Assembly (NCBI GenBank): GCA_003245575.1
Contig: QKCR01000022.1
Location: forward strand, 27,543-91,542
Direction of reading: 5' to 3'
Source of the DNA: Alphaproteobacteria bacterium
GTDB taxonomy: Bacteria; Pseudomonadota; Alphaproteobacteria; Micavibrionales; Micavibrionaceae
DNA: 64,000 nucleotides
A program made the position numbers and the translations under genes. Within the stretch, counting starts at the first letter, position 1; each line of letters starts with the position of its first letter. Shown here one piece after another: positions 1 to 64,000 of this stretch. Below the pieces are notes generated by a model. That model made no database searches and had not been told where the DNA came from. It saw nothing but the letters and a program-made list of their open reading frames with translations.

Positions 1-1354
1 TCTTGGCGTCACCCAAGAGCATCAATGTGTTGTCTTCAAAGAAGAGCGGGTTATCAACACCGGCATAACCTGTTCCCATCGAGCGTTTCACGAAGAGGAC
101 AGTTTTTGCCTTATCAACATCCAAAACAGGCATGCCGTAAATCGGTGAGGATGGATCGGTACGGGCGGCAGGGTTTGTAATGTCGTTTGCTCCGATCACG
201 TACGCGACATCGGCTTGGGCGAAATCACGGTTAATGTCTTCCAGTTCGAAGACTTCGTCATAAGGAACGTTGGCTTCGGCCAATAGAACGTTCATGTGTC
301 CCGGCATACGCCCTGCAACGGGGTGAATGGCGTAACGTACTTCGACACCGTGATTTTTTAATGTGTCGGCCATTTCACGAAGGACGTGTTGAGCCTGGGC
401 AACAGCCATCCCATAACCCGGGACAATAATAACTTTTCCGGCATTCTTCATGATAAAGGCTGCATCATCTGCCGATCCGATTTTTGCGGCCTTATCAGAA
501 GGGCCGGTGTGAACGGCTGTTCCGGTTTCGGCACCAAAGCCACCGAGAATAACGTTGAGGAACGAGCGGTTCATACCTTTACACATGATGTAGGAAAGGA
601 TTGCCCCTGACGCACCGACAAGTGCTCCTGTGATAATGAGCAACGGATTCTGAAGGGTAAAGCCTATTCCTGCTGCTGCCCATCCTGAGTAGGAGTTCAG
701 CATTGAAACAATTACAGGCATATCTGCTCCGCCGATCGGGATAATCAATAGAATACCCAAAGCCAATGACAGGAGGATAATCATCCAGAAAATTGAGGTG
801 CTTTCAGAAACGCATAGCAGAACGATTAATCCGATTAATCCGATTGCTAGTAGCGCATTCAAAAGGTGTTGTCCGCCGAAAGTGAGAGGCTTCCCGGAGA
901 TCACACCTTGGAGTTTTCCCCAAGCGATGATGGACCCTGTAAAGGTGATTGCTCCGATCGCAACACCCAAAGACATTTCAATGAGGGAGGACATGTGGAT
1001 GTCCCCAGGATGTCCGATGCCGTAAGCTTCCGGGCTGTGGAAGGCTGCAACGGCAACGCAAACTGCGGCTAGACCTACGAGAGAGTGAAAAGCGGCGACC
1101 AGTTGCGGCAGGGCTGTCATCTGGATTTTGACGGCTGTGATGGCACCGATTGTTCCACCGATGATGATCCCCGAGACAATCAATCCGAAAGATTGGACTT
1201 CAGGAGTGGAGAGCGTTGTCAGGATGGCAAGGCCCATCCCCATCATGCCGTAATTCAGTCCTTGGCGGGCGCTTTCTGGGTGGGACAATCCACGAAGTGC
1301 CATGATAAATAGCACAGACGAGATTAGATAAAAGAGAGATGCAAATTCAGCCAT
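1..1354 (-). CDS. pntB: NAD(P) transhydrogenase subunit beta (partial, C-terminus outside window)
   Basis: Minus-strand reading from ATG at 1354 gives MAEFASLFYLISSVLFIMALRGLSHPESARQGLNYGMMGMG, typical PntB start; directly downstream of the PntA genes. Confidence 0.9.
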   Translation of the reverse strand, partial: MAEFASLFYLISSVLFIMALRGLSHPESARQGLNYGMMGMGLAILTTLSTPEVQSFGLIVSGIIIGGTIGAITAVKIQMTALPQLVAAFHSLVGLAAVCVAVAAFHSPEAYGIGHPGDIHMSSLIEMSLGVAIGAITFTGSIIAWGKLQGVISGKPLTFGGQHLLNALLAIGLIGLIVLLCVSESTSIFWMIILLSLALGILLIIPIGGADMPVIVSMLNSYSGWAAAGIGFTLQNPLLIITGALVGASGAILSYIMCKGMNRSFLNVILGGFGAETGTAVHTGPSDKAAKIGSADDAAFIMKNAGKVIIVPGYGMAVAQAQHVLREMADTLKNHGVEVRYAIHPVAGRMPGHMNVLLAEANVPYDEVFELEDINRDFAQADVAYVIGANDITNPAARTDPSSPIYGMPVLDVDKAKTVLFVKRSMGTGYAGVDNPLFFEDNTLMLLGDAK

Positions 1355-1402
1355 AATATTTTTCCGTTTTAACGAGTGGAATTTCTTATCTTAATAAAAG
1401 GG

Positions 1403-1813
1403 TTATCCCTTTTTCTTGAACATGTGCAGCATTCTGCGTGTGACGATAAATCCGCCGAAGATATTGATCGAGACGAGAATAACCGCCAAAAATCCAACCA
1501 GTTTCGAGAAGGATGTTTCTGCTGGACCAGCCGCGATTAATGCGCCGACAATAATGACGGATGAAATCGCGTTGGTGATGGCCATGAGTGGCGAGTGCAG
1601 GGCAGGTGTTACGCGCCAGACAACATAATACCCAACGAAGCAGGCGAGCACAAAAATTGTGAGGCCCATCATCAGGAAGTCGGAGTTATGTGCCATGGTG
1701 TAGGAGATGGTATTGACATCCGATGCCAATCTGTCTGCTTGTGCCGAGAGTTGTTGCGCCAGGGCTGAAACCTGATTGGCTTGATTTGTGACTGTGGATT
1801 GAGGATCTGACAT
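1403..1813 (-). CDS. pntAB: NAD(P) transhydrogenase alpha subunit part 2 (membrane domain)
   Basis: ORF with ~3 TM segments and PntA2-like C-terminus [17 protein letters not shown]; lies between pntAA and pntB. Confidence 0.9.
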
Positions 1814-1826
1814 TTTCTACCTCTTG

Positions 1827-2951
1827 TTATTGTGCGAAGTTCGGGTGAATGATGGCGCCGTCCTTGGTCAGGACTGTGGCCTTGATGATTTCGTCTTCCA
1901 TGTCGAGTGTGATTGCATCGTCTTTGACGATCAGTCCGAGCAGGTTCAGAAGGTTTCTTGCATAGAGGGCCGAGGTGTCTGTTGCCAAGCGGGATGGCAT
2001 GTTTCGTATTCCGACGATTTTGACGCCATCGACTTCTACGATTTCTCCGGCTTTAGAGAGCGCACAGTTGCCACCTTGCTCAACTGCCAAATCCACAATG
2101 ACTGATCCGGGTTTCATAGACCGAACCATATCTTCTGTGACAAGAAGCGGTGCAGGGCGTCCCGGGATCAATGCAGTTGTAATGACAATGTCCTGTTTGA
2201 CCAAAGTTTCAGCTACAAGTGCGGCTTGTTTCTTTTTGAAATCTTCAGACATTTCTTTGGCGTATCCGCCTGCAGTTTCTGCCTGTTTCATTTCTTCGCT
2301 TTCAACCATCACAAAGCTCGCCCCCAATGACTGGACTTGTTCTTTGGCGGCGGGGCGGACATCTGTTGCCGAGACGATTGCCCCGAGGCGTTTGGCTGTT
2401 GCGATGGCCTGTAGACCTGCAACACCTGCACCCATAACAAAGACGCGTGCGGGCGGGACTGTTCCGGCTGCCGTCATCATCATCGGGAAAGCTTTGGTGT
2501 AGTAGGCGGCGGCTTCAAGTACCGCTTTATACCCAGCAAGGTTTGATTGTGACGAGAGCACATCCATTGCTTGTGCGCGCGTAATCCGCGGGACAAGTTC
2601 CATGGAAATGGCGGTGAGTTTTGCGTCTGCAAATTTACCGACACGTTCTTTCCCTGAGTATGGAGAAAGCATGCCGATTAACAGCGCACCACTTTTTGAT
2701 TTCGGGAGTGTTTCAGGAGCCTGTACACACAAAATAATATCTGCGTCTTTTGCGGACTTATCATTGTCGGATGCAAGGGTTGCACCAGCTGCTTCATATT
2801 CTTTGTCGGGATAAGATGCTGCTGTTCCTGCGCCACTTGTTACGGTGACTGTTAAACCTTTTGCGATATATTTTTTGACTGCTTCAGGAGTTGCAGCAAC
2901 GCGTGCTTCGAACTCGTTCGTCTCTTTCAATACGGCAATTTTCAGAGCCAT
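1827..2951 (-). CDS. pntAA: NAD(P) transhydrogenase alpha subunit part 1 (NAD-binding)
   Basis: MALKIAVLKETNEFEARVAATPEAVKKY..., VFVMGAGVAGLQAIATAKRLGAIVSATDVRPAAKEQVQSLGA motif. Confidence 0.95.
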   Translation of the reverse strand: MALKIAVLKETNEFEARVAATPEAVKKYIAKGLTVTVTSGAGTAASYPDKEYEAAGATLASDNDKSAKDADIILCVQAPETLPKSKSGALLIGMLSPYSGKERVGKFADAKLTAISMELVPRITRAQAMDVLSSQSNLAGYKAVLEAAAYYTKAFPMMMTAAGTVPPARVFVMGAGVAGLQAIATAKRLGAIVSATDVRPAAKEQVQSLGASFVMVESEEMKQAETAGGYAKEMSEDFKKKQAALVAETLVKQDIVITTALIPGRPAPLLVTEDMVRSMKPGSVIVDLAVEQGGNCALSKAGEIVEVDGVKIVGIRNMPSRLATDTSALYARNLLNLLGLIVKDDAITLDMEDEIIKATVLTKDGAIIHPNFAQ

Positions 2952-3176
2952 GTGGACCTGTCCTCGTCTGTTTATATAGTCTGTCCAGTTAACTCTTTCA
3001 CATCGTCACTGCACTCTTACCGTATTTTAATTACGGGTCGTTGCTTGTTCTTTGTGCCAAAGTCAATGGGTTTGACTATAGGGTGTGCTTATTTGAGACT
3101 TGGAGCATGCCCTATGAGCGGAGGTTTGAAAAGAGAGGGCGGCTTTTATTTGGAGTTATCAACAGATTGAAGATTT

Positions 3177-4034
3177 TTACTTCAGGTGTTCGTTGAAGGC
3201 ACTGATTTGCAAGAGCAATGTTGTGAGCTCGCGTTCAGGAAGAGGTTTTGTAAAATAGTAACCTTGCCCATATTTGCAGCCTAATTCGCGCAAAAGCAGG
3301 GCTTCTTCTTTTTGTTCGACCCCTTCGGCGATGATGGTAATGTCCCTTTTCTTGGCTTCGGAGATGATAGCCATAATCAATTCTTTTGCTTCGGGGATCT
3401 TCAGCATGTCACACGTGACCAAATGGTCAATTTTGACGGCACTGATCGGGAAATCGTCCATATATTTAAAGAAGACGTTCGGGTCACCTAGGCCATAGTC
3501 ATCAATCGCGATTTTCAGGCCAGTTTTTTGGCAGATTCCCAGAATGGTTTTACTGTTTTCACGCTGTCCGCGGAGCAAATCTCCGGTGATTTCCAACTGA
3601 ACCTGTGTTGGACGGACGTCACTGGCGCTAATGACGTTATACATTTCATCAAGAAAGCTCTCGTCTGCGAGGTCATTCGGCGAAAAGTTCACACTCATAT
3701 AAATATGTTCGTTATGCCCGACATGGCTTTCAAGGCGCTTCAATGCACGAATGGCTTCTTTCAAGGCCCAACGGCTGGCTTCAACGATAAGGCCTGTGCG
3801 TTCTGCCATGGGAATAAACACAGCAGGGGAGATAAAGCCGCGATTCGGGTGATTCCAACGCATCAATGTTTCGAATCCTGCAACCAGACCGCTTTTCAAG
3901 TGGACAATCGGCTGATAATAGAGGCTGAGCTGGTGCTCATCCATGGCCGCTTGGAATTCTTTTGCAAGAATTTCGTCGGGTAATTGGTCCGCCGGGGTGT
4001 CCGGCAACTCGATGGGTTTTTGTTCGGAAGTCAT
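3177..4034 (-). CDS. EAL-domain protein (c-di-GMP phosphodiesterase-like)
   Basis: YYQPIVHLKSGLVAGFETLMRW, MSVNFSPNDL, IAIDDYGLGDPN, AEGVEQKEEALLLRELGCKYGQGYYFTKPLP; EAL signature is ETL, key acidic residues retained. Confidence 0.85.
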   Translation of the reverse strand: MTSEQKPIELPDTPADQLPDEILAKEFQAAMDEHQLSLYYQPIVHLKSGLVAGFETLMRWNHPNRGFISPAVFIPMAERTGLIVEASRWALKEAIRALKRLESHVGHNEHIYMSVNFSPNDLADESFLDEMYNVISASDVRPTQVQLEITGDLLRGQRENSKTILGICQKTGLKIAIDDYGLGDPNVFFKYMDDFPISAVKIDHLVTCDMLKIPEAKELIMAIISEAKKRDITIIAEGVEQKEEALLLRELGCKYGQGYYFTKPLPERELTTLLLQISAFNEHLK

Positions 4035-4326
4035 TGTTTTTGTTGTGTAAAATTCAATTTGTGCGGAATTGCATTATTATAGAGTGTGCCTGAAAGCCTT
4101 TAGAGAAAAGTTAATTTCAGGCTGTGTGTTCAGGCATATTAAGCCATGATGTCCTAGGTGAAAACGTTAAAATTCGGGGATTCGCGGAAAAAGACCTAAA
4201 ATCCTTTGTAACCGTCTTAATTTTAGGCATAATTTGCTTTGAAAATGTACTTGACAGGTCGCGTACCTACCTTGTAGTGTCCGGTCTCCAAAAGAAGATA
4301 AAAGTACCAAAATAAGGATTTTTACG

Positions 4327-4452
4327 ATGAAAGTCGTCAACTCGCTCAAAACATTGAAAACCCGTGACCGCAACTGCCGCGTTGTTCGCCGTAAAGGTCG
4401 TGTTTATGTTATCAATAAAAAGAACCCACGTATGAAGGCACGTCAGGGCTAA
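4327..4452 (+). CDS. rpmJ: 50S ribosomal protein L36
   Basis: Direct translation [41 protein letters not shown]; too short for the ORF track. Confidence 0.93.
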
Positions 4453-4559
4453 TCCTTGTTCCCCGTTTTTGCGGGGGCGTCGAGGATTTAGGGATGCGCG
4501 TGTCACTTTCGCTGTTGCGTCTTTTCCTGTGCTTGTGTACATCTTATAAAGCTTTTCTG

Positions 4560-4586
4560 CTTCCCGCCGTCAGCGGGAAGTTTGTT
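4560..4586 (+). terminator. Rho-independent terminator candidate downstream of rpmJ
   Basis: CTTCCCGC-CGTCA-GCGGGAAG followed by TTTGTT. Confidence 0.6.
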
Positions 4587-4643
4587 ATGGACTGTTTGTT
4601 AAAGACTGGCAGTTTACCGCTTCAGTTAGATTTAGGATTCTAG

Positions 4644-5690
<1,047 letters not shown>

Positions 5691-5742
5691 TTGCGTCATC
5701 TCTGTGCTGTTTTGTTTTTGCCTTTTAGTATAGATTTTTTCT

Positions 5743-6351
5743 ATGGATTTATTTTTAGCAGCTTTTATCACGTTGTTTGTTATCGTTGATCCTTTGGGAA
5801 CATCGGCGGTTTTTCCTGCGCTTGTGAAAGGGCAGTCACAACATATGGTGCGTGTGATTGCGGTTAAGGCTGTTTTGGTGGCTACAGCCATTCTGATTCT
5901 CTTCGGAATAGGCGGGGAAGCTTTGCTTCAGTATTTGGGGATTTCTATTCCTGCCTTCCGGATTGCGGGTGGGCTGCTTTTATTTGTGACGGGCTTTAGA
6001 ATGATTATGGGGTTTCATGATCCTGACCAAATGGAATCGGAAAAAAGCGTCTACAATGACAGATCGGATGTTGCCGTATTCCCGTTGGCAATTCCTTTGT
6101 TGGCTGGACCGGGAAGTATGACGGCCGCGTTGCTTCACATGACGACGGCTGGTGGTTTTTTTGATAAAGGTCTGATTGTTCTGGCCATTGTTGCTGTTCA
6201 GATTATTGCTTTTATCTCTATGCTTGGTGCTGATAAGTTGGTGAAAGTTTTTGGCCCTACAGGCAGTACGTTGCTTGCGCGGCTGATGGGGATTTTGATG
6301 GCGGCTATGGCCATTCAATTCATGATCGACGGTATTAAGCAGATTCTTTGA
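5743..6351 (+). CDS. MarC-family integral membrane protein
   Basis: MDLFLAAFITLFVIVDPLGTSAVFPAL..., PLAIPLLAGPGSMTAALL motif, ~6 TM segments. Confidence 0.85.
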   Translation: MDLFLAAFITLFVIVDPLGTSAVFPALVKGQSQHMVRVIAVKAVLVATAILILFGIGGEALLQYLGISIPAFRIAGGLLLFVTGFRMIMGFHDPDQMESEKSVYNDRSDVAVFPLAIPLLAGPGSMTAALLHMTTAGGFFDKGLIVLAIVAVQIIAFISMLGADKLVKVFGPTGSTLLARLMGILMAAMAIQFMIDGIKQIL

Positions 6352-6626
6352 TGTTCTGATTATTTAGTCAGCATTTTCTTTGGGTTAGCATCTTCCGAAT
6401 AGGTATGCGGCGCACCATTTTAGAATTTCGAATTTGATCTATATTTTCCCTAAATTTTCCCCAAATTGTTACAGGACTGTTTTTGAAGGCTTTTTGCTAA
6501 GTGTCTGTAATTTATATGTAAATTGAAGTATCATTAACATGGCATTAAGTATTTTCAGGCTATTCTGAAGATGTAAGGGTTGAGCTTTACATAAGATCTT
6601 GCTGGAAAAATAAAAAGGAGAAAAAC

Positions 6627-6821
6627 ATGTTGAAACTTATTGCTTTAGTTCAAGCATATCAAACAAAAGAAGACGGTGCGACCGCAATTGAGTATGCGTT
6701 GATCGCTGCCGGTATCGCTTTGGCAATCGCAGGTGCTGTATGGGCATTTGGAGGTCAATTGGAAGACAAGTTTGATGAAATGGGCTCTGCATTGTCCAAT
6801 ACTGGTGGTACTGCTCCATAA
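6627..6821 (+). CDS. Flp/Fap-type pilin
   Basis: KEDGATAIEYALIAAGIALAIAGAVWAFG: classic Flp processing site and hydrophobic helix. Confidence 0.92.
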   Translation: MLKLIALVQAYQTKEDGATAIEYALIAAGIALAIAGAVWAFGGQLEDKFDEMGSALSNTGGTAP

Positions 6822-6854
6822 TTGGAGTTTGAACATTTCATTAAAGTTTGCGGA

Positions 6855-6880
6855 AGCCCGCCCGGTTGGGTGGGCTTTTG
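6855..6880 (+). terminator. Rho-independent terminator after flp
   Basis: AGCCCGCCC-GGTT-GGGTGGGCT followed by TTT. Confidence 0.6.
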
Positions 6881-6981
6881 TACTGTCCGGGATTTATTTC
6901 ATAAAAATTCGAAATGATTTGAGGTCTGCATTGCTTTGGCGTGCGCTCGTCTGAAATCTAATGTCTGAAATCTAAAAAGTT

Positions 6982-7536
6982 GTGGTTGGTATGATTGGTC
7001 TGGTTTTATTTTTATTCGGTGTAATTGTTACGCTTGCCATGTGCTGTGTTGCTGCGGTTTCTGATTTTCGCGGGTTTCGTATTCCTAATTATGTGTCTCT
7101 TGTTATTCTGGCGGCGTTCGTTGTGACGTATGGCGGGTTGACGGTTCTGGGGCATGTTGATGTTGCGTTTCGTCCGGTTATGAATCATATCGGCGCTGCA
7201 TTGATTGTGTTTGTCGTTACGCTCGCGATGTTTGCCTTAAAGCAATTGGGGGCCGGGGATTCAAAATTTGCAACTGTTATCGCATTGTGGGTTGGGTTGC
7301 AGGGACTTATTCCGTTTCTCTTTTATATGTCGTTATCAGGTGGTTTGGTCGCGGCGTTTTCGTTGGTTCTCAAAAGAAAGAAATTATTTGCGTCTCCTGC
7401 GGAAGGAAGCTGGATTGCAAAGGCGCAAGAAGGGCATCCTTCGGTTCCTTATGGTATTGCTTTGGCAGTTGGTGCGCTTTTTGCATTCGTTTTTATAGGA
7501 TATTTCAATTTTTCCAAATGGGAGGCTGTGTTCTGA
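6982..7536 (+). CDS. cpaA: Prepilin peptidase CpaA/TadV (A24 family)
   Basis: AVSDFRGFRIPNYVSLVIL and LGAGDSKFATVIALWVG (two catalytic Asp motifs), multi-TM, in Tad locus. Confidence 0.88.
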   Translation: MVGMIGLVLFLFGVIVTLAMCCVAAVSDFRGFRIPNYVSLVILAAFVVTYGGLTVLGHVDVAFRPVMNHIGAALIVFVVTLAMFALKQLGAGDSKFATVIALWVGLQGLIPFLFYMSLSGGLVAAFSLVLKRKKLFASPAEGSWIAKAQEGHPSVPYGIALAVGALFAFVFIGYFNFSKWEAVF

Positions 7537-7636
7537 AAAATGCATTTAGGATTTTTTAAAACCTCTTGGCTAAATGTAAAGGTGGCTGACTCTTTTTGGC
7601 CGTTCGTGTCAATTTCTCTGACGACTGGATTTCATT

Positions 7637-8482
7637 ATGAATAAAAATATTCTGATTGTTCTCGGTGGCGGATTTCTGGTGGCCCTTCTTGTGGCGATCA
7701 TTGTTCAGGCCAGCTTTAGTAACAAGAAAGAAGGTATGGTAGAGATCCTTGTGGCCTCGAAAGCTGTCACCACGGGAGACACTGTTTCGGATACAAATTT
7801 TAAATGGCAAGAGTGGCCGGAGGCTTCGGTTGTGCCGGGTGCGGTTGTTCGTAAAAAGAGTGAAAAAATTACCGATGTTGCCAAAGGTCGTTTGCGTCGT
7901 GATATGGTTGCGGGTGAGCCTTTGTTTCTTGCGTCTTTAACGAGTGCGGGCAAGGGGAATATTCTGGCCGCTTCCATGGAACCCGGTATGCGGGCTATGG
8001 CAATTAAAGTTTCTGCTGAATCGATGGTTGGCGGGTTTATTTCTCCAAGTGACCGTGTTGATGTGTTGTTGACATATCAGGTTAAATTGTCGGGTAGCGA
8101 AAAAGATGAAGTGGCAGATCGCGTAAGTAAACATGCAACCCAGACAGTTTTGGAAAACGTGAAGGTTCTTGCGATTGATCAGAATGCCGGAAAAGAAGAA
8201 GCCGGAAAAGCCAAGGTCGGTCGGACTGTTACATTGGAAGTTGATGTTCAAGGGGCAGAGCGTTTGGCTTTGGCCAGTGAAATGGGAGACTTATCTCTGG
8301 TGCTGCGTGCGCTGGGAGATGATGCAACCAGCGATCCTAAAAAGAGACCTTTTACAACGGATGTTGAAGTCGGCGCAGTTCTTAAAGAGATAGGTAAAAT
8401 CAAAAAGAACTCTGGTGGAAACTCCAATATTGTGAGAGTCTATAATGGGCAGACCATAGAAAATGTAAATGTTCGACAATAA
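7637..8482 (+). CDS. cpaB: Flp pilus assembly protein CpaB/RcpC
   Basis: N-terminal TM then SAF-like domain (VASKAVTTGDTVSDTNFKWQEWPEASVVPGAV), MEPGMRAMAIKVSAESMVGGFISPSDRVDVLLTY. Confidence 0.9.
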   Translation: MNKNILIVLGGGFLVALLVAIIVQASFSNKKEGMVEILVASKAVTTGDTVSDTNFKWQEWPEASVVPGAVVRKKSEKITDVAKGRLRRDMVAGEPLFLASLTSAGKGNILAASMEPGMRAMAIKVSAESMVGGFISPSDRVDVLLTYQVKLSGSEKDEVADRVSKHATQTVLENVKVLAIDQNAGKEEAGKAKVGRTVTLEVDVQGAERLALASEMGDLSLVLRALGDDATSDPKKRPFTTDVEVGAVLKEIGKIKKNSGGNSNIVRVYNGQTIENVNVRQ

Positions 8483-8526
8483 GTAATCTAGAATTTTGAG
8501 GCAGGTTCTCTGCTTCGTTAATTAAC

Positions 8527-10107
8527 TTGTTAAAACAAAGGCAAAATAAAATGTTGTTCACAGGTTTATCCACAGGATTAGCCTCGCGGGTCAGGATTCT
8601 GTCAGTGATGGCGACACTCGTTGTGATGGTCATGGCCGGCTTTGCGCTGCCTGTGCAATCCGCATCCAAAGATATGATGCAACTGACAATTGGGAAGGCC
8701 GAGATCATCGAGATCCCGGGTGCGATTGCAGATATTATGGTTGCTGATCCTAAAATTGCCGATGTCTCTGTTTTGCAAAGTAATAAGCTTTATGTTGTTG
8801 GCGCAAATCTTGGGAACACCAACGTGATCGTTCTGGATAGCCGAGGAAATGTTTTGAATAAAATTGATGTATCGGTTTCTGTCGATACCAAAGCGATTGA
8901 GGCAATGATTGCTGATCTGTTTCCTCAGGAAAAAGATGTTCATGTTCGTATGATCGGGGATCAGGCTGCAATTACAGGGACAGTTTCAACCCCAACGGCT
9001 GCTCAAAAAATAGCCCGCCTTGTTGCTGCTCATATGGGTGAAGTTCAGGAGATGACTGGAAATATTGATGAAATTGTCCAGAACCTACTGTCCGTGCGTG
9101 GCGAGCAACAGGTTATGTTACGTGTCCGTATGATGGAAGTTTCCCGTGATGTTTTGAAGGAGTTTGGTGTTGAGACGAGCAATGACCGTTCCGGCGTGAG
9201 CGATGCGGCCCGTATTCGAGCAAGCTCGTCAGTTACAGGTAGAACCGGTTTAACAGAAGATCCATTTAGCGTGACCAGCCTACTATTTAATACGGCAAGT
9301 TCTGCTTTCGGTGATATTCAGGTTCTTTTGAATGCTCTGGAGAAAGACAATCTGGCTAATGTTCTGGCTGAGCCAAACTTGACGGCTGTTTCCGGAGAGC
9401 AAGCAGGGTTCCTTGCCGGTGGAGAGTTTCCGGTTCCTGCAGGTCGTGACCAGTACGGGAATATTATTATCGAATACAAGCAGTTTGGTGTGTCTTTGAA
9501 CTTTAAGCCGACAGTCTTGTCCAGTGATCGTATTTCGTTGCAACTGAACACAGAAGTTTCTTCTCTTGATCCGGGCCAAGGTTTGACCCTTGCCGAGATC
9601 CAGATTCCGGGGATTGATATTCGTAAAGCGTCTACGACGGTCGAAATCAATTCCGGTGGGTCTTTGATGATGGCGGGTCTGTTGAAATCCGAGAATGTTA
9701 AAGGGATGTCAGGCCTTCCGGGTGTTAAGGATACGCCAGTTCTGGGAGATTTGATTTCTTCCAAGAGCTTCGAACGTCAGGAAACCGAATTGGTTGTGAT
9801 TGTAACGCCATATCTGGTTCAGCCCTATGCTGATGACTCTCAGGCAAAACCTGTTTTTGAAAGTTCCAAGAAACTACCACCACCACCACCGACAGCGGCT
9901 ATGAGCCCTGGTGATAAAGGAAAAGCAGTTCCTTTGTATACGCAGGAAGAGGCTGTATCGGTTGTTGATGTTGAAGCTGAAGAACTGCCAAAGATTGTTA
10001 ATTCACCGATGAGTAATGTCTTTACCCGCAATATGCGCAAGATTTACGGTGAACGTGTAAAGAATATTCCGGCTGGCGATCAGGCCTTTGGGTATATGCT
10101 CGATTAA
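8527..10107 (+). CDS. cpaC: Pilus secretin CpaC/RcpA
   Basis: Pilus N-domain (LTIGKAEIIEIPGAIADIMVADPKIADVSVL) plus secretin region (VLAEPNLTAVSGEQAGFLAGGEFPVPAG..., LMMAGLLKSENVKGMSGLPGVKDTPVLGDL). Confidence 0.95.
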   Translation: MLKQRQNKMLFTGLSTGLASRVRILSVMATLVVMVMAGFALPVQSASKDMMQLTIGKAEIIEIPGAIADIMVADPKIADVSVLQSNKLYVVGANLGNTNVIVLDSRGNVLNKIDVSVSVDTKAIEAMIADLFPQEKDVHVRMIGDQAAITGTVSTPTAAQKIARLVAAHMGEVQEMTGNIDEIVQNLLSVRGEQQVMLRVRMMEVSRDVLKEFGVETSNDRSGVSDAARIRASSSVTGRTGLTEDPFSVTSLLFNTASSAFGDIQVLLNALEKDNLANVLAEPNLTAVSGEQAGFLAGGEFPVPAGRDQYGNIIIEYKQFGVSLNFKPTVLSSDRISLQLNTEVSSLDPGQGLTLAEIQIPGIDIRKASTTVEINSGGSLMMAGLLKSENVKGMSGLPGVKDTPVLGDLISSKSFERQETELVVIVTPYLVQPYADDSQAKPVFESSKKLPPPPPTAAMSPGDKGKAVPLYTQEEAVSVVDVEAEELPKIVNSPMSNVFTRNMRKIYGERVKNIPAGDQAFGYMLD

Positions 10108-10127
10108 AGAGACGGGAAGGATAGATT

Positions 10128-10802
10128 ATGAAAGTTTCAGTAGTTTTTGGTGCGTTGGTTTTGGCGACATCTTCCGTCAGTCTGTTGAGCGGGTGCTCGG
10201 TTGAGTCCAATAGCTGGATGAACCAATCCAGATTGGAAATTCATGAGGATCAGTTTACGGATAGTTTTGAGACTGCAAAGTTGAATGATGCGACTTTACG
10301 CGCTGTATCTGTTTATTATCAGCGTTACGGGAACGGCCCATTGGTGGCCTCAGTTTCTTATGATCCGAAGTCCTCGCGAAATGGTTTGGGGAATGCTCAG
10401 CGTGAATCGCAACGTATCGAAACAAAGCTTCGCCAATTAGGCGTCCATGACATTCAGATTTCTGTCGCCTCAGCTCCGGGAACTGGAGACGTTTCTACAA
10501 CGGTTATGACTTTCCCTGCTATTACCGCACAAGGGCCTACCGGATGTAAGATGATGCCGGGCTATTATGGTTTACCAGAAGCTCCGAGCGACACTGATAC
10601 TGAAAATCCAGATTATCGTTATGGCTGTACGGTCGAGAATTTGATCGCACGTCAAGTATCACGTCCATCCGATCTGTTGGGTAAACCAGGATTCGAGACA
10701 GATGTTGACGGTAACAGACAGGCAAATGTTCTCGATCAACGAGGATATTACGGGGGTAAATCCAACCCTGATCTCGGCGGGGAAACCGCGTCTGAAAAAT
10801 AG
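10128..10802 (+). CDS. cpaD: Pilus assembly lipoprotein CpaD-like
   Basis: Lipobox LLSGC, position after cpaC, CpaD-like C-terminus (CTVENLIARQVSRPSDLLG). Confidence 0.8.
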   Translation: MKVSVVFGALVLATSSVSLLSGCSVESNSWMNQSRLEIHEDQFTDSFETAKLNDATLRAVSVYYQRYGNGPLVASVSYDPKSSRNGLGNAQRESQRIETKLRQLGVHDIQISVASAPGTGDVSTTVMTFPAITAQGPTGCKMMPGYYGLPEAPSDTDTENPDYRYGCTVENLIARQVSRPSDLLGKPGFETDVDGNRQANVLDQRGYYGGKSNPDLGGETASEK

Positions 10803-10922
10803 AGAAAATAAAGGGTTTTTCTTCGTTTTCACAACGCGGATATTAACCTTCGATTTATACTCTGTACCTATAATGAAACTGGAAAAAACTATAATTCTAT
10901 AGGGTACATTCAGGTTTATTTT

Positions 10923-12176
10923 ATGTCTGATAATTCGGAAATTATTACGAATGTTTTGTTGCCGACCGCACGCGTCGCATTGTTTGTCCGTGATAAGGAC
11001 ATGCGTGAGGCAGCTGCATCTTTGAAAGATGATTGGCGTTTTGCACGTGTTACATTCGATATTCATGATGGTGATGTGGCGAGTGCTACAGAATATTTCC
11101 GTGTCAAAGATTCTCCCAATTTGCTGTTTGTTGAAACCGAGGAAATTGGTGATGGTTTTACAGACCGTTTAGAAGTTTTGGCGGGAAGCTGTTCGGAACA
11201 TACTGCTGCGGTTGTTGTTGGTCCGATCAATGATGTGTATTTGTATCGCCAATTGATCGACATGGGTGTTTCTGATTATCTGGTTTGCCCGATTTCCAAA
11301 ACAGTTCTGACAGATTTGATTGCTAAGATTTTGATTGAAAAACTCGGGTCGCCAGGCAGTCGTTTGGTTGCTTTTGTCGGGGCAAAAGGCGGGGTCGGGA
11401 CATCAACGATGGCGCAGGCTTGTGCTTTGAGCGCCTCAACAGCGTTAAATCAAAAATCTATTATTCTGGATGCGGCCGGGGGACGTTCTTATTTGAGCGT
11501 TGCTATGGGAACAGAGGCCATGACGACTTTACACGAAGCAACGCGCGTTGCTTCGGGGACAGATCAGGATTCTTTCAAGCGTATGATTGTTAAGGTTGAT
11601 GATTATTTGTCAGTTTTGGCGACAGGTGCGGAGGCTATTCTTGATGGGCCAGTTGCTTCCGAACAATATGAAGCCTTGTTAAGCAAGCTGATGGTGACAT
11701 TTCCGTTGGTGATTTGTGATTTGTCGCAAGCGCCGACAGCGATGGCGTCTGCTGTTTTGGTACGAGCTCACGAAATTGTTGTTGTGACATCTCCATCATT
11801 ACCGTCTTTGCGTGCTGCCAGAAGTTTCTTGCAAGAGATCAAAACCTTGCGCGGTGGTGCAGAGGAAAATGTTCATCTGGTTCTAAACCAGAAAGGGATG
11901 TCTCAGGGGTTTGAAATTTCGGATTCTGATATTGAGACAGCCCTCAAGATACATCCGGAAGTGGTTGTTCCATGGGCTCCGAAAGTATTTGGTGCTGCCG
12001 AGACGTCCGGTAAGCCGTTGACTGAAAATCCGGCAGCTAAAGAAATTCTTGGTTTAATGCAAAAGTTTCTGGTCCAGACTTTGAATATCGGGAAAGGTGA
12101 TGCTGTTGAGACAGATACGCCTTCTTCGTCTTCTCCGAAAATTCTTGGCGGGATTTTGGGTAAACTTAAAAAGTAG
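10923..12176 (+). CDS. cpaE: Pilus localisation ATPase CpaE/TadZ-like
   Basis: N-terminal receiver-like region then ParA/MinD-like ATPase (LVAFVGAKGGVGTSTMAQACALSAS), Tad locus position. Confidence 0.88.
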   Translation: MSDNSEIITNVLLPTARVALFVRDKDMREAAASLKDDWRFARVTFDIHDGDVASATEYFRVKDSPNLLFVETEEIGDGFTDRLEVLAGSCSEHTAAVVVGPINDVYLYRQLIDMGVSDYLVCPISKTVLTDLIAKILIEKLGSPGSRLVAFVGAKGGVGTSTMAQACALSASTALNQKSIILDAAGGRSYLSVAMGTEAMTTLHEATRVASGTDQDSFKRMIVKVDDYLSVLATGAEAILDGPVASEQYEALLSKLMVTFPLVICDLSQAPTAMASAVLVRAHEIVVVTSPSLPSLRAARSFLQEIKTLRGGAEENVHLVLNQKGMSQGFEISDSDIETALKIHPEVVVPWAPKVFGAAETSGKPLTENPAAKEILGLMQKFLVQTLNIGKGDAVETDTPSSSSPKILGGILGKLKK

Positions 12177-12199
12177 GTTGATAGGATTTAGGTTCCGGA

Positions 12200-13867
12200 A
12201 TGGGATTTGGTAAAAAGAGCAATTCATCACCACCGAGCGCGCCGCCAAAGGTTGCGAAGAAGCCTGCTGTATCAGAACTCAGGGAACAGTCTTCTTCGGC
12301 TATTGAAGATACATCGAAACTGGAATCATCTCTTTCGGAGACTGTTGCACCTCCGCCATCGGTCATGTCTGATGACATGTCAGAGAAGCTGCGCGAAATT
12401 ATGCGCGAAGGCATGGCACAAGAAGAAGCCAAGGATAGCAATAAAAAAGAAGAGCCTGTTGTAAAGCAGGAAGTAACACGCGATGTTCAGAAAAAAGATG
12501 ATGAACCTAAAAAATCGATTGATGACGGTTTTCTGACCCATGAAGAAGAAGATATTCATGTCACGTCCGGATCGGGTGAAGTCGATTCTATGACGGCGTT
12601 GCGCCTGAAGCGCGCCAGAACGCGTATCTGGTCAGATTTGCGTGATGGGATTGATTTGAAAGCTTTGGCGCGTATGGATGGTAAAGCCGCGCGCGATGAA
12701 GTTCGTACAGCCGTTGAAGAGATTGCTCGATTCCGTAATCTGGATTTGACGCCGATGGAAATGGCCCAAATCGCCAAGGAATGCGGCGATGATATGTTGG
12801 GATATGGTCCGCTTGAGACATTATTGGCAGAAGACGGCATTGCCGATATTATGATTAACGGTCCTGATACGGTCTATGTCGAACGTAAAGGGAAAATCCA
12901 GAAAACAGATATTAAGTTCCGCGATAACCAGCACCTTGTTACAATCTGTCAGAGGATTGTGGGTGCTATTGGACGTCGTGTGGATGAATCATCTCCGATT
13001 TGTGATGCGCGTTTGCCTGACGGGTCACGTGTGAACGTGATTATTCCACCGCTCGCTGTTGACGGCGCGTGTATGACGATCCGTAAATTTACCAAAGATA
13101 AGCTGACACTCGAGAAATTGCTTGAGTTCGGGGCGATGACTCCGAGTTGTGCCAAGTTGATTATGGCGATTGGTCGATGCCGAGTGAATGCCTTGATTTC
13201 AGGTGGTACAGGGTCCGGGAAAACCACGATGCTGAACTGTCTGACCCGTTATATCGAACCGGGTGAGCGGATTATTACCTGCGAAGATGCCTGTGAATTG
13301 CAATTACAACAGCCGCACGTTGTGCGTCTTGAAACACGTCCTGCCAACCTCGAAGGGGTTGGGGAAGTGACTATGCGTGATTTGGTTAAGAACTGTCTGC
13401 GTATGCGTCCTGAACGTATTATCGTGGGTGAGGTTCGTGGTCCTGAAGCTTTTGACTTGTTGCAGGCGATGAATACAGGTCACGATGGATCAATGGGGAC
13501 GGTTCACGCCAACAACCCGCGAGAAGCTTTATCCCGTATGGAAAACATGATTGCGATGGGGAATTTGAACATTCCGACCGTGGCGGTCCGTGAACAGATT
13601 TCTTCTGCGGTTAATGTGATTATTCAGGTGCAGCGTTTGCGTGACGGGTCACGTAAAGTCACGCATGTGACCGAGATTACCGGTATGGAAGGCGATGTAG
13701 TCACCATGCAGGATTTGTTTGTTTTGGAAGTTCTGGGAGAAGATGATGACGGTAAATTGATTACCCGTCTGAAATCCACCGGAATGCGTCCGAAATTCTG
13801 GGATAAAGCCCGTTCTTTTGGGGTTGAGAAACTTGTTCTCGATGCGATGGAAGAAGCTTACGGCTAA
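12200..13867 (+). CDS. cpaF: Type II/IV secretion ATPase CpaF/TadA
   Basis: [23 protein letters not shown] Walker [43 protein letters not shown]. Confidence 0.95.
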
Positions 13868-13885
13868 TATTTGAAAGAGACAGCT

Positions 13886-14863
13886 ATGTCATCTGCAGTC
13901 ATCATTTTTTTGGTTATCTTGATTGTTGCCGTTGTTCTGGGGATGGCGGGCTTGTTGCTCATGAATACCCGCAAGGAACAACAAAAGCGCAATTTGTCTA
14001 TTATTGCCGGGCAGGCTGTGTCCAGTAGCGGCGATAGTTTGCAGGATGCACGCGACAAGCGTCGTGCTGATCTGGCAAAGAAGTTGGCGGAAAGTAACTC
14101 GGTTAAGTCCAAAAAATCTATGGAAGTAAAAAGCCAGCTTCAACAGGCAGGTTTTTCTAGCACATCCGTTCGGAACTTCTGGGGATATTCGGCGATTAGC
14201 GGTGTAGTTTCGGTCTTGGCGATGGTGGCAACCGGACAGGGACCTATTCTGATTATTATCGGTGCTTTTGTCGGGGCTCTTGGTTTGCCGCGCTTATTTT
14301 TGAAAATAAAGATTTCCCGTCGTCAACGTGCGTTTCTGGAAGATTTTCCGGATGCACTTGAATCGATGGTGCGTTTGTTGAAGGCCGGTATGCCTATTGG
14401 TGAAGCAATTTCCATGGTCTCGCGTGAATTTACGGGACCGGTAGGCGAGGAAATGTCACGTGTTTATGATGAACAGAAAATCGGGATTACATTGGCAGAT
14501 GCATGTTTGCATGCTGCGGAGCGGATGCCGATTACTGAAATGCAGATGTTTGCGACAGGGATTTCCATTCAACAGCAAACCGGTTCATCCTTGTCTGAAA
14601 TTCTGACTAACCTTGCACGTGTGATTCGTTCGCGTTTCCGTTTGAAACGGAAAGTTCAGGCCTTATCATCCGAAGCCAAGTCATCTGCGGCGATTATCGG
14701 GTCTTTGCCGATTTTGGTGGCGTCAGGTCTATATGCCATTAACCCTGATTATATGTATCCGTTGTTTTATACGTTGAAGGGCAAGTTTTTCTTATTTGGC
14801 GCATTGGGATGGATGTCTATCGGTGGTTTGGTTATGCGTCAGATGATTAACTTTAGAGTTTAA
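13886..14863 (+). CDS. tadB: Tad membrane platform protein TadB
   Basis: T2SSF domain (FLEDFPDALESMVRLLKAGMPIGEAISMVSREFTGPVGEEMSRVYDEQKIG); ORF opens at 13871, ATG at 13886 preferred. Confidence 0.88.
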   Translation: MSSAVIIFLVILIVAVVLGMAGLLLMNTRKEQQKRNLSIIAGQAVSSSGDSLQDARDKRRADLAKKLAESNSVKSKKSMEVKSQLQQAGFSSTSVRNFWGYSAISGVVSVLAMVATGQGPILIIIGAFVGALGLPRLFLKIKISRRQRAFLEDFPDALESMVRLLKAGMPIGEAISMVSREFTGPVGEEMSRVYDEQKIGITLADACLHAAERMPITEMQMFATGISIQQQTGSSLSEILTNLARVIRSRFRLKRKVQALSSEAKSSAAIIGSLPILVASGLYAINPDYMYPLFYTLKGKFFLFGALGWMSIGGLVMRQMINFRV

Positions 14864-14887
14864 TGTTCGGAAAGGAGGCACAAAGAT

Positions 14888-15862
14888 ATGTTTTCGGAAG
14901 AAATTGATCGTATGATTATTCTTATTGTGGCTTCTTTTGCGGCCATGCTGACTTTTGTTGCTGTTGCTCTTCCGATGCTGAACCGCACCGAAAAACGCGA
15001 GCATTATACCAATGTGATTGAGAAAAAACGCCGCGCTTTGTACGAGCAGGCGAAAGAAAATGTTTATAATAAAAAATCCAAAGAGAAAGAGAAGTCTTTA
15101 TCCACTAGGGAATCTCTGGCGTTCTTCTTTAAAGTTCAGGAACAGTTTGGTGCTTTGGGTGAAAAAGTTCGCGATCAGATGTTGCAGGCAGGTATTCGTG
15201 ATCCGAAAGCCCCGATGCTGTATTTGGGGGCGCGACTTATCATTCCGTTGGTTCTGATGTTCTTTTCCTGGCTTATTCTTGCGCATGGCGAAAAGGAAGT
15301 GAAACCTTTTGTTATCTTTCTGATTACTATTTCTTTGGGCGGGGTCGGGTTCTTCTTGCCGCGTATTTTGATCAAGAACCATATTATCAAACGTCAGCAG
15401 GAAATTAATATCGTGTTTCCTGATGCGCTCGATATGATGTTGATTTGTGTGCAAGGTGGGATTGGTTTGGAGCAAACTATTCACCGTGTCGGTGACGAGA
15501 TTGCAGAGCATAGTCCTATTCTAGCTGAAGAGCTTGGTATTTTGAGTGCCGAGATGGGGATGCTCAATGATCGTCGCCGTGCGTTACAGGATTTTGCGCG
15601 TCGTGTGGGGAGCGGAGCTGCTAAATCTTTCGCGACTGCTATGATTCAAGCTGAGCAATACGGAACATCTGTGTCTTCTGCTATGCGTGTGATTTCCGAT
15701 GAGCTTCGTGATATGCGGATGGCTGAAGCTGAACGTAAGGCTGCAGCTTTGCCGCCGAAACTGACTGTTCCGATGATTTTGTTTTTTCTTCCGGCGTTGT
15801 TTATCGTGATTCTGGTTCCGGCTTTTCTGGCTGCCAAAGATGCAGGGGCTATCGGAAACTAA
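14888..15862 (+). CDS. tadC: Tad membrane platform protein TadC
   Basis: T2SSF domain (FPDALDMMLICVQGGIGLEQTIHRVGDEI...), directly after tadB. Confidence 0.88.
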   Translation: MFSEEIDRMIILIVASFAAMLTFVAVALPMLNRTEKREHYTNVIEKKRRALYEQAKENVYNKKSKEKEKSLSTRESLAFFFKVQEQFGALGEKVRDQMLQAGIRDPKAPMLYLGARLIIPLVLMFFSWLILAHGEKEVKPFVIFLITISLGGVGFFLPRILIKNHIIKRQQEINIVFPDALDMMLICVQGGIGLEQTIHRVGDEIAEHSPILAEELGILSAEMGMLNDRRRALQDFARRVGSGAAKSFATAMIQAEQYGTSVSSAMRVISDELRDMRMAEAERKAAALPPKLTVPMILFFLPALFIVILVPAFLAAKDAGAIGN

Positions 15863-15883
15863 TATATAAGTTTTCAAAAACAA

Positions 15884-15912
15884 AAATCCCCTCGAAAGAG
15901 GGGATTTTTGTT
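15884..15912. terminator. Bidirectional terminator between convergent tadC and tadD
   Basis: AAAAATCCCCTC-GAAA-GAGGGGATTTTTG perfect hairpin. Confidence 0.8.
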
Positions 15913-15923
15913 TGGGTATTTCT

Positions 15924-16646
15924 TTATTCCGGTGCTTTGTTTTTAGGGGTCGGAATTTTCAAACCTTTATATTCAGGTGGTTCGTTCAGAGTTCTGATGA
16001 TCCGGATATTGCGTTCAATTTCAACGCGGTTCGGGTCCATTTTTTGGGCGTCATACAGCATGGTCAGAGCTTTGTCTGTGTAGCCTTGTGCGGCAAGGTT
16101 CAATGCCAGATTGTTCATGACAGGAACTTTGTCTTCGTCGGCCCAGAGGTCCAAAGCCTTACGGAAGGCTTCTTCGCCTTCTTTATACTCTTCCTGAGCG
16201 TCCAGCGCGTTGCCGAGATTTCTCCATGCACGGTAGTTGCGATTGTCCGCTTTGATTGCTTTGCGTGCTGCGGATTCGGCTTTTCCGAATTCGGCTTGGG
16301 AGAGATAGACAGCCGAGAGTTCTGTGTTCGCCAGAGTTGCGACTTCGCTATTATTTGCCAAAGGCAGAAGAATTGATTTTGCCGATTTGAATTGTCCTGC
16401 CTCGCGCAGAGCTTTGCCGTAGCGAGCGGCGATCATGGCGTCGTCGGGAGTTTTTTCATGCAGTGCTTTAATGACAGAGAGTTTATCGTGTTTTTCTCCG
16501 TAAAGAATTTCTGCATTTTTTACAGGCGGCAATGATGTGTCAACGCTCTGGCTTGTTGATCCGCTACCGCAAGCTGTCAGCAGGGGGGAGAGCAAACACA
16601 GGGCAGAGAAAGTCAGCACTTTCTTTTTGTCGATCAAGAGCTTCAT
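15924..16646 (-). CDS. tadD: TPR lipoprotein TadD-like
   Basis: Signal with LLTAC lipobox, TPR repeats (NYRAWRNLGNALDAQEEYKEGEEAFRKALDL), adjacent to Tad locus. Confidence 0.8.
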   Translation of the reverse strand: MKLLIDKKKVLTFSALCLLSPLLTACGSGSTSQSVDTSLPPVKNAEILYGEKHDKLSVIKALHEKTPDDAMIAARYGKALREAGQFKSAKSILLPLANNSEVATLANTELSAVYLSQAEFGKAESAARKAIKADNRNYRAWRNLGNALDAQEEYKEGEEAFRKALDLWADEDKVPVMNNLALNLAAQGYTDKALTMLYDAQKMDPNRVEIERNIRIIRTLNEPPEYKGLKIPTPKNKAPE

Positions 16647-16684
16647 CGTTTCGTATTCCTTATCAAGTTAGAGGAGTGTTTGGT

Positions 16685-17413
16685 CTATTCGACAACTGGT
16701 TCCGGAGCGTTCGGGGAAACATTTGTGGTCGGGGAGACTGTATCTTTTGGAGCAGAGTCCTCTTTTGCGGCGGCTTTCTTATCTTGAACGATACCGACCT
16801 CATGACATGAGTCAGGGCAGTAATACATGCTGAATTCTTTACATCCTTCCGCACCGTTAACACATGCACGACGGATACGGATATATTCGTTCTTAGGTCC
16901 GCCGATAATGACGTGGCGTTGCATAATAACTTTGCCTTCTTCATCCATGGCTTTAAAGTATGTGGCTCCCGGTTTTTTCGGGATCAGGATGATGGTGCGG
17001 TTTGTGTCAGGAACAGCGCGAAGATTTTCTTCACTTCCGACGATCACGTTGACAGCGCCGCGATCCAGTTCGATGATTTCAGGTTTATCCGGAGAGATGC
17101 GCAAAGGTGCGAGTTCTTCTGATTCCTTGCCGCCTGCGGCTTCCAGATCTGCAATGGCTGGTGTGTCGATAATTTCAGACTCATTTATCGCAGGAATTTC
17201 AGGCTCCATATCAATTTGGGCCATCATCATGTTTTCTTGTCCGGATGCCGGTTCAATTCCCATGTACTCCATCTGTGCAACCGGACCGGAGACGTCGTTG
17301 CCCGCAACACCGTTCGGGATTAATCCCGTTGCGCCCCAAATTGCCAAACCAACCATGCAGGCATAAGAAAGAGGGACGAGGAGTTTCTTGGAGTTCATTT
17401 TTTTATCAGTCAT
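16685..17413 (-). CDS. Membrane-anchored protein with CpaC/RcpA N-terminal-type domain
   Basis: N-terminal TM; DKPEIIELDRGAVNVIVGSEENLRAVPDTNRTIILIPKKPGATYFKAMDEEGKVIMQRHVIIG parallels CpaC residues; then C-VNGAEGC-KEFSMYYC-PDSC. Confidence 0.7.
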   Translation of the reverse strand: MTDKKMNSKKLLVPLSYACMVGLAIWGATGLIPNGVAGNDVSGPVAQMEYMGIEPASGQENMMMAQIDMEPEIPAINESEIIDTPAIADLEAAGGKESEELAPLRISPDKPEIIELDRGAVNVIVGSEENLRAVPDTNRTIILIPKKPGATYFKAMDEEGKVIMQRHVIIGGPKNEYIRIRRACVNGAEGCKEFSMYYCPDSCHEVGIVQDKKAAAKEDSAPKDTVSPTTNVSPNAPEPVVE

Positions 17414-17538
17414 CTGGAAAATCCGTAAGGTGGGGTGTTTTTTTGAATATGTCGGGGAGTAGTATAAAACTATATTTTCTCCACGTCACGGGGTTTTTTC
17501 CCAACAAAAAACCACCCTTGTAGTTAGTGGGAATGATT

Positions 17539-18168
17539 TTAGTCGGATTTAATGCCCCTTAGAATCTTTTCCATATACTGAATGTCACTTCTTAGATCTG
17601 ATATGCTGATTTTTGCGTATAAATTGTAGTAACAATTGTCGTGAGAATTATAAACTTTTATGGGGAGTACGATTCCATCATCCACATTGTCATTTTTGAA
17701 AATTGAGCAAGTGTATAATTTGAATCTTTTATCTGTCTGTGGATTGGTTTCTATAAACTCTCCAGAAATTGAAATATTGTATAGCCTTAATAGGCTTGGA
17801 GTTTTTATTTCTTCTCCAAAATTTAGAGCATCTATCTTTTCAGAGAAATGTATAATCGTATCTCTTAAGTCTCTTTTTAGAAGAGTCCTTAGTTTACTGT
17901 TATCTATTATACCTATTTGTGTCAGAAAGTCCTTCCGCTTCTTTGCAAGCTGTTTATCCTTAGAGCTTTTATCTCCTTGTAACAAATCGGCCAGTTGTGC
18001 TGCTTGTGTAATGATTTCTTGGATAAAAGTATTGTGATTATCGACGTTTGAAGCCAATACTAACTCTTTAGAGAAATTATTTTCTTTCCATTCTTGGAAA
18101 ATATCTAGTTTTCTATTTAATTCTAAAACTAGATGTTTAATCTCTGAAATATATATGTGCTCAAACAT
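17539..18168 (-). CDS. Orphan AT-rich protein, possible HEPN-like fold
   Basis: ORF 17539..18180; ATG at 18168 preferred with GGAG upstream (TTGGAGTACAAAATG); LLKRDLRDTIIHFSEKIDAL contains R-D-x3-H; clearly AT-richer than neighbours. Confidence 0.6.
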   Translation of the reverse strand: MFEHIYISEIKHLVLELNRKLDIFQEWKENNFSKELVLASNVDNHNTFIQEIITQAAQLADLLQGDKSSKDKQLAKKRKDFLTQIGIIDNSKLRTLLKRDLRDTIIHFSEKIDALNFGEEIKTPSLLRLYNISISGEFIETNPQTDKRFKLYTCSIFKNDNVDDGIVLPIKVYNSHDNCYYNLYAKISISDLRSDIQYMEKILRGIKSD

Positions 18169-18321
18169 TTTGTACTCCAATACTGGATTGTAAAAATTGC
18201 GCGGGGCGCATTTTTATCCTTCGCTGAAAGCTCAGGACCACCTCGCGCCGCTCGGCGTCCAAAACGCTTGATGTCGCGTTTTGTCGAACCAACCGATTCT
18301 CTCCGTATGTCCCAATTTACC

Positions 18322-18352
18322 AAAAAAGCCATCCTTGCGGATGGCCTTTTTT
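18322..18352 (-). terminator. Rho-independent terminator downstream of tRNA-Val
   Basis: Minus strand AAAAGGCCATCC-GCAA-GGATGGCTTTTTT immediately 3' of the tRNA. Confidence 0.75.
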
Positions 18353-18361
18353 AATAAATGG

Positions 18362-18435
18362 TGGGCAATACTGGATTCGAACCAGTGACCTCTACCATGT
18401 CAAGATAGCGCTCTAACCAACTGAGCTAATTGCCC
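18362..18435 (-). tRNA. tRNA-Val(GAC)
   Basis: GGGCAAT-TA-GCTC-AGTTGGTTA-GAGC-G-CTATC-TTGACAT-GGTAG-AGGTC-ACTGG-TTCGAAT-CCAGT-ATTGCCC-A, 74 nt cloverleaf, anticodon GAC. Confidence 0.95.
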
Positions 18436-18588
18436 TTCACTCATCGTTCTTTCCTTTTGGACGGTGTCGCTGCGTTCCTCACCTAGGTTTTCTAGGTTTC
18501 GTCACTGGCTTCTGGTCCAAAAGTAAATAACTTCGACTGATTTTCATCAGGGGGTGGTTTTAGCGGGATTTTTTACCGAAATCAAGTC

Positions 18589-18978
18589 TTATTCTGAAGT
18601 TTTTGTCTCGGCCGGATTTCCTACGATTTCCGTCACTTGGGCGACCAGATCGTTTAGATGGAATGGCTTGGATAACACGCGGGTATTGTTGTTGTTCTGT
18701 GCGCCTTTATCCATGGCTACGGCTGAAAATCCTGTGATAAAAAGGACTTTCATATTCGGGTGCATGCGGTTGGCTTTTTGGGAGAGTTCGATTCCGTCCA
18801 TGCCGGGCATGACAATGTCCGCTAATAAGAGGTCGATTGTATCCCCGATGGCTTCTACGGCATAGAATGCAGCCAAGCCGTCTGCGCAGCTCGTGACGTG
18901 GTGTCCAGCTTTCTCGAGCGCCATCGTTAAGAATTGGCGCATCGACGAGTCATCTTCTGCAATTAATATGTGAGCCAT
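18589..18978 (-). CDS. cpdR: CpdR-like single-domain response regulator
   Basis: MAHILIAEDDSSMRQFLTMALEKAGHHVTSCADG...LLLADIVMPGMDGIELSQKA...KVLFITGFSAVA...RVLSKPFHLNDLV. Confidence 0.75.
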   Translation of the reverse strand: MAHILIAEDDSSMRQFLTMALEKAGHHVTSCADGLAAFYAVEAIGDTIDLLLADIVMPGMDGIELSQKANRMHPNMKVLFITGFSAVAMDKGAQNNNNTRVLSKPFHLNDLVAQVTEIVGNPAETKTSE

Positions 18979-18986
18979 GGGCCTTT

Positions 18987-20033
18987 TTACACAAGACTCG
19001 GATCAAAGGCCAAGAACTGTTTTGCAGCTTTCCCCCACGAATATTGCTCTCTAGCCTTTTTGCTACGCTCTTCACGTGTGGATTGATCGCCTACACAATC
19101 TGCGGCTTGGAGGATAGCTGCTCTGAAATCTTTGTCATAACTTCCAAATTGCGGATCTGTCAGAACCGATTTGGCGGCATAAGAGTCGAGGGCTGCGACA
19201 GGGATACCCGAGATCAGAGCTTCGACTTGTACGATGCCGAATGTATCAAACTCACTCGGGAAAGCGAAGACATCTGCTGATCTGAAATATTCTCCCAATT
19301 CTTCTTTTTCCCGACGGCCCAAGAACACAACATCCGGATATTTCTTTTTGAGGGCTTCCAAATATGGGCCGTCCCCAATCACGACTTTTGTGCCTTCGCA
19401 TTCGGTAGACAAAAATACGTCATAATTTTTTTCTTGTGAAACGCGTCCGACGCTCAGGATGATCGGGCGAGGAAGTCCTTCAAATTTTGTGGCAGGGCCG
19501 GTGTGAAAAAATTCAGCCTTAGCACCACGGGTCATCGGCAGAAACGGGCCTTTAAATCCGTGTGAGACCAGTTCTTCTTCCAATGCTTTGGAGGCTACGA
19601 AGATACCACTTGAGGCTTCGTGAAAATTTCTTAAAACATCGAATGACTTTTTTGATAGGACATTGGCAAGTGCATTAAAACGGCCTCCGAGTTTTGCAAC
19701 AAAGAAATCTGCAAAGTTTGAGTGAAAGCAAGTCGAGAATTTTATGCCGCGTTTCAAACAAATATTTCGGGCTGACCAACCGATTGGGCCTTCCACAGCA
19801 ATATGCACGCGGTCCGGCTCAAAACTGTCGAGTGTTTCTTCAATTGTTCTTCCTGGGAAGAGGGCCAGTTCGACATCGTGATTGATCGGCGGGGTGCGAT
19901 AGGGGAAGTCGCGCGGGCCTATAATTTTAACTGTATGTCCTAATGCTTCAATTTCTGGAATAATGTTTTGATATGTTCTGACAACTCCATTGAGTTGAGG
20001 TTCCCATGCGTCGGAAATAATCAGGATTTTCAT
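18987..20033 (-). CDS. Glycosyltransferase family 4-type
   Basis: ISDAWEPQLNGVVRTYQNIIPEIEALGHTVKIIGP; ILSVGRVSQEKNYDVFL; ADVFAFPSEFDTFGIVQVEALISGIPVAA. Confidence 0.88.
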   Translation of the reverse strand: MKILIISDAWEPQLNGVVRTYQNIIPEIEALGHTVKIIGPRDFPYRTPPINHDVELALFPGRTIEETLDSFEPDRVHIAVEGPIGWSARNICLKRGIKFSTCFHSNFADFFVAKLGGRFNALANVLSKKSFDVLRNFHEASSGIFVASKALEEELVSHGFKGPFLPMTRGAKAEFFHTGPATKFEGLPRPIILSVGRVSQEKNYDVFLSTECEGTKVVIGDGPYLEALKKKYPDVVFLGRREKEELGEYFRSADVFAFPSEFDTFGIVQVEALISGIPVAALDSYAAKSVLTDPQFGSYDKDFRAAILQAADCVGDQSTREERSKKAREQYSWGKAAKQFLAFDPSLV

Positions 20034-20096
20034 GTGGTCGTCTGCTCTCTGTTCAGGTATTCTCTAAGTTATCTGAGGGATATAAGAAGGTTTTTA

Positions 20097-21467
20097 ATGG
20101 TCGTGCAAGATAAATTTTTCAGAACATCTATGGTGAGCAGTGTTTTTGCGCTGTTGCTCGGTGTGTCGCCCATCGCTATAGCGCAAGACGGTTCCGCTTC
20201 GCCTCAGGCTAGTGAGGATGTTTGTCAAATTGTTTATGAGGGGATTGTCCCGATGCGGACGCCGAATTTCGATCAGGCGGCTGTGTGGAAGCGAACTTTT
20301 GGTGTGCTGGGAGTTGATATTCCGCGCGCCCTGATGAAAGTTGCCGATGAAGGGGTGATTTTTGTCGGTGAGGGGCAGCCCTTTTTGAAAGATGAGGGAT
20401 TGCAGCCTGTCGAGATCGAGATGGGGCGTATCAGCAAGGACGGAAAAATTTTGACACAGGCTTATGTTCCTGTTGACGGGTTGGTGTCGGTGATTGATGG
20501 CGTTTTGCAAAAGACACGCGTTGTGACACTCGCACATCTCAATCGGAACAAGAAAGATTTTATCGGCTTATTTTATCTTGACGGCAAGGGAGACAAACGT
20601 GAAGAGCAACTGGTCTCTGATCCGGATCGTCACTTGAAGCCTGTTTCTTTTGTGCCGTTGTCGAATGGTGTGAAAATTGTTCTGGCTGAAATGCAGGATA
20701 TTAAAACAACACAAAAAGATTTGACATCGACCGGTGTTGTGTGGATTGAAGCTAACGGCAAAGTGCGCACTATAAAAGAGTATCTTCCCGGCATACAGAC
20801 TAACCCATCCTCTGTTTCAAAAGGCAGTGACGGGTCATTGATTGTAACAGGCCGCGTGACTGCCGAGAAAGGCAATGAGGCAGGCTGGTTGTTGAAGATC
20901 GGTACTGACGGAAATCTTATTTTCCAACGGGCATTTTCTCGGGGGCTTGATGCGACCTTAAGGCAAGGGCGCGTGTTGAAAGACGGTAGTGTGATTGCGA
21001 TCGGTGATGCTATTCCCGCGGGAGAAGGTGATAAGGCGGCTTGGGTTATCAAGACTGATGCTTTGGGAAATCCTGTATGGCAAAAATTCCTGACCGGAAA
21101 ATACGGGTACACGGCTGTTGATATGCTGGTTATGGATGATGGTCGTATTCAAACGTTATGGGCGGCGGCTCCGACATCGTTCGGCGGGCGTCGCTTTGCC
21201 CGTTTGGTTACGTTGTCTCCTGAGGGGACGCTTCTTTCGGATGAATCATTTATGGAAGGGTCGAATACAATCCCGTTCCGACTGGATGAGGATGCGCGGC
21301 AGCGATTTGTCTTAGGGATTGCGGAGACAGGGTTCGCAGAAGAGCAAAAGAGCGGGCGCGATCAATATATCACCTATGATAACTGGATAATGGCGATGCC
21401 GAAGCTCCCTGATTATCATAATCCTTGCGCTGCGTCGAAGCCTAAGCTATTGGATGATCTTCCCTGA
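20097..21467 (+). CDS. Secreted protein of unknown function (propeller-like repeats possible)
   Basis: ATG at 20097 gives MVVQDKFFRTSMVSSVFALLLGVSPIAIAQ signal peptide; repeated G-D-x-x-A-W-V/L-x-K-x-D/G-x-x-G-N motifs. Confidence 0.65.
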   Translation: MVVQDKFFRTSMVSSVFALLLGVSPIAIAQDGSASPQASEDVCQIVYEGIVPMRTPNFDQAAVWKRTFGVLGVDIPRALMKVADEGVIFVGEGQPFLKDEGLQPVEIEMGRISKDGKILTQAYVPVDGLVSVIDGVLQKTRVVTLAHLNRNKKDFIGLFYLDGKGDKREEQLVSDPDRHLKPVSFVPLSNGVKIVLAEMQDIKTTQKDLTSTGVVWIEANGKVRTIKEYLPGIQTNPSSVSKGSDGSLIVTGRVTAEKGNEAGWLLKIGTDGNLIFQRAFSRGLDATLRQGRVLKDGSVIAIGDAIPAGEGDKAAWVIKTDALGNPVWQKFLTGKYGYTAVDMLVMDDGRIQTLWAAAPTSFGGRRFARLVTLSPEGTLLSDESFMEGSNTIPFRLDEDARQRFVLGIAETGFAEEQKSGRDQYITYDNWIMAMPKLPDYHNPCAASKPKLLDDLP

Positions 21468-21485
21468 TTGAACTTTGGAAGAAAC

Positions 21486-22490
21486 ATGACCACATCACCT
21501 GAACAGGATGAGATTCAAACTGACACGCTGCATGCCATTATCGGCTTTGCCGAGGACGGGTTGCGTCTGGATAAGGCGGTTGCCACTTTGTTGCCTGATT
21601 TCTCGCGGACACGGTTACAGAATTTGATCGATGCGGGAGAGTGTCTGATTGACGGCGTAACCTGCACAACACCGTCCAGAAAGGTGAAAGCAGGCGAGAC
21701 GATTGTCTTGTCCTTACCGCCTTTGGAAGATGCATTGCCCACGCCTGAGGACATACCGCTCGAGATCTTGTTTGAAGATGAGGACATCATTGTTCTCAAC
21801 AAGCCTGTCGGGATGGTGGTGCATCCTGCGGTCGGTCATGGGACGGGGACTCTGGTCAATGCTTTGTTATTTCATTGTGGTGATAGTCTGTCGGGCATTA
21901 ACGGTGTGAAGCGTCCGGGGATTGTACATCGTCTGGACAAGGATACATCGGGGCTTATGATGGTTGCCAAGAATGATTTTGCGCATCACCATTTATCTGA
22001 ACAGTTACAGGACAGGTCACTGTCACGCGTGTATCATGCGCTGGTGTATGGTGTACCGTTTCCGCATCGCGGACGGGTTGAGACATTGATCGGGCGACAC
22101 CCGAGTAATCGCTTGAAGATGGCGGTTGTAAAAGGGAACGGCAAAGAGGCCGCGACCAACTTTATGGTGTTGGAAAATTATAATGAGGCTTTGTCACTTG
22201 TGGAGTGTCGCCTTGAGACAGGGCGGACACACCAGATCAGGGTTCATATGCAACATCTCGGGTTCCCTTTAATCGGGGATGAGTTGTACGGGGCGCAATC
22301 TACAAAAGCCAAATCTATCTTAAAACGCGGCGGGTTTGATGATGGGGTGATCGGCAATGTTATGGCGTTCCCGCGACAGGCGTTACATGCTGCTGAAATT
22401 TCCTTTATTCATCCCCGTACAGAGGAAGAAATGCATTTTACGTGCGAGAGACCTGCGGATTTGCAACGTCTTTGCGATATGTTGACATAA
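21486..22490 (+). CDS. rluD: 23S rRNA pseudouridine synthase RluD
   Basis: S4-like N-terminus, VVHPAVGHGTGTLVNALLFH..., RPGIVHRLDKDTSGLMMVAKND, ETGRTHQIRVHMQHLGFPLIGDELYG. Confidence 0.93.
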   Translation: MTTSPEQDEIQTDTLHAIIGFAEDGLRLDKAVATLLPDFSRTRLQNLIDAGECLIDGVTCTTPSRKVKAGETIVLSLPPLEDALPTPEDIPLEILFEDEDIIVLNKPVGMVVHPAVGHGTGTLVNALLFHCGDSLSGINGVKRPGIVHRLDKDTSGLMMVAKNDFAHHHLSEQLQDRSLSRVYHALVYGVPFPHRGRVETLIGRHPSNRLKMAVVKGNGKEAATNFMVLENYNEALSLVECRLETGRTHQIRVHMQHLGFPLIGDELYGAQSTKAKSILKRGGFDDGVIGNVMAFPRQALHAAEISFIHPRTEEEMHFTCERPADLQRLCDMLT

Positions 22491-22533
22491 TGTTTTTCTC
22501 GCGTTATGAACAGATTGAAAAGAGAGGTTTATA

Positions 22534-23142
22534 ATGCGTGAAGCCAGTTCCAGCCCTGAAGTTTTATATTCTAATGCATTGTTAAGGCAAGGTCTGTTGA
22601 TTGCCCATAGTGGTATCTGCTTGAATGCGGCTCTTCCGGAGTTGTTTCGTGGGCGTGCGATTGGTGAGCCGATGGATATGCGACAAATGGATGATGAGCA
22701 GCTTCAATCCTATCGGCATATTTGTAAGATCAACCTTGATAGTCGGAATCCGGGCTCCCTTGCAAAATACGAGAAGGATTCCCGTCAATTCGCGAAATTG
22801 AGTAAATTTATGGCGGGATGTGCTTTGGCTTTTTGTGCTGCGGCGTATCAGCATTCGTCAGATATTGATGCGGCCCAACAGAATGGTGGCGTCGAGAGCC
22901 AGCAAACGATCAGCAAATCGGAGGTCGCCCTTATGAGCGCTCAAGGCGGGGGATTTTTGACACTGCTTTTTGCAGGTGTATTCGCCGGGTTCTCGCGATT
23001 TCATCGGAATGTGGCGCAGAATTTCACGAATAGTTCCTATATCTATAAATCGAATCAGGATGCCGTTGAGCATGAAATAGAAAAGCGTTTAGCGCGTTAT
23101 CATGGAATGAGTTTTGCTGAATATCGCGGTCTCTTCTACTAG
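22534..23142 (+). CDS. Hypothetical protein with two likely TM segments
   Basis: Intact 202-aa ORF with hydrophobic FMAGCALAFCAAAYQ and GGFLTLLFAGVFAGFS segments. Confidence 0.6.
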   Translation: MREASSSPEVLYSNALLRQGLLIAHSGICLNAALPELFRGRAIGEPMDMRQMDDEQLQSYRHICKINLDSRNPGSLAKYEKDSRQFAKLSKFMAGCALAFCAAAYQHSSDIDAAQQNGGVESQQTISKSEVALMSAQGGGFLTLLFAGVFAGFSRFHRNVAQNFTNSSYIYKSNQDAVEHEIEKRLARYHGMSFAEYRGLFY

Positions 23143-23175
23143 AGATACATACTAGAGATACATACTAGAGATACA
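23137..23175. repeat. Perfect 3 x 13-bp tandem repeat (TACTAGAGATACA)
   Basis: tactagagataca repeated three times; stop TAG of the upstream ORF is inside unit 1. Confidence 0.97.
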
Positions 23176-23179
23176 AGGG

Positions 23180-23368
23180 TTACTGCGGGCACGCTTTGGA
23201 CATTTTATCCAGTAACATGACCATAGCTTGTCCGCCGTTTTCTGCTTGTGCTTTGGTTGCACCGTTTTTCTTTAGGGAGATAGCAAGTTGTGATTTCACA
23301 AAATCAAGCGTAAGAGTTGCTACAACTTTCATGCCAGTGATGTCAGAGCAGGAGCGGGTATCTTTCAT
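23180..23368 (-). CDS. Small hypothetical protein, possibly 5'-truncated
   Basis: MKDTRSCSDITGMKVVATLTLDFVKSQLAISLKK...KACPQ; frame stays open with protein-like sequence upstream to a TAG at 23455-23457 but has no ATG there. Confidence 0.45.
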   Translation of the reverse strand: MKDTRSCSDITGMKVVATLTLDFVKSQLAISLKKNGATKAQAENGGQAMVMLLDKMSKACPQ

Positions 23369-23441
23369 AGCTGCGTCGAATACTTGAAAATAGGATGTGA
23401 CTGTCTTTGCGGTATCACCCTGAGTATCTTTTCGTACGAAG

Positions 23442-23470
23442 ACTATATAGCCCTAATAAAATTATGTCAA
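23442..23470 (-). promoter_or_regulatory. Sigma70-like promoter
   Basis: Minus strand TTGACA - 17 nt - TATAGT. Confidence 0.5.
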
Positions 23471-23477
23471 ATAATTT

Positions 23478-23504
23478 AAGAGAGGGATATGATTACCCTC
23501 TCTT
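23478..23504. terminator. Terminator hairpin downstream of the 23540-23755 ORF
   Basis: AAGAGAGGG-N9-CCCTCTCTT. Confidence 0.65.
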
Positions 23505-23539
23505 TATAGATTTCCGCCGTTTATATCAGATTTAGAGTT

Positions 23540-23755
23540 TTAACAGCAATAGCAAGCTCTGGAGTTGTCGCAGGGGCGGGCTGTTTGCTGTTGAGGGTGA
23601 GGCTTAGGAAGTCGGTCAGGCGTCTCTGATGGTTCGTCTATGTTCAGGAGAGCCTTGGCGGCAAATTCAGATGTGATGCGCGCGCCTTCGCTCATGCCTG
23701 GGTCTTCGCAGCCGATGCAGGTTAATTCAGGCGAATGGTTTGGTTTTGTGGTCAT
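23540..23755 (-). CDS. Small Cys-rich hypothetical protein
   Basis: 71-aa ORF MTTKPNHSPELTCIGCEDPGMSEGARITSEF...CDNSRACYCC, with Fur-like sites upstream and terminator downstream. Confidence 0.6.
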   Translation of the reverse strand: MTTKPNHSPELTCIGCEDPGMSEGARITSEFAAKALLNIDEPSETPDRLPKPHPQQQTARPCDNSRACYCC

Positions 23756-23806
23756 TTTTCCCTCTTGAATGGTTGTGTGATACTCAATGAGGGGATCATT
23801 GTTCAG

Positions 23807-23850
23807 ATGAGAATGATTGTCAATTGCAATTAAGAACGATTCTCAATTAT
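23807..23850. promoter_or_regulatory. Fur-box-like operator (two overlapping/adjacent copies)
   Basis: Minus strand AATTGAGAATCGTTCTTAATTGCAATTGACAATCATTCTCAT. Confidence 0.5.
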
Positions 23851-23865
23851 TTTAGAATTCGGACA

Positions 23866-23890
23866 AAAAAAGAGAGGGATTGGCCCTCTC
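23866..23890 (-). terminator. Terminator downstream of lipoprotein ORF
   Basis: Minus strand GAGAGGG-CCAAT-CCCTCTCTTTTTTT. Confidence 0.7.
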
Positions 23891-23919
23891 CAGTTATTTT
23901 TTATCTATTTTTATATCTC

Positions 23920-24261
23920 TTATTTCGCGCATTCCAGAGCGGCACCTTTTATGGCTTTGATAAGCCCGTGAGCCGCTTTTGTTGCTTGTTCTTTAGTAAG
24001 GCCGCCGTTATTTGGGTTATCAGCCATAAGCTCCGCCAAGTTTTCATTTACTTTAGGAGAAATGTTAAACAGGCTTGCCAATTCGGTGACTTCTTTACAA
24101 TCTGTAATGTGCTGCCCCAGACGTTTGTCTGAAGAAGACAGGGTTACGTAGTTTCCGTTCACTTCGTATGAGAAAGTAGGGGGGGCTTCTTCTACATTCT
24201 TAAAGGATGCACAGGCTGCAAGGCTAAGGCTTAGTGCTGTTGCAGATAATGTCTTAAACAT
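23920..24261 (-). CDS. Small lipoprotein of unknown function
   Basis: MFKTLSATALSLSLAACASF: signal peptide with LAAC lipobox. Confidence 0.65.
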   Translation of the reverse strand: MFKTLSATALSLSLAACASFKNVEEAPPTFSYEVNGNYVTLSSSDKRLGQHITDCKEVTELASLFNISPKVNENLAELMADNPNNGGLTKEQATKAAHGLIKAIKGAALECAK

Positions 24262-24423
24262 GTCAATTCTCTCTTCGCTAATGATTTCAGGGACAGTATC
24301 ATAGAAAAAAGTAATATGTCAAATATTTTTCATTGTTTTTTTCAGTAAAATACTGGCTTTTTGCCTGAACTCTTCGCATACTTGAGGTAAGTCCTCTTTT
24401 CGATTCCATTTCCGGAGATATTT

Positions 24424-25395
24424 ATGGCCAAATCAGTTGCGTTGCTTGTGGGCGGGTGGTCCGCCGAACGGGAAGTTTCCCTTGAAAAAGGGAAGTTGGT
24501 TGAACAAGCATTGCGTGATGGTGGGTATGATGTGCGTGTGATTGATGTGCGCAAAAATCTCCCTGCTTTGGTCGAGGCTTTAACCCCACGTCCTGATGCT
24601 ATCTTTAACAATTTGCACGGTCGCGGCGGTGAAGACGGAATTATTCAAGGTGTGCTCGAGATGCTTGGCATTCCTTATACCCATTCGGGATTGATGGCGT
24701 CTGCTATCGGAATGAACAAGGAAATGTCGCGCGTTGTGGCGGCGTCTGTTGGCGTGCCTGTTGCTAAGGGATGTGTTGCGAAAGTTTCGGATATTTTGGC
24801 GGGGACTGTGATGCCTGCGCCTTATGTCGTGAAGCCAGTTCAGGAAGGTTCGAGTGTCGGGGTCAAGATTGTTCGGGAACAGAGTAATTCCGCGCCGATT
24901 GATTTTCCCGAATGGCATTTCGGTGATGAAGCGTTGGTCGAGCAATATATTCCCGGAAAAGAATTGACTGTGGCCGTACTTGACGGGAAGGCTCAGGCCG
25001 TTACTGAAATTATCGCGCAAGGCGGCTTCTTTGATTATGACGCCAAATATAAGGATCAGCGCACGGAATTGGTCTTGCCTGCAAAAATTCCCGAGGATGT
25101 TTATAATAAGGCCTTGGAATATGCCGAATCCGTGTATAAAGTGTGCGGCTGTCAGGGGTTGGCCCGCTGTGATTTCCGGTTTGATGATACTAAAGGTGTT
25201 TCCGGCCTTTGCTTTCTGGAGATCAATACACAGCCGGGACTTACGCCCCAGTCAATTGGACCATCTCAGGTCGTCTATAATGGAACTTCATTCACCGAGC
25301 TTTGTGCTCACTTGGTAGAAACTGCAAAATGTCTCGATCCGGTACCCGCCGAAATTCCATCCTCAACCGACGCGCCGGACAAAAAGCGCGCGTAA
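24424..25395 (+). CDS. ddl: D-alanine--D-alanine ligase
   Basis: MAKSVALLVGGWSAEREVSLEKG, NLHGRGGEDGIIQGVLEMLGIPYTHSG, FLEINTQPGLTPQS. Confidence 0.95.
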   Translation: MAKSVALLVGGWSAEREVSLEKGKLVEQALRDGGYDVRVIDVRKNLPALVEALTPRPDAIFNNLHGRGGEDGIIQGVLEMLGIPYTHSGLMASAIGMNKEMSRVVAASVGVPVAKGCVAKVSDILAGTVMPAPYVVKPVQEGSSVGVKIVREQSNSAPIDFPEWHFGDEALVEQYIPGKELTVAVLDGKAQAVTEIIAQGGFFDYDAKYKDQRTELVLPAKIPEDVYNKALEYAESVYKVCGCQGLARCDFRFDDTKGVSGLCFLEINTQPGLTPQSIGPSQVVYNGTSFTELCAHLVETAKCLDPVPAEIPSSTDAPDKKRA

Positions 25396-26183
25396 GTTAT
25401 TGGTTGAAACGTGTTGGTGTTATTGCTGCCCTGTTTGTCGGGGTCGGCGGCGGTGCGTATTATGCTGTTCAATCGGGATGGTGGCACCAATTCGAAGCCG
25501 AGACGACCGAAAAATTTCATGCCGAGATGGAGCAGAACGGATTTGCCGTGTCTAACCTCATGATCGAGGGAAGAGATAATGTCGATCGTGACGAGCTGAA
25601 ATCCATTCTGAATGTGGCGCGCGGTCAATCGATTTTTGAACCCGATCTGGCGGTGATGCAGAAAAAGCTCGAAGCTTTGTCTTGGGTCAAGTCTGCCGTG
25701 GTCGAACGTCATTTGCCTGATACATTATATGTTCGTCTTGATGAACGACGTCCGCTGGTGTTGTGGCAGCGTAAAAACAAGTTATCTGTTGTTGATGCAG
25801 AAGGTCACGTTTTGTCTGATAGCAACTTGAATAAATTCAAAAACCTGATGATTGTTGTCGGTGAAAAAGCACCTGAATTTGCACCAGAACTTGTGGCGAT
25901 GCTTGAAGTCGAACCTGATTTTGGAAGCCGCGTTGAATCCGCCAAATGGATCGGTGACAGACGTTGGGATTTGTACCTCAAGAACGGTGTTGAAGTTCGT
26001 TTACCTGAAGAAGATATGGGCCAAGCCATTAAGCGTCTGGCGGATGCGCAGCGTGAAGCCAAGTTGATGGACCGTGATGTCCTTGCAATTGATTTACGTG
26101 ATCCTGTGCGGATTGTTGTGCAAACGTCTCCGGGGCAGGCTGAAGAATATCAGGCGTCTTTCTCGCCTCAAAAACGGATATAG
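25329..26183 (+). CDS. ftsQ: Cell division protein FtsQ
   Basis: Single TM then POTRA (MIEGRDNVDRDELKSILNVARGQSIFEPDLAVMQKKLEALSWVKSAVVERHLPDTLYVRLDERRPLVLWQ), ddl-ftsQ-ftsA order; start 25329 preferred over 25302. Confidence 0.92.
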   Translation: MSRSGTRRNSILNRRAGQKARVSYWLKRVGVIAALFVGVGGGAYYAVQSGWWHQFEAETTEKFHAEMEQNGFAVSNLMIEGRDNVDRDELKSILNVARGQSIFEPDLAVMQKKLEALSWVKSAVVERHLPDTLYVRLDERRPLVLWQRKNKLSVVDAEGHVLSDSNLNKFKNLMIVVGEKAPEFAPELVAMLEVEPDFGSRVESAKWIGDRRWDLYLKNGVEVRLPEEDMGQAIKRLADAQREAKLMDRDVLAIDLRDPVRIVVQTSPGQAEEYQASFSPQKRI

Positions 26184-26195
26184 GGGGAGGAGAGC

Positions 26196-27464
26196 ATGTC
26201 AAAATCTTTCCATCCTAAAGGATCTGTTATTGCCGCGCTTGATGTCGGATCAAGCAAGATTGCTTGCTTTATCGCGCGTGTTCGGGATGATCACGGTAAT
26301 ATTGATGTGATCGGATTGGGGCATCAGGCTTCTCAAGGGATTAAATCGGGAACGGTTGTTGATCTGGATAGCGCAGAATCTGCTATTCGTCAGGCAGTTC
26401 ATGCTGCCGAGAAAATGGCTTCCGATGTCACCAAGGGCTATCCGTTGCGTGAAGTGATTGTGAATGTTCCGGGGATTCATACCCAATCAAAATTGATGAG
26501 TATGGGCGTCCAGATTATGGGCGAAGCTGTTACAGATAATGATATTCGCCGTGCATTGGCCAAGGCACAGGATCAGGCTATCGGGCATGATATTGAATTG
26601 ATCCATACAATTCCGACAGCTTACCGCATTGACGGGCATGAAGGGATACGCGAGCCGCGCGGCCTTTTCGGTCAGCATCTTGATGTTGATGTCCATCTGG
26701 TAACTGGGGCGATGGGGCCTTTGAAAAATATGGCGAGCTGCATTCAAAGCTCACATCTGGATATTACGGCACTATGCTCCGCACCTTATGCTTCTGGTCT
26801 AGCTTGTCTCGTGGAAGATGAAATGGACATGGGATGTGTTGTCGTTGATATGGGCGGCGGAACAACATCTATTGCTGTCTTTTACGGCAAGGAATTGATT
26901 TATACGGATGCTATTCCTGTTGGCGGGATGCATGTGACCAATGATATTGCCAAAGGTTTGACGACATCTGTTCATTCGGCAGAGCGTATGAAGGCTTTGT
27001 ATGGGAGTGCGATTGCGACTGCGACCGATGATAAGGATCTGATTGATGTGCATCCGCTGGGGGAAGAAGATCATTCCCAACCCAACCATGTGCCGAGATC
27101 TTATCTGGTCAGTATCATTGCGCCGCGTCTGGAAGAGACGCTGGAATTGGTTCGGGCGCGTTTGGATGATTCAGGTTTGGGTTCTATTGCTGGGCGCCGT
27201 GTTGTGCTGACAGGTGGGGCCAGCCAAATTCCGGGACTTCGTGAGCTTGCCCAGAAATATCTTGAAAAACAAGTGCGTCTTGGTCGCCCGATCCGCTTGC
27301 CTGGTTTGGCAGATGCTGTTTCTGGTCCGGCCTTCTCGACAACTGCAGGATTGCTTCATTATGTGACGGAACGCGCCGATGAAATGCCCGCCGAAATTAT
27401 GGCGAATGTCGAGGCCGGAAACCTTTGGCAGAGGGTGCAGCTCTGGCTTCGTGAGAACTGGTAG
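26196..27464 (+). CDS. ftsA: Cell division protein FtsA
   Basis: IAALDVGSSKIACFIARV, GCVVVDMGGGTTSIAVFYGKELIYTDAIPVGG, VVLTGGASQIPGL. Confidence 0.95.
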   Translation: MSKSFHPKGSVIAALDVGSSKIACFIARVRDDHGNIDVIGLGHQASQGIKSGTVVDLDSAESAIRQAVHAAEKMASDVTKGYPLREVIVNVPGIHTQSKLMSMGVQIMGEAVTDNDIRRALAKAQDQAIGHDIELIHTIPTAYRIDGHEGIREPRGLFGQHLDVDVHLVTGAMGPLKNMASCIQSSHLDITALCSAPYASGLACLVEDEMDMGCVVVDMGGGTTSIAVFYGKELIYTDAIPVGGMHVTNDIAKGLTTSVHSAERMKALYGSAIATATDDKDLIDVHPLGEEDHSQPNHVPRSYLVSIIAPRLEETLELVRARLDDSGLGSIAGRRVVLTGGASQIPGLRELAQKYLEKQVRLGRPIRLPGLADAVSGPAFSTTAGLLHYVTERADEMPAEIMANVEAGNLWQRVQLWLRENW

Positions 27465-27578
27465 TATTGTCTTCTTCTCTTAAGGGGGTGACACATCTGC
27501 GACTGACGCCGTTTCTCCAAAAACCTCTTCTTATTCCTATATTTAGTTTGAATTTATTTGGCTATGGTTTGGTGCTTC

Positions 27579-28694
27579 TTACTTTATTTCTTCTTCCCAG
27601 CTTATATCTAGCGGGGCGAGAGCGGAGAGGTATTCATCTCTTGAGATAAATCCGACGCAAGGGTGGGCGCCTGTTTCTTTGAGAGTGTTGTTTGCCAGTT
27701 TTTTAGCCATGAGAATGGCGGGCATGCACGGGATGTAGGGGCCGTCTCCCGAAAGGGCGGTTAAATCGAACGTGATTTCTTTTGGGTGGTTTGCGTTATC
27801 TGTGCCCACAAGCTTCATATAAAAAGCACTGTTGGCTGTTCCAAAGATGTCAAATAATCCCGCGACTTTCAAAAGCGGGGCGGCTAGTTTTTCCAAATGT
27901 TTGATAAGCCCTATGCGGACAAGACCTGAGAACATCCAGAGTGTCAGGTGGATCAAAGGGATTTCTATACCTGCGTAAAAGCGCAAGGTTTTGAGGTCGG
28001 GGTACCGTGCGGGAAAAAGCCCAAGGTCTGGAATGTCACAATTGCCGAGTAATCTTTTGCCGAGTTTTTTAAAATTGTGGGCGTGCAGATTTTGCCAACC
28101 ATAGATGGTTTTAAATTCTCCGTTTATCAGAGTCGTGAAGGGGTGTCCTGCGTAGCCTAAAATGGCTGCTGTTGTCGCAAGTCCGCGACTGGTTTTTTGA
28201 GCGGTTGTAATGGCATAGTGCGCTTCGTTCAGGTTTTGGAAGAGCGGTTTGTAATGGTCTATCAAGGCGGAAGTCAGACACGGAACAGAGCTTGCGCCGC
28301 TGATGATCAGAACATTTTTTTCTTTGGCGTCTTTGTCGAGTGTTGTGATGTTTTCGACAAAGTTGCGACCGTCTGCGAGGTCGATATAGTGGCAGCCGAT
28401 TTTGATACAGGCTTGGGCGACGTTATAGTCTCTGGATTGGAACGGGCCTGATGTATGAATGACAATATCGGGGGCAATGGATTTTAATGCGTCTTCAAAA
28501 TCTTGGTCGATATCAAGGGCGGCACTTTTTACGGAGTGTTTTGCGGCGGGGGTCAGGTCTGTTGCCAGCTTTTGAGCTTTTTCGAGAGAGCGGCCTGCAA
28601 TCGTGATTTGCAGGCTGTCTTCTTGAGCTAATATTTTCGAAATGAATTTTCCGAAATTTCCGTAGCCGCCAATGATGAGGATTTGCTTAGTCAT
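27579..28694 (-). CDS. Saccharopine dehydrogenase-like NAD(P)-binding protein
   Basis: ILIIGGYGNFGKFISKILAQEDSLQITIAGRSLEKAQKLA, DIVIHTSGPFQSRDYNVAQACIKIGCHYIDLADG. Confidence 0.85.
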   Translation of the reverse strand: MTKQILIIGGYGNFGKFISKILAQEDSLQITIAGRSLEKAQKLATDLTPAAKHSVKSAALDIDQDFEDALKSIAPDIVIHTSGPFQSRDYNVAQACIKIGCHYIDLADGRNFVENITTLDKDAKEKNVLIISGASSVPCLTSALIDHYKPLFQNLNEAHYAITTAQKTSRGLATTAAILGYAGHPFTTLINGEFKTIYGWQNLHAHNFKKLGKRLLGNCDIPDLGLFPARYPDLKTLRFYAGIEIPLIHLTLWMFSGLVRIGLIKHLEKLAAPLLKVAGLFDIFGTANSAFYMKLVGTDNANHPKEITFDLTALSGDGPYIPCMPAILMAKKLANNTLKETGAHPCVGFISRDEYLSALAPLDISWEEEIK

Positions 28695-29286
28695 GTGTGA
28701 TTTTGAACCAGCCCTTATATTCGTAAATCTTTCCCCATAACGGGTGAGTTATATAGGTCAGCATTTCGAAAGTCTCGGTATCTATGGGGGTTTCTTCGGC
28801 GTATCCTTTGCCAAAGATAAATGCAAACGGAAGTGGGATGTAGAACCCGAAGATTTTTAGGGCGTAGCCCCTATGTTCCAGAATGACTTTTGTGCCGTTC
28901 CAGCTATATTTCATTTTCCAGATAAATCCGAAGCTCATAATTTCCCAGACTTCATTGTTCTTTGACCTGATCATGCGTGAGTGAAAAATGTAGGGTTTTT
29001 GGTTTTTGAAATGAAAGGCGCGTTTGAAATGGAAGGCGTCTGTATCGGGGGTGCTTTTAAACTCAACTGTCGTTGGGACGTCTGTTTCATTGTAGGGCGG
29101 GACTTGGCCTAATGCTTTAAGGATTGGAGCCAGCCACGAAAAGGGCGGTTTGCACAAGACATCCAGTTTTCCGTGCACCGTCGTTGTATCATCGGAAAAA
29201 GCGCGGTTGCTGTAATGTTTGATCATGACAGGCGGGAGATTGTTCCACGACTCTCCGAATATGTCTTTGAATATCGGCTCACTCAT
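28687..29286 (-). CDS. DUF4166-like protein
   Basis: FKDIFGESWNNLPPVMIKHYSNRAFSDDTTTVHGKLDV...; overlaps the saccharopine dehydrogenase-like ORF by 8 nt. Confidence 0.65.
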   Translation of the reverse strand: MSEPIFKDIFGESWNNLPPVMIKHYSNRAFSDDTTTVHGKLDVLCKPPFSWLAPILKALGQVPPYNETDVPTTVEFKSTPDTDAFHFKRAFHFKNQKPYIFHSRMIRSKNNEVWEIMSFGFIWKMKYSWNGTKVILEHRGYALKIFGFYIPLPFAFIFGKGYAEETPIDTETFEMLTYITHPLWGKIYEYKGWFKITHD

Positions 29287-29756
29287 ATCGGTTTAAGCAC
29301 CATTAGGAAGAAAATTATAACGAGCGAGATAAAGGCGGGCCAGCCCAGAATAAACCAGAGTTTTAGGAGGGTGTTGTATTGAACGGGGGGTGGGGTATCA
29401 TTTTCAATAGCCAATTTCACAAGGTTCTTGAGCTTTATTTGAATAAATACAACCGGGATCCAGCATAGTCCGGCTACCAGATACAGGGCGAACGACCAGA
29501 GTAGCCATGCGTCTGTCCATTCGTATCCGCCCAGCATAATCAGTAAAACGCCTGACGCAGGTTGGGCTATTACAGCGGGGAGGGTGAATAGGTAGTCCGC
29601 CAGAACTGTGTTTCTTGCGGCGTAGAATTTTTCATGGATGTTTGTTGTGAAGAGGGATCGAAACATAAAAAACGCGATTCCTAATCCTGTACCGAAAAGA
29701 ATCGTTGCGCTGATGATGTGTATTGTTTTGATAATCAGATACCAGTCCATGTACAA
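29283..29756 (-). CDS. DUF2269-like integral membrane protein
   Basis: 4-TM protein YLIIKTIHIISATILFGTGLGIAFFMFRS..., overlaps previous ORF by 4 nt. Confidence 0.7.
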   Translation of the reverse strand: MYMDWYLIIKTIHIISATILFGTGLGIAFFMFRSLFTTNIHEKFYAARNTVLADYLFTLPAVIAQPASGVLLIMLGGYEWTDAWLLWSFALYLVAGLCWIPVVFIQIKLKNLVKLAIENDTPPPVQYNTLLKLWFILGWPAFISLVIIFFLMVLKPI

Positions 29757-29999
29757 GTTATAGCCGATAAAATGATCTGAGTGTTGGTAAAAAAACTGTA
29801 AAGTTTTTTGATTTTTATCTTCTTTTTCTTTGCAATGAGGTGAATCGTCAGTTTAGACTAGGGGAGTTGATTCGTTATTGTCTTATGTGACGGATCGGAA
29901 CGCGATGCACCTTTCTCCCAATGAAAAATTCAGAAAAAAATCAACTCGCAATGTTTTGCGGGAGCGCAACCAATTATACCTCGGAAGGAGTTCCTTTCA

Positions 30000-31793
30000 A
30001 TGATTAACATCCGGATGAACAACGTGGATCATACTGCTAAGAATTCCAAACTTTCCCCAAAAATTACCGTTATCGGTGTCGGCGGTGCCGGCGGCAACGC
30101 GATCAACAACATGATCACTACCAATATGAATGGTGTGGACTTCGTTGTTTGTAACACAGACTCTCAAGCTTTGATTGGCAATCTGGCCGAGCACAAAGTT
30201 CAATTGGGGGCATCTTTGACTGAAGGTCTCGGTGCAGGTGCCAAGCCTGAAATCGGTCGTGCTGCTGCTGAAGAGAGTCTTGATGATGTGATGCAATATC
30301 TGGAAGATGCACACATGGCCTTTATTACTGCCGGTATGGGCGGCGGTACAGGAACGGGGGCTGCGGCTGTGATTGCCAAAGCTTGTCGTGAGCGCGGAAT
30401 TCTGACTGTCGGTGTTGTGACCAAGCCTTTCCATTTCGAAGGTACTCGCCGTATGAAAATGGCTGAAGAAGGTTTGTCCGAGCTTCAAAACTATGTTGAT
30501 ACATTAATTGTTATTCCGAACCAGAATTTGTTCCGTGTTGTGAATGACAAAACTACTTTTGCTGACGGCTTTAAAATGGCTGACAGTGTGTTGCAATCCG
30601 CTGTGCGTGGTGTAACTGACCTGATCGTTATGCCTGGTCTGATTAACCTTGACTTCGCTGATATTCGTTCCGTTATGCAGGAAATGGGTAAGGCAGTTAT
30701 GGGCGCGGGCGAAGCAACCGGCGATAACCGTGCGACCGAAGCTGCCGAGAAAGCTATCAGCAATCCGTTGCTGGATGATGTTTCTATGAAAGGTGCTAAA
30801 GGCGTTATCGTGAATATCACAGGTGGTTATGATATGACCCTGTTCGAAGTTGACGAGGCTTGTAACCGTATTCGTGATGAAGTCGATCCTGATGCGAATA
30901 TCATCTTTGGTTCTACGTTCGATGAGTCTCTTGAAGGAACGATCCGTGTCTCTGTTGTTGCGACAGGTATTGACGCCGCGATGGAAAAAAAGTTGCAGGG
31001 CGGTGGATTTAGCGGTTCTCGCGGCAATGTTGGAGGGTTCTCTGTTGAGCGTGCTGTACCAAGCCGTGCACCGGTTTCTGTATCCCGTCCGATCAATCAA
31101 GGTGCGTCTTTTGCAGCTTCTGCTATGGCAAAGCCTGTTGAAGCAAAATCTTCCTTTATTCAGGAAGAGGAGCAGATTGAGGCACGTCCGGCTCGTGCGC
31201 AAGCAGCCTCTATGGGCGGCGGGTTCGGCGGTATTCGTGGAACGCGTATGGGCGAGTCCTTTATTCCTCCACAGCCGATGGAAGTTGAAGGTGAATATGT
31301 TGGTGATATGTACCAACAAAAATCTTTCCACCAAAGACAAGCTGCGCCGATGCAGCAAGTTGTTCAACAACCTGTTCAACAGCAGGCTCCTGTTTATCAG
31401 TCAGCTCCACAACAGCCAGCTTATTATCAAGAGCCAGTGCAACAGCAGCCTATGTATGAACAGCCTCCTGTTCAACAGCCTGTTTATGCACCTCAAGAGC
31501 AAGTTGCGCCGGTTGCCCGCAAGAAATCTCCATCTTTGTTCGAGCGGATTACAGGCGGCTATCGTCGTGCCGAGCCAGTTCAAGAAGAAAACTTTGTTTC
31601 TGCCGAAGAGAGCGGTGAGACAGGTTCCCAATCTTCCGGTGGCGGTTTTGGCGGTGGCTTAGGTCTTCGTGCGCCACAGCGTGCTGTTGCACCTGCTCCT
31701 GCTCAAGGGCGTCTCAATATTGATGCTCCTGCTCAAAAGGCAGATGAAGATGAGTTGGATATTCCTGCTTTTCTTCGCCGTCAAACGAGCTAG
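30000..31793 (+). CDS. ftsZ: Cell division GTPase FtsZ with long Gln/Pro/Tyr-rich linker
   Basis: [40 protein letters not shown]-terminal peptide [12 protein letters not shown]. Confidence 0.97.
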
Positions 31794-31823
31794 TTCGTAA
31801 ATTGTTCAGTAGTGATGAAATTT

Positions 31824-31850
31824 AAAGCCGCCCTTCGGGGCGGCTTTTCT
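31824..31850 (+). terminator. Rho-independent terminator after ftsZ
   Basis: AAAGCCGCCC-TTCG-GGGCGGCTTTTCT. Confidence 0.8.
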
Positions 31851-31857
31851 TTGCGGT

Positions 31858-33708
31858 TCAATATATCGGATCATCATAGAAATAGGGTGTTTTCTTTGCC
31901 CATGTGGAGTCAGGATAGATTTTGTGGAGCCGTTGAAAGGCTTGTTTTCCTTTGTTTTCGAAAGTTTTGTCCCACTTGCATTGCTTCTGGAAGCTGTTTC
32001 CGCGGAAACATGTGACGACATAATGGAGTGCCTGAGCTTCTGTTTCGCTTTTCTCTTTTGATTTTAAATTCTGGGCGACTTCTAAAAAAATTGTATAAGG
32101 CGGCTCATAGGAAGCTCTTTTTTCCTCTGTTTTTTGACAAGGTGTGCACCATGATTTTATCTGATCGTAGGCCGAAAAATCGTAGTAGGGTGTATGGTAG
32201 GTGTCATCGAACGTGTGGATGGGCGTGATGAAATTTTGGTATTCGTAAGTGGCTATTTCCAAAAGTGCAGTCTCGTCTTTCGGGTTTCTTGCAAGAGCGG
32301 AGATAGTAGATTTTATCTTTGCGAAAATCTTAGGAATGTCGGTTTTCTTTTCTGTTTTGAATAATGCGTCTAGTTGTTCAAATTGCCTTGAGAGAAGATA
32401 GCGCAGCATGAGTTCTTGTGCCAAAAATCTCCGCTTATCGGCTGATGGGGAATCTCTAAGCGAGGCTACGAGTTCTTCATCCGATAGGGCGTTTTGTGCA
32501 ATGGCGGCAAGGACTTTTTCATTTTTTAGAGGCGAGTTTTTCGAGAAAAGCCATTTTGTATCGTCTTCCATTATTTTGGTGCGGGCAATTTCCAGTTCGA
32601 TAGATTCTCTTTCGTCCTCGGTGGAGGCGCGTTCAAGCATCTTAACGAAAGTGGCTCGGGCCTGATCGTATTGTTCCTGTTTGATGTATGATCTTCCACG
32701 CAAAGACAGAAGGCTAAGTGCCAAAGTATGGTTTGCTGTTTCTGACGCGGCAGGAATATCTTCGGTCAGTTCTTTATACTTTCCGGTTCTATATAATCCG
32801 ATGGCACGGATCATGTTATATAGGTCGTGATTAGCCTCTGTATCTTGTTGACGGTTTTCAAAGTCCTTTAAGTCCTGTTCTGTAATTGGGTCATTTCCCA
32901 GCCATGTGTAGAGAATGATAGGGATGGCGTCTGTTTTGACATTGATGGGGGCGTCAGAGGCGTAGTTTATAAATTCACGAAAGAGAAACGGGTTTTGTGC
33001 GTCTTCGGGATTGTGTAAAGCTTCGCGAATTGAATCGGATAGGGCTTTATCTTTACCTGCAAGAAGCAGAAGGCGGCGTTTGATGTTACGGGCTGAGTTG
33101 GCATACAGGCCATCCGGATATTCTTTGAGATAGGTTTCGAATGATTTTCCTGCTTGTTCGATCAGCTTTTCATCGATTGTTTGTGTGACATCGCTGTACC
33201 CGTCCCATAAAGTCTGGGCCATGATCATTTGTGTGCGCCCGATCATATAGGTTGCGGCTTCTGTGGCCCAATCATCACTTTTTTGACCGAAAAAATTATA
33301 GAGTTTTGATTTTAAGCTTTTTTTCCGGTCGTGGAGTTGTTGATAGAGCGTCAGAGCTTTTTCATAGTCACTTATATTAAAAGCTTCAGTTGCGATTTGA
33401 TAAGCTGCATAGCTCTTTGTTCCGTTTGCGGCGTCGCGTGCTGTTTTTTGTTCGGGTGTTTCCTTGTTGTCCATCAAGTCGTAGCGATCGTAATCGGGAA
33501 ATAGAATGGGCATTGCCATACGTGTTGGGTTGTCCCAAAAATAGATATATTCAGAACCCGGATTTTCCGTGTCGAGATCTACATAGGGAGGGAAAGAAAA
33601 ATAGACATTTGGCTCTCCGCCTGATGCGTATGAGGCAGAGGGAGTGTATAAAAATCCAAGAATTGCGACCGTATAAAATAAGTGACGTGGTTTCATTCTA
33701 TAGCTCAT
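31858..33708 (-). CDS. Secreted TPR-like hypothetical protein
   Basis: Signal peptide HLFYTVAILGFLYTPSASYAS; TPR-like ISDYEKALTLYQQL, YIKQEQYDQARATFVKMLERA. Confidence 0.65.
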   Translation of the reverse strand: MSYRMKPRHLFYTVAILGFLYTPSASYASGGEPNVYFSFPPYVDLDTENPGSEYIYFWDNPTRMAMPILFPDYDRYDLMDNKETPEQKTARDAANGTKSYAAYQIATEAFNISDYEKALTLYQQLHDRKKSLKSKLYNFFGQKSDDWATEAATYMIGRTQMIMAQTLWDGYSDVTQTIDEKLIEQAGKSFETYLKEYPDGLYANSARNIKRRLLLLAGKDKALSDSIREALHNPEDAQNPFLFREFINYASDAPINVKTDAIPIILYTWLGNDPITEQDLKDFENRQQDTEANHDLYNMIRAIGLYRTGKYKELTEDIPAASETANHTLALSLLSLRGRSYIKQEQYDQARATFVKMLERASTEDERESIELEIARTKIMEDDTKWLFSKNSPLKNEKVLAAIAQNALSDEELVASLRDSPSADKRRFLAQELMLRYLLSRQFEQLDALFKTEKKTDIPKIFAKIKSTISALARNPKDETALLEIATYEYQNFITPIHTFDDTYHTPYYDFSAYDQIKSWCTPCQKTEEKRASYEPPYTIFLEVAQNLKSKEKSETEAQALHYVVTCFRGNSFQKQCKWDKTFENKGKQAFQRLHKIYPDSTWAKKTPYFYDDPIY

Positions 33709-34427
33709 TTCTGGATAAAGTATATTTCACCCTGATAGTACGGATTTTTCGAGAGAGTTGTACTGTAGGAAGCTTTTCGGTCTTTTTCAAGCAGGCCGAT
33801 GCGGAACGGGAAAGGGTAGCGTTCCAGTGCTGTCACGTAATAGTCTGCATCGGGGAGTGTGTGGCGATCCTGATAAAGTTGATAAACGACTTCATCGACC
33901 GTGTTGGTGATATCCTTTATGGTGTCGCGATTGCCCTGAACGGCCCAGTCACTCAGGCCAGTGATGCTGAGTTTGTCGTTTTTGCCTAAATGAAGACGCA
34001 GGTCTTTGAGGAATTTGCTGTAAATCAGGAGCTTGGACGTTGCAGAGTCGAAATCAATCTGGAGACCTTGGATTTCAATATTATGATGTCGCCAGTCGGC
34101 TGCATCCTTTTTGAAAATATCTGTAACATATTCGGCAGAAGGTAATGTGCCTTCTAAGCGATAGACCAGATAGATCGGCTGGGATTTTATCGGGTGCGGG
34201 AATAATCCGCCGCGTCTGAATGTGCTTTGGGTTTTGTTTGTATTGATCTGGCCTTGGAATATATACAGCTCGGCGTCGTTCGGGGCGTCGTTTGCTGTAA
34301 TCCCTGCCCAAATCCAATAGGATGTTTTGCGATTTATCTGTGATTTATCGAAAAGTGTCACCAGCAGGATGGATAGTCCTAATATCAGAGCGGACAGAGA
34401 CAGGATTTTTGTCCGAGTGAGTGGCAT
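33705..34427 (-). CDS. Membrane-anchored hypothetical protein
   Basis: N-terminal TM; 4-nt overlap with 31858-33708 ORF. Confidence 0.6.
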   Translation of the reverse strand: MPLTRTKILSLSALILGLSILLVTLFDKSQINRKTSYWIWAGITANDAPNDAELYIFQGQINTNKTQSTFRRGGLFPHPIKSQPIYLVYRLEGTLPSAEYVTDIFKKDAADWRHHNIEIQGLQIDFDSATSKLLIYSKFLKDLRLHLGKNDKLSITGLSDWAVQGNRDTIKDITNTVDEVVYQLYQDRHTLPDADYYVTALERYPFPFRIGLLEKDRKASYSTTLSKNPYYQGEIYFIQK

Positions 34428-34433
34428 TAGGGG

Positions 34434-35267
34434 TTACTTCCAAGGTTCGAGTAAGGCGTAAAGGCAAACGCCTGTCGCGACAGAGAGGTTGAGGCTGTCG
34501 GCGCGACCGTTCATCGGAAGTCGGATGCAGCTTGTAGCAATTTGTCGAAGATCTTCCGAAAGGCCTGCTTGTTCGTTACCCATCATCAAGAGGACGGAGG
34601 ATTTTGGTTTAACTTCGCGGAAATCAACAGAGGTCTGTAACGTTGTGCCGAGTATGTCGCCGCCTGTCTTTTCTTGCCATCCTTTGGCCCAGTCTTTGAA
34701 CTCTTCGAGTGTGGCTTGGTATATGGGAACTGAAAATAGCGAGCCCATGGTGGCCCTTACAGCTTCGATTGAGTAGGGGTCGCAGCATTGTCCGATAAGA
34801 ATGACGGCATTGGCCCCGACGGCGTCAATGGTCCGGATAATTGTTCCCAAATTTCCCGGATCGCGCACCTGTTCAAGCGCCACAATGCAACGACTCGTGT
34901 CGTTTTTATTTTTAAGGGATTGAATATCAAGATTCTTTAGGGATAGGGTCTTTTGTTCGAATACCCCAATTACGGACTGTGGATTATCCTTCCTCGATAT
35001 TTTTTCGAGGACGATGTCGTTTACTTCTAAGGCTAGCCCATCGCATTTATTACAGTACGATACGCACCGTTTTACATCATCTTTTTGTTTTATATCAGTA
35101 TGATAGGCTATGTACTTTAAAGTCGCGCCACATTCCATTCCTTCGATGACCGAACGGAGGCCTTCGACCAAAAACAGGCCTGTCTCTTTGCGACGTTTTC
35201 GCATTTCAAGGGCTTTGATGTCTTTGACGATCGGGTTGGTGGGGGAGGTGATGAGTTTTTCAGCCAT
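34434..35267 (-). CDS. TrmH/SpoU-family RNA methyltransferase
   Basis: LEQVRDPGNLGTIIRTIDAVGANAVILIG, VLLMMGNEQAGLSEDL, IRLPMNGRADSLNLSVATGVCLY. Confidence 0.92.
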   Translation of the reverse strand: MAEKLITSPTNPIVKDIKALEMRKRRKETGLFLVEGLRSVIEGMECGATLKYIAYHTDIKQKDDVKRCVSYCNKCDGLALEVNDIVLEKISRKDNPQSVIGVFEQKTLSLKNLDIQSLKNKNDTSRCIVALEQVRDPGNLGTIIRTIDAVGANAVILIGQCCDPYSIEAVRATMGSLFSVPIYQATLEEFKDWAKGWQEKTGGDILGTTLQTSVDFREVKPKSSVLLMMGNEQAGLSEDLRQIATSCIRLPMNGRADSLNLSVATGVCLYALLEPWK

Positions 35268-35284
35268 GCGCTTTGACCATTTTT

Positions 35285-36220
35285 TTACTCTGCCGACCAG
35301 CGGGCGTAGAGGGAGGTCGAGAGGTGGCGATTGCCATGTTCCTGTTTTATGAGAAGTTCACCGAATTCGATTTTACCGCCCAGATGTTTTGTAACATCTT
35401 CCATAATGGCTGCGAGTGACACGGATGACAGGCGCATGGCGTAAGCTGTGATAATCATGAATTTCGGAGTGTCGGATAATAATTCTGTGCAATTTTTCAT
35501 AAACTCCACAAGATCTTCTTCGATGTGCCAGCGTTCTCCGTCGGGCCCGCGTCCGAATTTCGGCGGGTCCATGATGATTCCGTCATATTTTCGACCGCGG
35601 CGCAGCTCTCGTGCGACAAAGGCTTTTGCGTCATCGCAAATCCAGCGGATGGGTTTGTCTTCCATGTTACTGGCAATCTGGTTTTCCTTGGCCCATTGGA
35701 TGGCTTTTTTGGAGGCATCGAGATGAGTGACTTGTGCGCCTGCGGCAGCGGCGGCAAGGGTGGCTGCTCCTGTGTAGGCAAACAAGTTTAATATATTCAG
35801 TTGGTTGTCGTTGTCACTGTTACGTGTCGTGGCGACTTGGTGGTTAACCCAGTCCCAATGTGTCAGTTGTTCGGGAAAGAGGCCCATGTGACGGAAGGAC
35901 ATTAGGCGACAAACCATGGTGATGTCTTTCCAGATGACATTCCAGGCTTCGGGGGTTTTGCCGCGAATATCCCATTTTCCTGAGTCACCGTCTTCGCCGC
36001 CTGTATTCGTAAAGGTTGCATCAGCCTTGGCCCACTCGGATTCGGGAAGGCTTGGGGCCCAGAGGGCTTGAGGTTCGGGGCGATCGACCGTAACTTTTCC
36101 ATAACGCTCCAGCTTGCGGCCGTGGCCGGAATCAAGAAGTGCGTAATGGTCCCACGGATCAGCGATCAGCGGGGTGATTATCGGGGCGGGGGTGTTAGTT
36201 TGACTTGCATTCATTTTCAA
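35285..36220 (-). CDS. Class I SAM-dependent (rRNA) methyltransferase
   Basis: LNLFAYTGAATLAAAAAGAQVTHLDASKKAIQWAKEN, YDGIIMDPPKFGRGPDGE. Confidence 0.87.
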   Translation of the reverse strand: MKMNASQTNTPAPIITPLIADPWDHYALLDSGHGRKLERYGKVTVDRPEPQALWAPSLPESEWAKADATFTNTGGEDGDSGKWDIRGKTPEAWNVIWKDITMVCRLMSFRHMGLFPEQLTHWDWVNHQVATTRNSDNDNQLNILNLFAYTGAATLAAAAAGAQVTHLDASKKAIQWAKENQIASNMEDKPIRWICDDAKAFVARELRRGRKYDGIIMDPPKFGRGPDGERWHIEEDLVEFMKNCTELLSDTPKFMIITAYAMRLSSVSLAAIMEDVTKHLGGKIEFGELLIKQEHGNRHLSTSLYARWSAE

Positions 36221-36269
36221 TCACCTTATAGATAGCTGCTGGTTAAAATACAAGAACAGGTTTTTTATC

Positions 36270-36770
36270 GTGAAACGTATCGGTATTTATCCCGGGACTT
36301 TTGACCCGATTACCAAAGGGCATCTCCATATTATCCAGCGGGCCAGCCATCTGGTTGACCATGTGATTGTGGCGGTTGCCGGAAATCAGAAGAAGAATCC
36401 CTTGTTTACTGCGGATGAGCGCGTGGACATGGTGCGTCAGGATATAGAGAATCTCTATGATAAGGGGTGCGATATATCTGTCGAACTTTTTGAAGACCTC
36501 TTGATTTCCTACGCGCATAAGAAGGGGGCAACCTGTGTCTTTCGTGGATTGCGGGCTGTGTCGGACTTTGAATTCGAGTTTCAGATGACCGGAATGAATG
36601 CGAAGTTGGCACCGGAAATCGAAACCGTTTTCCTGATGGCCTCTGATAAGTGGCAATTTGTCTCGTCCTCTTTTATTAAAGAGATATGTTCTTTGGGTGG
36701 AAATATCGCAGAATTCGTGACCCCACAGGTTCATGAGAAGCTTTTGAAAAAATTTGAAATCTCTGCTTGA
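36270..36770 (+). CDS. coaD: Phosphopantetheine adenylyltransferase
   Basis: MKRIGIYPGTFDPITKGHLHIIQRA, VFRGLRAVSDFEFEFQMTGMN, SSSFIKEICSLGGN. Confidence 0.95.
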   Translation: MKRIGIYPGTFDPITKGHLHIIQRASHLVDHVIVAVAGNQKKNPLFTADERVDMVRQDIENLYDKGCDISVELFEDLLISYAHKKGATCVFRGLRAVSDFEFEFQMTGMNAKLAPEIETVFLMASDKWQFVSSSFIKEICSLGGNIAEFVTPQVHEKLLKKFEISA

Positions 36771-36836
36771 CGGATCAGATTCCTTTCCGTATTTTAGCCC
36801 GACTTTCAGCACCCCCCAAATATGGGCGTTTGATTT

Positions 36837-36912
36837 GACCGCGTAGCTCAGCTGGTAGAGCAACTGACTTTTAATCAGTAGGTCCAGGGTTCGAATCCCT
36901 GCGCGGTCACCA
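36837..36912 (+). tRNA. tRNA-Lys(TTT), CCA encoded
   Basis: GACCGCG-TA-GCTC-AGCTGGTA-GAGC-A-ACTGA-CTTTTAA-TCAGT-AGGTC-CAGGG-TTCGAAT-CCCTG-CGCGGTC-A-CCA. Confidence 0.97.
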
Positions 36913-36943
36913 TCTATATAGTCTCCGGATTATTGTTATGCGT

Positions 36944-36970
36944 AAACGACAGAGTTTTTCTGTCGTTTTT
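36944..36970 (+). terminator. Terminator after tRNA-Lys
   Basis: AAACGACAGA-GTTTT-TCTGTCGTTTTTTG. Confidence 0.75.
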
Positions 36971-36972
36971 TG

Positions 36973-37416
36973 TTATGCCGCAGGCGCGTGTGGAAATTTA
37001 CAGAGACCCAGATAGGTTTTCAGGAATTCCGCAATTTGCGAAATGTCATCTTTCAAGAAATACCCTGAAATATTTAATGCAAACCCGCGTTCTATATCAA
37101 CCGGTCTTTCCGAGGTGCTTAGAATGAAGGTGATGTTTTGTTTGAGCGTATCATCGCTTTGAAGCGTTTCTATAAAAGACATCCCATCCATACGTGGCAG
37201 ATTGAGGTCGGTAATAATTAGGCAGGGTTGTTGAAGGGCCTCTGTGTCAGGATCGGTTTTGCTCTTGAGCATTTCAAGGGCTTCGATCCCGTCTGCTGCG
37301 AAATGGACAGGGTTTCGAATATCAGCTTTTTTGAATGAACGTAACGCAATTTCCCGATCTATTTCATTATCTTCTAATATGAGGATCGGCACAGACGATG
37401 GTAATGGGGACATCAT
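36973..37416 (-). CDS. Rcp1-like single-domain response regulator
   Basis: ILILEDNEIDREIALRSFKKADI...CLIITDLNLPRMDGMSFIETLQ...ISGYFLKDDI. Confidence 0.85.
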   Translation of the reverse strand: MMSPLPSSVPILILEDNEIDREIALRSFKKADIRNPVHFAADGIEALEMLKSKTDPDTEALQQPCLIITDLNLPRMDGMSFIETLQSDDTLKQNITFILSTSERPVDIERGFALNISGYFLKDDISQIAEFLKTYLGLCKFPHAPAA

Positions 37417-37529
37417 CGGTTCTCCTTATCGCATGATAAAAATTTTATTTCTCTTTATTATACGGTATAGATATTTTTGTTCAAATTAATTGTCTGCTTT
37501 TCATTGTTTCTTTTTTTCTTGGGAGGGAT

Positions 37530-39551
37530 ATGCGTATGAAAGGCTGGGGTCAAAAGGCTGTCTTGAGTTTTGTATCGGTTGTGTGCGCTTCGTTTGCGGC
37601 AATTATCGGCGCGTTGATTGCTGTTCTGTGGCATGTGAAAACAACAGATTTTGTCGCAAAGAATTTCTGGATTTTCTATATGCAGCATACAACGGCATTG
37701 CTGCTTCTGCTCTCGGGGGTGGGACTAATCGTCGCAGTTTTGGGACGAGCACACATCTCTCGTATTCTGGGTGGTGTGGTTGTTCTGGTCTCCTCTTTAA
37801 TTCTCTTTGAGTATGTTTCCGGATTTAATTGGAACCTTGAGCAGATGCTCAAAATTGATGATGTTCACAAGGCTATTACCTATCCAGGGAGACCGGCACC
37901 AAATACTCTTCTGGCTTTTTTGTTTATCGGCATATCGTTGTTATTGATGTCTTGTCCGGTTTCGCGCTTTTCCAAATATTGTTTTCTGATTATTGATTTT
38001 ACGGGCTTTATCGTTTTTGTGCTGGGTGCGCATGCGTTCGGTGGATATTTGGAATCCTATAAGCAGGCTTATGCTTGGGGCACTGATACCCGTATGTCTA
38101 TCCCGACCTCATTATCAAATGTTCTGATGGGGATTGGTTTGTTAACGGCGTCATGGTCGCAACGCAAAGATAAAATTGCTGTTGTTCCGTTATGGGTTCC
38201 GATTGTGATTTGCTTTTTGGCGTTGCAGTTTAGTTTGTTGTCCTCTCCGGGTGTAGTTATCAGTGTCGCTTTTGTTCCACTGGTGTTTTGTAGCCTCTGG
38301 TTCTCCAATGCTTTAACAGTCTTTGTTTTTGCATCGGTCTCGACATTTTTCTGTTTGCTGCGGTACTTTTTGTTGCCGGAAGAGTTCAGAACTCATGAAA
38401 TTTTAATCAACCAGTTTCTGGCTGTTGCCGTTATCTGGTTTACGGCAATTTTGATCTACTGGAAACGAGTGGTGGATGTCAGGCTGGAAAAAAGCGAAAG
38501 ATATTTGAGTGCGGTGGTTGATAACACTCTGGAAGGCTTGATTGTCATTGATTCAGACGGTGAAATTGTTCGTTATAACCAATCTTGCGCGCGACTTTTC
38601 GGGTATGAAGAAGATGGTCTGGAAGATAAAAATATCTCTGTTCTGATGCCATCATCTTATGGGGAGCATCACACAGAGTATTTGCACAAATATCTTAAGA
38701 CAAGATACGCAAAAGTAATTGGTGTTGGTCGGGAGGTTATCGGTGTACGCAAGGATGGCACAGAGTTTCCTTTGGAAATTGGTGTCAGTGAAATGGTATT
38801 TGACGGTAAATTATTTTTTAGCGGAATACTCAGGGATATTACCGAACGTAAGGAAGCAGAAGAAAAGTTATTGCGATCAAATGCCGAACTGGAGCGGTTT
38901 GCCTATGTGGCTGCGCATGATTTACAAGAGCCTTTGAGGATTGTTTCCAAGTCTTTGGAGTTTCTTCATGAGGATTATGCAGAGAAGCTGGAAGGGGACG
39001 GGGTTCGGTTTATCGGTTATGCAACCGATGCAATTCAACGGATGCGTACTCTGATTTCGGACTTGTTGGACTACTCAAGATTGGGAGAGCACTCAGAGCG
39101 GTTCGAAACAGTTTCTTTGGCAGAGTGTTTCAAAATTGCTTTGGAAAATTTGAAAGAAACCATTTCTTCCGCTGGCGCACAAATAGACATAGATGGTGAT
39201 TTTCCTGATGTTTCAGGAAATCGTGGGCAATTGGTGCGGTTGTGTCAGAATTTGATTGGCAATGGTTTAAAATATAGGCGCGCGGATGTTTCTCCTCATA
39301 TCCGGATTTATATGGTTTCCGAGAATTCAGGGGTGGCTTTTTGCGTTGAAGACAATGGTATCGGTATTGACGAGCAATATCTTGAACAAATTTTTGCGCC
39401 ATTCAAGCGATTGCACACAGCCAAGGAATATTCCGGATCGGGGATTGGTTTATCTGTGTGCAAACGGATCGTCGAGTTTCACGGCGGCAGAATATGGGTT
39501 GAGTCGGACCTAGGTAGTGGAAGCCGCTTTTTCTTTACTGTCGGGCATTGA
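37530..39551 (+). CDS. Membrane PAS sensor histidine kinase
   Basis: Multi-TM N-terminus, PAS (YLSAVVDNTLEGLIVIDSDGEIVRYNQSCARLFGY), HisKA FAYVAAHDLQEPLRIVSKSLEFL, HATPase CVEDNGIGIDEQYLEQIFAPFKRLH. Confidence 0.93.
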   Translation: MRMKGWGQKAVLSFVSVVCASFAAIIGALIAVLWHVKTTDFVAKNFWIFYMQHTTALLLLLSGVGLIVAVLGRAHISRILGGVVVLVSSLILFEYVSGFNWNLEQMLKIDDVHKAITYPGRPAPNTLLAFLFIGISLLLMSCPVSRFSKYCFLIIDFTGFIVFVLGAHAFGGYLESYKQAYAWGTDTRMSIPTSLSNVLMGIGLLTASWSQRKDKIAVVPLWVPIVICFLALQFSLLSSPGVVISVAFVPLVFCSLWFSNALTVFVFASVSTFFCLLRYFLLPEEFRTHEILINQFLAVAVIWFTAILIYWKRVVDVRLEKSERYLSAVVDNTLEGLIVIDSDGEIVRYNQSCARLFGYEEDGLEDKNISVLMPSSYGEHHTEYLHKYLKTRYAKVIGVGREVIGVRKDGTEFPLEIGVSEMVFDGKLFFSGILRDITERKEAEEKLLRSNAELERFAYVAAHDLQEPLRIVSKSLEFLHEDYAEKLEGDGVRFIGYATDAIQRMRTLISDLLDYSRLGEHSERFETVSLAECFKIALENLKETISSAGAQIDIDGDFPDVSGNRGQLVRLCQNLIGNGLKYRRADVSPHIRIYMVSENSGVAFCVEDNGIGIDEQYLEQIFAPFKRLHTAKEYSGSGIGLSVCKRIVEFHGGRIWVESDLGSGSRFFFTVGH

Positions 39552-39582
39552 AACCACGTCAGGGATTTATTATCTTGAGGCT

Positions 39583-40215
39583 ATGACTGACAATAATATT
39601 TTGCCTTTGCGGCCGTTTTACCTCCTGCGTCATGGGGAAAGTGAATATAACGCCCGTAATATAGCTGCGGGGGGTGGTGTTGATACTCCTTTGACAGATG
39701 TCGGTCGTGCGCAGGCGCGAGGTCTCGCTGATGTGGTCGGTCAGTTAGGGATAAAGCCCAGTCGTATATATCATTCTCATCAATCCAGAGCACGAGAGAC
39801 AGCAGAAATTATTAATCGGGCTTTTGGGCTTGATATTGTCCAATCCCCAAACCTTCAAGAACATATGTTTGGGACTTGGGAAGGGATCAAGTGGGATGAT
39901 CTGCAAAGTCGTTTTGCAGATGGACAAGAGCCTGAGAATGGGGAGACGCGTGCGGAGTTTTTTGAGCGTGCCGGTCGTGGGATACGCCATGTCTTAGAGA
40001 CGTCCCCAGAGGATTATCCCCTTATTGCAGCTCATGGGGGCGTTTTTCGCGCTTTGGGCGGGTTATATGGTGTTGAAATCCGCCATATCGGCAACTGCGA
40101 GTTGCGGTTGTTTGAGCCGCTTTCTGATGTTGCTTATTTTCCATGGAAAATGACGCAGTTCAAGCCGTCGGAATGTGGTCAAAAGCTTGTCTTTTCCGAG
40201 GTTTTACCTAAATAA
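39583..40215 (+). CDS. Histidine phosphatase (phosphoglycerate mutase-like)
   Basis: YLLRHGESEYNARNIAAGGGVDTPLTDVGRAQARGLA; start 39583 avoids overlap with the kinase. Confidence 0.88.
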   Translation: MTDNNILPLRPFYLLRHGESEYNARNIAAGGGVDTPLTDVGRAQARGLADVVGQLGIKPSRIYHSHQSRARETAEIINRAFGLDIVQSPNLQEHMFGTWEGIKWDDLQSRFADGQEPENGETRAEFFERAGRGIRHVLETSPEDYPLIAAHGGVFRALGGLYGVEIRHIGNCELRLFEPLSDVAYFPWKMTQFKPSECGQKLVFSEVLPK

Positions 40216-40280
40216 TTTTTCCGTTTTTTCCTGAATGAATGCATGGTAATCTCTCATAGCTTAGAGAGATCAAGGAGTTA

Positions 40281-40964
40281 TTGATGGCGTCAGACACCAA
40301 GCCTACGAAACAAAAAGAATCCCGTTTATTTTCCGCGCTACGCGGATATTTTTTGACCGGTATTGTTGTGACCGCGCCTGTGGGGTTGTCTCTTTATCTT
40401 GTCTGGTCTGTTCTTGTCTGGATTGATGAAAAAGTCGGCGATATTATCCCCATTCGTTTGACTGATGATAAGGATATTCCGGGGCTGGGAATTATCGTTG
40501 CGATCGGATTTTTTATTGTTGTCGGGATGTTTACCCGTAATTTTATCGGACGGATGTTGCTTAAACTTTCCCATTATGTGATGGAACGTCTTCCTGTCGT
40601 TAAAACTATTTACGGTGCCATCAAACAAGTGATTGATATGGTCATGGGCCAGCAAGCCAAGGCATTTCGTGATGTAGTGATGATCGAATATCCGCGCAAG
40701 GGTGTTTATATGATGGGCTTTCTGACGGGGCGTACCGAAGGGGAAGTTCAGGAGCTGACTGATAAGGAAATGGTCAATATTTTTATTCCGACCACGCCGA
40801 ACCCGACATCCGGTTTTCTGGTATTTGTGCCGAAGGAAGAAGTGATTGATCTTAATATGTCGGTTGATGATGGTCTCAAGATGATTATCTCGGGCGGGAT
40901 GATTACACCGAAATATATACCACCAACAATGGAAGAGCTTGCAGAAGACGCTCCGAAAGAGTGA
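40281..40964 (+). CDS. DUF502 family membrane protein
   Basis: LRGYFLTGIVVTAPVGLSLYLVWSVLVWID..., PVVKTIYGAIKQVIDMV, PTTPNPTSGFLVFVPKEEVIDLNMSVDDGLKMIISGG. Confidence 0.9.
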   Translation: MMASDTKPTKQKESRLFSALRGYFLTGIVVTAPVGLSLYLVWSVLVWIDEKVGDIIPIRLTDDKDIPGLGIIVAIGFFIVVGMFTRNFIGRMLLKLSHYVMERLPVVKTIYGAIKQVIDMVMGQQAKAFRDVVMIEYPRKGVYMMGFLTGRTEGEVQELTDKEMVNIFIPTTPNPTSGFLVFVPKEEVIDLNMSVDDGLKMIISGGMITPKYIPPTMEELAEDAPKE

Positions 40965-41666
40965 TTATTTCGGAACGTCGATCAGGATTATTTCAGCTTC
41001 TGTCAGGGCTTCGATTTCAACGGAGCCCTGATTTGTTATCTCGGCGCCGTCGCCTTTTTCAAGTCTTTGACCGTCGAGTGTAATCTCTCCGTTTGAGACG
41101 AGGAGGTAGCCTTGCTCCAATATTTCTTGGGTCAGTTTATGTCCTTTATCCAGTTGTCCGCCCAGAATACGCGCATCCTGATGGATATAAAGCGCGCCTT
41201 TGCCGTCGTCTTCTGTGCGACCTGATACAAGCAAGGGGAGTGATCCGTTGGCTTTGCGGTCTGCAAAGCGTGCGGCTTCCCATCGCGGTTTTACGCCTTT
41301 TTCGCGCGGGAAAATCCAGATTTGGTAGAGGGTGGTCTCTGTCTCTTCCTTATTGGCTTCGGAATGGAATATGCCTGTGCCTGCGCTCATGACTTGCACG
41401 TCGCCTGCTTCGGTGCGGCCTTCGTGGCCTTCAGAGTCTTTGTGGGTGATGGCGCCTGATCTGACGAAGGTGATGATCTCCATGTCCTGATGCGGGTGGG
41501 TGTCAAAGCCAGTGTTTGGCGCGATACGGTCGTCATTGATGACCCGCAGTTTCCCGAAATGAATGCGGGACGGGTTGTGGTAATGGGCAAAACTGAAATG
41601 GTAGTGGGCGTTAAGCCATCCATAATCAGCGGTTCCTAAATCTTTATAGGGATAAATTTTGATCAT
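40965..41666 (-). CDS. Pirin family protein
   Basis: HYHFSFAHYHNPSRIHFGKLRVINDDRIAPNTGFDTHPHQDMEIITFVRSGAITHKDSEG. Confidence 0.93.
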   Translation of the reverse strand: MIKIYPYKDLGTADYGWLNAHYHFSFAHYHNPSRIHFGKLRVINDDRIAPNTGFDTHPHQDMEIITFVRSGAITHKDSEGHEGRTEAGDVQVMSAGTGIFHSEANKEETETTLYQIWIFPREKGVKPRWEAARFADRKANGSLPLLVSGRTEDDGKGALYIHQDARILGGQLDKGHKLTQEILEQGYLLVSNGEITLDGQRLEKGDGAEITNQGSVEIEALTEAEIILIDVPK

Positions 41667-41699
41667 AATAAGGTGATATAGGGTGCTATATATTTAAAT

Positions 41700-43808
41700 C
41701 TAGCCCGAGCGAAGGTAGGAAATGGCTTGGTCGCGTTCGAAGAGGTAGAGTAGCGTTCTGAGGGCTTTGCCGCGTTCTGTTTCGAGGTCAGGGTCTTTTT
41801 CAAGAAAGAGGGCTGCGTCTTGGCGGGCGGAGTACAGCAGGTCGGCATGGGCTGCGATGTCTGCCAGCCGAAATTCTTCCAAACCGCTTTGTTTGGTGCC
41901 TAAGACTTCGCCGCTGCCGCGCAGTTCCAAGTCTTTTTCGGCGATTAAGAAGCCGTCTTCGGTGGCGCGCATGGTTTTCAAGCGTTCTTTGGCGACTTCG
42001 CCGATCGGATGGGCGTAAACCAAAAAGCAATAAGATTGATCGCCACCTCTGCCGACGCGTCCGCGCAATTGGTGGAGTTGGGCCAAACCAAAGCGTTCGG
42101 CGTGTTCGATGACCATGATGGTGGCTTCGGGAACGTTGACGCCCACTTCAATCACGGTTGTTGCGACAAGAATTGATATTTCGCCGTTTGCAAATTTTTG
42201 CATGACGTCGTCTTTGTCTTTGGGTTTCATGCGCCCGTGGACAAGGCCGACTTTGTCGCCATAGAGTTGTTGAAGGAGGAGATGCCGTTCTTCGGCGGCT
42301 GCGAGGTCTAGGATTTCGGATTCTTCAACCAACGGGCAAACCCAATAGACGCGCACACCGTGTTTGATCTGTTCTCCGACCTTTTGCATCATGTCTTCGA
42401 CTTGGTCTTGCGGCAGAAGGCGCGTATCAACAGGTTTTCGCCCGGGAGGTTTTCCGACAATCCTTGAGACTTCCATATCGCCGTAAGCGGTCAGGGCCAA
42501 TGTGCGCGGGATAGGCGTTGCGGTCATGACCAGCACATCGACGCCCTTGCCTTTGTTCGAGAGTTGCAGGCGTTGGTGGACACCGAAGCGGTGTTGTTCG
42601 TCAATGACTGCAAATCCGAGGTCTTGGAAGTCAACGCCGTCTTGGAAAATGGCGTGTGTGCCGATGACGATTTTCGCGCGTCCTGAGGCGATGTCATCCA
42701 GAATAGATTGTTTTGTTTTTCCTTTATCGCGTCCTGTCAGGGTTACAAACGGGATATTGGCGGCTTCAAGATAAGGGCGCAGGGTTTGTTCATGTTGGCG
42801 TGCCAGAATCTCTGTCGGCGCCATGAGGGCGGCTTGTGTACCGCTATCAATTGCGTTCATCATGGCGAGGGCAGCGACGATGGTTTTTCCTGAGCCGACA
42901 TCCCCTTGCAGAAGGCGCAGCATCCTGTCATTTGATCCCATATCGGCGTCGATTTCTTTCAGGGCTTCTTGCTGGAAAGATGTGAGCGGCCACGGGAGTG
43001 ACGATAGAAGTTTTTGGCGGTGCGGGCCGTTTGTCGTGAAGGTGCGGCCTTTCAATTTCTTTTGTTTGAGGCGCAGGATGGCGAGTGTTAATTGGTTTGC
43101 CAGAAATTCATCATAGGCGAGACGAGTTCTGTGTTTTGTTGCGCCTTCCAGATCGTTGTCATGTTCAGGATGGTGGAGTTTTAAAATCGCGTCTTTCCAG
43201 TCGGGCCATTGTTGCTGTCTCTTTTGGGCAGGGTCGAGCCATTCAGGAAGTGTGGGGGCTTGGTCGAGTGCTGCCAGAATGGCTTTGCGTAAGGGTTTGG
43301 TTGTGAGGCCTGCGGTTAGCGGATAAATCACTTCGGTTTTTTCAGGCTTTTCGGCATCGAGAACATCAGGATGGATGATTTGTTTTGTCCCGCGAAAGTC
43401 TTCGATCTTGCCGCAGATGGTGACGTCTTTTCCGAGCGGGAATTGAGCTTCGACCCAGTTGCCTTTGACATTAAAAAATACCAAATCCATGAAGCCTGTT
43501 TTGTCACGAGTTCTGATGCGATAGGGCTGTGATCTGCGCGGGGACGGGGTGTGTTTGTCGATGGTGATGGTCAGGGCTACGGTTTCATCAATAGGCGCGT
43601 CTTTGATGCTCTCAACGAAATGGCGTTCGACCAAGTTGGATGGTTTATGAAAGACGAGGTCGAGAAGTTTTGTGCCGCCCAATAATTTTTCGTAGAGTTT
43701 TAGATATTTCGGGCCGACGCCGTTCAACACGCCCACTGACCGGAAGAGCGGGTCGAGGATAAACGGGCGCTGGCTTGCAGCGGGTTTTTGGGCGGGTTGT
43801 GCGGTCAT
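41700..43808 (-). CDS. recG: ATP-dependent DNA helicase RecG
   Basis: MLRLLQGDVGSGKTIVAALAMMNAI, VIDEQHRFGVHQR, LRGRVGRGGDQSYCFLVY. Confidence 0.96.
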   Translation of the reverse strand: MTAQPAQKPAASQRPFILDPLFRSVGVLNGVGPKYLKLYEKLLGGTKLLDLVFHKPSNLVERHFVESIKDAPIDETVALTITIDKHTPSPRRSQPYRIRTRDKTGFMDLVFFNVKGNWVEAQFPLGKDVTICGKIEDFRGTKQIIHPDVLDAEKPEKTEVIYPLTAGLTTKPLRKAILAALDQAPTLPEWLDPAQKRQQQWPDWKDAILKLHHPEHDNDLEGATKHRTRLAYDEFLANQLTLAILRLKQKKLKGRTFTTNGPHRQKLLSSLPWPLTSFQQEALKEIDADMGSNDRMLRLLQGDVGSGKTIVAALAMMNAIDSGTQAALMAPTEILARQHEQTLRPYLEAANIPFVTLTGRDKGKTKQSILDDIASGRAKIVIGTHAIFQDGVDFQDLGFAVIDEQHRFGVHQRLQLSNKGKGVDVLVMTATPIPRTLALTAYGDMEVSRIVGKPPGRKPVDTRLLPQDQVEDMMQKVGEQIKHGVRVYWVCPLVEESEILDLAAAEERHLLLQQLYGDKVGLVHGRMKPKDKDDVMQKFANGEISILVATTVIEVGVNVPEATIMVIEHAERFGLAQLHQLRGRVGRGGDQSYCFLVYAHPIGEVAKERLKTMRATEDGFLIAEKDLELRGSGEVLGTKQSGLEEFRLADIAAHADLLYSARQDAALFLEKDPDLETERGKALRTLLYLFERDQAISYLRSG

Positions 43809-43811
43809 GCC

Positions 43812-44780
43812 TTAATTTGTAACAATTTTCTTTCCTAATTTCACGGCAAAAACGCTGATGCCGATCATCATGAGGCCAAAGACAATCATGGCGAGCGGCC
43901 AGCCGATTGTGTCTGCGAAATATTCGTCTGTGAAATATCCCAGAAAGGCCAGAAGCGAAAGAACGCCAACAGTTAGAAGCGTTCGGCTTGCGGCAAGCGT
44001 GCTGAGGTAAATCAGCCCTGCCGAGACGGCAATCATGGCAGTGTCGATTGGTGTGTCTTCGAGAATATCAAATGCGGCGGCGGCTGTCATAGTGGCACCC
44101 CCGAAATAAAAGAACGGGAGAATGGTGTTGTGCGGGCTTTTGCGTAGTCCCCAACAGACAGTCAGAAGGCTTAGGCCCATGGCAAGCATACCTTCGGGTG
44201 GGGCAACATCTGCCCATGAAATTGCGGAGTATGTTGTGGCATAAAAGAAAAATAGCGAGAAAAAGAGTAGGCAGGTCCGTTGTGTTGCCAGAAATGTTAT
44301 GAATTGTTGTAAGGTCATCAGGCCACATACTACTGTGGCGGCTAAAGCAATGTCTCCTGATTTCGGAAGATACTCATCCATAAAGACAAACAGACCGGTT
44401 GGCTGGACAGCTGCTCCGACTAATAAGAGCGGAGTGGCAGCTTTGCCGTATTTGCTGTCGTTTAAGGACATAAGACCAAGAACATAGGCAATAAATCCAC
44501 TGCCTAAAGTTAGGATAATTCGCGCGACACTGTTCAGGTCATCCCACATCATGCCGATAAAGACACAAATGCCCATGAAGATAAAAGCTGCACCGATATA
44601 GATAATTACTTTCTGGAGCAGGCCTGCTGAATTGTCATCATTCGCGGACGCACTTGCTTTTTTGAGATCTGCCCAATCCAGATTATTGCGCTTCATTAAA
44701 TCCAGAATTTGAGCAACCGCTTGTTGTTTTTCTGTTGTCGGGTCCGTCATATCTGCTCCTATTCTTCTTTTGTTACCCAA
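43812..44780 (-). CDS. DUF2157-like polytopic membrane protein
   Basis: Short cytosolic helix (LMKRNNLDWADLKKAS) then about 8-10 TM segments. Confidence 0.6.
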   Translation of the reverse strand: MGNKRRIGADMTDPTTEKQQAVAQILDLMKRNNLDWADLKKASASANDDNSAGLLQKVIIYIGAAFIFMGICVFIGMMWDDLNSVARIILTLGSGFIAYVLGLMSLNDSKYGKAATPLLLVGAAVQPTGLFVFMDEYLPKSGDIALAATVVCGLMTLQQFITFLATQRTCLLFFSLFFFYATTYSAISWADVAPPEGMLAMGLSLLTVCWGLRKSPHNTILPFFYFGGATMTAAAAFDILEDTPIDTAMIAVSAGLIYLSTLAASRTLLTVGVLSLLAFLGYFTDEYFADTIGWPLAMIVFGLMMIGISVFAVKLGKKIVTN

Positions 44781-45370
44781 CCCAGAAAAATCAGGTCGTA
44801 GTAATAGGTGTTGTTAGGGAGATCAATGCGGATGACGCGATTGTCTTTCAGAAGAGCAGGCCCGTTATTGCGTGATCCTGACATAAAAATATCCGAGATC
44901 AGATTCCGATTTCTGTAATGATAGGTTTCGAATCTGTACCCGTCAGGTGCTGTATCGCTTTTTGAAAGCGTCAGATTCTTTATGACGTCAAGGTCCATGT
45001 CTTTTGTTCTGGTCTGCGGCGTGTCTTGGGCGTCTTTGAGCAAATCTGTGCTGATTTCAATATCTTTTCTGTCGGTCATCATTGTTTTTGGATCATAGAT
45101 AAAGATATGGCCGGTGGGGAGTTTGTCGTAGCCCGAAGGGGTGGATGTTGCTGTAAAGCTGGCGGCTATCTTACCGTTATCATCAACTTTAAAGGTAATT
45201 TGCCCCAAGCCTCCCCATGTTTGAGCCGCATAAACAGCCTTATATGTCGGGTCGGGGACGGTCATATCGGGGATGGTTTTGGCATAGGTGAACAGGATTA
45301 TCAAAGCGAGTGGCATCAAAAGACCCGCAATCAAGACACGATTTTCCTTGATGATTTCCGAAAGTTTCAT
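44759..45370 (-). CDS. Membrane-anchored hypothetical protein (partner of DUF2157-like protein)
   Basis: N-terminal TM LIAGLLMPLALIILFTYAK; overlaps 43812-44780 by 22 nt. Confidence 0.55.
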   Translation of the reverse strand: MKLSEIIKENRVLIAGLLMPLALIILFTYAKTIPDMTVPDPTYKAVYAAQTWGGLGQITFKVDDNGKIAASFTATSTPSGYDKLPTGHIFIYDPKTMMTDRKDIEISTDLLKDAQDTPQTRTKDMDLDVIKNLTLSKSDTAPDGYRFETYHYRNRNLISDIFMSGSRNNGPALLKDNRVIRIDLPNNTYYYDLIFLGWVTKEE

Positions 45371-45413
45371 AGAGTAGCTCCTTATTCACGTATCTCATCC
45401 GACAGGGGCTATT

Positions 45414-45704
45414 ATGACGGGAAATCAGGGCCAAGCCAATACAGAAGAAACTACGGAAAACTGGCGGAAACGCCTGACGTTTCGGGCATGGCACCGCGGA
45501 ACCCGAGAAATGGACTTGCTGATGGGGTCTTTTGCCGAGCAGCATATTAACGAATTTGATCGTTCTGACCTCGCGTTTTTCGAGGAAATCCTGATGAATA
45601 ACGATCCGGATGTCTATGATTGGATTAACGGGCGGAAAAAACCGCCTGAAGATGTAAAATCCCGCGTTCTGGACTTGCTTTTATCGCATAGCTTTGCCAA
45701 GTAA
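45414..45704 (+). CDS. sdhE: FAD assembly factor SdhE
   Basis: WRKRLTFRAWHRGTREMDLLMGSFAEQHINEFDRSDLAFFEEILMNNDPDVYDWINGRKKPP. Confidence 0.93.
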   Translation: MTGNQGQANTEETTENWRKRLTFRAWHRGTREMDLLMGSFAEQHINEFDRSDLAFFEEILMNNDPDVYDWINGRKKPPEDVKSRVLDLLLSHSFAK

Positions 45705-45710
45705 TCGGGC

Positions 45711-48700
45711 ATGGATGCCCAATCAAAATCATTTCAAACCATTTATGGATTGCCCGAAGGTCAGGATGCCCGCTTTCTGGCGCGTCGTGCCATGGATGCA
45801 TCTCGCGAGAAACAGATTCTCGTTCATGTGGCCTTGGATGATGTGCGTCTTTCGACATTGGCAGAACTCATCGGGTTTTTTGCGCCTGATGTCGAGGTTA
45901 TACATTTTCCTGCTTGGGATTGTTTGCCGTATGACCGTGTCTCGCCTCATGCTGATATAGAAGCGCAGCGTGTGGCGGCTTTGTGTCGGATGCTGGAATG
46001 GGCGGATGACGGTCTTTATAAACCGCGTATTGTTTTAACTACGGTCAATTCTGTGATTCAGCGTGTGATGCCGCGCGATGTGTTGCGTTCGGCCCAGTTG
46101 GTGGCCAAGGTCGGCGGTCGCGTGAAAGAGCAAGAGCTTTATGCATTTTTGGCAGGCAACGGATATTTGCGGACGGATACGGTTCGCGAGTCGGGCGAAT
46201 TTGCGGTACGCGGCAGCATCATTGATATATTTCCTGCGGGGTATGAAAACCCTGTGCGCCTTGATTTGTTCGGGGATGATGTTGAGAGCATCAAGAGTTT
46301 TGATCCGTCGTCGCAATTAACGGTTGGGATTTTGGATCGCTTTGAGCTGCGTCCTGTGACCGAATTCTTTTTGGATGAGGCCTCGATTGCACGGTTTCGG
46401 TCAGGGTATCGTGAATTGTTCGGGGTGGCGACCGCCAATAATCCGCTTTACACAGCCGTCACTGAAGGACGGCGTCATGCGGGGATGGAACATTGGTTGC
46501 CGTTGTTTCATGCGGGCATGGAAAGTCTGTTTGATTATATTGCGTCTCCGCTTGTGTCCTTTGATCTACAAGCCGAGCAGGCACGCGAAGAGCGTATGAT
46601 TCAGATTAGGGATTTTTATCAGGCGCGTGAAACGCTTGATGAGTCCTTTAAAAATAAGGGCAAGAAAAAAGGCGGGTCTGATGTTTCTCTTTCAGGTGTT
46701 GCGTATCATCCGTTGCCGCCTGAACGTCTTTATTTGAGCGATGCTGAATTTTTCAGTGTGGTTCATCCTGATAAAAGTCTGATCTTAAGCAGTTTTGCGT
46801 CTCCGTCAGATGAGGCAGGGCCGGAGGCCAAGCGGGCGCGGGATTTCGGAGATATTCGCGCAGCCAACGGGCCGTTGTTTGCGGAGTTGGGGAAATATAT
46901 CACGTCACTTCAACAAGACGGGCGCAGGGTTTTGATTGCGTGTTATTCACAAGGCTCTCGTGACCGTATGAAAGTTATGATGGAGGAAGGCGGCGCAGGA
47001 TTGCCGTTTCCTGTCGATCAGTGGCATCAGGTATCGAAGTTAAAAGCGGGGCAGGCGGGGGCTGTGCTTTTGACGCTTGAGCGCGGATTTATCTCGAGTG
47101 ATCTCGCGGTCTTGACCGAGCAGGATATTCTGGGTGATCGTTTATCGCGTAAATCCCAGAAGAAAAAACGCGCTGATAATTTCTTGCGTGAAGTGTCCTC
47201 GCTCAATGTCGGGGATTTGGTTGTTCATGTCGATCACGGGGTCGGACGGTTTGAAGGGTTGGAAACCCTGAAAGCCGGTGGACTTTTGCATGATTGTTTG
47301 AAGATTACTTATGCGGGCGGCGACCGTCTTTTTGTTCCTGTTGAGAATATTGATCTGTTATCCCGTTTCGGGAATTCGGACGGCACGGAGCTGGATAAGC
47401 TTGGCGGTGCGGGATGGCAAGCGCGTAAAGCTAAAGTCAAAAAAGACTTGATGGTGATGGCTGAAGGGTTGCTGAAAATTGCAGCCAATCGTTTGTTGCA
47501 ACATGCCGAAGTTCTGGATATTGACCACGGGCATTATAATGAATTTGTATCGCGTTTCCCGTATCAGGAGACAGATGATCAGTTGCGTGCAATCGAGGAT
47601 GCTTTATCAGATATGAAATCGGGGCAGCCGATGGATCGTCTTGTGTGCGGGGATGTTGGGTTCGGGAAAACCGAAGTGGCTCTTCGTGCGGCTTATGTTG
47701 CTGCGATGTCAGGGTCTCAAGTGGCTGTGATTGCGCCGACGACGCTTCTCGCGCGTCAGCATTACGCTAATTTCCGCGCGCGCTTTGCCGAGATGGGATT
47801 GAGGGTTGAACAGCTCTCGCGTCTTGTTCGAGCGCAGGAAGCCAAGGCTGTTAAAGACGGTTTGTTTGACGGATCAGTGCGGGTTGTGATCGGTACACAC
47901 GCGCTGTTGTCCAAGGATATTAAATTCTCCAATCTCGGTTTGGTGATTGTTGATGAAGAGCAACGTTTTGGTGTGAAGCAAAAAGAGCGTCTCAAGGAGA
48001 TGAAAAACTCTGTTCATATGCTCACCCTTTCGGCGACGCCTATCCCGAGAACGTTGCAATTGGCTTTAAGTGGTGTACGGGATATGAGTTTGATTGCGAC
48101 GCCACCGGTTGATCGTTTGGCTATTCGGACTTTTGTGATGCCGTTTGACGGGATGGTGATCCGTGAGGCGATTTTGCGCGAGCATTATCGCGGCGGGCAG
48201 AGTTTTTATGTGTGTCCGCGTATTGCGGATATGGAAGATTTGGAAATCTTACTTAAAGAACTTGTGCCAGAGGTCAAGGTTATCGCGGCACATGGGCAGA
48301 TGACGCCGACTGAGCTTGAAGATCGCATGAATGCTTTTTATGACGGGCAATATGGCGTGTTGCTTGCGACGAATATTATTGAATCTGGCCTTGATATTCC
48401 GTCTGCTAATACGATGATTGTTCACCGCGCGGATATGTTCGGGCTCTCACAGCTTTATCAAATCAGGGGTCGCGTCGGGCGGTCCAAGGTTCGCGCTTAT
48501 GCATATCTCACTTATCCGGCTAATCAGGTTTTGACGGAAGATGCGACGAAGCGCCTCGAGATTTTTGAAACGCTCGATAGTTTGGGCGCAGGGTTTCAAT
48601 TGGCGTCGCATGATTTGGATATTCGCGGGGCGGGGAATTTGTTGGGCGATGCGCAGTCAGGTCATATTCGTGAGGTCGGGATTGAGCTTTATCAACAAAT

Positions 48701-49208
48701 GCTCGAGGACGCAGTGGCGGTTGCGCGGGCTGGGGCGGATAAGCCTTTGGAAGATGCGGGTGAATGGAGTCCGACATTGAATTTGGGGATGTCTGTTCTT
48801 ATTCCTGAAAAATATGTCGAGGATTTAAGCACGCGTATGAGTCTTTATCGTCGTTTGGGAGATCTCACCAATGATGAGGATATTGACGGATTTGCCGCTG
48901 AGATGATTGATCGCTTTGGGGATTTGCCTGATGAAGTTAATAACCTGCTCGAGATTGTGCGGATCAAGATGTATTGCAAACGTGCAGGGGTTATGCAGCT
49001 CGATGCGGGGCCTAAAGGTGCTGTGGTACGGTTTTACAAAGATCAGCCGCCAAACCCTGAAAAATTGTTCTCGTGGCTACAATCCAAACCGGGGACGGTT
49101 AAAATTCGTCCCGATCAGAAGCTTTCTGTCCTTAAGTCTTGGGATACGTTGAAGGATCGCGTGAAAGGTGCGCGGGCTTTGGCGTCTGATTTGGCGGGTC
49201 TTGCTTAG
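45711..49208 (+). CDS. mfd: Transcription-repair coupling factor Mfd
   Basis: [82 protein letters not shown]. Confidence 0.97.
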   Translation: [1165 protein letters not shown]

Positions 49209-49218
49209 ATATATTTTA

Positions 49219-49623
49219 TTATTGCGGGATGTTTTTAATTACGACGCAGCGGTATTTTTCCAGAGCATCCTGAATATCTTCATGTTTGGTTAGATCAAAC
49301 TGGCGGTGATATTTTTCAGGGCGTGTATAGGCCAGATTGACGCTTGTAAAATCCGCACAGGATTTTGGCGGGGACGTTGAAATATAAACTGCAAAAGCGG
49401 GGGCTTCCTGATCGACCATGATATTTGCCAAACTATAGACATCAATCGTGAACGTTTTAGGGTTGTTGTCAATGACATAGGCTTTGACGCGCTCGTATTT
49501 TGATGTGCGAACTTCTTCAGGTGGCTTTGCCAATGTTGGGGAGGCGGATAGTATCAAGAGGGCGCACAGTGTCGTGGTGAGCGTTAACGTATTCATTTTC
49601 TGGGCTTTGAGTCTTTTTTTCAT
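49219..49623 (-). CDS. Secreted hypothetical protein
   Basis: MNTLTLTTTLCALLILSASPTLAKPPE signal peptide. Confidence 0.55.
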   Translation of the reverse strand: MKKRLKAQKMNTLTLTTTLCALLILSASPTLAKPPEEVRTSKYERVKAYVIDNNPKTFTIDVYSLANIMVDQEAPAFAVYISTSPPKSCADFTSVNLAYTRPEKYHRQFDLTKHEDIQDALEKYRCVVIKNIPQ

Positions 49624-49737
49624 ATTTTTAGTATATCAAAGGTGCAGGTTTCTGGGGAAGCCCCGATCGGGACTTATTTTATCGTTTGATCTATCGGGAA
49701 CGCGTGTTACCATATTCTTGTCAGGGAGAGTCGTTTT

Positions 49738-50190
49738 ATGGCCCAATCATATTTGCAGTCCTGTATTCTCGATGCTTTGGAAAAGGCCAAGGGAAACCAG
49801 AACAAAGCCCAAAAAATCATTGCGCTTAAGGCGATGGAAGACCCTCAGTTGCTTCAGGCGCTGGCCAAGCCCCATTTGACAGGGATTGTGGCACATGCTG
49901 TCGGGCGGATTGCTATTCAGGAGCAGGCCCGTAAAGAAGGGGCTTATGAAGATCTCCCAGAAAAACCGGTTGTTAAAAAGGGCCGCGGCAAAGCGGCGGC
50001 TCCGGTTGATGCTGATGATCCGCAAGGGTTCGGGATTGATCTGTTAAAAGCTTTGGGTGGGCCTAATGTTCCGAAATTCGGGATGGAGGACGCCGCACCG
50101 CGTCTGGGAAAGAAACAGGCTTCCCAACAACATGTCAATGCGCTACGTCTGATGGCGAATAAAAGCAAATCTTCCAAGAAGAAATACTAG
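49738..50190 (+). CDS. Hypothetical protein
   Basis: 150-aa ORF starting MAQSYLQSCILDALEKAKGNQNKAQKIIALKAMEDPQLLQALAKPH. Confidence 0.65.
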   Translation: MAQSYLQSCILDALEKAKGNQNKAQKIIALKAMEDPQLLQALAKPHLTGIVAHAVGRIAIQEQARKEGAYEDLPEKPVVKKGRGKAAAPVDADDPQGFGIDLLKALGGPNVPKFGMEDAAPRLGKKQASQQHVNALRLMANKSKSSKKKY

Positions 50191-50205
50191 TTAGGATTTT
50201 TCCAA

Positions 50206-51267
50206 TTGCCTTTGTCTGTGTATGAGCGGGCCGAATTCCTGAAAAATTCAGGGTGGAGCGGTGTGAGCGGTGAACCAATCGGTGAGGATTGGTCACAGCG
50301 CAAATATTTCCGCATTAAAAAAGGGGCTAAATCTGCGATTCTTGTCCATTCCGTTCCGGACTATGATCCGAAAGCTGTTGCAGGACATAAGCTGGGTGAT
50401 TTTATTGATATAGGAAAGTTTCTATCGAGTTTGTCAGTTTCTGTTCCTGAGATTTATGCAACTGACCTTAATCACGGCATGATGTTGATTGAAGATTTCG
50501 GAGATCGGGATTTTATCGAATTAGTCTCTGACAAGAACAAGCAAAGGCAAGCGGATGCTTATCGGTTGGCAACCCAATGTTTGATGCATTTATACAAAAC
50601 AGGGGCATCTATTCCGATAGATATAACTGATTATTCATTGTCCCATATTCATAAAGGTCGCCAACGCGTTGTAGATTGGTATGTTCCTGCTGTTCTGAAA
50701 AGCAAGAACCCTGACTCACTTCTTAAAGATTATCTGGCTTTGTGGGATAAAATCGAGATCGGGTTGCCGCCGGTCGAGAAGAGATTTTTGCATGGTGATT
50801 TTCATCCGGGTAATCTCATGTATTTGCCTGACCGTGTCGGCTATCATCAAGTCGGGTTGATTGACTTTCAGGGTGGGATGGTTGGTCCTGCGCCGTATGA
50901 TCTGGTGAATCTGCTCGAGGATGCGCGGCGTGATGTTCCTGAGGCTATTAAGCAGGATTGCCTGAACCAGTTTGTCGCAGTGTTGTCTGCTGAGGAACGC
51001 GAGTCCTTCCTGGCATGGTATCCGGTTTTAGCTGCCCAATTCCATTTCCGTGTTATCGGGCAGGCTATCAAGTTGGCTTTACGCAGCGATATTACGCGTC
51101 TGATGGGCTTGATGCCTGTTTTGAGCCGACATATTCAGAAAGACCTTAAGAACCCTCTGTTGGCTCCTATGCGCCAGTGGTTTGATGATCTAGGGGTCTC
51201 TTTTGATCCTGATATTAAGATCGACTTGAATGAAATTCGGACGTTTATTCGGTCTGATGCCTTTTAA
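50206..51267 (+). CDS. AmgK-like aminoglycoside phosphotransferase-fold kinase
   Basis: IGEDWSQRKYFRI, MMLIEDFGDRDFIEL, RFLHGDFHPGNLMYLPDR, VGLIDFQGGMVGPAPYDLVNLLEDARRDV; likely TTG start. Confidence 0.82.
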   Translation: MPLSVYERAEFLKNSGWSGVSGEPIGEDWSQRKYFRIKKGAKSAILVHSVPDYDPKAVAGHKLGDFIDIGKFLSSLSVSVPEIYATDLNHGMMLIEDFGDRDFIELVSDKNKQRQADAYRLATQCLMHLYKTGASIPIDITDYSLSHIHKGRQRVVDWYVPAVLKSKNPDSLLKDYLALWDKIEIGLPPVEKRFLHGDFHPGNLMYLPDRVGYHQVGLIDFQGGMVGPAPYDLVNLLEDARRDVPEAIKQDCLNQFVAVLSAEERESFLAWYPVLAAQFHFRVIGQAIKLALRSDITRLMGLMPVLSRHIQKDLKNPLLAPMRQWFDDLGVSFDPDIKIDLNEIRTFIRSDAF

Positions 51268-51333
51268 CATTCGCTTTTATTCTCTTGCGGGGGGCGTGTT
51301 TTTTTCCTAAATTCGGGTGATCTCACCAGATGA

Positions 51334-52572
<1,239 letters not shown>

Positions 52573-52600
52573 GTTAATCACTGAGGAAGGGGCTTTGTAA

Positions 52601-53956
52601 TTAAGCCACTTCTCTTTCCGAAGCTACCGGAGAAGATAAAAGAGGCGTGGGGATTGGTTCTTGCGCCTTTTCTTTTTTTGCAGATCCCAATCCTGATACA
52701 ACACCGAAGATGTATCTGGCGAGGGATATTCCGACAGCTGAAACATCCTGAGAGAGTTTTTGTGCCGATCCCATGAAGCTGGGCGTAATGTGATCTGTTA
52801 CTTGCAGTGTTTCGGCACTTTCTATTGGGGGTGTCTTTGCCGCTTTTTGCTTGTCGGCCACAGGCTTAATTGTTCTCTCGCAAATTTGTCTGACGGTTGC
52901 CAAGGCCACATTGAAGTCTGTGTCATCAAGCTTTGCTGTGCCGGGATCGCCGGTTCTGATTTTATAGCTTTCCAGCAATGCATTGGCATGGTCCAGATAT
53001 TCTTCACGACGGGCTGCGATGTCTTTTAGGGCGGCCTCACACAGTAAAGTCAGTTGTCTGACACTGGTATCAATTGGATTAAAGCGTGGATGCTTTTCGT
53101 CTTCTACGCCGACTTCTGTTTCAAAGCTACGTACGCGGATGTCCAAAACGTCTTCAATCATTTCATGTGATTCTGACCGTTTGTAGGCTTGGCGGGCAAT
53201 GCCTTTGATCCAGCTCTGGAATTTTTGAGCGGAACTTCTGTTGAAGAGCTCTTTGAATTTGCCGCGTGAAGGGCTAAAGCCTCCGATATAAACCATTTCT
53301 ATATTTGCATCGGGGTTTAGTTTGCGCAGTTCTTTTGCGTAGAAAATCGGGTTTTGGTCGATTGTCGGGTCGCAGAATATGCCTTCTTTTCCTTTGATTT
53401 TTGCAGGTTTATTTACGGTCGGGATCGAAGTTGCGGCGACGACCATTTCAACAAGGCTGAGATTAGGTGATGAACCTGCAGGGAAATGGTTTCTTCCGGT
53501 TTCTAAATTCGGAACAGCCATAAGGCGTTCGGATAGGGCATGGTCTCCATCAGTTTCGATGTTCATGACTCCGATGCTTAGTCCGTGAGACAAGTCTCTG
53601 AGAGTGGTGTCCCCCAGAATTTCTTGTAGTTTTGCGTGGATCATGTCCGGATTAAAGCGGGATGATGTGCTGATTGTTTGTTTTGCCAAGAACCCTGTGC
53701 CGGGCATTGCTTCAGGAGCCATGCGGATAAAGAGTTCCAGAGCTTCTTCTCCTGTCATCTTCTGGAGAAGGGCTATTGGGTATGTGGAGCCGGAGTCGGC
53801 CACAATACCGCCTGAATAAAGCTCAAGGGGATGTTTGTTTGTCAGGGAAGATGTAAAGACCAATTTCACGAGTTGGTGAAGCACCGTGACCCCTCCGCCC
53901 GAGAGGACCGCAATGTGATGTTTTGGTTCTTTTTTTGTATGACTCCCTGTTGTCAT
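52601..53956 (-). CDS. Patatin-like protein with degenerate catalytic motifs
   Basis: LSGGGVTVL, YSGGIVADSGSTYPIALLQ, VVAATSIPTVNKP, FCDPTIDQNPIFYAKELRKL; homologous pattern to 54023-55315. Confidence 0.72.
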   Translation of the reverse strand: MTTGSHTKKEPKHHIAVLSGGGVTVLHQLVKLVFTSSLTNKHPLELYSGGIVADSGSTYPIALLQKMTGEEALELFIRMAPEAMPGTGFLAKQTISTSSRFNPDMIHAKLQEILGDTTLRDLSHGLSIGVMNIETDGDHALSERLMAVPNLETGRNHFPAGSSPNLSLVEMVVAATSIPTVNKPAKIKGKEGIFCDPTIDQNPIFYAKELRKLNPDANIEMVYIGGFSPSRGKFKELFNRSSAQKFQSWIKGIARQAYKRSESHEMIEDVLDIRVRSFETEVGVEDEKHPRFNPIDTSVRQLTLLCEAALKDIAARREEYLDHANALLESYKIRTGDPGTAKLDDTDFNVALATVRQICERTIKPVADKQKAAKTPPIESAETLQVTDHITPSFMGSAQKLSQDVSAVGISLARYIFGVVSGLGSAKKEKAQEPIPTPLLSSPVASEREVA

Positions 53957-54022
53957 GCTAAAAGGCTACGCTCACTCTCTACGTTCGTCAAATGACAGAT
54001 GTGCTGCATTGCTTCGTATCTG

Positions 54023-55315
54023 CTATTTGCCCATTAGTTTATTCTTGATTCTATTGCCTATTCCAAGTGTTTTACCTTGTTTTTGCTCAGATTTCACCAT
54101 TTTTCGTAATTCATCATTGTTTTTGACTAAAATCTCGCAGATTTCATTAAAAGAGTGGCGGTTTTCTTCCAGTGTCATTTCGAAGAAATTCTTTAATCGG
54201 CGCAAATTTTCCGGTGAGGCGTCATCAATATCCGTATTCGGGTAGTCCCTAACAAACGGACCGGAGACAAGTGACTTGTTAAAGACAAAAAGATTTTTAC
54301 CGACTTCGTGACGGAATGAATCCAGCAGGGCCGTTTCCGAGGCGTAGAAGAAAATATTTATCAGCGGCATATCGTTGCTGGGATCAACAACGCCGAGTGA
54401 TCCGAAACGGTTCCAGTCATCTTTTTGATAGGAGCGGTTAAAATATCCTGTACCTAAAACAATAATAATCAAATCGCGATCTGCGGGAACATGGCGGCGT
54501 AGAGCCCCCATGTAGCTGATGCATGGGTTGTCAAAAATGCTGCCGTCAATTCCTGTAATGGTGCGCTGGGGCGCATCGTCGCTTTCGCGCATCGGGAAAG
54601 AGTAACAGGGGAAGTATGTTGGTGCTGCCGTGCTTGCCATCACAGCGTCAAATATATCGACCTGTTGTGGTGGGCGGGCATCAAGCGCGCCGTCGAATTT
54701 TATATTCTTTAGCCAAAGTGCGTGCCCGCCTTCATTGAGAAATGTATTCACGTTATGGACGGGGGACGACATTGTGTCTCCCGGTTCTTGCGTTGGTTGC
54801 AGAGTGCTGCCTTCGATATTGTAGACAGGAACGATCAGGCTTTTCAGAGAGTCGGATAGCTTATGACGCCCATAAAGAGCGCGGAGCGAGCGTCCGAGAT
54901 TTGCGTGTTCGTAGTGACCATGTTTTAGAAGATTCCCGAGTTGCTCGATGCGCATGGTTCTGTTGTTGAAGTCATGGATCATACTGCGGAAGGCGCGGAA
55001 TGAATCGCGCGGAAAAATATGGATGCCTTCACGTTCGTAAAAACGCACCATGTGGCGGGCTTTGAATTTCGGTTTTGTCGGGTCGTGTGGGGACGGGATA
55101 TTGAGTGCCGCGTTCAAGATTGATCCGGTTGACGGGCCCATAAAGATGTCGACCATTTCGGACATGTGTAAGCCTGTGACTTCTTCAATCTTTTGCATGA
55201 AGTGGGCAGGTAGAAGTCCGCGCATTCCTCCCCCATAGTTGAACAGTGCAACAATCGGTTTCTTTCCGGATTTTTGTGGTGCGGGCTGCTCTGCGGAACT
55301 GGGGTCGATGGTCAT
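54023..55315 (-). CDS. Patatin-like phospholipase
   Basis: FNYGGGMRGLLPAHFMQKIEE, IFMGPSTGSILNAAL (GxSxG), VMASTAAPTYFPCYSF, GIDGSIFDNPCISYMGALRR. Confidence 0.88.
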   Translation of the reverse strand: MTIDPSSAEQPAPQKSGKKPIVALFNYGGGMRGLLPAHFMQKIEEVTGLHMSEMVDIFMGPSTGSILNAALNIPSPHDPTKPKFKARHMVRFYEREGIHIFPRDSFRAFRSMIHDFNNRTMRIEQLGNLLKHGHYEHANLGRSLRALYGRHKLSDSLKSLIVPVYNIEGSTLQPTQEPGDTMSSPVHNVNTFLNEGGHALWLKNIKFDGALDARPPQQVDIFDAVMASTAAPTYFPCYSFPMRESDDAPQRTITGIDGSIFDNPCISYMGALRRHVPADRDLIIIVLGTGYFNRSYQKDDWNRFGSLGVVDPSNDMPLINIFFYASETALLDSFRHEVGKNLFVFNKSLVSGPFVRDYPNTDIDDASPENLRRLKNFFEMTLEENRHSFNEICEILVKNNDELRKMVKSEQKQGKTLGIGNRIKNKLMGK

Positions 55316-55407
55316 TGATTATTCCGGAATTGTTCTTTTTTTTGTTTGGGCATTAGGGAAGGTGGCAGGCGATTCGCTGACCTAAGTATCCTAGCCAAAT
55401 TTTAGGC

Positions 55408-55433
55408 AAAAAAAAACCGGGCTCATTGCCCGG
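55408..55433 (-). terminator. Rho-independent terminator of the putative sRNA
   Basis: CCGGGC-AATGA-GCCCGG-T9 on minus strand. Confidence 0.85.
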
Positions 55434-55490
55434 CGAGTTGAACAGGGAGGTTTTACGTCTAGAGAGACGTAAAGAACCAAAGTGGTTCTG
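55408..55490 (-). ncRNA. Putative trans-acting sRNA with exposed CCUCCC tract
   Basis: Minus strand CAGAACCACUUUGGUUCUUUACGUCUCUCUAGACGUAAAACCUCCCUGUUCAACUCGCCGGGCAAUGAGCCCGGUUUUUUUUU: two perfect hairpins, unpaired linker, GC-rich terminator plus U9; promoter-like TTGGTA-N18-TATAAG just upstream. Confidence 0.72.
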
Positions 55491-55496
55491 GGCGCT

Positions 55497-55526
55497 CTTA
55501 TATGATGGATAGGCTAAAAGTACCAA
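55497..55526 (-). promoter_or_regulatory. Sigma70-like promoter for putative sRNA
   Basis: TTGGTA - 18 nt - TATAAG on minus strand, placing +1 near 55490. Confidence 0.45.
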
Positions 55527-55604
55527 CGTTATGTTCGAATGTCAGAGATGCCAAAAATGCATGGCTAAATCTATGGTTGTTTCTTTTGAAAAAATCTATC
55601 CAAA

Positions 55605-56507
55605 TCAATGGCTTGCGTCTAGGGGGGCGAGATCCAGTTGTTTGATGATGAAATCGCGGAAGGCAGAAATGCGTTTGGAATGGCGGCGTTCTTCAGGATA
55701 GACAAAGAACATTTCAATCGATTCGACACGGGTTTCGGGGAGTAGAATTTCGAGATCAGGGCATTTGTTTACCATAAATGTTGGTAAAGTTGCGATTCCC
55801 AAGCCGCTTTTAACGGCGCCGTAGATGGTCGAAATGGAATTAATCTGAACCAGCTTGTCATTTTTCTCAAGTGTGATGCCTGCTTTATCAATCAGCCAGT
55901 TCGGGTTTTTGAACGGGACGAGAGATTGATCCGGATATACAATCAGCGTGTGGTCCTTCAAATCCTTGAGCGTATTCGGTGTACCGTTCTCTTTCAGATA
56001 GGATTTGCTGGCACAGACTGACAGGGACATTTTTCCCAGAGAACGTTGGATCAAATCGGATTGTTCAGGTTTGTGCAGGCGAATTGCGGCATCGGCTTCC
56101 CGCATACCCAAATTGAAAATGCGGTCATCCAAGAGCAAAGTGAGATTGATTTCCGGATTTGATTTTTTGAATTCCGGCAGAAGTTCAGATAGCCAAGAGG
56201 AGGCTAAAAATTCTGCCATCGTCAGAGTCAACGGACCTTCGGGATTATCGCGGGCGTCGCTCAATTGACCTTCAATCATGACCATCTTAGCAAAAATTTC
56301 GGATGTTCCGTTGAAGAGCAGTTCACCTTGCTCGGTCAAAATTAGACCGCGCGCGTGGCGGTGAAATAATGTGATGCCCAAATCTTCTTCAAAAGATGAA
56401 ATGTGGCGAGAGACTGCCGACTGGGACAGGTTCAAAGTTGCACCGGCGTGGGTGAAACTCCCGGCCTTTGCGACCATGTGAAATATTCTCAGCTTGTCCC
56501 AATCCAT
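55605..56507 (-). CDS. LysR-family transcriptional regulator
   Basis: MDWDKLRIFHMVAKAGSFTHAGATLNLSQSAVSRHISSFEEDLGITLFHRHARGLILTEQGE. Confidence 0.95.
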   Translation of the reverse strand: MDWDKLRIFHMVAKAGSFTHAGATLNLSQSAVSRHISSFEEDLGITLFHRHARGLILTEQGELLFNGTSEIFAKMVMIEGQLSDARDNPEGPLTLTMAEFLASSWLSELLPEFKKSNPEINLTLLLDDRIFNLGMREADAAIRLHKPEQSDLIQRSLGKMSLSVCASKSYLKENGTPNTLKDLKDHTLIVYPDQSLVPFKNPNWLIDKAGITLEKNDKLVQINSISTIYGAVKSGLGIATLPTFMVNKCPDLEILLPETRVESIEMFFVYPEERRHSKRISAFRDFIIKQLDLAPLDASH

Positions 56508-56531
56508 GCGTGTTCTCCCGACCCCGTGCGA

Positions 56532-57518
56532 TTACTCGGCAGCGTCTTTGATGCTGTGGTTTTGAGCTGCCAGATAGCGATCTGCTTCAAGGGCGGCCAT
56601 GCATCCCATACCTGCTGCTGTTACGGCTTGACGGTATGTTTTGTCTTTTACGTCGCCGGCTGCGTAAACGCCGCTTACGGAGGTGGCTGTCGAGTCCGGA
56701 GATGTCAGGATGTATCCTTCCTTGTCCATATCAATTTTGCCTTTGAACAATTCGGTTGCAGGATCGTGACCGATGGCAACAAACACGCCGTCTACTTTGA
56801 AGTCTGTGATGGCGCCTGTTTGGGTGTCTTTCAGCTTCAAGCCCGTGACGCCGATCTCGCCGTCTTTAGAGCCAGGAGGGTTTCCGATGATTTCGTCAAC
56901 GGTTGCATTCCAAATCACATCTATTTTTGGATTTTCGAACAAACGATCTTGTCCGATTTTTTCGGCGCGTAGTGAATCGCGACGGTGAATGAGAGTGACC
57001 TTGCTTGCGAATTGAGACAGGAAGAGAGCTTCTTCTACGGCAGAGTTTCCTCCACCGATAACAGCAACTTCCTTGCCGCGATAGAAAAATCCGTCGCATG
57101 TTGCGCAAGCCGAGACACCAAATCCGCGATATGTTTTTTCAGAGTCAATTCCAAGCCAGCGGGCTTTTGCACCTGTGCAGATTATGATTGTTTCTGCTTC
57201 GTAGGTTTTTCCTGATTGGCCTTTTGCTGTGAACGGACGTTTTGCAAAATCGACTTCCGTAATCATATCCATGATCATTTTTGTGCCGACATGTTCTGCT
57301 TGAGCGCGCATTTGTTCCATCAGCCATGGACCTTGAACGGCTTCGGCAAAACCCGGATAGTTTTCAACATCGGTTGTGATGGTCAGTTGGCCGCCTTGTT
57401 CCATTCCCGTTACGAGAACAGGTTCCAGATTGGCGCGTGCTGCGTAAATGGCTGCCGTGTAGCCGGCTGGGCCAGACCCTACAATGAGGACTTTCGTCAA
57501 GATATGTTCTTTTGTCAT
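56532..57518 (-). CDS. trxB: Thioredoxin reductase
   Basis: VLIVGSGPAGYTAAIYAARANLEPVLVTG, GFGVSACATCDGFFYRGKEVAVIGGGNSAVEEALFL. Confidence 0.96.
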   Translation of the reverse strand: MTKEHILTKVLIVGSGPAGYTAAIYAARANLEPVLVTGMEQGGQLTITTDVENYPGFAEAVQGPWLMEQMRAQAEHVGTKMIMDMITEVDFAKRPFTAKGQSGKTYEAETIIICTGAKARWLGIDSEKTYRGFGVSACATCDGFFYRGKEVAVIGGGNSAVEEALFLSQFASKVTLIHRRDSLRAEKIGQDRLFENPKIDVIWNATVDEIIGNPPGSKDGEIGVTGLKLKDTQTGAITDFKVDGVFVAIGHDPATELFKGKIDMDKEGYILTSPDSTATSVSGVYAAGDVKDKTYRQAVTAAGMGCMAALEADRYLAAQNHSIKDAAE

Positions 57519-57566
57519 GATAGTATTGATTTAATGTGTGTTTTTGCTTTGGTAAAGCCCTTAAGT

Positions 57567-58637
57567 TCAGATTTCTCCAAAAAGGCCACTTTTTTCTTTT
57601 ATGGCGGTGGCGATCCTTTGGGCATCGTTCAGTTTTTCGTAGCTCCAGTTCTCCAGATGGCCTGTCCAATCTCTGACTGCGCCGTGGCTCTTGAGATTTT
57701 CCAACAATTGCTTCTGACGTCCGCTTAATTGAACCAGTGGGATGTTATAGACGGGTTTTCCGGTTGTTGCTGCTTCGGACAGCATGGATGTACTGTCATT
57801 CGTGGCAATGATAAAGTCCGCCCATCCGAGCATTCCCATATACGGGTTGGGGGATATGCCATCCCAGAAATAGACATTGTCCTGCTTCAGTGCCTCCATG
57901 ATACGACGGGTATTTTCCTCGCCTGTGCGTCGTGATGTCGTGATCATCAGGCTGGCTGAGGCGGACAGAGACTTTAGACGCGCAATCAGGTCGGAGATGT
58001 CTTCATCGGAAACGGTGTGGGATTTTGTGCTGCCGCCAATCAGGACCGCAATGCGCGGTGAGGGGAGGCGTTCAAGGAATTCCGCAAATTCGCTGCGTGC
58101 CGTTTTTAATAAGGCTTCACTTACTTTATTGGGAGTGGCTGTCGTAACAAGAACATTCTCTCCTCGTGTCGGGTCGTGTTCGGGGACGGCGACCAGATCA
58201 AATTGAGCCGGATTTATTCGTGGGTCCTGAATTTGAACGGTAAAGGTTTGATTCTTGCTTTTCTTTTTGATATAGCGGCTCGCCGCAATGCTTTTCCTTC
58301 CCGAAGCTAGGACAATATCTGGCCAGGGTGGTTCTAAGGCGGGGCAAAATGTCGCACCGCATTCAAGTCCTAACCAAGGTGAGAGTGCAGCCCAGGGTTG
58401 CTTTAGTGTTATTTTTAGTATTTTAGGAGTTATATCAAGGGCTTGGGCTACTCCAAGACATTGATTTTCGGTTCCGGCCATGCCCTCGGTTATTATCCAA
58501 AGGGATGGGGGCGATTTGGGTCGCTCTACTATAGGTAATGTAGTGTTTGTGTACTTTTGGGGCTGTGGCATTATGAGACGTTGTAAAAATGTTTCATTTT
58601 TTTGAAAATAAAATATATAAACTCGCGTAAAACACAA
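57567..58637 (-). CDS. Mitochondrial-fission ELM1-family protein
   Basis: LWIITEGMAGTENQCLGVAQALDI, DIVLASGRKSIAASRYIKKKS, FTVQIQDPRINPAQFDLVAVPEHDPTRGENVL, ATNDSTSMLSEAATTGKPVYNIPL. Confidence 0.85.
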   Translation of the reverse strand: MCFTRVYIFYFQKNETFLQRLIMPQPQKYTNTTLPIVERPKSPPSLWIITEGMAGTENQCLGVAQALDITPKILKITLKQPWAALSPWLGLECGATFCPALEPPWPDIVLASGRKSIAASRYIKKKSKNQTFTVQIQDPRINPAQFDLVAVPEHDPTRGENVLVTTATPNKVSEALLKTARSEFAEFLERLPSPRIAVLIGGSTKSHTVSDEDISDLIARLKSLSASASLMITTSRRTGEENTRRIMEALKQDNVYFWDGISPNPYMGMLGWADFIIATNDSTSMLSEAATTGKPVYNIPLVQLSGRQKQLLENLKSHGAVRDWTGHLENWSYEKLNDAQRIATAIKEKSGLFGEI

Positions 58638-58651
58638 GGAAAGAAGAAAAA

Positions 58652-59179
58652 ATGAAAAACGTAGAGGAATTGCCCGTCATTAACCGTTCATCCAGTCGTC
58701 AGGCTCGTGTAGTGAAACTGGATAAAATTGACCAGCGTATTCTGAGTGATTTGCAAGCTGATGGCCGTATGACAAATGTCGATTTGGCTAAACGTGCAGG
58801 AATTTCTGCACCGCCATGCTTGCGCCGCGTTCGTAACCTGGAGGAGTCAGGTTTGATCCTGTCTTACCATGCTCAGGTTAATCATGCGGCTCTTGGGTAT
58901 CCTGTTACCGTATTTACAGCGATTAAATTGAATTCTGTCGGAGAAGGCGAGCTGCGCCGCTTCGAAGGCCAATTGGAAAAATGGCCTCTGGTTCGTGAAG
59001 CCTATGTCATGACCGGAGATAATGATTTTCTTTTGAAAATTGTTGCTCGTGACTGGGATGATTATCAGGACTTCCTGACCAACCATTTGCTGGAAAGCCC
59101 GAATGTGGCTTCCGTGAAGTCCTCTTTGTCAGTTAAAACCTCCAAGTTCAAAGCCGGTGTGCCTATTCTTGACGAATAG
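58652..59179 (+). CDS. Lrp/AsnC-family transcriptional regulator
   Basis: LDKIDQRILSDLQADGRMTNVDLAKRAGISAPPCLRRVRNLEESGLI. Confidence 0.95.
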   Translation: MKNVEELPVINRSSSRQARVVKLDKIDQRILSDLQADGRMTNVDLAKRAGISAPPCLRRVRNLEESGLILSYHAQVNHAALGYPVTVFTAIKLNSVGEGELRRFEGQLEKWPLVREAYVMTGDNDFLLKIVARDWDDYQDFLTNHLLESPNVASVKSSLSVKTSKFKAGVPILDE

Positions 59180-59207
59180 GCCGCCGACTTCTTTTTTTGG
59201 AAGTTGC

Positions 59208-60191
59208 CTATAACAAAGTTTTCAGTGGTGTGAGTGGGCGTGGCCCCATATGTGAGATCACTTCTGAAGCTGCTAAAGATCCAAGCCTCCCGCATTCAGC
59301 GAGGGGCTTTTTCTCTGTCAGGCCATAAAGAAACCCGGCAGCGTAGGCATCGCCTGCTCCTGTGGTGTCAATGAGCTCTCGCGGAGGGATGGCTGCTACT
59401 TTTGCATGCTCTGCGCCGCTGATAATGGATGATCCGTTTTTCCCCAGAGTGACAACACTGATCGTGCATTTATCGGCTATGGATTTATGCGCCTGTTCTG
59501 TATCGTTTATTTGGGTGAGTTCGCGGATTTCTTCTTCGTTTGCAAACAGGATATCCACATGGTTGTCCACAAGGCGTTTGAAGTCATCACGGTGACGGAC
59601 GACGCAGAACGGGTCTGAGAGAGTCAGAGCCAGTTTTCCGCCGTGTTTTTTGGTAAGCTCTGCTGTTTTGACGAAAGCGGCTTTGGCTTGATCGTCATCA
59701 AACAAATATCCCTCCAAATAAATAATTTCCGAATTGGCTATCAAATCTTCATTAATATCATCTTCGGTGATTTTAATGGATGCGCCAAGGAAAGTGTTCA
59801 TTGTGCGTTGGGCGTCCGGTGTCACCAAGATCAGGCATTGTGCCGTGGCTGGGCCGTGACGCAAAGGAGCGGTGTCAAAATGTACGCCAATCGCTTTTGT
59901 GTCGTGGGCGAAAACTTTTCCGAATTGGTCGTCTGCGACTTTACCGATGAATGCGCCGTTCCCGCCGAATGAAGCGTAGGCTGCCATGGTGTTGCCAGCA
60001 GAACCACCGGACATTTCTGTTGTCGGACCTAGGAGTTTATAGAGGTTGGCTGCACGTGCTTCGTCGATCAATGTCATCGCGCCACGGTTCATGCCAAATT
60101 CTGCCTGTGAGGCGATGAATTCATCTGTTGTTTGGGAAAGAATATCGACGATTGCGTTGCCGATTGCTGTTACACCGTATGTTTTGCTCAT
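59208..60191 (-). CDS. PfkB-family carbohydrate/adenosine kinase
   Basis: GGSAGNTMAAYASFGGNGAFIGKVADDQFG, ELIDTTGAGDAYAAGFLYGL. Confidence 0.92.
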   Translation of the reverse strand: MSKTYGVTAIGNAIVDILSQTTDEFIASQAEFGMNRGAMTLIDEARAANLYKLLGPTTEMSGGSAGNTMAAYASFGGNGAFIGKVADDQFGKVFAHDTKAIGVHFDTAPLRHGPATAQCLILVTPDAQRTMNTFLGASIKITEDDINEDLIANSEIIYLEGYLFDDDQAKAAFVKTAELTKKHGGKLALTLSDPFCVVRHRDDFKRLVDNHVDILFANEEEIRELTQINDTEQAHKSIADKCTISVVTLGKNGSSIISGAEHAKVAAIPPRELIDTTGAGDAYAAGFLYGLTEKKPLAECGRLGSLAASEVISHMGPRPLTPLKTLL

Positions 60192-60238
60192 GGTCTCAAT
60201 AATTTATAGGCGTTGAAAAAAGTTGAAATTCTGACTAT

Positions 60239-60850
60239 GTGTTTAGCATGGTCACACAAAAACGCAAGAACAGAGAACATCATCCCAAAGGCCCTTATAC
60301 AGCAGTTCTGGAGGCTGTATTGCGCGTTGCGGCGCGTGATGCATGGCAAACAGTCAGCTATTGGCAGATCGCAGAAGAGGCAGGACTTTCTATCTCTGAA
60401 ATCGAAGTCCTCTTTCCGACAAAGCAGGATATGGTTGCTGCCATTGTTGATGATCTGGATGCGCGTGTGTTGAGCAGCTATCAGGTAGATATTTCTTCGT
60501 CCAAACGGGATGTTTTATTTGATGTATTGATGGAGCGGTTTGATGCGATGACTGAGCATCGCGCTGCGCATATTTCTTTTCTTAAATCCTATGGGTGGAC
60601 TTATTCGACAAAGCGCGAAGATTTGAAAATCTATTTTTGTTCTTTGGCAAAGTATTTATCAGTGAGCGGCATTGAAACGCGCGGATTATTCGGACCAATG
60701 AATGTTGCTGCTGTCGGGTTGGGGTATCTTTATGTCCTGTTTGTGTGGTCACAGGATACGAGTGCTGATCTTTCAAAAACCATGGCAGCTTTGGATAAAA
60801 TGTTGTCTCGTCTTGAGTGGCTTAAAGGATATGTGACGCGTGCTGTCTAG
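60239..60850 (+). CDS. TetR-like transcriptional regulator
   Basis: AVLRVAARDAWQTVSYWQIAEEAGLSISEIEVLFPTKQDMVAAIVDDLDARVL. Confidence 0.75.
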   Translation: MFSMVTQKRKNREHHPKGPYTAVLEAVLRVAARDAWQTVSYWQIAEEAGLSISEIEVLFPTKQDMVAAIVDDLDARVLSSYQVDISSSKRDVLFDVLMERFDAMTEHRAAHISFLKSYGWTYSTKREDLKIYFCSLAKYLSVSGIETRGLFGPMNVAAVGLGYLYVLFVWSQDTSADLSKTMAALDKMLSRLEWLKGYVTRAV

Positions 60851-60862
60851 ATATTAAGGTAT

Positions 60863-62089
60863 CTAGGCCACGCGCATATTATGCACGAAGCCGTGATTTT
60901 CATCCCAGAGTGATTTTAAAACGCTGACTAATTTTTCAATGTGATGTTCCTGATGGACGGCTGTTGCGGTGAGACGCATGCGTTCTGTTCCGCGCGGGAC
61001 TGTCGGATAGTTAATCGGCTGAACATAGATATTGTGAGCATCCATCAACCAGTCGGTGATGGCTTTACAACATACGGAATCTCCGACGACGAGTGGTGTG
61101 ATGTGGCTTTCACCTTTCATGTAATTCAGTCCGGCATCGTCGAGTTTTGATTTCAAGAGTGCGACGTTTTTGCGAACTTGAAGACGTTCAATTTGGGATG
61201 TTTTTAAATGCTCAACGCTTGCGAGTGCTCCTGCGCATAGGGCGGGAGGCAGAGCGGTTGTGAAGATAAAGTTTCCCGAGTATGAGCGCACAGCGTCAAC
61301 GATGGATGCGTTTGCGGTGAAGAAACCACCCATCAAACCATAGGCTTTACCAAATGTTCCTTCGATAATATCAATACGGTCCATCAGGCCGCGTTCATCA
61401 GCGACACCGCCGCCTCTTGGGCCGTAAACACCGACAGCGTGGACTTCGTCGAGGTACGTCATTGCGCCGTATTTATCCGCAAGGTCACAGATTTGTTCTA
61501 TGGGTGCTATATCGCCTTCCATGGAATAAACAGATTCAAAGGCAATCAGTTTCGGGAGATTGACAGGGGCGGCTTTTAATAAATCTTCGAGATGTCCGAG
61601 ATCGTTGTGACGATAGATATGTTTCTGGGCTTTGCCTTCGCGGATGCCGTGGATCATGGAGGCATGGTTCAGTTCGTCCGAAAACACCTGACATTCCGGC
61701 AAGAGTTTGATGATGGTCGAGAGTGCGCCTTCGTTGGCGGTGTAGCCTGACGGGAAGACGAGGGCGGATTCTTTATTGTGCAAGTCAGCCAAAGAGTCTT
61801 CGAGGTCGACAACATATTTTGTTGTGCCTGAGATATTGCGTGTGCCGCCTGCGCCTGCGCCCGAACGGTTGATGGCGTCATGCATTGCGGTTAAAACTTT
61901 CGGGTGTTGTCCCATTCCGAGATAGTCATTGTTACACCAAACGGTGACCTTGCGGCTTGACCCATCAGGGGCATGATATATGGCATCAGGAAACTCGCCG
62001 ACCAGACGCTCCAGATTTGCGAAGACGCGGTAACGGCCTTCCTGTTTCAGGTCAGAAATTCTATCTTCGAAAAACTTGCGGTAATTCAT
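60863..62089 (-). CDS. hemA: 5-aminolevulinate synthase
   Basis: [92 protein letters not shown]; start 62089 preferred over 62188. Confidence 0.95.
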
Positions 62090-62227
62090 CGGTGTCTCCG
62101 CTATCCCTTGTTTTGATTTTCCTAATTTATAGGATGTTTGATTGCTAAAGCCAAACAGAACTTGTCGAAATATACTCAGGTGCGTCATTTTTGTATTTTT
62201 TTAAGGTGCGTGTGTTATTGTGATCTC

Positions 62228-63172
62228 ATGATTATTGTCTTCGGTTCCCTGAATATGGATTTCATGATTTCCCTCGATCGTTTGCCGGTTGCGGGGGAGA
62301 CGGTTTTGTCGACAGAATACAAGCTGATGCCTGGGGGAAAAGGCGGAAATCAGTCTCTTGCTGCAGCGCGGTTCGGATCGAAAGTGGCTTTGATCGGGCG
62401 TGTCGGAACCGATAGTTACGGAAAAGATTTGCGAGAAAGTCTCAAATCCAACGGAGTCATGGTGTCAGGCGTCGCGTATTCTGATGATTTGCCCACCGGA
62501 TGTGCCATGGTGGCCAAGGAAGCGACAGGAGAGAACCAGATTATTGTGATGTCGGGGGCAAATGTTCAGGCTACGCATGAGCAAGTTCCTGATGAAATCC
62601 TGATTAAGCAAAATTTGCTGCTGATGCAGATGGAATTGCCTGTCGACCAGACGGTTACGCTTTTAACGCGGGCCAAAGCTCAAGGGCTTATTACTGTGCT
62701 TAATTTGGCTCCGGCTATTATGATTCCCAGAAAAGCTTTAGGTCATCTTGATTACTTGATTGTGAACAGCATCGAGGCAACGCAAATTGCTGAGAAATTA
62801 CAGCTGCCGACCGGAAATAATGCCGTGAAACTTGCGCAGGCATTGGCAATTGAAGGGCAAATGACTGTTATTGTGACGCTGGGCAAAAAAGGTTCGGTGG
62901 CGGTTACCAAAGACGGCGAGGCGTGGTCTGTTCCGATTATGCCGCTTGATCAATCCGAGGTTGTGGATATTACAGGGGCAGGGGATGCGTATTGCGGGAC
63001 ATTTTGTGCGGCAATCCATGAAGGTAAGTCTTTGCCCGAGGCTATGCGCTTTGCAAGCGTTGCCGGCAGTCTGACATGTTTGAAGCCGGGTACGCAGGAG
63101 GCCATGCCGTATCTGGATGATATACTCTCCCGTCTTGATGAAATGCCTCAAGCCGAGAAAATTTCTCTGTAA
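62228..63172 (+). CDS. PfkB-family kinase (ribokinase-like)
   Basis: MIIVFGSLNMDFMISLDRLPVAGETVLSTEYKLMPGGKGGNQSLAAARFG, VVDITGAGDAYCGTFCAAI; start 62228 preferred. Confidence 0.92.
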   Translation: MIIVFGSLNMDFMISLDRLPVAGETVLSTEYKLMPGGKGGNQSLAAARFGSKVALIGRVGTDSYGKDLRESLKSNGVMVSGVAYSDDLPTGCAMVAKEATGENQIIVMSGANVQATHEQVPDEILIKQNLLLMQMELPVDQTVTLLTRAKAQGLITVLNLAPAIMIPRKALGHLDYLIVNSIEATQIAEKLQLPTGNNAVKLAQALAIEGQMTVIVTLGKKGSVAVTKDGEAWSVPIMPLDQSEVVDITGAGDAYCGTFCAAIHEGKSLPEAMRFASVAGSLTCLKPGTQEAMPYLDDILSRLDEMPQAEKISL

Positions 63173-63281
63173 TCTTTTGTCCCCTTCCTCGACATAACTT
63201 ACTGAATAAGTTTCCTTTTTTTCTTGCATCGCGGCATGTCCTGTGCTCTTTATTTTGTAAAATAAAATGCCGGGAGCAATA

Positions 63282-64000
63282 ATGCGTAACAAAGATCATG
63301 ATATGGCCTTTAAAGAGTATCGTGCGCAGCGATATTTCGATGAAAATGGCGATGAACAGTATTTTTCCTTGAAAGATTTATTCGGATTTGTGTCGACCAA
63401 AGATAAGCGGGCGGCCCTTGTAAAACGTTTCCCGAATTTGCTGCCCGAGACAATGGCTCAGGCACATTTGTTGGAGCAGGGGTATACGGCATCTGTTGAT
63501 GATTGGTTGGCAGCAAAGATTTCTAATCGACGGAATTCTGTTGTGCTTCTTGACGGAAATTTTCCACGCTCCCATATTCCTCATATCGAAGATATTGTCG
63601 GGCCTTGCCACAAAATTGACGGTGTCCAATATACCGGTGACTTTGTAGATGATATTGACAATCTGGATGAGAGTGATTTGGACCGGAGTAATCAAACATA
63701 TTACTTCATGCGTGGTACTCCGACGAATGCCATTCGTATGCGTTTTTCAAACGCGGCATTTCAAGGGACAGGAATTCGCATTGTTTCATTTCTGTTCGAG
63801 CGCGGGCAGGAAGAGTTGTTTAAGGAACATCTGACACGTATTCCTCCTATTCTTGATTGGATGGCGCAGGATGAAAGAATTGCAGGTATTCAAGTCGGTC
63901 ATAATATCTTTCAAACCTTTCCGAAGATTTCGGACATGGACGACTGGAGTGAGCGTCAGGATAGCTTGATGGCGGCTCTTAGTGCATCAGAGCGGAATCG
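63282..64000 (+). CDS. Hypothetical protein (partial, runs off window)
   Basis: Open frame from ATG 63282: MRNKDHDMAFKEYRAQRYFDENGDEQYFSLKDLFGFVSTKDKRAALVKRFPNLLPETMAQAHLLEQGY...; no stop before 64000. Confidence 0.7.
   Translation, partial: MRNKDHDMAFKEYRAQRYFDENGDEQYFSLKDLFGFVSTKDKRAALVKRFPNLLPETMAQAHLLEQGYTASVDDWLAAKISNRRNSVVLLDGNFPRSHIPHIEDIVGPCHKIDGVQYTGDFVDDIDNLDESDLDRSNQTYYFMRGTPTNAIRMRFSNAAFQGTGIRIVSFLFERGQEELFKEHLTRIPPILDWMAQDERIAGIQVGHNIFQTFPKISDMDDWSERQDSLMAALSASERN

Follow-up and report, generated by a model that had tools for sequence, protein, structure and literature searches.

The 64,000-nt stretch of DNA analysed here (the window) carries a real small RNA (sRNA) gene, which probably represents a variant of the LsrB-AbcR type of circuit with a SorX-like RNA. 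We consider it likely that this gene holds the position of AbcR1 in a trxB-lsrB/vtlR-sRNA module and that it belongs to a circuit, proposed below, in which an RNA activated by LysR and assisted by Hfq would act against Shine-Dalgarno (SD) sequences. A preliminary description of the DNA had pointed to the sRNA candidate and missed that the adjacent LysR gene is the LsrB/VtlR orthologue, with a box upstream of the sRNA promoter; it is because of this neighbour that the gene can be tied to the AbcR1 locus.

The sRNA gene (∼83 nt; positions 55408..55490, minus strand, as for all features of the locus given below) lies in a gap of 289 nt between the stop of the LysR gene (55605) and the start of a patatin gene (55315), as originally described. 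Its start is placed near 55490 and its 3′ end inside a U tract. The RNA opens with the 7-bp hairpin AGAACCA-CUU-UGGUUCU (HP1; 55473..55489), recovered by folding as reported previously and matched by a hairpin at the same place in homologues. The second hairpin, UUACGUCU-CUCU-AGACGUAA (HP2; 55453..55472), was identified from the fold and the alignment; it had been depicted as a perfect 9-bp helix, and the 9 bp are indeed possible (UUUACGUCU-CUCU-AGACGUAAA), but the minimum free energy (MFE) structure has 8 bp because HP1 competes for one U. HP2 is followed by the nearly invariant single-stranded tract AACCUCCCUGUUCAACUC (55435..55452), the proposed seed against ribosome-binding sites, and by the intrinsic terminator GCCGGGC-AAUGA-GCCCGGU with its U tract (55408..55434), the only one detected by the terminator scan in the gap between lysR and the patatin gene. 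The preliminary description gave the terminator a 6-bp GC stem; terminator and U tract are present, and the stem GCCGGGC/GCCCGGU has 7 bp if the closing G-U pair is counted. The MFE of the 83-nt stretch is −29.7 kcal/mol, whereas shuffled sequences average −14.9 (z = −5.5) and none of 200 folded as well; the compact sRNA of ∼83 nt originally proposed is thus supported.

Relatives of the sRNA were found by blastn in 91 of the 143 genomes searched, including all ten congeners. Alignment of 52 homologues revealed the core (U)ACGUC-UCCCA-GACGU-GAAACCUCCCUGUUCAACU(C)GCCGGG...CCCGG-U, with invariant columns in the tract AACCUCCCUGUUCAACUC. In most relatives outside the window's genus HP2 reads ACGUC-UCCCA-GACGU, with the AbcR M1 hexamer CUCCCA in its loop; the UCCCA loop has been lost in the window's genus, the window itself having UCUCUA. 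Since loop lengths differ, so that MAFFT-based covariation was not usable, HP1 was assessed by folding each sequence separately: 67 of 70 homologues retain a hairpin immediately 5′ of HP2, and 53 different versions of its 5′ arm occur among them. With this upkeep of the hairpin and the spread of blastn relatives, the element is far beyond chance. The conservation of the 5′ hairpins, on which the preliminary description had staked its candidate, is thereby established. Changes on both sides of a pair were seen at three of the eight HP2 pairs and two of the seven terminator pairs; together the two helices hold 24 cells in which both partners have changed, where shuffling predicts 5.1, a comparison which leaves relatedness uncontrolled, while sliding the partners destroys the pairing. 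Predicted transcripts from 39 loci (77–115 nt; ∼100 nt in most relatives, which carry one extra 5′ hairpin) have a mean fold z of −5.2 (−3.5 for the 5′ part alone), and over the same set the linear tract has a mean unpaired probability of 0.88, in line with the exposed anti-SD tract described earlier. The element could be viewed merely as the transcription terminator of lysR, with incidental hairpins and no regulatory RNA, and it does hold the sole terminator found after lysR. However, a terminator would account neither for the invariant unpaired tract nor for the maintained 5′ hairpins, the element's own promoter and the copies located away from lysR; we regard this explanation as extremely improbable.

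The neighbour of this sRNA gene on the 3′ side of trxB identifies the locus. The LysR-type regulator (55605..56507, minus strand), the proposed activator of the sRNA, has PDB entry 9hh1 as its best structural database match (E = 4e-73; next best 5e-32). 9HH1 is the LsrB protein of A. tumefaciens (PMC11975290), with which the window LysR shares 43% identity and full-length homology, and no other protein of its genome matches it at E≤1e-50. Upstream is trxB, encoding thioredoxin reductase (56532..57518, minus strand; TIGR01292, 419 bits). The order trxB, LysR, sRNA on one strand is kept in most relatives for which enough sequence is available. In A. tumefaciens the order is trxB-vtlR-abcR1-abcR2 (PMC7486931), and in S. 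meliloti AbcR1/2 are flanked by lsrB on one side and by a gene of the ArsR type on the other (PMC8844928). The neighbours of the window sRNA are LysR and patatin, which is also the outcome of a comparison with the locus context of SorX. Cysteines C144 and C273 of LsrB have been reported as conserved across the three rhizobial LsrB proteins compared, C273 being functionally important. The equivalent residues of the window LysR are A140 and V269, and the two cysteines are absent from most orthologues outside the 9HH1 branch; therefore, the window LysR probably senses oxidants differently from rhizobial LsrB. Another cysteine (C165 in the window LysR) is common to eight of ten near relatives sampled. 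On the other side of the gap, two patatin-like phospholipase genes are adjacent (54023-55315 and 52601-53956), the first scoring 82 bits with the CBASS lipase model NF041079, below its cut-off of 200.

The promoter of the sRNA was not called by a sigma-70 scan, and for this reason its assignment rests on comparative evidence. The sequence TTGGTA-N18-TATAAG is present on the minus strand where it had been reported, and conservation supports the claim that the RNA has its own promoter: the −10 element TATAAG (55497..55502) is backed by sequence and by spacing in relatives, and the −35-like element TTGGTA (55521..55526), separated from it by 18 nt, corresponds to a weakly conserved TGG/TGGAC. Upstream lies a predicted LsrB/VtlR-type operator, GCATCTCTGACATTC (55537..55551, minus strand), recognized by its sequence and by an operator matrix, with a second match, GCATTTTTGGCAT (55560..55548), overlapping it. 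The box GCAT-N3-TG-N3-T within this region (55551..55539) occupies −61..−49 relative to the start predicted at 55490. The matrix was trained on rhizobial AbcR promoter sites only and tested against dinucleotide shuffles; it scores the window operator at 12.0 (p = 0.02) and gives p≤0.05 at 44 of 69 near loci and at 23 of 56 among the named loci. Five of the ten congeners with enough upstream sequence (L004, L005, L006, L014 and L043) did not reach significance. The first TATA-like match lies 47–50 nt after the operator start in 31 of the 41 near loci tabulated, and the operator is more common where LysR is adjacent (38/54 versus 4/13, p = 0.012, some of the 13 having short upstream sequence).

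These data also bear on the possibility that the RNA is mainly a 3′-UTR product, released by RNase E from read-through of the trxB-lysR mRNA in the way that SorX arises from ompR-1. The best Rfam match of the sRNA, SorX, is itself a processed 3′-UTR RNA (PMC8625941; PMC9438474), and at three loci (L051, L053 and L058) the RNA lies directly 3′ of trxB, the LysR gene being missing and a well-placed operator not found. Moreover, the terminator scan found no terminator between lysR and the sRNA, so that read-through from lysR may also supply the RNA. Against processing as the main source stand the conserved operator and TATA element, which occur at fixed spacing just upstream of the RNA in most LysR-linked loci, and the position of the operator, which equals that of the proven LsrB site of PabcR1 (PMC8844928). 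In S. meliloti PabcR1 the LsrB motif lies at −61..−49 and its removal lowers activity more than 22-fold (PMC8844928). We therefore favour transcription from the LysR-linked promoter and consider a predominantly processed origin unlikely.

A covariance model of the family (R1), which includes the window sequence, matches 55490..55411 with 82.9 bits; across the class it detects the RNA in 123 of 289 genomes. Some of the matched lineages contributed sequences to R1, and for them the scores are not independent, whereas adjacency to LysR is independent. An LsrB-type LysR is present in 171 of the 289 genomes and, among the matches listed, the RNA is located 138–607 nt 3′ of the LysR match on the same strand in 83 of the 104 genomes having both. 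The RNA accompanies LysR at named loci from, among others, Azospirillum, Thalassospira, Kiloniella, Pelagibius, Reyranella and several Acetobacteraceae; the placement of other genomes in the taxonomy was deduced from named loci and gene content. At two Thalassospira loci (L075 and L080) a tandem pair of the RNA follows the LysR gene, as with AbcR1/AbcR2. Two genomes of 1.6–1.8 Mb (G360 and G369; loci L279-L292) carry six to seven copies each, and some of these adjoin one of the several paralogous LysR genes, which suggests a lineage-specific expansion.

In order to relate the RNA to described families, Rfam was searched. At gathering thresholds only two tRNAs were found within the window, and the best match of the sRNA at relaxed thresholds was SorX (RF02784), with 36.7 bits over the whole model and a cut-off of 46.6. 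The preliminary description had likened the RNA to suhB/alpha-r8 (MmgR). The two do share CUCCCU and a similar layout, and the suhB model (RF00519) gives 20.9 bits; this is far under its gathering score of 41 and also below the SorX score. None of 20 homologous loci tested passes the SorX or suhB cut-off either. With all these scores below the cut-offs, no Rfam family claims the sRNA, and suhB/MmgR was rejected as its family; membership is very improbable. The SorX cut-off is passed by one of 143 genomes of the class. The ar15 model (RF02345), for which a score above 40 bits was sought, gave nothing in the region of the sRNA when the threshold was relaxed to E≤10. Its lack of matches over the 289 class genomes carries no weight, since no control responded in that search; in genomes from the order of G407 the model does work. 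The true ar15 loci found there are located 3′ of an orthologous LysR and have GCATRNCTGNCATGC ∼61–65 nt before the RNA. The body of rhizobial AbcR has no detectable homology to R1, and it is mostly the terminator that R1 recognizes in those loci; for this reason we infer common descent with AbcR from position and promoter only. With regard to SorX, one genome (G148; loci L243 and L244) contains a tandem SorX pair 3′ of a response-regulator gene (69.8 bits, above the cut-off, and 64.8 bits) and a further SorX-like RNA (41.5 bits) ∼130 nt after an LsrB-type LysR match and preceded by a clear operator, GCATAGCGGGCATGC. Because this genome carries both kinds, SorX is probably a paralogue of the LysR-linked RNA.

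We propose the following mode of action. LysR, the LsrB/VtlR orthologue, would bind GCATCTCTGACATTC at about −61 and activate sigma-70 transcription of an RNA of ∼83 nt, predicted to end at its own terminator. The hairpins would keep the ACCUCCCUGUUCAACUC tract open which, together with Hfq, could pair with the SD regions of several mRNAs, and this pairing would block their translation. The genome encodes hfq, and the RNA combines an open seed with a U-rich 3′ end, features which, alongside an encoded Hfq, are those of Hfq-dependent trans-acting sRNAs and point to its probable use of the protein. For S. meliloti AbcR1, masking of the ribosome-binding site of livK by an aSD motif has been proposed (PMC3712013), and SorX inhibits potA translation (PMC9438474); by analogy, blocking of ribosome-binding sites is the most likely mode for the window sRNA. 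Target prediction from the tract, as advised in the preliminary description, yielded candidates and no general enrichment. The extended SD pattern ACAGGGAGGN{4,10}ATG occurs 11 times in the genus, against nine for the reversed control, and when the starts of 578 genes (∼29% of the genome) were scanned for duplexes, as many passed each fixed energy threshold as in flank-shuffled controls. The top two duplexes alone stand out, although they are to be taken as candidates only, because both levels were reached in 2 of 150 controls. They involve the starts of two genes that are neighbours on a single contig: AGTTGAACAGGGA precedes an ORF of 178 aa, and GCGAGCTGAACAGGAGAG a GNAT gene. In these candidate targets, the GNAT gene and the nearby ORF (L310:7273-7830 and L310:9345-9881 of the same genome), the start regions (L310 7830 and 9881, minus strand) have long complementarity to the sRNA tract. 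Both AGTTGAACAGGGA and GCGAGCTGAACAGGAGAG are kept in genome G007; the gene of the top match together with AGTTGAACAGGGA is kept in one of ten congeners, and the shorter GAACAGGGA in two.

A 2025 study considered LsrB to be unique to Rhizobiales, on the basis of a tree with few other alphaproteobacteria (PMC11975290). In contrast to this view, LsrB-type LysR genes, the operator and the downstream sRNA are spread through much of the class, and the RNA of these loci is captured by no Rfam family. Tentatively, and with slightly less than even confidence, we suggest that AbcR1, SorX and the window RNA either stem from a single ancestral alphaproteobacterial circuit or took each other's place within it, a circuit in which an LsrB-type LysR beside trxB activated a downstream anti-SD sRNA. 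It would predate Rhizobiales and extend beyond them, and rhizobial LsrB would have acquired its thiol redox switch later. The literature searched contains no paper that mentions SorX and AbcR together. If the proposal is true, two separately studied sRNAs are parts of one old circuit, the original signal of which could then be tested for in bacteria that are easy to grow, for example Azospirillum or Thalassospira.

Among known systems, suhB/MmgR resembles the window sRNA in the open CUCCCU between hairpin and terminator and differs in the flanking sequence. SorX likewise has ACCUCCCUGUU and a GC terminator after a hairpin; however, in Rhodobacteraceae it lies 3′ of the gene for an OmpR-type regulator, from whose mRNA it is processed, whereas the window sRNA has a LysR-linked promoter. 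LsrB/VtlR (9HH1) occupies the same place after trxB as the window LysR and has the same operator. AbcR1 and AbcR2 (alpha-r15) agree with the window locus in the order trxB-lsrB/vtlR-sRNA, the presence of anti-SD motifs and the spacing from box to TATA, and AbcR1 also in the LsrB box GCAT-N3-TG-N3-T at −61..−49, given the predicted window start. The RNAs themselves differ in body and in length (114–121 nt versus 83 nt): the M1 CUCCCA loop is found in most relatives but not in the window sRNA itself, which has ACCUCCCUGUUCAACU instead of M2 GUUCCC between the hairpins. AbcR RNAs are characterized by repression of mRNAs for ABC transporters and by expression that depends on LsrB. The window sRNA looks like the counterpart, outside rhizobia, of AbcR1, with its own sequence closer to SorX.
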